Shown: positions 1 through 23,181 of the stretch, piece after piece
Numbering within the stretch: position 1 is the stretch's first letter
Layout of the letters: each line of letters starts with the position of its first letter
The notes under the pieces: generated by a model
Seen by the model: the letters and a program-made list of their open reading frames with translations, nothing else
The model's database searches: none
What the model was told of the DNA's origin: nothing
IMG/VR virus record: IMGVR_UViG_3300050821_007656
Span: 1-23,181 of that record
DNA from: a virus
DNA length: 23,181 nucleotides
Strand: one strand, 5' to 3'
Made by a program: the position numbers and the translations under genes

Positions 1-1
1 C

Positions 2-238
2 GCGCATTCCTGGTGGCAATACGTCACGAAAACCGGCAGCTACGAAACCTCGCGGGACGTCCCGCAGCACGACGGCGACCCGATCCACGATTGGGTATTC
101 CGGCAGGAACGAACACGTCCGGCTGTTCCTGCCCGCGACAACTTCGCGCGGCTCTGGGACTACATCAACGGTAAGAAACACCCGTGGTCGAGCGATCCAT
201 TCGTGTGGGTCGTGTCGTTCAAACTTGCCGGGCCTTGA
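2..238 (+). CDS. 3' end of an unknown protein (partial)
   Basis: An open frame enters from the left edge and stops at the TGA at 236-238, giving the last 78 residues of a protein. It is rich in aromatic and charged residues, starting AHSWWQYVTKTGSYETSRD and ending FVWVVSFKLAGP. No family was recognised. Codon third positions are mostly G or C, as in the genes downstream. About 260 bases and a promoter separate it from the next gene, so it probably ends the preceding transcription unit. Confidence 0.6.
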   Translation, partial: AHSWWQYVTKTGSYETSRDVPQHDGDPIHDWVFRQERTRPAVPARDNFARLWDYINGKKHPWSSDPFVWVVSFKLAGP

Positions 239-380
239 GCCGGTCGAAGCGTGAGGTTTGAGGCGACCGGCGGCAATTAGGGTCCTGTAGCCCCGATTCC
301 GCCGCCACGCCCCGGAAGCCGTCCTGACGCCCGAAACCCCGCCAAAACGCAAGCCAGCGGCCTCTGTGGCGATTTTAGGC

Positions 381-409
381 TTGACAGGCCCAGCCGCTTC
401 CGGCATAAT
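381..409 (+). promoter_or_regulatory. Consensus-type sigma-70 promoter
   Basis: TTGACA at 381-386 and CATAAT at 404-409 are separated by exactly 17 bases, so 11 of 12 hexamer positions match the consensus. Transcription would start near 416 and read into the small-gene run that begins at 500. The 239-499 gap holds no convincing gene. It contains this promoter and the hairpin at 428-470. Confidence 0.65.
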
Positions 410-427
410 CCGGATATCACGTGCCGT

Positions 428-470
428 GCGACGGATTGGTAACTCGCCTACTAGTGGCGCAATCCGTCGC
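428..470 (+). promoter_or_regulatory. Large hairpin in the 5' leader
   Basis: GCGACGGATTG (428-438) pairs perfectly with CAATCCGTCGC (460-470). Inside it, CGCC (445-448) pairs with GGCG (456-459), leaving a one-sided bulge of six bases. The structure starts about 12 bases downstream of the predicted transcription start and ends 29 bases before the start codon at 500. It has no T-run, so it is not a simple terminator. It could stabilise the 5' end, bind a regulator or be a DNA palindrome. Its function is unknown. Confidence 0.5.
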
Positions 471-499
471 CGGAAACCCTTTGGTTACAAGAAGTTATC

Positions 500-736
500 A
501 TGGCTCAATGTTCTGCCACCTGCCCCCATGCCGAAGCCAAGGCCGCCATCGAGGCCAGTCTTGGGGCCCTGTTCGATGGGACGTTCTTGCAAAAAGTCAA
601 GGATCTCATCGCGTCTGGCCTGACCGAGTTGCCCGCGATCCTCTCCGCCCTGACGGCCGCCGGAGTGGCTCTGCCGCCCTGGGCAACACTGGTGATCAAC
701 CTGCTACTGGCCCTGGAAAAGCCGGCCACGGCCTGA
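500..736 (+). CDS. Small protein with hydrophobic C-terminus
   Basis: A 78-residue protein, first in the unit behind the promoter at 381. An AAGAAG purine run at 489-494 precedes the ATG. The N-terminal half is helical and Cys-containing (CSATCPHAEAKAA). The C-terminal half is strongly hydrophobic (LPAILSALTAAGVALPPWATLVINLLLAL) and could be one membrane segment or a helical hairpin. A holin-like or membrane-associated phage protein is possible, but no family was recognised. Confidence 0.6.
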   Translation: MAQCSATCPHAEAKAAIEASLGALFDGTFLQKVKDLIASGLTELPAILSALTAAGVALPPWATLVINLLLALEKPATA

Positions 737-790
737 ACCCACATCGGCCGTCCAGGGAGCAGAGATCCTCCCCTTGGCGGCCGCAACGAA

Positions 791-825
791 CGCCCGGCGG
801 ACGGCCCCCAAACGTCCGCCGGGCG
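791..825 (+). terminator. 13-bp perfect hairpin without T-run
   Basis: CGCCCGGCGGACG (791-803) is the exact reverse complement of CGTCCGCCGGGCG (813-825), with a 9-base loop. No T-run follows and the next gene starts 15 bases later. It is more likely an intercistronic RNA-stabilising or attenuating hairpin than a full intrinsic terminator. Confidence 0.45.
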
Positions 826-840
826 GTGGATAGGAAAATC

Positions 841-1146
841 ATGCTCGTACGAGGATTGACAACGAAACTCTACAAACTCATCACGGAACCATTTCCAACC
901 GGTTGGATTCCGGTGGCCGGCGAATGCGTAATTATTCCGTCCATTAGTGGACGCGGCGCTTATCGAGCCACGGTTGAATGCGTTCTGGGCGGAGAAATCG
1001 TGAGGGTGAAGGTGGCACAATTTGCGAAAAAGGGGTGCGGCGGCAGGCAGCAATTCTTGCTCAAGGACATTCGGCCACTTCCATCGCCGCGCCGCAGTCG
1101 AGTTGGAGAACCCGCCGAACGTCGCCGCCGTGGCGACTGCGTTTGA
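841..1146 (+). CDS. Hypothetical phage protein with basic tail
   Basis: A 101-residue protein starting at the ATG at 841, preceded by AGGAAA. The longer open frame upstream crosses the previous gene and the hairpin, so I reject it. The middle looks like a small beta-barrel (GWIPVAGECVIIPSISGRG, then EIVRVKVAQFAKKGCGGRQQF). The C-terminus is very basic (SPRRSRVGEPAERRRRGD), which suggests nucleic-acid contact. No family recognised. Confidence 0.55.
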   Translation: MLVRGLTTKLYKLITEPFPTGWIPVAGECVIIPSISGRGAYRATVECVLGGEIVRVKVAQFAKKGCGGRQQFLLKDIRPLPSPRRSRVGEPAERRRRGDCV

Positions 1147-1158
1147 GGAGTTGGACCG

Positions 1159-1341
1159 ATGAATGAAGGCTGGGCTTGTCCGAAGTGCGGAAAGGTCATG
1201 GCTCCCTGGATGCCGACTTGCACCGAGAGTCACGCACCGCCGCCGATTTATTCGACGGGCACGCAGTATCCGCCGTTCGTTCCGGTGCGCGAACCGCTTA
1301 CCGGAGATCCGCTTCCGCCGCAACCAATGTCAATTTACTGA
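1159..1341 (+). CDS. Small zinc-ribbon-like protein
   Basis: A 60-residue protein beginning with a CPKCGKVMAPWMPTC knuckle, the type found in many short phage proteins, followed by a Pro- and Tyr-rich tail. GAGGAG at 1145-1150 is a good ribosome-binding site. The first two Cys are a clear CxxC. The third ligand lies in the PWMPTC segment and a fourth is not obvious, so zinc binding is likely but unproven. Function unknown. Confidence 0.6.
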   Translation: MNEGWACPKCGKVMAPWMPTCTESHAPPPIYSTGTQYPPFVPVREPLTGDPLPPQPMSIY

Positions 1342-1356
1342 AGGGGAGAAATCAGC

Positions 1357-1740
1357 GTGAACGAAGGGATACACCGCGAGCTAACGAGCCATAAGGTCAA
1401 CGGGCTGAATGAGGCCCTGACGATCACCGTGCTGGATAATCCGGGCCAAGGCAACGCCTGCCACGATTATTTCGTGACCTGGCAAGCCGATGAATCGCAC
1501 GGCGACCGACTCAGGGTGCAATTCCAAAACGGCCCGATCCAAGAGGCCGGCGTGAACGGCATCAGCAACGAAGCCCTGCTGGCTATCATCGAGGATCGCC
1601 TGTTGGACTTCCAGTCGGGCGAGTACGCCTGCCGCGAAAACGCCGTCGCCCTGACGAAGCTGCAAGAGTGCATGATGTGGCTCCAAAAACGTACGCGCGA
1701 CCGCACGGCCCGCGGCGTGGAGGGGACGAATCAGAAATGA
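1357..1740 (+). CDS. Tad1-like anti-Thoeris/anti-CBASS sponge
   Basis: A 127-residue protein with a GTG start at 1357 behind an AAGGGGAG ribosome-binding site. The residue pattern matches what I know of Tad1: NGPIQEAGVNG at 58-68, then ALLAIIEDRLLDFQ, ACRENAVALTKLQECMMWL at about 91-109, and RGVEGT at 119-124. Tad1 proteins sequester the cyclic ADP-ribose signals of Thoeris and some cyclic oligonucleotides of CBASS, so host immunity is not triggered. Length fits the family. The stop overlaps the ATG of the next gene. The assignment rests on motif recognition without a search. Confidence 0.75.
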   Translation: MNEGIHRELTSHKVNGLNEALTITVLDNPGQGNACHDYFVTWQADESHGDRLRVQFQNGPIQEAGVNGISNEALLAIIEDRLLDFQSGEYACRENAVALTKLQECMMWLQKRTRDRTARGVEGTNQK

Positions 1741-2375
1741 GCAATCGAATCACGCTCGCGGCCGTCCTCTTGCTGGCCGTCGCCCCGCTCAGCGCCGCCC
1801 CACCGAAGCTCTCGACCACGGCCTCGCCGCCCACAAATCCGATTGTGGCCGCACAACTCCAATTGTCCTCCGACGTCGCGACCTACTCGGCCACTGGCGG
1901 GAGTCTCGCCGCAATCCAGGCCCAGTTGACGCAACTGAACATCACTGCCGGCGTGCTCACGACAAGTCTTTCGACGTTGCAGACGACGGTTGACGCGGAC
2001 TATGCCGCCCTGAAGGCGCTCATTAACCCAAATCCAACGCCGACACCCGCCGGCCACGTCGTAAGCATCCTGGCCGTGACTTCGCCCGCGACGTGTGCCC
2101 CGTGCAAGAAGCTGGACCCCGTTCTTACCGCACTTAAGGCCAGCGGCGTGAACGTGACGACCTTGGACGGGAACGATCCGACGGTGCTGACCAAATGGAA
2201 CGTCGCATCGATTCCCACCTTGATAATGCAGGTCGATTCCGCTGAAGAGAACGGCGGAAAAACGCCGGGGTCGAGCCGCATGGTCGGGTTCGTCGGCAAT
2301 CCGAACGACCAGGCGATCCTCGCCAAGTGGTATGCCGATACTGTCGCGTGGGCGAAGACGCTGCCGCCGAAATGA
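1737..2375 (+). CDS. Secreted thioredoxin-like protein
   Basis: A 212-residue protein starting at the ATG that overlaps the preceding stop (ATGA). Residues 1-21 form a signal peptide (ITLAAVLLLAVAPLSAA). Residues 25-90 are Ser/Thr/Ala-rich and helical, perhaps a stalk. The C-terminal domain has a CAPC motif at 120-123 in a setting typical of thioredoxin folds, followed by a cis-Pro-like IPTL segment. It could be a thiol-disulfide protein acting in the cell envelope, or a structural use of the fold. The target is unknown. Confidence 0.65.
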   Translation: MSNRITLAAVLLLAVAPLSAAPPKLSTTASPPTNPIVAAQLQLSSDVATYSATGGSLAAIQAQLTQLNITAGVLTTSLSTLQTTVDADYAALKALINPNPTPTPAGHVVSILAVTSPATCAPCKKLDPVLTALKASGVNVTTLDGNDPTVLTKWNVASIPTLIMQVDSAEENGGKTPGSSRMVGFVGNPNDQAILAKWYADTVAWAKTLPPK

Positions 2376-2695
2376 GAAACGAAAATGTATGGCTTGACGA
2401 CGAAGATGTGAGCCCTGCCCGATTGGCCGGTAGACTTGCGGCGCGACGTGGCATTCCCGACACAAAGAAACCTTTACCGATTCGACAGGATTCATTTCTG
2501 ATGCCCGCCCCGCTCGACATGCACAACGACGCCGACGTCATCCAGGCCGCCTACGCCGCGAGCATGGCCGCAATGTTCGACAAGCTCGTGGACGTGTGGG
2601 CGTGCGACGGCGAGGAGAAATTCAGGGCGCGGGCCAAGCGGGATATCGAGTTGAGAAAGCAGGTCCGCGACGATCTGCTGCTGATGGTCGAGTGA
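2372..2695 (+). CDS. Hypothetical helical protein
   Basis: A 107-residue protein whose ATG at 2372 overlaps the preceding stop. A second possible start is the ATG at 2501, which begins MPAPLDMHNDADVIQ. The C-terminal half is helical and charged (AAMFDKLVDVWACDGEEKFRAR). It looks like a small cytoplasmic phage protein. No family recognised. Confidence 0.55.
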   Translation: MRNENVWLDDEDVSPARLAGRLAARRGIPDTKKPLPIRQDSFLMPAPLDMHNDADVIQAAYAASMAAMFDKLVDVWACDGEEKFRARAKRDIELRKQVRDDLLLMVE

Positions 2696-2707
2696 AAGGA
2701 AAACGAA

Positions 2708-3526
2708 ATGGCCGACATGATGCTGACTGAAGTGACCCTCCACACTGGCCGCAAGGTGATGAAGGGGCTCGAACCCCACACCGCCGCCTACCGCGGTCGT
2801 TTGCTCGGCAAGCGTTCCATGTATGCCCGTCTTGGAGCGCCGCCGGCATCGTGCTTTCAGTCGGGGAATTTCTTCCTCGACATGTACTTTAACAATCGCT
2901 ATGGCTGTTGCACGGGTGCGGCGTGGATGGAGATGCTGAACCGCGCCTACGGGATCGCAGTGCCCGAGGCCGTCGCGATGGCGGCGTTCAAGGCCGCTCG
3001 ATTGCTCAATGGGGCGAACATCTTGGACGTACTTAACTTCGCCGAGACGTACAAGATCACCGTGAATGGGAAGGATTACGTTTTCGGCCCGTCGGCGACC
3101 ATCGACTATTCCGACCCCACGGCCATCCAGACCGGCATTTCGACCTACGAAGGCGTCTACTGCGGCATCGACGCGGGATTCCTGGAGAAGTGCGTCGGCG
3201 ACACCAGCGGTTGGGTTGCCCAGGTCATCACGCGGGCGATGCAGAATTACGACCATGCGATTTGGTTGCCTGACTACGGAACGCTCGATGAGGCGGCGAC
3301 TTATATCAACAAAGAGCGTGGCGTGACTGTGACGATTGGAAGTCTTGATCCACAGATGTCGGTTGCGACCCTCGACACCTGGGGAACGCTCGGGATTGTG
3401 CCGCTCGCCACGACCATCGTGAATACGGTTGGCGAGGCCCACGTTATCGAGTCGTTCCCGTCCGCCCCCACCCCGACGCCCACCCCTTCCCCCGACGCCC
3501 CGCCGGCGCCCAGCGGGCAGATTTGA
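2708..3526 (+). CDS. Possible papain-like fold protein with Pro/Thr tail
   Basis: A 272-residue protein with an AAAGGAAA ribosome-binding site. A Gly-Cys-Cys-Thr-Gly motif (Cys67, Cys68) begins a helix after an NNRYG segment. Much later a YDHAIWLPDYG motif (His183) resembles the His strand of papain-like folds. This Cys...His order is what a C1/C39-like peptidase or an inactive relative would show. The last 20 or so residues are a Pro/Thr-rich linker that may tether it to another part. An endolysin-like or tail-associated role is possible. Substrate unknown. Confidence 0.5.
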   Translation: MADMMLTEVTLHTGRKVMKGLEPHTAAYRGRLLGKRSMYARLGAPPASCFQSGNFFLDMYFNNRYGCCTGAAWMEMLNRAYGIAVPEAVAMAAFKAARLLNGANILDVLNFAETYKITVNGKDYVFGPSATIDYSDPTAIQTGISTYEGVYCGIDAGFLEKCVGDTSGWVAQVITRAMQNYDHAIWLPDYGTLDEAATYINKERGVTVTIGSLDPQMSVATLDTWGTLGIVPLATTIVNTVGEAHVIESFPSAPTPTPTPSPDAPPAPSGQI

Positions 3527-3540
3527 GGGGACACGACGAA

Positions 3541-3747
3541 ATGACCAGCTCCGCCGAAACACTGACCATCAATCTCAGGCCGTGGTCGGTAGCGTGCCCG
3601 AACTGCCGAAGCGCCAGCGAGGTGGCACTTGTGGACGGAACCCTGGTCATCGCCATCCCGCCGAACAACGGCACGTATGGCCCGCAACTCGGCTGGTGCG
3701 ACCGCTGCAAGGTGTTCTTTTGCACTGGGTACGAGGCGAAAGAATAG
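3541..3747 (+). CDS. Zinc-ribbon protein
   Basis: A 68-residue protein with two CxxC knuckles, CPNC and CDRC, separated by a beta-rich segment. This is the layout of a zinc ribbon. The ATG at 3541 sits 10 bases after GAGGGG, so I prefer it to the upstream TTG. The role is unknown. Small zinc ribbons in phages often bind nucleic acid or modify host transcription. Confidence 0.6.
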   Translation: MTSSAETLTINLRPWSVACPNCRSASEVALVDGTLVIAIPPNNGTYGPQLGWCDRCKVFFCTGYEAKE

Positions 3748-3753
3748 GCCCAA

Positions 3754-3861
3754 ATGCGTTACCTCGCCCACCTGGCCCTGATCGCCCTGGCCGTCGCGGC
3801 GGGAGTTGCGCTTGCAATTTGGGGAGCGTTGCTGTATCTTTCCTGGAGTGCGAACCATTAA
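3754..3861 (+). CDS. Single-helix membrane peptide
   Basis: A 35-residue ORF (ATG 3754, TAA 3859-3861) that is almost one transmembrane helix: MRYLAHLALIALAVAAGV, then an Ala/Leu/Trp run and the tail SWSANH. It starts six bases after the previous stop. No clear ribosome-binding site is visible, so it would depend on translational coupling. It may be a lysis-related or accessory membrane peptide. Confidence 0.4.
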   Translation: MRYLAHLALIALAVAAGVALAIWGALLYLSWSANH

Positions 3862-3890
3862 CCCGCAGTTCCCCTTCAGGAGCCCATGAA

Positions 3891-4274
3891 ATGAAATCCT
3901 TCCTCGCCCTCGCGGCGATCCTCGTTTGCCTCGCCTTTGCCCTGCCGGCTCGCGCCCAGGTTGCACCCGCCGCCGATCCAGGCAGCGTCGACGTCCGGTT
4001 CACGTCGCTCGTCACGTCCGCGCCGCCGGTCCCCGGCTCGGTTGCCGCGCCAGCTTATGCCCCTGCCGCCTGTTCGCCCGCTTGCTCTTGCCCCTGTGGC
4101 CCAGCGGCTTGCACGCCGACCGCGTGCGCGGTGAACGGCTGCGCCGGGTGCGCGGGTTGTGCCGTTGGAGTATCGGCCGGCCGCGCCCATCCGGTGCTCA
4201 AGTTTTTGACGCATCCGTTCGCACGACTTCGCGCCCGCCGGGCAGCGAGAGGAGCGGGCGGCTGCGGCTGTTGA
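3891..4274 (+). CDS. Secreted Cys-rich protein
   Basis: A 127-residue protein with a clear signal peptide (SFLALAAILVCLAFALPARA, cleavage near residue 23) and a CAGGAG ribosome-binding site. A Pro/Ala stretch is followed by about a dozen Cys residues (PACSCPCGPAAC, GCAGCAGC) and a basic tail ending GCGC. Small secreted Cys-rich proteins of this style are common in planctomycete genomes, so it may be host-derived cargo. An upstream ATG at 3885 gives only a two-residue peptide before stopping. Function unknown. Confidence 0.6.
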   Translation: MKSFLALAAILVCLAFALPARAQVAPAADPGSVDVRFTSLVTSAPPVPGSVAAPAYAPAACSPACSCPCGPAACTPTACAVNGCAGCAGCAVGVSAGRAHPVLKFLTHPFARLRARRAARGAGGCGC

Positions 4275-4312
4275 TTTCTATTTTCTCATCCACTACCCCA
4301 GGAACCATTTCC

Positions 4313-4471
4313 ATGACCCCCGCACAATTCGCCGCCCAAGTCGCGACCGATCAAGCCACGCTCGCGTCGGCCCAAGCCACGCAAGGCACGACCGGCACGA
4401 CGCTTTCTGCCGCATTGTCGCAGCTCTTGACGGACGTACAGATGGCTCAGCCCGCGAGCCCGACTTCGTGA
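4313..4471 (+). CDS. Small Ala/Thr/Gln-rich helical protein
   Basis: A 52-residue ORF starting MTPAQFAAQVATDQATLASA. It is low-complexity and helix-forming, like the middle segment of the thioredoxin-like protein upstream. CAGGAA lies at 4299-4304. It may be a short coiled-coil accessory protein. Supported only by codon use and position. Confidence 0.4.
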   Translation: MTPAQFAAQVATDQATLASAQATQGTTGTTLSAALSQLLTDVQMAQPASPTS

Positions 4472-4559
4472 CCGATCCATCCGCGCCGTTCGCCGCGTCG
4501 TTTCCAGGCGTAAATCGCGGCGGGCGCGGACCTTTGAGGCACCCGCGAGAGGATGTGCA

Positions 4560-4859
4560 ATGGACATACCAGGCGAAGTCTGGATTGCAGGCGGAACGAT
4601 AGCCACGATTGTGGGCACTTGGATTAGCGCCGCCCGTGCGGCGGCCAAGTCTCGCGACACTGTGGTGGAACGGCTGAATCAACAGGACGTGCGATCAGCC
4701 GAACAGCATGGAGAGAATCGTACATCGATACGCGGAATTGAAGTCAACATGAAAGGCATCGAGCAAACGCTGGTGCGGCATGACGAGCGACTCACCGCCT
4801 GCGAGCGTAGGCCATCGCAAGTGGTGTGTCCGCAACGACACAACGATCCACCTGGCTAG
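4560..4859 (+). CDS. Membrane-anchored coiled-coil protein (XhlA/holin-accessory-like)
   Basis: A 99-residue protein with a GAGAGGAT ribosome-binding site. A hydrophobic N-terminal helix (EVWIAGGTIATIVGTWISAA) is followed by a charged coiled coil (AEQHGENRTSIRGIEVNMK). This is the reverse order of classic XhlA but resembles many small phage lysis-accessory or tail-associated membrane proteins. No catalytic motif. Lysis involvement is a guess from topology and from the other membrane ORFs nearby. Confidence 0.45.
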   Translation: MDIPGEVWIAGGTIATIVGTWISAARAAAKSRDTVVERLNQQDVRSAEQHGENRTSIRGIEVNMKGIEQTLVRHDERLTACERRPSQVVCPQRHNDPPG

Positions 4860-4917
4860 CCGCCATCGGCCGCAACCAGGAAAGCGGAAGCCAAGCAGCG
4901 AACACGGGAGCCCAACC

Positions 4918-5088
4918 ATGCCTGACATAATCACCATGACGCCAGAAGAGGAAATCGAGAGCCTGAAGGCCGAATTGGCGGCCGAGCGCGACCAAGGCAT
5001 CGCCGAGCGAAAGCGGTGGGAGCAGCGATATGCAATTTTGCTGGACGCCACAACCCGCCAGGTACGACGAGCACGGCGCACTGCGTGA
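4918..5088 (+). CDS. Short coiled-coil protein
   Basis: A 56-residue protein starting at the ATG at 4918, seven bases after GGGAG. After a short N-terminus it is one charged amphipathic helix (EEEIESLKAELAAERD, then ERKRWEQRYAILL) with a basic C-terminus. Function unknown. Confidence 0.5.
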   Translation: MPDIITMTPEEEIESLKAELAAERDQGIAERKRWEQRYAILLDATTRQVRRARRTA

Positions 5089-5139
5089 TGGCTCGCTGGC
5101 GGGCGGCAACAGCGACGGCAGGCTTAAAGGGATCACGAA

Positions 5140-7461
5140 ATGTCGAAAGTACGAAAACACGAAAGCATGAATGACGAAGCTCGAAAGAACGACGAAGGTG
5201 CGTTCAACTTCGTCATTCGTCATTCGAGCTTCGTCATTCTTCTGTGTACTGGGTACTGTGTACTCGGCACTCCGTGCGCCCGCGCCCAGCCCAACGGTCT
5301 CTTCCCGGAGACGATCATCGCCGGGCCGGGCCTGAGCTCCACGGCCAGCGGCCGCACGCTGACTTTGAGTGTGACTGCCGCCGGCGGCACGACCTTCACG
5401 CCGGGATTGAACCTTTCGCTCGCCGCCGGCACGCTCAATGCCGGCAGCGCCACGCTCGGCAGCGCTGCATATACCAACAGCGGATCCTATGAGCCAGCCT
5501 TCACGCCCGGCAACGGGCTCTTGCTGGCGGCAGGCAACTTGTCGGCGCTGCTGTCGACCACTGGCGGCTTGTCTTTCACCGGCGGATCAATCGGCATCAC
5601 CGGAGGGACTGCCGGACTGCTTGCGGGATATGTGCCGTATAGCGGCGCGACTAGCAGCGTTTCTCTGGGATCGTATAGCATCCTGGCTAGTGGAATATCG
5701 CCCACCAATAACGGGATTACTCCCGTGACTTCGTGGCTATCTACCGGCGGAAGCGCTAGTCAGTTTCAGCCTCAATACAAGATCGTCAATGCCATTTCCT
5801 TTGCCGGAAGCGGGCAGACAATGCTTTCTTTCGACGCGCTCCATAATTGGATCGGCATCAACCAAACAGCCCCTGTGTCCACGCTTGATCTTGGCAGCAA
5901 TCCGACGATCACCGGCAGCGGCTCGACCGCGGGCTACTGCAGTATCGGAGTGACGAGCAGTGGCGGAATCGTGCTCAAGTCCTCCGACACGTCAACGAGT
6001 TCCCCGGCATTGCGGTTGGTGAATCTAGCCAACAGCAGCGTGTGGACCGTGGACTATCTAGGCAATACGGTGTTCAGCGGCAACATCAGCGGCAGCGGGG
6101 CATTGAATATCGTCGGGGCGGCGACGTTCGCGGGAGGTACGGGAATTGATTCGTCAGGCGACTTGACGGTAGGCGGACAACTCATTGCGGGTAATGATGG
6201 CGTTCAGGCATCAAGCGGGAACATTCTCAACCTCTACTCTGGCGACGGAAATTCCGGATCATCCATCACAATTGCTGACCAGACGCCTGATGGCGGAAAC
6301 ATCACGCTTGCAACTGGGGCTTTGGGCTCAATAGTTATTCAAGGAAATCTGGATTTTCCCGATCTCACTGCATCCAGTCTGTTGGCTACAGGAACGTCAA
6401 ATATCGCGTCATCGGTAATCCTTGGCAGGAATGCAACGCTTACCGGCATCACGACAACGTCCGGAGGCACGCTGAACGTCGGTACGGCCACCTTTGGATC
6501 GGCGGCCTACACGGCGAGTAACGCCTACGTTGCTGGTCTTGGTAGCTTGTCGCAAGAGAATTCCAACGCCTTTAGCATCAGCGGCACGGGCACCCTCACA
6601 CCATCCAGCAGCACGACCTACGCCCTGTTGCAATTCATGGGCTCGGGCAGCAACTGGACGACGCTGGGCAGCAACCCGGCGGGCAACATGGTGATTACGC
6701 CGAGTGCGAACGCGGCGAACAACGTGCTGAGCATTACGAATGCCGGCGGAACAAACACGCTTGGGCTTAGCACTCAATCTGGAGGAGGAGGTCAGATTGT
6801 GATGTCGAATACGAACGGCAGCACAATTACGTTTAATATAGATACAGCAGATGCTAACGGCAACATCTCTATGTCGAGTGGTCAGTTGTATATACATCCG
6901 GTGGTTGATTTCTATAATAATATCGCCCCATTTAATGATAATGCAGTAACTTGCGGAGCCGCCGGACAACGTTGGTCAGGATTCGACGCAACAACTGGGA
7001 CCATCGGAAAAGCCTCGACAACTACTCCTGGCTGGGTAATAAAACTCGCATCAAGTGCCGACACGGCAGATGCCTTTCAGGTGCTCGCGTCGAACAACTT
7101 ATCGGCCGGCGCGACGAAAGTCTTCGGCATCAGCGGCGGATCGGCGGCAGGCGGCGTTGCGGGGGCGATCAATAGTGCTATCGGGCAGACGACGCTTACG
7201 CCGACAGGAGCCGGAGCGGGAGGCACTATCGTTTGCTCTATGCCGTTCCAGGGAGCAAGCTACAAGCAGGCCATTCTGTTTTTCAGTGGCTACAGCTTCG
7301 GGGCGACCGGTGGAGACACCTATACGTTCCCAACTGCGTTCACGCAGACGCCTTTCGTGTCAGCCAGCAACGTCACGGTGACGGCCACACTTACCACTAC
7401 GAGCTATGCGGTCACGGTGGCTTCCGGTCAAACAGGATGGGTCACAATTGAGGGTTACTAA
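5140..7461 (+). CDS. Tail-fibre-like protein with signal-peptide-like N-terminus
   Basis: A 773-residue Gly/Ser/Thr/Asn-rich protein, the longest in the left half. The N-terminus is charged, then hydrophobic (SSFVILLCTGYCVLGTPCARA), like a signal peptide. This part is encoded by a palindromic element (5169-5239). The body has fibre-type beta repeats: GTLNAGSATLGSAAYT near residue 98 recurs as GTLNVGTATFGSAAYT near residue 444. Toward the end, GAAGQRWSGFDATTGTIG and a terminal domain ending GWVTIEGY resemble tail-fibre C-termini. Probable role is host-surface binding. ATG 5167 is an alternative start. Confidence 0.65.
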   Translation: MSKVRKHESMNDEARKNDEGAFNFVIRHSSFVILLCTGYCVLGTPCARAQPNGLFPETIIAGPGLSSTASGRTLTLSVTAAGGTTFTPGLNLSLAAGTLNAGSATLGSAAYTNSGSYEPAFTPGNGLLLAAGNLSALLSTTGGLSFTGGSIGITGGTAGLLAGYVPYSGATSSVSLGSYSILASGISPTNNGITPVTSWLSTGGSASQFQPQYKIVNAISFAGSGQTMLSFDALHNWIGINQTAPVSTLDLGSNPTITGSGSTAGYCSIGVTSSGGIVLKSSDTSTSSPALRLVNLANSSVWTVDYLGNTVFSGNISGSGALNIVGAATFAGGTGIDSSGDLTVGGQLIAGNDGVQASSGNILNLYSGDGNSGSSITIADQTPDGGNITLATGALGSIVIQGNLDFPDLTASSLLATGTSNIASSVILGRNATLTGITTTSGGTLNVGTATFGSAAYTASNAYVAGLGSLSQENSNAFSISGTGTLTPSSSTTYALLQFMGSGSNWTTLGSNPAGNMVITPSANAANNVLSITNAGGTNTLGLSTQSGGGGQIVMSNTNGSTITFNIDTADANGNISMSSGQLYIHPVVDFYNNIAPFNDNAVTCGAAGQRWSGFDATTGTIGKASTTTPGWVIKLASSADTADAFQVLASNNLSAGATKVFGISGGSAAGGVAGAINSAIGQTTLTPTGAGAGGTIVCSMPFQGASYKQAILFFSGYSFGATGGDTYTFPTAFTQTPFVSASNVTVTATLTTTSYAVTVASGQTGWVTIEGY
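5169..5239 (+). repeat. Palindromic element inside the fibre gene
   Basis: A 17-base segment at 5169-5185 (starting GAATGACGAAGC) is the perfect reverse complement of 5223-5239. Shorter GACGAAG and CTTCGTC copies lie between them. It is followed by a GTACT-rich stretch at about 5245-5263. The element covers the codons for the start of the signal-like peptide. It resembles intergenic palindromes of bacterial genomes that have become translated. Confidence 0.6.
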
Positions 7462-7464
7462 ATC

Positions 7465-8109
7465 ATGCCAACACCGCCAGTTCCACTTCCGCCACAACCC
7501 GGTCCGATCATCCCTATCCCAGGCCCACCGCCTGTTGCCGGACTGGAAGACGCTCAGCAAATCATTGCGGCCATGCAAGCTGTCGTCGTGGCCGTGAAGA
7601 ATCTTTCGGCCACGATGCAGACGCACTTGTGGGCCAGCCCGTTCGGAGCGACGCCACAAAACGTCGTTGACAACCTCAATGCCGAGGGGCAGGCGGCTCA
7701 AATCCTTGGCGACCACGACGCCTACATCAATGCCGCTAGCGATACGGCTCCGGGCTTGCCGCTGGCCATGCAGCCCGGCTGGTCCTATGCGACGGCCGTC
7801 GGTGGTGCGGTGAATCTCATGGGCCCGGCAAGCGTGCTTGTTGTCACCGGCCTTGCGACTGTGGTTCATGGGCAAGCCGTCCAAACCACGGCCAACGGCA
7901 ACGACACAGACGGCAACGTATCGGGGAGCTACAATGGAACGTGTGCCGTGACGTGCAGCGATGCGAAAGCCGTGTTCCCAGCCACGGTGACTTTCGGGCA
8001 GGGCGTGGCGAGTTTTTCCGTGACGTTCAACACGGTGGGGCCGCAGACGCTGACGTTGACGGACGCGACCAATAATCTGAGCGTCACGGTACAGGTGACG
8101 GTGACATGA
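7465..8109 (+). CDS. Pro-rich protein with C-terminal Ig-like domain
   Basis: A 214-residue protein starting three bases after the fibre gene. Residues 3-26 are Pro-rich (PPVPLPPQPGPIIPIPGPPP). Residues 27-60 form a helix. Residues from about 140 to the end look like a bacterial Ig-like beta sandwich (VTFGQGVASFSVTFNTVGPQ, then LTLTDATNNLSVTVQVTV). Ig-like domains are common on phage tail and head surface proteins. It is probably an accessory tail or adhesion protein partnered with the fibre. Confidence 0.55.
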   Translation: MPTPPVPLPPQPGPIIPIPGPPPVAGLEDAQQIIAAMQAVVVAVKNLSATMQTHLWASPFGATPQNVVDNLNAEGQAAQILGDHDAYINAASDTAPGLPLAMQPGWSYATAVGGAVNLMGPASVLVVTGLATVVHGQAVQTTANGNDTDGNVSGSYNGTCAVTCSDAKAVFPATVTFGQGVASFSVTFNTVGPQTLTLTDATNNLSVTVQVTVT

Positions 8110-8297
8110 GAGAAGGAAAATGCAAAGCCTGTGATGGCACCGGCTGCGCGACGTGTGAAGGCACCGGTATTACAGAACGCGACGTGACGCTTGGACTTCA
8201 CATCCTCCGACTGCTGTTTTCTTTCATAGGGATCGGGATTATAATTTGCAAACTACGCTCGGCAAGGTGCAGGAAAGTTACCCCCAGTGGCTTGTAG
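8106..8297 (+). CDS. DnaJ-type zinc-motif membrane protein
   Basis: A 63-residue protein overlapping the previous stop (ATGA). It begins with CKACDGTGCATCEGTG, two CxxCxGxG-type repeats like those of the DnaJ zinc domain. A hydrophobic helix (ILRLLFSFIGIGIIIC) and a basic tail follow. It looks like a zinc knuckle tethered to the inner membrane. Function unknown. Confidence 0.55.
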   Translation: MREGKCKACDGTGCATCEGTGITERDVTLGLHILRLLFSFIGIGIIICKLRSARCRKVTPSGL

Positions 8298-8337
8298 CCG
8301 TCGCCTTGCCGGGCTAAACAACGAAGGAGCTTTTGAA

Positions 8338-8658
8338 ATGAAATGTCTATTCAGTCTCGCGGCGGCAATTGCCGTCATATTCGCCGTGGCTTGCATCGTC
8401 GCGGATGAACCAGTTTCGCACGGATACGGGCGACCGGCAGTCCATCCGACGACCGACTTGTCGTCCAGCGGAAACGTCATTGATACGTCCGGTTGGAACG
8501 ACGACGAATTGGCTGTCACCATCCCCTGCTACGGTACGGGCCAGAGTATCATCGGCAAGACGATGAAGGCCGGGAAGAAGCTGCGATTTGTGTTCGTCAA
8601 TGACCGCGAAGTGCGGATCGAGAAAGCCGAATTCAAGCTCCTAACTCCTAACTCCTAA
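8338..8658 (+). CDS. Small secreted protein ending in a heptamer tract
   Basis: A 106-residue protein with a GAAGGAGC ribosome-binding site and an N-terminal signal peptide (CLFSLAAAIAVIFAVACIVA). The Cys near the end of the hydrophobic run might allow lipidation, but there is no clear lipobox. The mature part is beta-rich (DDELAVTIPCYGTGQSIIG, then KKLRFVFVNDREVRIEKAEF). The last codons and the stop lie inside the CTCCTAA tandem repeat, so copy-number change would alter the C-terminus. Confidence 0.55.
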   Translation: MKCLFSLAAAIAVIFAVACIVADEPVSHGYGRPAVHPTTDLSSSGNVIDTSGWNDDELAVTIPCYGTGQSIIGKTMKAGKKLRFVFVNDREVRIEKAEFKLLTPNS

Positions 8659-8686
8659 CTCCTAACTCCTAACTCCTAACTCCTAA
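8638..8686 (+). repeat. Seven tandem copies of CTCCTAA
   Basis: Seven perfect 7-base units in 49 bases. The array begins inside the last codons of the secreted-protein gene, supplies its stop codon, and ends seven bases before the ATG at 8693. Each unit carries TAA. Gain or loss of a unit would change the frame at the 3' end of the upstream gene and the spacing to the next start. Confidence 0.9.
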
Positions 8687-8692
8687 ATTCCC

Positions 8693-9583
8693 ATGCTGTC
8701 ATTACTCGGCATCCTCGACAACGGCGCGGGCTACTCCGCCACGTCCGCGCTCCTGATCCAGAACCCCGGCACGGCGAGCGAGTTGTGGTGGAACGGCTCG
8801 GCCTTCGTGCCGGCGGGGAGCCTCACCATCGGCCAGGCATACACCTCGGGCGGCACGGCGATCATCGCCGGCGTGCAAAACACGTTGAGCGGAGGAAGCT
8901 GGAACGGCCGCTGGCTGTTCGTCGCCCCCTCGGGTATTGACCAGACGCAGAGCTATAAGTTCTTGATATTCGCCGGGGCCGTGCCCGTCGAGCAGGAGCA
9001 GATCGGCGAATACAGTTGGAACGGCATCCTCTTCGACCTCTATTCGCTCCTGCAATACGTGAGCGGATCGAGCGGCCCGATGCAGTTCACCGCCATCGCA
9101 TTAGCGAATGCGCCGAGCGGCGGAGGTGGCAGCGGCGGCGCTACGGCGGCGCAAGTCTGGTCGTATACCACGCGGACGCTGACAGGCACCAGCGGCGCGA
9201 TCGGTCCCACGGCAGGCGCGAACCTTGCACCGATTCCGGCAAGCGTCGTGCCAAACCAGAGCGTTGATCTATCGGCCGCGGTATATGAGTCTGGGCAGCT
9301 CCCGACGCAATCTGGCACGAGCACGATCGTCTACACGATCTGGGACGTCGAGCAAGACCAGGCAGTGCCCGGGCAATCAGCCGTATCGCTGACGGTGGCT
9401 AGCGTGCTGAGCAATACGCTACTGAGCGACGCAGAGGCCACGAACTACAATTTCCGCTTCACGCCGGCGATCGGCTTGGGCCAGCCGTTCCCGCACCAAG
9501 GGCGATTCAATGTGGCCGTGACGTTCGCGCCAACCAGCGGGCAAGCGTACTACTGCAATTTTGAGGTATGGGCGAAGTGGTAA
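8693..9583 (+). CDS. Probable tail/baseplate-associated protein
   Basis: A 296-residue beta-rich protein. Residues 1-140 form one domain (ALLIQNPGTASELWWNGSAF). A flexible GGGGSGG linker lies at about 143-149. Then comes an AAQVWSYTTRTLTG segment of a kind often seen in phage tail proteins, and a C-terminal beta domain ending FEVWAKW. No ribosome-binding site is obvious because the heptamer tract lies directly upstream. It closes the tail-side block before the terminase and is probably structural. Confidence 0.5.
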   Translation: MLSLLGILDNGAGYSATSALLIQNPGTASELWWNGSAFVPAGSLTIGQAYTSGGTAIIAGVQNTLSGGSWNGRWLFVAPSGIDQTQSYKFLIFAGAVPVEQEQIGEYSWNGILFDLYSLLQYVSGSSGPMQFTAIALANAPSGGGGSGGATAAQVWSYTTRTLTGTSGAIGPTAGANLAPIPASVVPNQSVDLSAAVYESGQLPTQSGTSTIVYTIWDVEQDQAVPGQSAVSLTVASVLSNTLLSDAEATNYNFRFTPAIGLGQPFPHQGRFNVAVTFAPTSGQAYYCNFEVWAKW

Positions 9584-9782
9584 GAATGGCGATGCTTGGT
9601 AATCCTGGTAAGATAGGCTATGCGAAAAAGGTACTTCCCAGGACTTATTCGCCAGACTGCCACGCTGGCCAAACCGGAGAAAAACTTTCTTCCCCTTTTC
9701 GGGGGGAGTGCGGATAAACCGCAGGAATTCTATTTCGTGTCCAGAATGATTTCAACCCGCTGACGGGTTATTTAAGCGAGAA
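9584..9782 (+). promoter_or_regulatory. Gap before terminase with two hairpins
   Basis: This stretch has no convincing gene. CTTCCCC (9689-9695) pairs with GGGGGAG (9702-9708). AACCCG (9754-9759) pairs with CGGGTT (9764-9769), 14 bases before the terminase start. Neither has a real T-run. They may be processing or attenuation hairpins between the tail block and the terminase block. A 43-codon ORF at 9586-9717 is not convincing. Confidence 0.4.
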
Positions 9783-11918
9783 ATGCCAAGAAAAGCCCTG
9801 ACCGGTGAGGCCAAAGCGAACGCGGCCCGTGCGAAGCTCATTCGCGCCGGCGAACGCTCCTACGCGAAGACCGCGGCCCACAACGAAATTGGAGACATTC
9901 CGCCGCCGAAGGATTTGGCAGGCCGGGAATCCTATCGTTTCGACCTGCACGGCTTCCTGTGCCGCTACTTCAGCGTGGCCGGCGAAATGCGACCGTTCAG
10001 CCGGGACCACATTCGGGCGATCAAGCGCCTGCAAAACATCATCGTTGACGGCGGCCGCATGGCCCTCTCGGTCTTCCGGGGTTGGGCCAAGACCTGGATT
10101 TTCGAGCGCGCGGCGATTTGGGCGATCGTGTACGCACACAGGGCCTTCGTGGTGGTCTACGCCGCAACGAAGCCGCTCGCCAAAGGCAGCCTGGACGACT
10201 CGATCAAGCTCGAATTCTACGAGAATGACCGCCTGGCGGCCGATTTCCCGGAAATCTGCCTGCCATTCCGCCACCTGGAGCAAAAAGCCCAGAGGGCCGG
10301 CCAAACGCAGTACGGCGAGCCTACGGGCTGCCGCTGGCTTGCCGACCGGCTGGTCTTCGCGAAATGCCTCACGGCGGCCGGGGAGTGGGCGGAAGCCTCC
10401 GGCGCGACGCTGGTGGTTCGCGGCATCATCGGCGGTACGCGCGGCCTCAAGAAAGGCAACACGCGACCTGACTGCGTTTTCGTCGATGACCCCCAGACCG
10501 ACAAATCGGCCCGCAGCCCGGCACAAATCGACGGGCTCATGGCGATCATCACCAAGGGCCTTCTTTCGCTTGGCGGCCACTTCACGCGCCCGCTGGCGAT
10601 TTGCGTGATCGGGAGCGTAATCGAGCCCAACGACCTGATGGAACGACTGTTGGGCATGCCGGAGTGGCAGGGCGAGCGGATCAAGATGATCCAGCACTTC
10701 GCTTCGGCGCATGAAACGTTGTGGCTCGGCCAGTATGCGGCGATCATCATGGGCTACGACCGCAGCAATCCGGATGCCCCTGAAAAGGCCCGTGCCGAGG
10801 CCACGGCATTCTACGCGGCCCACCAGGAGGAAATGGACGCGGGCTGCGTCGTGACCTGGCAGGGCTGCTACGGCCACGGCGAGCTTTCGGCGGTCCAACA
10901 CGCCTACAACCAGTTCATCGTTCTTAAAAAACGCGTGTTCTGGGCAGAAATGCAATCCAGCCCGCTCTCGGCCGACGAAGCGGGGTATATGCTTCCGGCC
11001 GGAAAGCTGGCTCAGAAGCAAAGCGGGTGGGACCGAGGCGTCGTTCCGACCGCGGCGACGATCCTGACGGCCTTCGTCGACGTCCAGGGGGCCTTCCTGC
11101 CCTACGCCGTTTGCGCGTGGGAGCCTGGCTTTACGGGCCATGTGATCGAATATGGCGCCTTCCCGCCGCAACAGCGGCGATACTACACCCTCGATACTGC
11201 GCTGCCGACGATGGAAGCGTACCTGGTAGGTCACGGCCACGAGGAGTTGCGCGGGCAGGGCCTTGACGCCATCGTGGCGGCGGGGCTGGATTATGCCCTG
11301 CGGCAGCTCAACGAGCGTCGCTACAGGAAGCCCGACGGCGCCGAACACGCGATTGATCAAATCCTGGTTGACACCGGCTGGCGCGATTATCTGGTCTTCG
11401 CGGCGATCCAACGGCTTAGGCAGCCGGGCCAGACGTTGGCGCGGGTCATGCCGTCCAAGGGCTGGGGCACCACGGCAATCAAGACCATGCCGCGTTTCAA
11501 GCGGGAGAACGGCGATGTGTGGGGGACCGGATGGGGTGCCACGATGCCCAAGGCTGGCCACATGCGACTCGTGACGATCGATACCAATTACGCCAAGACC
11601 TTCCTGCATGAACGTTTTATCGCCGGTATTTCGGGCCGGGCCAGTCTGTCGCTCTATCGGGACGATCCAGGCAACCATGCAATGTTCGCGGACCAGCTGA
11701 CCGACGAAACGCCGCACATGGTAGTTAACAAAACGAACGACATCGAGCTGCTCATGTGGGAACAAAAGCCAGCGGCGAACAACCACTTTCTCGATTGCGT
11801 CGTCGGGTGCGTGACGGGGGCGAGTATGCGCGGGATTCAGCTCGTGGACGTGGAGCCCGCCAAGCGAGCGCCGCGGAAGCGAGTGCCGATTTCACAGATG
11901 ATTAGAGGCGTGCGGTGA
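9783..11918 (+). CDS. Terminase large subunit (GpA-like)
   Basis: A 711-residue packaging ATPase-nuclease that pumps DNA into the prohead. FRGWAKTW at 98-105 fits a variant Walker A loop. CVFVDDP near 233-239 fits Walker B. A nuclease-domain strand ILTAFVDVQGAFLPYAVCAW starts near residue 427, and later Asp candidates are ILVDTGW and FLDCVVG (near 670). Length and the VDVQ pattern fit the lambda-gpA-like class. The C-terminus ends PRKRVPISQMIRGVR, a motif repeated at the start of the next protein. No separate small subunit was recognised upstream. Confidence 0.85.
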   Translation: MPRKALTGEAKANAARAKLIRAGERSYAKTAAHNEIGDIPPPKDLAGRESYRFDLHGFLCRYFSVAGEMRPFSRDHIRAIKRLQNIIVDGGRMALSVFRGWAKTWIFERAAIWAIVYAHRAFVVVYAATKPLAKGSLDDSIKLEFYENDRLAADFPEICLPFRHLEQKAQRAGQTQYGEPTGCRWLADRLVFAKCLTAAGEWAEASGATLVVRGIIGGTRGLKKGNTRPDCVFVDDPQTDKSARSPAQIDGLMAIITKGLLSLGGHFTRPLAICVIGSVIEPNDLMERLLGMPEWQGERIKMIQHFASAHETLWLGQYAAIIMGYDRSNPDAPEKARAEATAFYAAHQEEMDAGCVVTWQGCYGHGELSAVQHAYNQFIVLKKRVFWAEMQSSPLSADEAGYMLPAGKLAQKQSGWDRGVVPTAATILTAFVDVQGAFLPYAVCAWEPGFTGHVIEYGAFPPQQRRYYTLDTALPTMEAYLVGHGHEELRGQGLDAIVAAGLDYALRQLNERRYRKPDGAEHAIDQILVDTGWRDYLVFAAIQRLRQPGQTLARVMPSKGWGTTAIKTMPRFKRENGDVWGTGWGATMPKAGHMRLVTIDTNYAKTFLHERFIAGISGRASLSLYRDDPGNHAMFADQLTDETPHMVVNKTNDIELLMWEQKPAANNHFLDCVVGCVTGASMRGIQLVDVEPAKRAPRKRVPISQMIRGVR

Positions 11919-11938
11919 AGGGGATCAAGGGATGACGA

Positions 11939-12154
11939 ATGCCACGCAAGCGAGTGCCGATAAGCGAGTTCATCAGCGGCAGCGCCGACCGTTCGCTCTT
12001 GACCTGCCCCGGTTGCGGACGCGAGAATGCGTTCTACGTGACCAACACCTGGCGGGCGAGCGGCGCGAAGCGAAGATTGCGAAAGTGTAGATTCTGCGGC
12101 TATGCCGCAAACGAAACGGTTCCCGAACCCATTAGAGACGGAGAGAACGAATGA
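11939..12154 (+). CDS. Zinc-ribbon protein sharing a motif with terminase
   Basis: A 71-residue protein with CPGC and CRFC knuckles around a basic segment (TWRASGAKRRLRKC), a probable nucleic-acid-binding zinc ribbon. Its N-terminus MPRKRVPISEFISG repeats the C-terminus of the terminase 20 bases upstream (PRKRVPISQMIRG). It may work with the terminase or share a partner. The stop overlaps the next start (ATGA). Confidence 0.65.
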   Translation: MPRKRVPISEFISGSADRSLLTCPGCGRENAFYVTNTWRASGAKRRLRKCRFCGYAANETVPEPIRDGENE

Positions 12155-12582
12155 CCTACCGCGAGCAGGACGATACAACGGCCAATGCGCCGCGCAAGCC
12201 GCTTCGCCGCGAAGTCCTCGATTTGTGCCGGGATAACGCGACTATCGCGACCTGCGTCAAGGCATGGCAGCATGGGTTCTGCACCTTCGAAGACGCGATG
12301 ATAAGCGCCGTCTGCGGCCTCGCTACGCAGAATCGTTCCGCGCTTTCGCAACTCGCAAAACTCCTTCAGCACGGCCATCAGTCCGGCGAGATTGCCCTAT
12401 CCGCCGATCAGCAGGCGATTGTTGCGGCGCTTCTCAGGCTGACGCCGGATCAGGCCGGCGCCGCGCGGCGAGCGATGCTCTGCGATGGCGAGGTGTTCCT
12501 GAAACTGCATTCGGGCGACCTGGCCCCCGAAATTATCAATTCATCCCAAGTCCTGATTTCCAAAGAAAGAGAGAACGAATGA
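12151..12582 (+). CDS. Hypothetical helical protein
   Basis: A 143-residue protein translationally coupled to both neighbours by ATGA overlaps. It is largely helical (FEDAMISAVCGLATQNRSAL, then LSADQQAIVAALLRLTPDQ). No motif or family was recognised. It belongs to the small-gene run between terminase and the CRISPR-like cassette. Confidence 0.6.
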   Translation: MTYREQDDTTANAPRKPLRREVLDLCRDNATIATCVKAWQHGFCTFEDAMISAVCGLATQNRSALSQLAKLLQHGHQSGEIALSADQQAIVAALLRLTPDQAGAARRAMLCDGEVFLKLHSGDLAPEIINSSQVLISKERENE

Positions 12583-12824
12583 GCGAGAAACCTATCGAGA
12601 AAAAAGAGCCCAAGACCTTCCATCCCATCGAGGCCGGCATGTCTGCCTTCGAGATCCCTGGCGCGGGCTGCATCATCAAGGTGCAAGGTGTATTCGTGCC
12701 CGGCGCGTGCATCATAGAAGACGAGGGCGTGTTCAAGATTGTGTCCGAAGCCACCGGGCGGCAGGACCAGATTCGGCGCGCTGTTGCCGGCGGCGGCACG
12801 GTCACGTTGATAAGCGAGAAATAA
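12579..12824 (+). CDS. Hypothetical small protein
   Basis: An 81-residue protein starting at the ATG that overlaps the previous stop. Charged N-terminus (EKPIEKKEPKTFHPIEAG), then a beta-rich core (GCIIKVQGVFVPGACIIEDE) and a short tail. It could be a small beta-barrel. No family recognised. Confidence 0.6.
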   Translation: MSEKPIEKKEPKTFHPIEAGMSAFEIPGAGCIIKVQGVFVPGACIIEDEGVFKIVSEATGRQDQIRRAVAGGGTVTLISEK

Positions 12825-12827
12825 GCC

Positions 12828-13331
12828 ATGAGCACAAAAACCGCGCGGATGACCCATCAGCTTCTTGAGCGGATGGCCGACGGGCCTCCGGAAAGCCTCG
12901 AATATTGGGTGATGATGGCCCGGCACGTCGTGGCCCAGTGCCGGTCGATTTGGCGCGATTGCGGATCGGTGGACCGCGAGCCGAATGACGAAAAAATCAT
13001 TGCCGATCTTCGGGCGGAATTGGACCATGAAAAATACGCCAGAAAACGATTGGAGGCGGAGAACGCCAGGCTTCGCGAGCGGACGCTTGATTCGCCAGAG
13101 AAAGCGGCTAGTCCGGCCGGCAGCAAGTCATACAAGTCGTACTGGCGACCGATTGCCTGTCCTCACGGCGGTTGTGCGTGGGTGTGCGACACGATCAAAA
13201 ACGAAACGGTTCCGGCCGGCGTGGCGGCTTTGCTTGAGATCGGCGAGCTTCGCGGACGCCCGCTGGATTGCTTGATTTACGCAGCATTATCCGACGTCTG
13301 CCGCAAACTCTGGCCGGAGGCGTGTCAATGA
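12828..13331 (+). CDS. Coiled-coil protein with Cys knuckle
   Basis: A 167-residue protein. Residues about 55-90 form a coiled coil (LRAELDHEKYARKRLEAEN). The C-terminal domain contains CPHGGCAWVC and further Cys residues, suggesting metal binding or a structural cluster. The stop overlaps the next start (ATGA). Function unknown. Confidence 0.6.
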   Translation: MSTKTARMTHQLLERMADGPPESLEYWVMMARHVVAQCRSIWRDCGSVDREPNDEKIIADLRAELDHEKYARKRLEAENARLRERTLDSPEKAASPAGSKSYKSYWRPIACPHGGCAWVCDTIKNETVPAGVAALLEIGELRGRPLDCLIYAALSDVCRKLWPEACQ

Positions 13332-13588
13332 CCTCCGACGAACTAATCCACGCCATCTCCCAACTCCTTGCCGGCCATCCCACGCCGGAACCAGACGCGG
13401 CCACGGTTATCCAGGCCCGCAAGAATGCGCGGTACATTATCGACCGGCCACGGGACTTCCCGGACGTGCCCGGCATGATCGCGGAGCAGCGCCGGGCCAC
13501 GTTGTTCAGCGTGGCCTGCATGCTGGAATTGGAGCGGCTGCACCCGGTGGCAAAGCCGGTCCCGTTTGCGGAAGGAGTCTTGCGGTAA
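13328..13588 (+). CDS. Hypothetical helical protein
   Basis: An 86-residue protein starting at the ATG that overlaps the previous stop. Helical and hydrophilic (TSDELIHAISQLLAG, later RRATLFSVACMLELERL). The TAA overlaps the next ATG by one base (TAATG). No family recognised. Confidence 0.55.
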   Translation: MTSDELIHAISQLLAGHPTPEPDAATVIQARKNARYIIDRPRDFPDVPGMIAEQRRATLFSVACMLELERLHPVAKPVPFAEGVLR

Positions 13589-13824
13589 TGCACTCGAAAA
13601 CTTTTGAGTTTCCGATCTACAAAGACGAGCGATTGACCGGCGGCCGGTTCCCGGTTATCGATCCAATTGTCGCCAACGCCGTGAACACGCTGGCCGACAA
13701 GGCGGCGGAATTAGTCCGATTGATCGAGTCGTGCTGCCCGCCCTGTGATGACCGAACCGAGGCCGCTAAGAAGGTCGAGGAAGCCGTGATGTGGACCATG
13801 AACGGGATGAGGAAGAACGGATGA
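13588..13824 (+). CDS. Acb2-like cyclic-nucleotide sponge
   Basis: A 78-residue protein. Its C-terminal half (IESCCPPCDDRTEAAKKVE, then EAVMWTMNGMRKNG; residues 46-78) follows the helical-hairpin pattern of Acb2: an acidic helix, a CPP turn, then a helix with a K/LEEA-MW signature. Acb2 proteins form hexamers that sequester CBASS cyclic nucleotides and some Thoeris signals. The usual Arg-Glu after the turn is replaced by DDR here, so ligand range may differ. Small size fits Acb2. The call is from the pattern alone and less certain than the Tad1-like gene. Confidence 0.6.
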   Translation: MHSKTFEFPIYKDERLTGGRFPVIDPIVANAVNTLADKAAELVRLIESCCPPCDDRTEAAKKVEEAVMWTMNGMRKNG

Positions 13825-14192
13825 TTCCGCCGCCAGGCCGGTTGCCATTTTCGTTTGCCGCAACCACCAACTCGAATTCGACGGCGTGGGCCAATGGCAA
13901 GTCGTTCGCCGAATCCATCGTCGAGATTCAATCGATTGAGAAGGACTTCCGCGAGAAAACTCGGCAAGCGGTTGAAGACTTTCGGCGCGCGGCAAAGCCG
14001 TGCGCGCTCTGTGGGCACGTGATGGAGATTGACGACGCCGGGCAAACGGTCACGGTTTGCGTTTGCATGTACGCAGCTATCGCAAGCTGCATTCCGAATG
14101 AGAATCCGAAGAATCCGGATGTTTTTGGAGTCATCGGATGCCTCGATATTCGCTTGGCCCAACCGCTTGACACGCCCGGCGGTTCCGTCTAG
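13821..14192 (+). CDS. Hypothetical protein with Cys knuckles
   Basis: A 123-residue protein starting at the ATG that overlaps the previous stop. A helix (FREKTRQAVEDFRRAAK) leads into a Cys-rich segment with CALCGHVM and CVCMYAAIASC that may bind a metal. Its last codons contain the -35 hexamer of the promoter for the next cassette. Function unknown. Confidence 0.55.
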   Translation: MIPPPGRLPFSFAATTNSNSTAWANGKSFAESIVEIQSIEKDFREKTRQAVEDFRRAAKPCALCGHVMEIDDAGQTVTVCVCMYAAIASCIPNENPKNPDVFGVIGCLDIRLAQPLDTPGGSV

Positions 14193-14195
14193 AAT
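14167..14195 (+). promoter_or_regulatory. Consensus-like promoter of the CRISPR cassette
   Basis: TTGACA (14167-14172), 17 bases, then TAGAAT (14190-14195): 11 of 12 hexamer positions match sigma-70 consensus. It lies in the end of the upstream gene. Transcription should begin near 14202, just before the first GAGACTTGGAC box. It can drive the Cas12/TnpB-like gene and the array as one transcript. Confidence 0.65.
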
Positions 14196-14204
14196 GCCCG
14201 TGTT

Positions 14205-14311
14205 GAGACTTGGACGTTTTCCGAACAAACCGCGGCCGGTTGCTTCGCGCTTCTGACCTGTCCAAGTCTCACGCGCTGGTGATCGGCCGCGGGAAATAGC
14301 GAGACTTGGAC
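14205..14311 (+). promoter_or_regulatory. Three 11-bp boxes, direct-inverted-direct
   Basis: GAGACTTGGAC occurs at 14205-14215 and 14301-14311, and its exact reverse complement GTCCAAGTCTC at 14260-14270. In RNA the middle copy can pair with either outer copy but not both. The third copy ends three bases before the ATG at 14315, so one pairing would lie next to the start codon. As DNA, the first box sits at the predicted transcription start and could be an operator. Confidence 0.7.
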
Positions 14312-14314
14312 AAA

Positions 14315-15571
14315 ATGCGCTGCGGATGCGGAAAGACCGTCGAGCCGAAGGCCGGCAAAAAAGAGCGCCTGCCGGCCGGCTGGCATCGTCAGCCGAAAAC
14401 GGAACTGCCGCTTTGCCCAAAATGCTGGGGCGAGCGGTACATTCTGCGGGCCGTGACGATCCCCGTCGCCGGCCCCGTGTCGTGCGAATGGCCGGAGTTT
14501 AGGCAGGCGCTCAAGACGGCATGGCAGCGGGCGACGCGATTGACAAATCTTGCCGTGCAATCGTTGCTCAAGCGGGACGTTGTGCGAACCGCAAAGATGA
14601 CGAAGCTGCCGCCGATGCCGGCGGGGAATCTGTACCAGGATTGCATGGTAGAGGACTATGCCGGTTGGAGCCAGTCAGCAGCCGCGATCCTCCGGCAGAC
14701 GGAAGCCAAGTACCGGGCCAAGCGCTACGAGCGGATTTGGCTAGGGCAGACGACGTTGCCGAATGCCCGTTATCCGCAGCCCTACCCGATTCACAACGCA
14801 AACTGGACGGCCGCGTGGATGGAAAACGGCGAGCGTGTGCCGCACGTCACGGTCACGCTTCCGGAAGTCGGGCGCATCACGCTGCGACTTCGCGGCGGAC
14901 AAGATTTCCGCCGGCAACTTGCGGCCTTCGCTCAAATCGTTAGCGGTACGGCAATTCAGGGCGAGTTGTCGCTATACGAGCAACGCGTCAACAGCGGCGA
15001 CCATCGCAACGGCACCACGGAACGGGACGGCGGTGGGGGGAAGTTTCAAACGCGGGTGATGTGCAAGATGGTGGCCTGGCTTCCGCGGCAGGAAGCCAAA
15101 GAGCTGGATGGAACGCTCTTCGTACGCACGGATGCCGATGCGTTGCTCATTGCCCTGGACGCCAAAGATGAACGCGTCTGGATTCACAATGCCGATCACC
15201 TGCCGCGGTGGGTGGCGGAACATCGGCGGCGGTTGAATCGGTGGGCGGATGACCAGAAGGCCGAGCAACGGCCGGTAGCCTCGTTCACAGGCCGGCGGGA
15301 AAGGGCGTGCTTGAAGCATCGCAATCGAATGGACTCGGCCACGCACGAGGCCGCCGCCCAGTTGGTGAATTTCGCGAGTCGTCGCAAGTTCGCCGTGATT
15401 CGCTACGACGATTCGTGCAAGAGTTTCGTGAGGGAATTTCCCTGGGATCGGCTGAAACGATTGATTATCGAAAAGTCCGATGCTGCCGGAATCGAGGTAG
15501 AAGTTGTCGCGACCGGCTCGGTGCCGGAAAAAGTACCAGACCCGCTCGCAGAAACGCAAGGAGTGAATTGA
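14315..15571 (+). CDS. Compact Cas12/TnpB-like RuvC-fold effector (type V-U-like)
   Basis: A 418-residue protein from ATG 14315; an in-frame TTG at 14306 would add three residues. An N-terminal zinc knuckle (CGC at 3-5, CPKC at 34-37) precedes the central region. The C-terminal third resembles TnpB/Cas12: a RuvC-I-like strand LFVRTDADALL (Asp273), an Arg-rich bridge-like helix region, THEAAAQLVNFA, FAVIRYDD where RuvC-II Glu is expected (Asp365), then FPWDRL (375-380) and GIEVEVV. It stops there, without the usual zinc ribbon and RuvC-III Asp. RNA-guided DNA binding without cleavage is my inference, supported by the adjacent array. A degenerate transposon TnpB is the main alternative; no TnpA or element ends are visible. 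Confidence 0.6.
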   Translation: MRCGCGKTVEPKAGKKERLPAGWHRQPKTELPLCPKCWGERYILRAVTIPVAGPVSCEWPEFRQALKTAWQRATRLTNLAVQSLLKRDVVRTAKMTKLPPMPAGNLYQDCMVEDYAGWSQSAAAILRQTEAKYRAKRYERIWLGQTTLPNARYPQPYPIHNANWTAAWMENGERVPHVTVTLPEVGRITLRLRGGQDFRRQLAAFAQIVSGTAIQGELSLYEQRVNSGDHRNGTTERDGGGGKFQTRVMCKMVAWLPRQEAKELDGTLFVRTDADALLIALDAKDERVWIHNADHLPRWVAEHRRRLNRWADDQKAEQRPVASFTGRRERACLKHRNRMDSATHEAAAQLVNFASRRKFAVIRYDDSCKSFVREFPWDRLKRLIIEKSDAAGIEVEVVATGSVPEKVPDPLAETQGVN

Positions 15572-15572
15572 T

Positions 15573-15710
15573 ATGGAGCTACGAACATTGGCCACCGCAA
15601 GGCCAAGTCGGGCAAGCCTGGAATCCGAGCGATTCCGGGGACCGCTCGAAAACGCCGTCACAAAAAGAGCAGGGATAAAGCCTTACGGCCTCGGCCCCTG
15701 CAATGCCTGA
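15573..15710 (+). CDS. Possible 45-aa leader ORF ending in repeat 1
   Basis: ATG 15573 follows an AAGGAG ribosome-binding site (15558-15563) with 9-base spacing. The frame (MELRTLATARPSRASLESER...) ends at the TGA inside the first CRISPR repeat. Third codon positions are less GC-rich than in neighbouring genes, which argues against coding. The stretch may instead be the array leader or part of a guide-RNA transcript. Confidence 0.25.
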   Translation: MELRTLATARPSRASLESERFRGPLENAVTKRAGIKPYGLGPCNA

Positions 15711-16028
15711 GGAACGCGTCAGACATTGCGGGTTTACGTCCACCGGCTCCAAGGTTCCGTCATCGACCCCTGCAATGCCTGAGGAACGCGTCAGACATTG
15801 CGGGACCGCAAGAAGCCGCCGTTCAAGTCGGCGGCGCTGGTCACCTGCAATGCCTGAGGAACGCGTCAGACATTGCGGGATCAAGACCTAGTTTCCCCGG
15901 AACGCTGGATCCTGGTGCCTGCAATGCCTGAGGAACGCGTCAGACATTGCGGGATTGCAAGAAGCCGCCGTTCAAGTCGGCGGCGCTGGTCACCTGCAAT
16001 GCCTGAGGAACGCGTCAGACATTGCGGG
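15697..16028 (+). CRISPR. CRISPR-type array: five 36-bp repeats, four spacers
   Basis: Five identical 36-base repeats lie at 15697-15732, 15769-15804, 15844-15879, 15918-15953 and 15993-16028. Spacers are 36, 39, 38 and 39 bases. The repeat arms CCTGCAATGCCTGA and TCAGACATTGCGGG pair around an 8-base loop with two mismatches, so each repeat can fold into a strong hairpin. Flanking bases differ at each copy, which fixes the 36-base boundary. Spacers 1 and 3 are unrelated. Spacers 2 and 4 differ at only two bases. The array lies 125 bases after the Cas12/TnpB-like gene. No adaptation genes are in the window. Orientation is presumed + from the promoter at 14167. Confidence 0.85.
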
Positions 16029-16053
16029 GCTCGTGTCGCCTTGTCCCGGCCTC

Positions 16054-16069
16054 TTGCCAGTTCTGGCAA
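16054..16069 (+). promoter_or_regulatory. Short palindrome after the array
   Basis: TTGCCAG (16054-16060) and CTGGCAA (16063-16069) form a compact inverted repeat 25 bases after the last repeat. As RNA it would fold as a 6-bp stem with a GTTC loop. It could be a 3'-end processing structure or an operator. Confidence 0.4.
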
Positions 16070-16079
16070 TTTCCCCGAA

Positions 16080-16105
16080 AATCCGCTAGACAGCCTTAGC
16101 GGATT
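16080..16105 (+). terminator. Terminator-like hairpin after the array
   Basis: AATCCGCTA (16080-16088) pairs perfectly with TAGCGGATT (16097-16105) around an 8-base loop, followed by CTGATTTAAT. The T-run is weak. It probably helps end the array transcript, together with the stronger hairpin at 16172. Confidence 0.5.
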
Positions 16106-16171
16106 CTGATTTAATACCCGCATACAGGCGACGCGCCCGGCTGATCCCCGAGCGTGAGCCCAGCGCAATTT

Positions 16172-16208
16172 AAAAGCCAACCGGGGCCGGTTCCTTGGTT
16201 GGCTTTTT
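16172..16208 (+). terminator. Intrinsic terminator before the head genes
   Basis: AAAAGCCAACC (16172-16182) is the exact reverse complement of GGTTGGCTTTT (16197-16207). The T-run on one side and A-run on the other would let it work in both directions. It separates the CRISPR-like cassette from the head operon, which would then need its own promoter between 16208 and 16244 or read-through. No convincing promoter was seen there. Confidence 0.75.
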
Positions 16209-16243
16209 CGTTGCGCTCGCCTGTTCAATCCAAAGCGGGAATC

Positions 16244-16444
16244 ATGCCGGAAAGCCATCTCGAAAAGGCGATTGAGGAAAACGCCAAGACGGCGCAATCC
16301 GTTTCAAGCGAGGCAGGCTCCGCGACTGCCCATTCGCTGCACGACCAAATCGAGGCCGACCGTTATCTTCGCGGCGTGAAGGCCCAGCGCAACGGCGTTT
16401 CCGGCCTGCGCATTCTCGGCCGCGTAGGGAATTCGTCAGGATGA
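16244..16444 (+). CDS. Small head-connector-type protein
   Basis: A 66-residue protein from ATG 16244. An upstream frame reaching 16154 crosses the terminator and is rejected. It is helical (SHLEKAIEENAKTAQSVSSE), then HSLHDQIEADRYLRGVKAQ and a short GLRILGRV strand. Small proteins of this size and pattern sit between terminase and portal in many phages, as gpW-like or DUF-type connector or assembly factors. The stop overlaps the portal ATG. Confidence 0.6.
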   Translation: MPESHLEKAIEENAKTAQSVSSEAGSATAHSLHDQIEADRYLRGVKAQRNGVSGLRILGRVGNSSG

Positions 16445-18714
16445 ACGGACTTATACCGAGAATCCGCGAGTGGCTCTTTGGCGCGCCCGAAGACGCCGCG
16501 CCTCAGGCTGCCCCGCCTTCACCGCGGCAGCTTCGCGGTACTTACGATCTGGCCCGCACCGATTCGTCCAATGCCAATCAATGGCGCGGCGCCGACTGGC
16601 TGGACGCCGACGCCAGCGATTCCCCCGGCGTTCGCCAGGTCCTCCGCAACCGATCGCGGCACGAAGTCCAGAACAACCCGACACTGACCGGGATTTGCCG
16701 GACGGTTTGCGATTACGAGGTGGGCACCGGCCCCACCCTGCACGTCGATAACGACGATGAGGATTTCGCGGCCGAAGTCGAAGAGAAGTGGCGCGATTGG
16801 TGCGAGGCCGTGAACCTCGTCGGCAAACTCCGGCAGATGGTCTACGGCCGCGTCGTGGATGGCGAGGGATTCGCCCGTATCGGCCAGAATCCAAATCTAA
16901 AGAATGACGTGCAGCTCGACGTCCAGCCCTTCGAGTGCGACCGCTGCTATACGCTCTGGCTGCCGTACCTGACGCCTTACCGGATCGACGGCATTTGGTT
17001 CGACGTTTGGGGAAACCCGACCTACTACGACATCCTCCAGTACCATCCGGGCGGCGTGTTCCCCATGCCGACGTGGAAGTTCGACACCACGCCCGCGCAG
17101 TTCGTCTTGCACCTGTTCAACCCCGAGCGGGCCAACCAGCACCGCGGCATTCCGGAAATGATGTCGAGCACGGATCTATGGGCCGACCGTCGCCGGCACC
17201 GCAAGGCCACGGTTGCCGCGGCCGAGTCGGCCGCCAACGTCGCGGCCTTCCTCACGACGAACCAACCGCCGGAAGAGGGCGGCGCACTGCCCGGCGGGCA
17301 GATGGAAATGCCGCGCAACTCGCTTGTAATCGCGCCGGACGGTTACGACATGCGGCAGATCGACGCCAAGCACCCAAACCAAACTTACGAAATGTTCTCG
17401 ACCGAAACGCTTTCCGAAGCGGCCCGGCCTATGAGCATGGCGAAGAACGTGGCCAAGTGCGATTCCAGCTCGTACAACTTCGCCGGCGGGCGTCTCGACA
17501 TCATCACATCGTGGAAGGCCGTCGAGGGCAATCAGCGCAACAACACCTGGCGGGTGGTCAATCCGCTTTTCCGCGCATGGTACGTCGAGGCCAGACTGGT
17601 CTATGGATGGGCTGCGAAGGATTCCGGCCTGGTCCCGGCGCATCATTTCCTCTGGGTTGGAATGCCCTACAGCGATCCCGAGGCCGAAGAGAACGCCGAC
17701 GAGGCCGCGATCCGCACGGGGCTGAAAGGCATCCAGGAGGTCTACGCCCGCCGCGGCAAGGACTGGCGCGTGCAGCGCAAGATGAACGCGAAGGCCCTAG
17801 GCATGAGCGATGACGAGTATATGGATTTCGTCGTGGACAATCTCCGCGGCGGCAAGGGCGCGGCCACCAAGGAGCCGGCAGAGCCCGGTGAGACGCCTGC
17901 GCAGTCCGGAGAAACGCCCGAGGCCGTGAAAGCGAAGTTTGCGCGGCTGTTTCCGGGATTGGCAAAGCGACTGAATGGGCATCTGAAGGCGGCCGGCTGG
18001 GATGAATCCAAGCATCCGCGCGGCAACAAGGACAATCCGGGCGAATTCGGCCCCGGCGGCAATACGGCAACGAAGACCAAGACCAGCACGAAGCCGGCCA
18101 GGCCGGGCGCGAAGCAGCCAGCCGCAGCCGCCGACATTCACGAATCGCCCGACCGCCCCGTGAAGCTCACGAAGGTTTCGCAGCGCGCCTTTACCGGCGA
18201 GCCCATCGCAACGAAAACCCAGCTCGGCAAATCCACAACCGGAAAGTTGGGAGAAAACATCATCATCCAGTATTGCCGGCAGATCAAAGGGAAAAAGGAT
18301 GCCCGGCACCTGAACCTTGACCGCAACAATTTTCCCATCGATCTGGTGCAAGACCACGAAAGCATCGAAGTCAAGGCAGGGCTCGTCAGCAATCGCAGCG
18401 ATGCCCAGCGGTGGCGGTTGACGATCGGCGAGCCGGGAAAGAAGGAAAAGGAGTGGCTTGCCCAGGCCAGCGAGAAACAGAAGGCGGCATGGAATTCCCG
18501 CAAACAGCAGGCAATCATCGAGCGCAAGGCCAAATGCCTGAAGAATCTCAGCAAAGAGCTGGGCAAGCCCGTTAAGGCCAAAACGATGACGGTGATTATC
18601 AACCCGGACACGAAAACAGCCGATATTTACGAGTTCGACGGCTGGCATGAACGCATCGGCTGGAAGAGCGAAGAGGCCAAAGCGGCCTACGTGGGGAGCG
18701 TGAAATATGAGTGA
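16441..18714 (+). CDS. Portal protein with C-terminal PD-(D/E)XK-like nuclease domain
   Basis: A 757-residue protein. Residues 1 to about 480 follow the lambda-gpB-like portal pattern (NNPTLTGICRTVCDYEVGTG, FEKWRDW-like helix, VYGRVVDGEGFARI, NPERANQHRGIPEM, NNTWRVVNPLFRAWYV). A portal forms the dodecameric DNA gate of the head. After a linker, WDESKHPRGNKDNPGEFGPG near residue 520 marks a second module. Its core PIDLV...IEVKAG (Asp634, Glu643, Lys645) fits a PD-(D/E)XK nuclease site. It ends with NPDTKTADIYEFDGWHERIG. Ordinary portals of this class are about 500 residues, so the extra 240 are an added effector domain. Confidence 0.8.
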   Translation: MNGLIPRIREWLFGAPEDAAPQAAPPSPRQLRGTYDLARTDSSNANQWRGADWLDADASDSPGVRQVLRNRSRHEVQNNPTLTGICRTVCDYEVGTGPTLHVDNDDEDFAAEVEEKWRDWCEAVNLVGKLRQMVYGRVVDGEGFARIGQNPNLKNDVQLDVQPFECDRCYTLWLPYLTPYRIDGIWFDVWGNPTYYDILQYHPGGVFPMPTWKFDTTPAQFVLHLFNPERANQHRGIPEMMSSTDLWADRRRHRKATVAAAESAANVAAFLTTNQPPEEGGALPGGQMEMPRNSLVIAPDGYDMRQIDAKHPNQTYEMFSTETLSEAARPMSMAKNVAKCDSSSYNFAGGRLDIITSWKAVEGNQRNNTWRVVNPLFRAWYVEARLVYGWAAKDSGLVPAHHFLWVGMPYSDPEAEENADEAAIRTGLKGIQEVYARRGKDWRVQRKMNAKALGMSDDEYMDFVVDNLRGGKGAATKEPAEPGETPAQSGETPEAVKAKFARLFPGLAKRLNGHLKAAGWDESKHPRGNKDNPGEFGPGGNTATKTKTSTKPARPGAKQPAAAADIHESPDRPVKLTKVSQRAFTGEPIATKTQLGKSTTGKLGENIIIQYCRQIKGKKDARHLNLDRNNFPIDLVQDHESIEVKAGLVSNRSDAQRWRLTIGEPGKKEKEWLAQASEKQKAAWNSRKQQAIIERKAKCLKNLSKELGKPVKAKTMTVIINPDTKTADIYEFDGWHERIGWKSEEAKAAYVGSVKYE

Positions 18715-18901
18715 CGATGAAGTCCCTCCCGAAGTGGTCGAAGAATTCGAGGCCGCGCTTGAGAAAGAGGCGACCGAGTGGGAAGCCGCGCACCTCGCGG
18801 AATACAAGGACGTTGACGACGAGCGCGTCGAAGCCGACGCGATGGACTCCGGCACTGCCAGCACTGTGGGCGAGACGGCATCGAACGGAGTGGGTCAATG
18901 A
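18707..18901 (+). CDS. Small acidic protein
   Basis: A 64-residue, very acidic protein overlapping the portal by eight bases. Helical EVVEEFEAALEKEATEWEAA, then a Ser/Thr/Gly-rich tail. It may be a chaperone or head-assembly factor, by position and charge. The stop overlaps the next start. Confidence 0.55.
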   Translation: MSDDEVPPEVVEEFEAALEKEATEWEAAHLAEYKDVDDERVEADAMDSGTASTVGETASNGVGQ

Positions 18902-19119
18902 GCATCGCATCGACCATCCAAGCCGCCGCCGCCGTTGGGCCTTACCCGGTCTACGCGGAGGGCTCGCAGTATTGGGTCGGCCCGTGGTCGTTCAGCGCCG
19001 ACGGAAATTTTCTGGGGCCCTACGTCATCGACACGGTGAATAGCCAGTCGGTCGGCCCATGGCCATGGTGGAGCGACACAGATGGGAATCAGTTTTTGGG
19101 ACCGTACCTGGTGAAGTGA
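18898..19119 (+). CDS. Beta-repeat protein with five [V/L]GP[Y/W] motifs
   Basis: A 73-residue protein with VGPY (13-16), VGPW (27-30), LGPY (39-42), VGPW (52-55) and LGPY (67-70). Spacing is 12-15 residues and the aromatic alternates Tyr, Trp, Tyr, Trp, Tyr. This looks like a tiny solenoid or propeller-like beta repeat. It lies between portal and capsid genes with coupled starts on both sides, so a minor head protein is plausible. No family recognised. Confidence 0.6.
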   Translation: MSIASTIQAAAAVGPYPVYAEGSQYWVGPWSFSADGNFLGPYVIDTVNSQSVGPWPWWSDTDGNQFLGPYLVK

Positions 19120-21707
19120 TGGCGGATACGAACGACTCGAACAACGCCGTGAGGAATCCATACCTCCCCGATCCGCGAGAATCGTGGGCGCAGTTGCACT
19201 CCACGCCCGAGCACTTCCTGCATGAGTCCTTCCGATCCGAAGACATCGAGCCGGGGGTCCGCAAGGTCACGGGCGAGATCAAGGACAAGCCGGGCGAGCG
19301 GCAGGACTTCGCCTATTACTTCGCGCTGCCCAAGTTCGATTCTCTCGGCGCGCAGGAATGGCTCCAAAAGCGGAAGATTCAGCCGGCCAAGTTCGACCCA
19401 CCTAAGGACACCACGTACAAGCAAATCACCGGCCGCGCCAAGCCGGCCCAGCTCGAAGCCAAATACGCGGCCATTGCCGGCGGCCTCGTCACGCTCAAGG
19501 CCGAAGGCGGCAAGCTGCCCAAGCTCGACATCCTCGTCTACTCCGGCGGCAAGGTTCAGCCCGAGGGATGGGACCATCCCATCGTCGTGGATTTGGCCGG
19601 CCTGCAAATCGAGGATGAAGACCAGACACCGGTGTTGAAGGACCATGACCCCGATCTGGTCGTGGGCCACGGCACGCCGGAAAACGACCTGCGAACGCTG
19701 ACGCTCGAGGGCGTCGTGTCCGGCACCGGCCCGGCGGCGCAGGAGGTCGTGAAAAATTCCAAGAACGGTTTTCAGTGGAAATCCTCGATCGGCTGCGACC
19801 GCCTGGCGGCGCCGCAATTCATCGAAGAGGGGAAGTCCAAGGAAGTCAACGGCCAAACGATCGACGGCCCGTGCTACTACTGGCCCACGTCGATCCTCAG
19901 AGAAGTCACCATTACCGGCCGCGGGGCCGATCCCAACTCCCGTGTTTCCATCGCCGCGAAGGCCCGCAGACTTTCGGCACAACGAAGAAAGGTGCGAGCA
20001 ATGGCTACAGCCACGATGCCCAGTTGCGAAGAAAAGGCCGACGCCCTGCTGAAGTCGATGGGACACGATCCCGACTCGATGGACCAGGGGGAGCGCGACA
20101 AGTTCCATACCGTCTATTCCGCGATGCACGCCGAGGGGGCGGACCCCGACAGCGATCAAGAGAATGGCGGCGAAAAGGAGGAGAAGGAAGTGAACGAAGG
20201 CGGCAAAGAAGAGGTCGAAAAGAAGATGCAGGCCCGGATGCGAAAGACCTTCGCGGCCGAGACCATGCGATTGGACACGATCAACAAGTCCCATAATCAG
20301 GTCCGCGCGGCCTGGTCGATGGACGTCAAGGAGCACAAGGACAAATGCAAGGCCGCAGACGAGCTTCGCGCTAAGGCCGCGGAAAGCGACTGGTCAGTCG
20401 ATAAGATCGAGCTCGAATTCATGCGCCTTGGCCGCCCGGAGGGCCACATCTCCGGCACGCGCGGCAACAGTTTCGACGTCGACACGTCGGTCCTTGAGGC
20501 CGCCGCCTGCCGTTCGCTGATGATGCCGGAAGACAAGATGGCAAAGTTCTTCAAGCCGGAAGTGCTGGAGGCCAGCGCCCGCCGCGAGCTGCGCGGGCTG
20601 GGGCTCAAGGCCCTGCTTGCCATCGGCGGTCGTCCGCGAGGGTTCGTCGCTCCCTACGGCAACTGGCAGGATAGTGACATTCGCGAGGCGCTTGCCTGCG
20701 CTTATCCGGACCGCCGCAGCCTGCGCGCCGAAGGCTCGACCTTCCAACTTCCGGGCATCTTGTCCAACGTCGTCAACAAATATCTGTACGAGGGATTCTG
20801 GATGGTTGACGATTCCTGGACGAAGGTTTCCACGAAGCGGCCGGCCCCGGACTTCAAGCCGGTTCCTGGATTCCGTATCTTTGGGAACCTGACGTTTGAG
20901 AAGATCGGCAAAAATGGCGAAATTCCGCATGGGGACGTTGGCGAATTGGTCTACGTCAACAACGCCGAGACCTATGCGAAGGCCATCGTAACGACGAGGC
21001 AAGATATCCGCAACGACGACCTCTCGGCCCTCTCGCGGATTCCGCAGTTGATCGGCATGGGGGCGGCCTACGCGCTCAACCACAAGGTGTGGAGCGTGTT
21101 CCTCGCGGGCAAGGACTCGCAGGGCAACACGGTTTTTTCGGCCGGAAACAACAACTACGTCAACGGCAGCACGACGGCGAACAATATCACGCAAGCCACG
21201 TCGGCCTTGACTACGGTATCTCTGGCTTACGCTCGGCAGCTCTTCCGCCAGCAGACCAAGCCCGACGGCGAGCCCCTGGGCTTCCCGCCGGCGACGTTGA
21301 TGGTTCCCCCGGCCCTGGAAACGATGGCCGAACAGATTTACAAGAGCACCGAGCTGCGGCAGGTCTTGAGCCTGGCGACGAACGCCACGGCCGTCAACTA
21401 TTCGCAGTTCCTCGAAACGCCCGCGACGAACATTTTCAAGGGGCAGTTCGAGCCGGTCGTCAACCCGTACATTTCCGCTTCGGATGCCCCGACCGGATCG
21501 ACCGGCAGCGATTCCGCGTGGTATTTGTTTGCCAACCCAGCGCAGCTCGGCCTCATCGAGATCGTGTTCCTGGACGGCCAGCAGACGCCCACGGTCGAGA
21601 GCAGCGAGGCCGATTTCGACGTGCTGGGCCTGGCCCATCGTGGCTTCTTCGACTTCGGTGTGAAACTCATGGAATACCGGGCCGCCGTCAAGGCGTCGGG
21701 CTCCTGA
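19119..21707 (+). CDS. Fused prohead protease, scaffold and major capsid protein
   Basis: An 862-residue protein from ATG 19119, which shares one base with the previous stop. Residues 1 to about 290 look like a prohead protease: LKDHD (His176) and QWKSSIG (Ser222/223) fit the His/Ser pair of HK97- or U35-type assembly proteases. Residues about 295-420 are charged and helical (EKEEKEVNEGGKEEVEKKMQ), like a scaffold or delta domain. The rest is the shell protein (VNKYLYEGFWMVDDSW, then ALETMAEQIYKSTELRQVLS and SEADFDVLGLAHRGFFDFGV), with an HK97-like fold expected. The protease would cut the fusion during maturation. ATG 20001 behind AAGGTG could be a nested start for scaffold plus shell. Confidence 0.75.
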   Translation: MADTNDSNNAVRNPYLPDPRESWAQLHSTPEHFLHESFRSEDIEPGVRKVTGEIKDKPGERQDFAYYFALPKFDSLGAQEWLQKRKIQPAKFDPPKDTTYKQITGRAKPAQLEAKYAAIAGGLVTLKAEGGKLPKLDILVYSGGKVQPEGWDHPIVVDLAGLQIEDEDQTPVLKDHDPDLVVGHGTPENDLRTLTLEGVVSGTGPAAQEVVKNSKNGFQWKSSIGCDRLAAPQFIEEGKSKEVNGQTIDGPCYYWPTSILREVTITGRGADPNSRVSIAAKARRLSAQRRKVRAMATATMPSCEEKADALLKSMGHDPDSMDQGERDKFHTVYSAMHAEGADPDSDQENGGEKEEKEVNEGGKEEVEKKMQARMRKTFAAETMRLDTINKSHNQVRAAWSMDVKEHKDKCKAADELRAKAAESDWSVDKIELEFMRLGRPEGHISGTRGNSFDVDTSVLEAAACRSLMMPEDKMAKFFKPEVLEASARRELRGLGLKALLAIGGRPRGFVAPYGNWQDSDIREALACAYPDRRSLRAEGSTFQLPGILSNVVNKYLYEGFWMVDDSWTKVSTKRPAPDFKPVPGFRIFGNLTFEKIGKNGEIPHGDVGELVYVNNAETYAKAIVTTRQDIRNDDLSALSRIPQLIGMGAAYALNHKVWSVFLAGKDSQGNTVFSAGNNNYVNGSTTANNITQATSALTTVSLAYARQLFRQQTKPDGEPLGFPPATLMVPPALETMAEQIYKSTELRQVLSLATNATAVNYSQFLETPATNIFKGQFEPVVNPYISASDAPTGSTGSDSAWYLFANPAQLGLIEIVFLDGQQTPTVESSEADFDVLGLAHRGFFDFGVKLMEYRAAVKASGS

Positions 21708-21795
21708 AAAGAAAACAGGCCCCACGAATCGGGCTTTGCGTTTGAAGCGGATAGCGGGTCGTGCCGCCTCCGCAAAATAACCCAAGGAGCCTATC

Positions 21796-22701
21796 ATGGC
21801 CGAAACTCAATTTCCCGGCTGGCGCTTGCACAAGCGCCGGGGCGAGGCGCTGAAGTACACCGTTCCCACGGCCTTCGCCGCCGGTTCTCTATTGTCTTTC
21901 TATTCCGGCGTAACCGCGCCGGGATTCTCGCTGGCGGCCCAGCTTCCGGCGGGCGCGTTCATCAATATCAATGGGCAGTTGTACATTACCCGCAATTCGG
22001 CCTTTGCCGGCCAGGTCGCGGAAATGGACCCGCTGAACTGGCACCCCACGTACATCATGCCGAAGGCGTCGGTCTCGATCACGACCGACCGCACGGCCCT
22101 GTACTGGGACCAGACTAATTGCGTGGCGACGACCACAGCCGGTTCGAATAAGTTCATCGGCTATTCCGTGCCGAACAACGATCTTGCGACCGGGAGCGTG
22201 TACTCGGCAACGGGGACCACGATCACGGCAGCGGGCACGTTGACCGCATTCGACAGCCAGACGCAAGCCTACACGTTGACCGGCGGAAGCTCGGGAGATG
22301 GTGTGGAGAACACCTACCAGACGACGGACAAATACGTCGAGGTGGAAGTCGTCGTGTCGAATTCGATCAGCGTCGGCGGCGGGTTCGGCCCGATCCAGAA
22401 CATCACGGCGGTCGGGGCGAACAACTCGGCCACGGCGGCCGCGCTGGGTCAAGGCTATTACTACGTCAGCGGTGCGAACAACAACGCCGGCGTAATCCTC
22501 GCGTCGGGCACGGCCTGCCGCTTGAAGAACGCGGCGGCCGCCACGGCCACGGAGCTGTTTGTGTGGCCCCCGGTGGGCGGCGCCATCAACGGCGGATCGA
22601 CCAACGCGGCCTACAATCTCGGCGGCACTTACACCGTCGAATTGACGCCCGCGGCAAATAACAGCTTGCAGTTCTACACGTTCCCGACGACCGCGAGCTG
22701 A
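21796..22701 (+). CDS. DUF2190-type capsid decoration protein
   Basis: A 301-residue protein with a strong AAGGAG ribosome-binding site. The middle region PKASVSITTDRTALYWDQTN followed by KFIGYSVPNNDLATGSVYS matches the pattern of DUF2190 head-decoration proteins, which place a small barrel on the capsid. The C-terminal half is Gly/Ala/Asn-rich and beta-prone and goes beyond the short core. Its place right after the shell protein supports the call. A strong terminator follows. Confidence 0.65.
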   Translation: MAETQFPGWRLHKRRGEALKYTVPTAFAAGSLLSFYSGVTAPGFSLAAQLPAGAFININGQLYITRNSAFAGQVAEMDPLNWHPTYIMPKASVSITTDRTALYWDQTNCVATTTAGSNKFIGYSVPNNDLATGSVYSATGTTITAAGTLTAFDSQTQAYTLTGGSSGDGVENTYQTTDKYVEVEVVVSNSISVGGGFGPIQNITAVGANNSATAAALGQGYYYVSGANNNAGVILASGTACRLKNAAAATATELFVWPPVGGAINGGSTNAAYNLGGTYTVELTPAANNSLQFYTFPTTAS

Positions 22702-22738
22702 GTTGGAGTTCGGCGCGGCCCCAATCCGCGCCATCAAC

Positions 22739-22783
22739 CCCGGCGGCAGGCGTCCTCGCTTGCGCTGCCGCCGGGACTTTTTT
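22739..22783 (+). terminator. Intrinsic terminator after the capsid genes
   Basis: CCCGGCGGCAG (22739-22749) pairs perfectly with CTGCCGCCGGG (22765-22775) and is followed by AC and six T (22778-22783). This is a classic rho-independent terminator ending the highly expressed head operon. Confidence 0.85.
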
Positions 22784-22812
22784 CCAGGCGAGAAAAAGCG
22801 AGAAAGCGAGAA

Positions 22813-23181
22813 ATGATTTACCAACTGTTTTACGACGAGGAAGGGCGACAGCGGTGTTTCGATGGGCTGCCGTGCTATACGCCCCTTGGCCTGTCTCTAG
22901 CCGATTTCACCAATCGAGTTTATCCATGTCTCTGCGAATGGTCGGCCATCCGTTATTTTGGACGGACTTTCGTGCCCGGAGGTTGGGTCGGCTTCACCTC
23001 GTATCGCCAAGACGACAAAGAGCCCGGCAAAGGCTTTCGGTTTCATCCCGAAGACGCGGCGGCCTTCGACTCGGCCGACGTGCTGACGTGGGGCCTCGTG
23101 ACTTGCCAGCACGAAGGCGAGTCTTGCAGCGTGGCCCTTCAGCTCGACGACGCCTTCCCCGGATTGACCGACAAATTGGAA
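22813..23181 (+). CDS. Unknown protein, 5' part (runs off the right edge)
   Basis: An open frame of 123 codons from the ATG at 22813 to the window end. It starts MIYQLFYDEEGRQRCFDG and includes Cys-rich LPCYTPLGLSLADF and YPCLCEWSAIRYFG segments. A GAAAGCGAGAA purine run precedes the ATG. It lies after the head-operon terminator. No family recognised. A glycosyltransferase or host-type enzyme cannot be excluded from this fragment. Confidence 0.6.
   Translation, partial: MIYQLFYDEEGRQRCFDGLPCYTPLGLSLADFTNRVYPCLCEWSAIRYFGRTFVPGGWVGFTSYRQDDKEPGKGFRFHPEDAAAFDSADVLTWGLVTCQHEGESCSVALQLDDAFPGLTDKLE

Follow-up and report, generated by a model that had tools for sequence, protein, structure and literature searches.

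The window – the 23,181-base virus record that was analysed as a whole – comes from a tailed phage, with terminase, portal, and capsid genes present on the same record as a candidate tad1 gene (Table 1). The tad1 gene is on the same strand as the terminase gene and precedes it by 8 kb. It is flanked by a small ORF and, downstream, by a gene for a thioredoxin-like protein, and its TGA stop shares the sequence ATGA (1737–1740) with the start of this downstream gene. A preliminary description of the window had pointed to this position, and we found both an ORF of 127 residues and the three motifs that it had singled out: NGPIQEAGVNG at residues 58–68, ACRENAVALTKLQ at residues 91–103, and RGVEGT at residues 119–124.

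Table 1. Positions of tad1, its parts, and other features of the window
Feature	Position	Strand	Details and basis
Small ORF	1159–1341		Precedes tad1
Ribosome-binding site, AAGGGGAG	1341–1348	+	8 nt 5' of the tad1 GTG; sequence reading
tad1	1357–1740	+	127 aa, GTG start, TGA stop; PDB Tad1, PHROG 2428, and fold matches
Predicted N-terminal beta-sheet part of Tad1	1375–1524	+	Strands within residues 7–56; AlphaFold2
Predicted C-terminal helical hairpin (Acb2/Tad1 hairpin domain)	1567–1710	+	AlphaFold2; PF24729
Stretch with F85 (1609–1611), N95 (1639–1641), and R112 (1690–1692)	1609–1692	+	Equivalent to CbTad1 F82, N92, and R109
Thioredoxin-like gene	1737–2375	+	Shares ATGA with the tad1 stop; 22.3 bits to Pfam Thioredoxin (cut-off 23.5; E=1.4e-4)
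Putative type V CRISPR locus	14306–16028	+	Cas12-like gene with repeats
Cas12-like gene	14306–15571	+	421 aa; weak matches to Cas12f (E=2.3e-6) and Cas12u3 (E=9.5e-6)
CRISPR repeats	15697–16028		Five identical 36-nt repeats, 72–75 nt spacing
Spacer 2	15805–15843		
Spacer 4	15954–15992		
Portal gene	16441–18714	+	
Head protease/capsid gene	19059–21707	+	882 aa; PHROG 'major head and protease protein'

The ORF is a genuine, intact gene. GC content at its codon positions 1, 2, and 3 is 0.63, 0.39, and 0.78, respectively. We obtained dN/dS values of 0.07–0.23 for the 7 of 10 pairs with relatives that have a finite dS (dS was saturated in the other 3), and these ratios are rough because dS exceeds 1 in all pairs. 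Every finite ratio agrees, and the gene is under purifying selection. No sigma-70-like promoter was found at positions 400–2800 of the window.

Comparing the 31 window ORFs with 75 other tad1 loci identified no conserved anti-defence neighbourhood around tad1. Only tad1 itself is widespread, recurring in all 75 loci; the portal gene recurs in 2 and the terminase gene in 1. Clustering of the ORFs of 22 viral loci and the window revealed no common neighbour in the 14 largest clusters except tad1 and overlapping frames, apart from one ORF common to two loci (L005 and L014) and a near-identical pair of contigs (L011 and L012). The lack of neighbours that recur around other tad1 genes fits a mobile accessory gene.

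Features of several other products of the window were noted. The thioredoxin-like protein probably carries a signal peptide and contains CAPC, a CxxC motif. The portal protein continues for about 250 residues past the portal domain (about residues 560–757), and this extension holds IDLVQDHESIEVKAG, which by eye is like a PD-(D/E)xK nuclease motif. To judge by its PHROG match, the 882-residue protein would be a single polypeptide in which a head protease is joined to the major capsid protein.

The Cas12-like gene and the repeats directly after it appear to form a compact CRISPR locus of type V, carried by the phage. The Cas12-like protein has no match in the PDB or in phage records, and no relative was found in 149 Planctomycetota genomes, a search run without a positive control. 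IMG/VR contains four relatives (44–56%), and repeats, mostly spaced 71–74 nt apart, come after every one of them. Residue E348 in THEAAAQ, a candidate RuvC-II motif recognised by eye, gives way to Q or L in L088 and L089, two of five aligned sequences (alignment A2) – so effectors of this group may be DNA binders and not DNA cutters. Spacers 2 and 4 are near-identical, with two base differences near the 5' end. Their common core has no exact match in the viral_contigs collection and none elsewhere in the window at up to 3 mismatches, and the CRISPR repeat and spacer strings likewise lack an exact match in viral_contigs.

Likeness to Tad1 in sequence and predicted fold

The preliminary description had named the 127-residue protein as Tad1-like, and this naming is upheld by solved Tad1 chains, PHROG 2428, and the predicted fold. 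Sequence searches of the PDB returned CmTad1 as the best match (8kbb, E=1.7e-25, residues 33–126) and CbTad1 as the second (7uav, E=1.8e-18, window residues 22–127), and the C-terminal part of the protein matched 'gp184' (8y6v, E=2.4e-10). The profile match that had been anticipated is clear for PHROG 2428, a nameless family that aligns with residues 8–127 at E=1.4e-35, whereas Pfam Acb2_Tad1_hairpin (PF24729; residues 74–109, E=6.2e-6) scored 26.8 bits, 0.2 bit under its curated cut-off of 27. PADLOC gave no match for the protein and NCBIfam no meaningful one. Within a set of 50,697 phage records, tblastn matched 122, every one at <60% identity and 19 spanning ≥80% of the query; the 122 include a gene of phage SBSphiJ7 annotated 'Tad1' (54% identity over 62% of the query). 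By these matches, the likeness to Tad1 is far above chance, and the protein is a Tad1 homologue across the greater part of its sequence.

We modelled a single chain with AlphaFold2, using 22 aligned sequences. The model has strands at residues 7–9, 21–25, 37–45, and 48–56 and helices at residues 71–87 and 93–118, so the protein is predicted to adopt the Tad1 fold – an N-terminal antiparallel sheet plus two long helices. The mean pLDDT is 82.4 and the pTM 0.70 (the five models span pLDDT 67 to 82), and the model is weak at both termini. A Foldseek search with the model gave 292 matches at E≤10. All 20 PDB matches at E≤0.001 are CbTad1 or CmTad1 (7uaw, for example, at E=3.1e-10), and the next match stands at E=0.82. 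In VIA-align, eight Tad1 entries reached Z 10.5–12.4 over 112–121 residues and the other listed entries at most 6.8, with the monomer model departing from solved Tad1 chains by 2.4–3.7 Å. The model thus agrees with Tad1 structures, as the preliminary description had led us to expect.

We examined conservation across 76 sequences, comprising the window protein and loci L002–L076 (duplicates L012 and L074 included; starts chosen by script). F85 is present in 76 of the 76, N95 in 75, and R112 in 76. The equivalent CbTad1 residues, numbered from a sequence alignment and the structural residue range, are F82, N92, and R109, which we take to line the gcADPR pocket. The central-strand loop (about residues 43–52) is strongly variable in length among relatives. 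Alignment A1 omits one locus (L019) whose match spans more than one frame.

Relatives of the window Tad1 number at least 566 in IMG/VR, and the genome collection contains 51 Tad1 loci. Some Tad1 relatives in phage records (H5–H7, H10, H16, H25, and H39–H40) bear the label 'ABC transporter ATPase', 'HNH endonuclease', or 'structural protein', for which the solved structures give no support. The abundance of IMG/VR relatives and these unfitting labels together show that many Tad1 genes go unnamed. One viral contig, L004, encodes two tad1 genes (2018–2413 and 3995–4381, both on the plus strand) that are about 1.6 kb apart and 68% identical over their aligned part. Of 86 records scanned, 82 gave a Tad1 profile match and L004 alone gave two, but most loci include no more than a few kb of flank.

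Probable host and action of the window Tad1

The host of the phage is probably a member of the Planctomycetota, although the evidence for this is weak. In a tree of 74 tad1 sequences (duplicates L012 and L074 omitted), the nearest rows to the window Tad1 are four viral contigs (L003, L021, L002, and L004). A wider group of 16, with a low support of 81/79, includes three bins: one is unplaced, and the other two, a Planctomycetaceae and a Phycisphaerales bin, are the closest labelled cellular relatives. No well-supported fork in this tree contains the window Tad1. Based on the labelled bins and the low support of their group, we regard a Planctomycetota host as likely, not proven. Relatives of the terminase, at 29–37% identity, occur in four of six genomes hand-picked from the 51 with Tad1 loci.

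Enzymes that make the relevant signals occur in the likely host phylum. In a sample of 149 Planctomycetota genomes – the phylum of the Gemmataceae genome that carries one of the Tad1 loci (L046) – ThsB_TIR proteins are encoded by 30, SMODS cyclases, which are uncommon, by 8, and Tad1 relatives by 5. SMODS cyclases are also present in two of six genomes chosen among those with Tad1 loci. A search for STALD, with a profile accession that we take to be the ThsA-type domain, gave 0 of 149 genomes and is uninformative because the controls were likewise empty. A limited literature search, judged by title, found no paper on phage Tad1 in Planctomycetota.

We consider it very probable that the gene encodes a Tad1 sponge. 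Apart from the Pfam shortfall, the testable features of sequence and fold are present, and the Tad1 mode of action is therefore the best explanation for the protein. A review describes Tad1 as a hexamer of three dimers that takes gcADPR or cyclic dinucleotides in inter-protomer pockets and cyclic trinucleotides at trimer interfaces and that leaves the bound signals undegraded (PMC12043709). Another paper reports that phage phiKZ injects Tad1, with both CBASS and Thoeris being blocked (PMC13282480).

Tad1 proteins absorb small alarm molecules that bacteria produce when infected, and the window Tad1 most likely sequesters gcADPR, the Thoeris signal, and cyclic trinucleotides, which act in CBASS. 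By analogy with the solved relatives, it would assemble as a hexamer in which three dimers form a trimer. Its dimer interfaces would have pockets for gcADPR and perhaps cyclic dinucleotides, and a separate site at the trimer interface would accept cyclic trinucleotides such as cA3. With the signals bound and not cut, ThsA of Thoeris and CBASS effectors such as NucC would stay off, and the infected cell would stay alive while the phage multiplies.

We weighed this reading against others. A sponge of the Acb2 type, active against CBASS alone, would have the helical hairpin in common with the window protein: PF24729 spans both families, and the cGAMP-bound structure of phage T4 Vs.4, which we take to be an Acb2-type protein, matches the model at Z 6.0. 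This match fits the common hairpin, yet it is confined to residues 70–127 and a Z of 6 is the background level for a helical hairpin. The N-terminal beta-sheet part, moreover, is predicted in the model and crossed by Tad1 matches that run over nearly the whole protein, the full-length matches all being Tad1. We rejected Acb2 membership because this sheet is present, and an activity restricted to CBASS is accordingly very improbable.

Somewhat less remote, though still unlikely, is that the protein is a Tad1 relative with a different main ligand, a signal from the defence of its own host group. The large differences in loop length among relatives would be in keeping with this, and the two diverged tad1 copies of L004 would suit divided specificities, but the protein shares its near-invariant residues with Tad1 proteins whose structures contain gcADPR and cyclic trinucleotides. 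We give the same low probability to the more specific proposal that this clade, whose phages have Planctomycetota as their nearest labelled relatives, has shifted its main ligand to the signal of an undescribed Planctomycetota defence, with paired tad1 genes such as those of L004 splitting two signals between them. That tad1 is a decayed or otherwise non-functional passenger gene is scarcely credible: the weak PF24729 score is all that favours decay, and the frame is intact, selection is purifying, and the family-invariant residues are retained. A Tad1 sponge for gcADPR and cyclic trinucleotides remains the preferred reading.

The window Tad1 is an ordinary new addition to a known family, without a distinguishing feature – a further Tad1 whose phage is uncultured and probably infects Planctomycetota. 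The main use of the finding is a well-supported annotation. Together with its relatives, the window Tad1 suggests that in Planctomycetota, too, immunity based on nucleotide signals is active and is evaded. The Cas12-like gene with its CRISPR array and the relative with two tad1 genes are less ordinary.

Comparison with known Acb2 and Tad1 proteins

Acb2 proteins such as T4 Vs.4 (7uq2) possess a helical hairpin like that of the window protein, and PF24729 names both families. According to the review cited above, Acb2 has a short N-terminal helix in place of the Tad1 beta sheet (PMC12043709).

The Tad1 of the Bacillus phage SBSphiJ7 (OM982674) is 54% identical to window residues 49–127. Its N-terminal part is longer and diverged, and tblastn aligns just the C-terminal 62% of the window query. 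CmTad1 (8kbb, 8kbc, and 8kbd), which has been solved with cAAA and cAAG, shares the two-part fold and is 38–41% identical to the window protein by structural alignment. The two proteins are unlike in the N-terminal part and the central loop, and their sequence alignment begins at window residue 33.

CbTad1 (7uav, 7uaw, 8smd, 8kbe, and 8kbf), a Clostridium botulinum prophage protein, is only 29–33% identical to the window protein by structural alignment, and it has GARKEEKSQHG where the window protein has GPIQEAGVNG. It is nonetheless the best structural match to the model (Z 12.4 over 120 residues), and its F, N, and R positions are identical to those of the window protein. Judging by their entry titles, some of the solved Tad1 relatives are bound to gcADPR isomers, cA3, cAAA, or cAAG.

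What the first reader, a model, noticed from the sequence alone, without database searches (positions are those of the whole stretch)
14196..14314. Competing hairpins or operators from three 11-bp boxes before the effector gene
GAGACTTGGAC, its reverse complement, and GAGACTTGGAC again fill the leader between the predicted transcription start (~14202) and the ATG at 14315. The middle box can pair with either outer one, and the last box abuts the start codon. This could be an RNA switch, an autoregulatory operator set or a guide-like RNA that lets the effector repress its own gene.
Basis: partly seen in the sequence, partly recalled or inferred. Interest (0 to 1): 0.7.

Follow-up and report, generated by a model that had tools for sequence, protein, structure and literature searches.

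The report
Three-box mRNA leader of phage Cas12f-like gene
A phage gene for a small, apparently cutting-dead CRISPR protein has its own strong promoter followed by a 113-base leader whose three matching 11-base boxes and one long hairpin could fold in competing ways near the start codon, probably to control expression, but the arrangement is found in this one phage only and is untested.

Summary
GAGACTTGGAC lies at 14205-14215 (+), 14260-14270 (-) and 14301-14311 (+). No such triple arose in 300 simulated windows. A near-consensus promoter (TTGACA-17-TAGAAT, 11 of 12) sits just upstream.

Predicted folding changes as the RNA grows: box1:box2, then the hairpin, then box2:box3 beside the start codon. 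The last two are almost equal in energy.

The gene downstream encodes a Cas12f-fold protein that lacks the RuvC-III end. A covarying tracr-like RNA, a 5-repeat CRISPR array and a terminator follow. Ten relatives share the protein and RNA, but none has the boxes or a comparable promoter. Covariation therefore cannot be tested.

Guide-like autorepression is not supported: no spacer matches the promoter region in seven loci beyond chance, and the leader does not resemble the tracr-like RNA. I favour a leader RNA that controls translation (0.45). DNA operators are the main rival (0.3). This is a new variant of a known kind, of moderate interest. A side lead, arrays of 7-9-base micro-repeats in three relatives, may be more novel.

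The parts
14167..14195 (+). Promoter TTGACA-17-TAGAAT; predicted start about 14202
   Evidence: 11/12 consensus; no relative has better than 8/12 upstream of its effector
14194..14256 (+). Possible 20-aa upstream ORF (MPVLRLGRFPNKPRPVASRF), starting 1 nt after the stop of the upstream ORF; its ATG lies before the predicted start site, so only read-through transcripts could use it
   Evidence: Sequence; translation not shown
14205..14215 (+). Box 1 GAGACTTGGAC
   Evidence: Exact match
14260..14270 (-). Box 2, reverse complement of boxes 1 and 3, in the loop of the long hairpin
   Evidence: Exact match; fold
14301..14311 (+). Box 3 GAGACTTGGAC, 3 nt before the ATG
   Evidence: Exact match
14230..14292 (+). 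Long hairpin: 15-pair stem 14230-14244/14278-14292 plus GCGC/GCGC 14247-14250/14273-14276
   Evidence: -39.4 kcal/mol, z -5.46, 0 of 200 shuffles; other strand -32.3, z -3.5
14315..15571 (+). Effector: Cas12f-fold protein (418 aa) without the RuvC-III end
   Evidence: PADLOC Cas12f 2.2e-06; AsCas12f Z 21 ending at its residue 367-368
15582..15700 (+). tracr-like structured RNA
   Evidence: Covariation in 17 of 20 pairs across 11 loci; covariance model hit 108 bits (window is a training sequence)
15697..16028 (+). CRISPR array: 5 repeats of 36 nt (CCTGCAATGCCTGAGGAACGCGTCAGACATTGCGGG); spacers 2 and 4 nearly identical
   Evidence: Repeat positions
16172..16208 (+). Likely terminator closing the cassette (15-pair stem, T run)
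   Evidence: Fold of 16161-16215, -30.9 kcal/mol

Best explanation
The leader is a cis-acting RNA control element for a phage-borne cassette of a nuclease-dead Cas12f-like protein. Transcription starts near 14202. Box1:box2 pairs first; the long hairpin then takes over and leaves box 3 and the start codon open (on). Alternatively box 2 pairs with box 3 and covers the ribosome entry site (off). Which state wins is set by something that binds box 1 or the 5' arm of the hairpin, such as a protein, an RNA or a ribosome. Shown: the boxes, the promoter match, the predicted helices and their energies. Inferred: that the RNA folds this way in cells, that it controls translation, and what triggers it.
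For: The boxes exceed chance. The hairpin around box 2 has z -5.5, and its best register is lower than any window on a 24-nt grid across the 23 kb, CRISPR repeats included. The + strand folds 7 kcal/mol better than the - strand because of G-U pairs, which points to RNA. Folding with growing length gives box1:box2 at 14272-14284, the hairpin from 14290, and box2:box3 at about 14338-14374. Hairpin and box2:box3 states lie at -47.9 and -46.9 kcal/mol for 14202-14330. With the non-box sequence shuffled, boxes pair in 98.7% of trials; in the real 14202-14330 leader they mostly do not (1% of shuffles this low), so the hairpin is a real competitor. Box 3 lies where a ribosome would bind.
Against: No homologous leader exists in the data, so there is no covariation test. 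Over the longer stretches 14202-14330 and 14196-14344 the z-score is only -1.3 and -1.2. The hairpin window was chosen after seeing the fold. The three boxes match without a single G-U pair, which RNA pairing alone does not demand. No Rfam match. No trigger is known.
Confidence: 0.45

Rival explanations
1. The boxes are DNA operators. A phage or host repressor binds the copy at about +4 to +14 and, by looping, the two inside the leader, shutting off the cassette promoter.
For: Box 1 lies just downstream of a near-consensus promoter, and only the member with its own promoter has boxes. The copies are identical at all 11 positions with no G-U pairs.
Against: The boxes are asymmetric and 41-55 bp apart in mixed orientation, unusual for paired half-sites. 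No inverted box pair occurs in 2.9 million viral contigs at the spacings tried. No recognised DNA-binding regulator was found among the window ORFs scanned. It does not explain the long hairpin.
Confidence: 0.3
2. The leader is mainly an insulating or stabilising 5' structure of a phage 'moron' cassette; the box identity comes from recent local duplication and inversion and has little regulatory role.
For: The cassette has its own promoter and terminator, sits between head genes, and shares almost only the effector with other loci. The boxes are absent elsewhere.
Against: Three perfect copies placed exactly at the start site, in the loop and at the start codon are hard to see as incidental.
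Confidence: 0.18
3. RNA-guided autorepression: the Cas12f-like protein, loaded with a short guide of about 11 nt, binds the boxes and represses its own promoter, as tracr-L does with Cas9.
For: The effector appears nuclease-dead; tracr-L uses 11 matching nucleotides at the cas promoter (PMC11417352); box length is similar.
Against: No spacer matches the region upstream of its own effector beyond chance in seven loci. The leader is not tracr-like. No other exact box copy exists in the window. The bases beside the boxes are not shared, so no common flanking motif is evident.
Confidence: 0.05

Closest known systems
Cas12f (type V-F) effectors, e.g. AsCas12f
   Same: Same fold over residues 1-368 (Z 21), similar size, CRISPR array, tracr-like RNA next to the array
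   Different: The part after about residue 368, with the zinc finger and (from my own knowledge) the RuvC-III aspartate, is missing; no member carries it
Natural dCas12f (PDB 9n9c, 9n9m; by memory, sigma-factor-coupled RNA-guided transcription)
   Same: Cas12f-like; the compared structure also ends at residue 365 (Z 20.6)
   Different: No conserved neighbour gene, such as a sigma factor, beside the effector in these loci
TldR, phage-encoded nuclease-dead TnpB repressors (PMC13418256)
   Same: Phage-borne, nuclease-dead, RNA-guided by inference
   Different: TldR derives from TnpB and has no CRISPR array
tracr-L autorepression of Cas9 (PMC11417352)
   Same: About 11 nt near a cas promoter
   Different: No matching guide found here
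Bacterial attenuator or riboswitch-type leaders
   Same: Predicted mutually exclusive helices, one beside the start codon
   Different: No Rfam family, no known ligand, no relatives for covariation

Membership tests
Cas12f (type V-F) | Cas12f fold | tested here: met
   Foldseek 1.4e-17 and VIA Z 21 to AsCas12f; PADLOC Cas12f 2.2e-06
Cas12f (type V-F) | Intact RuvC D-E-D active site | tested here: not met
   All sequences end before the RuvC-III region. RuvC-I position varies (D, A, S, T), read by eye. RuvC-II E aligns with D in most
Cas12f (type V-F) | tracrRNA beside a CRISPR array | tested here: met
   Structured RNA with compensatory changes in 17 of 20 pairs between effector and array in 11 loci; function as tracrRNA inferred
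Cas12f (type V-F) | Works as a dimer on target DNA | not testable with these tools
   Needs purified protein
Cas12m (type V-M) | Closest effector similarity to Cas12m | tested here: inconclusive
   Cas12m chains appear with Z about 10-11, well below Cas12f at 21
TldR | TnpB-derived repressor without CRISPR array | tested here: not met
   A 5-repeat array follows the gene
tracr-L / short-guide autorepression | Guide with a seed match at the effector promoter | tested here: not met
   28 spacers in 7 loci give no match better than shuffles
Attenuator or riboswitch leader | Mutually exclusive helices, one covering the ribosome site | tested here: met
   Predicted only
Attenuator or riboswitch leader | Covariation across homologues | not testable with these tools
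   No homologous leader found
Repressor operator set | Bound by a DNA-binding protein | not testable with these tools
   Needs a binding assay; no regulator gene recognised in the window ORFs scanned

The most novel reading that the evidence does not exclude
A three-state RNA switch, with one loop sequence that can pair either with the 5' end of the message or with the ribosome site, sets the level of a natural nuclease-dead CRISPR effector in a phage, possibly distinguishing transcripts from the cassette's own promoter from late read-through transcripts by translation of the 20-aa upstream ORF.
Probability: 0.15. Interest if true: 0.65.

Novelty: new variant of a known kind. Interest (0 to 1): 0.42.

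Why it matters
Little is known about how phages control CRISPR effectors that bind but probably do not cut DNA. If the leader is a switch, it gives a compact, directly testable example of RNA-level control of such a system, and box mutants with compensatory changes would settle it.

Tried and rejected
Guide-like leader: covariance model of the tracr-like RNA, filters off, gave no hit in 14202-14314. Spacer self-targeting of the promoter: none beyond chance. A shared CCAAGTC between boxes and the tracr-like RNA is 7 nt, at chance level. Box pairs in viral contigs: inverted pairs none; direct pairs gave 19 hits, of which the seven examined are tandem 'ETWT' codon repeats in a protein and unrelated. 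Phage records: no protein or DNA match. Rfam: none. Micro-spacers of three relatives against their own contigs: no excess of matches. Terminator reading of the long hairpin: no T run follows it.

Full report
Check of the observation. The three boxes are exact and at the stated places, with 12-bp pairing possible for box1:box2 and box2:box3. Whole-window simulations gave no triple of an 11-mer within 130 bp in 300 runs; the real window has two, here and at 5169. The promoter match 14167-14195 is 11 of 12.

Between the outer boxes lies a long hairpin, 14230-14244 paired with 14278-14292, plus an inner GCGC/GCGC, with box 2 in its loop. It folds at -39.4 kcal/mol against a shuffled mean of -23.6 (z -5.46, none of 200). 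A grid of 963 windows across the 23 kb had a lowest z of -5.0, with CRISPR repeats near -4.4; the leader in its best register scored -5.2 in that script. This comparison favours the leader, because its register was chosen and the others were on a grid. The minus strand folds less well (-32.3, z -3.5), because several pairs are G-U on the plus strand.

How it may fold. With growing length from 14202, box1:box2 forms by 14272 (-28.1), the hairpin replaces it by 14290, and box2:box3 with a clamp to the early coding region is the minimum in stretches ending at 14326, 14338 and 14344. For 14202-14330 the hairpin state is -47.9, the box2:box3 state -46.9 and the box1:box2 state -40.9. Pairing probabilities for box2:box3 depend on the 3' end: 0 at 14314, 0.15 at 14332, 0.92 at 14344, 0.42 at 14404. 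If the 5' part up to 14256 is left out, as if covered, box2:box3 is the minimum. When only the non-box sequence is shuffled, boxes pair in 98.7% of cases, so the hairpin is what keeps them apart.

The gene behind it. The ORF 14315-15571 matches PADLOC Cas12f (2.2e-06) and Cas12u3, and its AlphaFold model (pLDDT 75.6) matches AsCas12f (Foldseek 1.4e-17; Z about 21 over 326-334 residues). The alignment ends at AsCas12f residue 367-368. The relatives all end at the same place, so the RuvC-III part is absent from the family. That the protein does not cut is inferred, not shown.

The rest of the cassette. Between effector and array lies a structured RNA found in all 11 loci, with compensatory changes in 17 of 20 predicted pairs. 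The array has five 36-nt repeats. A 15-pair stem with a T run at 16172-16208 closes the unit. Only the effector protein is shared with the other loci, apart from the terminase of one, so the cassette seems to move on its own.

Relatives. Ten further distinct loci were found (L010 and L011 look identical over the effector). None has a box array upstream of the effector. Of the nine records searched whole, the eight viral ones hold no exact box; the bacterial genome G007 holds one, alone. None of the relatives has a promoter match above 8 of 12 there. L006 has direct copies of TCGGGCGCGT near a TATACT, a different arrangement. Lack of conservation therefore says little about function.

Tests of the guide idea. 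None of 28 spacers in seven loci matches the region upstream of its own effector beyond shuffles. The tracr model finds nothing in the leader. For comparison, tracr-L represses the cas promoter through 11 matching nucleotides (PMC11417352), which makes the idea reasonable but leaves it without support here.

Judgement. RNA control of translation is the best fit because it explains both the boxes and the hairpin; DNA operators explain the boxes and the promoter but not the hairpin. The weakness is that everything rests on one sequence and on folding predictions.

Noticed in passing
L004 7600-8150, L007 7340-8800, L012 7367-8680: Downstream of the effector the CRISPR array becomes a long run of 7-9 nt micro-repeats (GCTTCGG, TCGTTCGG, GCCTCGG), in L004 and L007 matching the 3' end of the full repeat, separated by mostly 10-25 nt unique stretches, about 25-60 units. 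Micro-spacers do not match the own contig beyond chance.
   Followed up: partly
window 15582-15700 and 10 relatives: Conserved tracr-like RNA with strong covariation, not in Rfam.
   Followed up: partly
window 13588-13824 and 1357-1740: Two small proteins match the Acb2/Tad1 hairpin domain (5e-07, above cut-off; 6.2e-06, just below), a family of phage counter-defence proteins.
   Followed up: no
L008 and L009 (one Acidobacteria MAG): Two different members of the effector family in one genome bin.
   Followed up: no
L007 11417-11508: Second, weaker match to the tracr-like RNA model, 22.8 bits.
   Followed up: no
window 14377-14447: Start of the effector coding region has an unusually stable predicted fold (z -5.0).
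   Followed up: no
window 5169-5240: Second box triple in the window: short inverted copies around TTCGTCATTCGTCATTCG.
   Followed up: no

What the first reader, a model, noticed from the sequence alone, without database searches (positions are those of the whole stretch)
15805..15992. Spacers 2 and 4 are near-identical and read as GC3-rich coding DNA
The 39-base spacers at 15805-15843 and 15954-15992 differ only by CC versus TT at positions 2-3. One frame reads KKPPFKSAALV in both, with every complete codon ending in G or C. In that frame the changes are one third-position (synonymous-type) change and one CGC-to-TGC change. This suggests sampling of the same site from two related targets, or a duplication followed by C-to-T change. 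In a system with no visible cas1 this raises the question of how spacers arrive.
Basis: partly seen in the sequence, partly recalled or inferred. Interest (0 to 1): 0.72.

Follow-up and report, generated by a model that had tools for sequence, protein, structure and literature searches.

The report
Copied-and-changed guide in phage array
A bacterial virus carries its own small, apparently cutting-disabled CRISPR-like guide system, and two of its four guides are copies of one another that differ by two adjacent letters where target recognition should start, most likely a guide copied inside the array and then changed rather than captured twice.

Summary
Spacers 2 and 4 (39 nt, same boundaries) differ only by CC>TT at positions 2-3; outside the array the best 39-mer pair in the window has 11 mismatches. 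The GC-rich wobble column is real, but the reading frame is not unique: the antisense frame TSAADLNGGFL[R/Q] is about as GC3-rich as KKPPFKSAALV.
The array belongs to a phage operon: a Cas12f-like effector with a degenerate RuvC site, a conserved structured RNA, five identical repeats and a candidate terminator. None of nine related records has a detectable cas1.
Sister arrays favour copying. L041 has one guide in two adjacent units plus a one-mismatch copy seven units away, inside a diverged duplicated block; L011 has a 32-bp duplication. No target for spacer 2/4 was found in viral, phage, plasmid or 85k-genome collections. I conclude: intra-array duplication, then a two-base seed change; whether that change was selected is unknown.
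Beyond the finding, three sister phages carry arrays with 7-10-nt repeats and 26-30-bp median periods, and one sister's spacer matches its own DNA methyltransferase gene exactly.

The parts
14167..14195 (+). sigma-70-like promoter (TTGACA-17-TAGAAT, 11 of 12) upstream of the effector gene
   Evidence: consensus scan; a match, not proof
14306..15571 (+). Cas12f-like effector ORF (421 aa) with degenerate RuvC site and no C-terminal zinc ribbon
   Evidence: PADLOC Cas12f 2.3e-6 and Cas12u3 9.5e-6 (sister best 2.2e-13); AF2 model pLDDT 77; Foldseek best AsCas12f 8j12 E 1.5e-17; VIA Z 21.5 to 7wju, rmsd 7.3, 335 aligned
15585..15696 (+). conserved structured non-coding region between effector and first repeat; putative tracrRNA
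   Evidence: aligned in 7 phages; 9 of 15 consensus pairs show compensatory change; fold of 15585-15732 (includes repeat 1) z -2.7
15697..15732 (+). repeat 1
   Evidence: palindromic hairpin -19.6 kcal/mol, z -5.3
15733..15768 (+). spacer 1 (36 nt)
15769..15804 (+). repeat 2
15805..15843 (+). spacer 2 (39 nt), CC at positions 2-3
15844..15879 (+). repeat 3
15880..15917 (+). spacer 3 (38 nt)
15918..15953 (+). repeat 4
15954..15992 (+). spacer 4 (39 nt), near-copy of spacer 2 with TT at positions 2-3
15993..16028 (+). repeat 5
16172..16208 (+). inverted repeat AAAAGCCAACC...GGTTGGCTTTTT, candidate intrinsic terminator after the array
   Evidence: inverted repeat I1 and sequence; its long loop keeps it outside the limits of the scan

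Best explanation
The locus is a phage operon encoding a Cas12f-like, probably nuclease-dead, RNA-guided DNA-binding protein, a tracr-like RNA and a four-guide array. Spacers 2 and 4 descend from one guide. The copy arose inside the array, most simply by slippage or recombination between the identical repeats that duplicated the spacer2-repeat-spacer3 block, with loss of the second spacer-3 unit; the two copies then came to differ by a two-base change at guide positions 2-3. Those positions lie in the expected seed, so the copies should prefer different target variants. Shown: the near-identity, shared boundaries, operon anatomy, lack of detectable cas1/cas2, and recurrent guide duplication in sister arrays. 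Inferred: loss of cutting, repression by binding, the duplication route and its direction, and any functional difference between the two guides.
For: Identical boundaries and length in an array whose spacers are 36-39 nt. No Cas1 (PF01867) in the window record or nine relatives and no Cas2 (PF09827) in the first seven records, while both models score in control genomes. L041 has TTCATTTGCGGCGGGC in two adjacent units and a one-mismatch copy seven units on; the copies lie in a block of about 110 bp that aligns to a second block with a different middle spacer, the same layout as 2-3-4 here. L011 has a 32-bp exact copy 253 bp apart. 86% of duplicate-spacer candidates in curated arrays are duplications, 1% reacquisitions, 0.9% independent insertions (PMC11472070). 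Effector: Cas12f fold; the RuvC-Glu column reads D/D/I/D/E/N/D in seven members, the first Asp motif has no invariant Asp, and the ordered model ends near residue 402. TldR, a phage-encoded RNA-guided repressor, has a 6-nt seed in which mismatches relieve repression (PMC13418256).
Against: The copies are not adjacent, so simple tandem duplication of one unit does not suffice; a block duplication plus loss is needed. All five repeats are identical, so they carry no trace of the event. No sister array shares these spacers, so the duplication is not seen directly. Two random substitutions would be adjacent only 5% of the time and adjacent within the first six positions 0.7%, which suggests a single event or selection rather than two independent drifts. 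The RuvC argument rests on a weak sequence alignment and a moderate-confidence model; L009 keeps Glu at that column.
Confidence: 0.66

Rival explanations
1. The duplication was kept and changed under selection: the second copy retunes the seed so that one phage covers two alleles of the target (a host strain variant, a paralogue, or a competing phage that escaped by mutation).
For: Both changes sit at positions 2-3, adjacent, in the expected seed, while the other 37 positions are unchanged; P(adjacent and within first six) is 0.007 under random placement. The wobble-column signal says the target is probably coding; in the antisense frame the change is one codon, CGG>CAA.
Against: No target is known in any collection searched, so no allele pair can be shown. 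A single CC>TT double mutation needs no selection. The placement argument was made after seeing the data.
Confidence: 0.25
2. Two independent acquisitions from the same site of two related targets, by a Cas1-Cas2 supplied in trans by the host.
For: Spacer 2/4 looks like coding DNA. A host adaptation module could act in trans (reported for type IV-A3 plasmid systems, in a work cited by PMC11656645). Sister L006 has a spacer identical to its own methyltransferase gene, so new sequence does enter these arrays.
Against: Same two boundaries twice without any target or motif evidence; no cas1/cas2 in the records; independent insertions are about 1% of duplicate cases.
Confidence: 0.12
3. Assembly artefact: two strain variants of a shorter array merged by the assembler, so that spacers 2 and 4 are alleles of one spacer.
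For: The record comes from IMG/VR-type data with unknown reads; the duplicated stretch with its repeats is 111 bp, close to short-read length, and repeats are identical.
Against: The 149-bp offset carries a unique spacer 3 between the copies; L036 and L037, a sister array from two different metagenomes, assembled identically over 17 kb, so such arrays can assemble consistently.
Confidence: 0.1
4. The TT came from the repeat by template switching: spacer 4 begins ATTGC, which also occurs in the repeat (CATTGCGGG).
For: ATTGC is among the repeat's 5-mers.
Against: 58 of 1024 5-mers occur in the repeat on either strand and 2 of 9 possible double changes would make one, so this is near chance.
Confidence: 0.04

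Closest known systems
Type V-F CRISPR effectors (AsCas12f1 and relatives) and solved dCas12f (9n9c, 9n9m)
   Same: overall fold (VIA Z 21.5 to 7wju, 20.4 to 9n9c), small size, array adjacent, structured RNA next to array
   Different: phage-encoded; RuvC catalytic columns not conserved and the chain ends before the C-terminal zinc ribbon and third Asp; about 12-14% identity; no adaptation genes found
Cas12m (type V-M) transcription-blocking effectors
   Same: works-like comparison: RuvC-inactive type V effector that binds DNA to silence (PMC10442227, PMC11656645)
   Different: fold match clearly weaker (Z 10.6); different size; here a tracr-like RNA is present and the carrier is a phage
TldR, phage-encoded TnpB-derived RNA-guided repressor (PMC13418256)
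   Same: phage-encoded, RuvC-dead, likely repressor, short seed
   Different: fold nearer to Cas12f than TnpB (Z 21.5 versus 15.2); a CRISPR-type array with several guides instead of one guide RNA; no flagellin gene link seen
Viral CRISPR mini-arrays (SPV1/SPV2) reviewed in PMC11656645
   Same: small array in a virus without cas1; inter-virus competition is a possible role
   Different: those have one or two spacers and use host effectors and host repeats; here the phage brings its own effector
TIGR-Tas arrays (PMC12045711)
   Same: compact tandem guide arrays in phages, relevant to the micro-repeat arrays of L041, L008 and L011
   Different: Tas proteins carry a Nop domain and dual repeats; here the protein is Cas12f-like and the micro-repeats are single

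Membership tests
CRISPR type V-F (Cas12f) | Cas12f fold | tested here: met
   Foldseek E 1.5e-17 to 8j12; VIA Z 21.5, 335 residues, rmsd 7.3; model pLDDT 77, pTM 0.57
CRISPR type V-F (Cas12f) | intact RuvC catalytic triad (Asp, Glu, Asp) | tested here: not met
   Glu column D/D/I/D/E/N/D, no invariant Asp in first motif, C-terminus after about residue 402 disordered with no third motif; no coordinates were superposed residue by residue
CRISPR type V-F (Cas12f) | C-terminal zinc ribbon inside RuvC | tested here: not met
   no CxxC pair after residue 300 in the alignment; a conserved Cys pair lies at the N-terminus (C37, C40)
CRISPR type V-F (Cas12f) | tracrRNA | tested here: inconclusive
   conserved structured region 15585-15696 with covariation, no Rfam family, antirepeat pairing not established
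CRISPR array | identical direct repeats with spacers of similar length | tested here: met
   (five identical 36-nt repeats, spacers 36-39 nt; two of four spacers not unique)
CRISPR-Cas with own adaptation | cas1 and cas2 | tested here: not met
   0 of 7 records for both families, 0 of 3 more for cas1; records may be fragments
TldR | TnpB-family protein with a single guide RNA | tested here: not met
   array of four guides; Cas12f structures rank above TnpB
viral mini-array using a host effector | no effector of its own | tested here: not met
   effector gene adjacent to the array here and in all relatives found
viral mini-array using a host effector | repeats identical to those of the host CRISPR | not testable with these tools
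   host unknown; no relative found in genome contigs
TIGR-Tas | Nop-domain protein with dual-repeat array | tested here: not met
   Cas12f fold and single repeats

The most novel reading that the evidence does not exclude
In this phage clade guides evolve like gene families: without cas1, arrays grow by copying guides already present and the copies diverge, including in the seed, so that new specificities arise by duplication and mutation rather than by capture. The micro-repeat arrays of L041, L008 and L011 would be the extreme product of the same process.
Probability: 0.2. Interest if true: 0.78.

Novelty: new variant of a known kind. Interest (0 to 1): 0.5.

Why it matters
Duplicated spacers are ordinary. 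What is unusual is the setting: an array whose phage relatives lack detectable adaptation genes, beside a Cas12f-like protein that has probably lost cutting. If guides there diversify by copying and seed change, it answers how an array can keep up with targets without Cas1-Cas2, and it can be tested directly by asking whether the CC and TT guides bind different targets. It also draws attention to a phage clade with very short-repeat guide arrays and a perfect self-match in a phage methyltransferase gene, which point to gene regulation rather than immunity.

Tried and rejected
Target search for spacer 2/4: exact 20-mers in IMG/VR, synonymous patterns for both strands in IMG/VR (19, 36), a wobble-column pattern in 84,980 genomes, blastn in phages and plasmids (12, 13; best E 0.04 and 2, noise), all sister contigs: nothing. 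Spacers 1 and 3 against phages: nothing. Peptide-level scan of all spacers against sister phages: only L006 spacer 5 hit its own phage. Close sister arrays by repeat sequence: none in IMG/VR (11). Effector relatives in INPHARED phages and plasmids: none; in genome contigs: none with the alignment patterns, so the host is unknown. Idea that spacer 2 derives from the tracr-like region (shared ACCGCAAG and CAAGTCGG): p 0.04 by shuffles and 0.11 against window pieces, dropped. Template switching from the repeat: near chance. UV-type CC>TT lesion: fits the letters but cannot be tested, not argued. Self-targeting by micro-array guides of L041/L008/L011: one 13-nt match in all against about 0.35 expected, not convincing. 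Rfam: no match reached gathering score in L041, L008 or L011; in the window stretch only one sub-threshold miRNA match, E 0.49.

Full report
Observation. The array, coordinates and two-letter difference are exactly as described. Outside the array no two 39-mers of the window are closer than 11 mismatches, so spacers 2 and 4 share an origin. The GC3 remark is arithmetically right and carries modest weight: 6.1% of coding 39-mers of this phage have one fully G/C column class against 0.4-0.5% of shuffled or random sequences. But the wobble column is common to a sense and an antisense frame, and the antisense one (TSAADLNGGFLR/Q) is about as good, so the peptide KKPPFKSAALV should not be used as if known.

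Setting. The window is a virus record of 23,181 bases, probably a fragment of a tailed phage: large terminase, lambda-type portal and a capsid protein are recognisable. The array lies between a 421-residue ORF and the portal gene. The ORF scores weakly with Cas12f and Cas12u3 models in PADLOC, and its predicted structure matches AsCas12f best. The RuvC Glu column reads D/D/I/D/E/N/D across seven relatives, the first catalytic Asp is not conserved, and the ordered chain ends before the third motif and the C-terminal zinc ribbon. I infer a DNA-binding, non-cutting effector. A conserved non-coding stretch (15585-15696) precedes the first repeat and is a candidate tracrRNA: in an alignment of seven phages 9 of 15 predicted pairs carry compensatory changes. 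A near-consensus promoter precedes the ORF and a strong inverted repeat followed by T lies after the array, so effector, RNA and array plausibly form one transcript.

Relatives. Scans of IMG/VR found nine related records; two of them, L036 and L037, are identical over the 17 kb held and probably the same phage, leaving eight distinct relatives. Each has repeats directly after the effector gene. cas1 was not found in the window or any of the nine records, nor cas2 in the window and the first six; records may be fragments, so absence is provisional.

Origin of the pair. Three lines favour duplication. First, the boundaries coincide at both ends. Second, sister arrays show guide duplication with divergence: in L041 one guide occurs in two adjacent units (28 bp each) and again, with one mismatch, seven units after the first, inside a block of about 110 bp that aligns to its partner with a replaced middle spacer; in L011 32 bp recur exactly 253 bp apart. 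Third, a large reconstruction of CRISPR arrays classed 695 of 805 duplicate-spacer candidates as duplications, 8 as reacquisitions and 7 as independent insertions (PMC11472070); that base rate comes from chromosomal arrays in general, many with adaptation genes, so it is if anything conservative here. The pair is not adjacent, so I propose duplication of the 2-3 block followed by loss of the second spacer 3. Direction (2 to 4 or 4 to 2) is unknown.

The two letters. Both differences are adjacent and at positions 2-3. Under random placement this is unlikely (0.7% for adjacent and within the first six), though the test was framed after the fact. A single CC>TT event explains the adjacency without selection; selection to cover a second allele explains the position. 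In the phage repressor TldR the first six guide positions are the seed and mismatches there relieve repression (PMC13418256), so the two guides probably prefer different targets if this system behaves alike. That step is inferred. The reading that guide 5' ends face the repeat's 3' end is supported by the shrunken repeats of L008, which keep the 3' end of the full repeat.

Targets. None was found for spacers 2 and 4 nor, in fewer searches, for spacers 1 and 3. The only spacer of the family with a match is L006 spacer 5, which is identical over 39 bases to the antisense strand of codons 14-27 of a DNA methylase gene (PF01555, E 1.2e-24) in its own genome. With an active nuclease this would be self-destructive; with a dead one it reads as self-regulation. 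The missing part of the window's genome could hold a similar self-target for spacer 2/4; this cannot be checked here.

Verdict. The near-duplicate itself is a known kind of event; the system in which it occurs is a phage-borne variant of type V that I did not find in annotated phage or plasmid records or in the open literature I could search (no preprints and few subscription journals were held).

Noticed in passing
L041:9300-11350, L008:7578-8162, L011:7330-8800: Micro-repeat arrays directly after the Cas12f-like gene: 7-10-nt repeats (GCYTCGG in L041 and similar in L008; CGKTCGG in L011), 61, 18 and 38 parsed units, median period 30, 27 and 26 bp, nearly all on the + strand, 29.7 per kb in L041 against 0.53 outside. 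L008 starts with full-size repeats that shrink to their 3' ends. No literature match in one search.
   Followed up: partly
L014:5245-5283 (G001, same phage as L006): Spacer 5 of the L006 array matches its own phage 39/39, antisense to the start of an N6/N4 DNA methylase gene.
   Followed up: partly
L036 and L037: Two IMG/VR records from different metagenomes are identical over 17,182 bases including a five-unit array, so the array was unchanged between the two samples.
   Followed up: no
window 14306-14440: The effector family carries a conserved N-terminal cysteine pair (C37, C40) while the usual C-terminal zinc ribbon is missing.
   Followed up: no
L006:1-600: Tandem 18-bp repeats, about 20 overlapping copies or more, immediately before the effector gene of the sister phage.
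   Followed up: no
window 1668-2375: Thioredoxin-like protein in the phage (PF00085, E 1.7e-4, just under the family cut-off).
   Followed up: no
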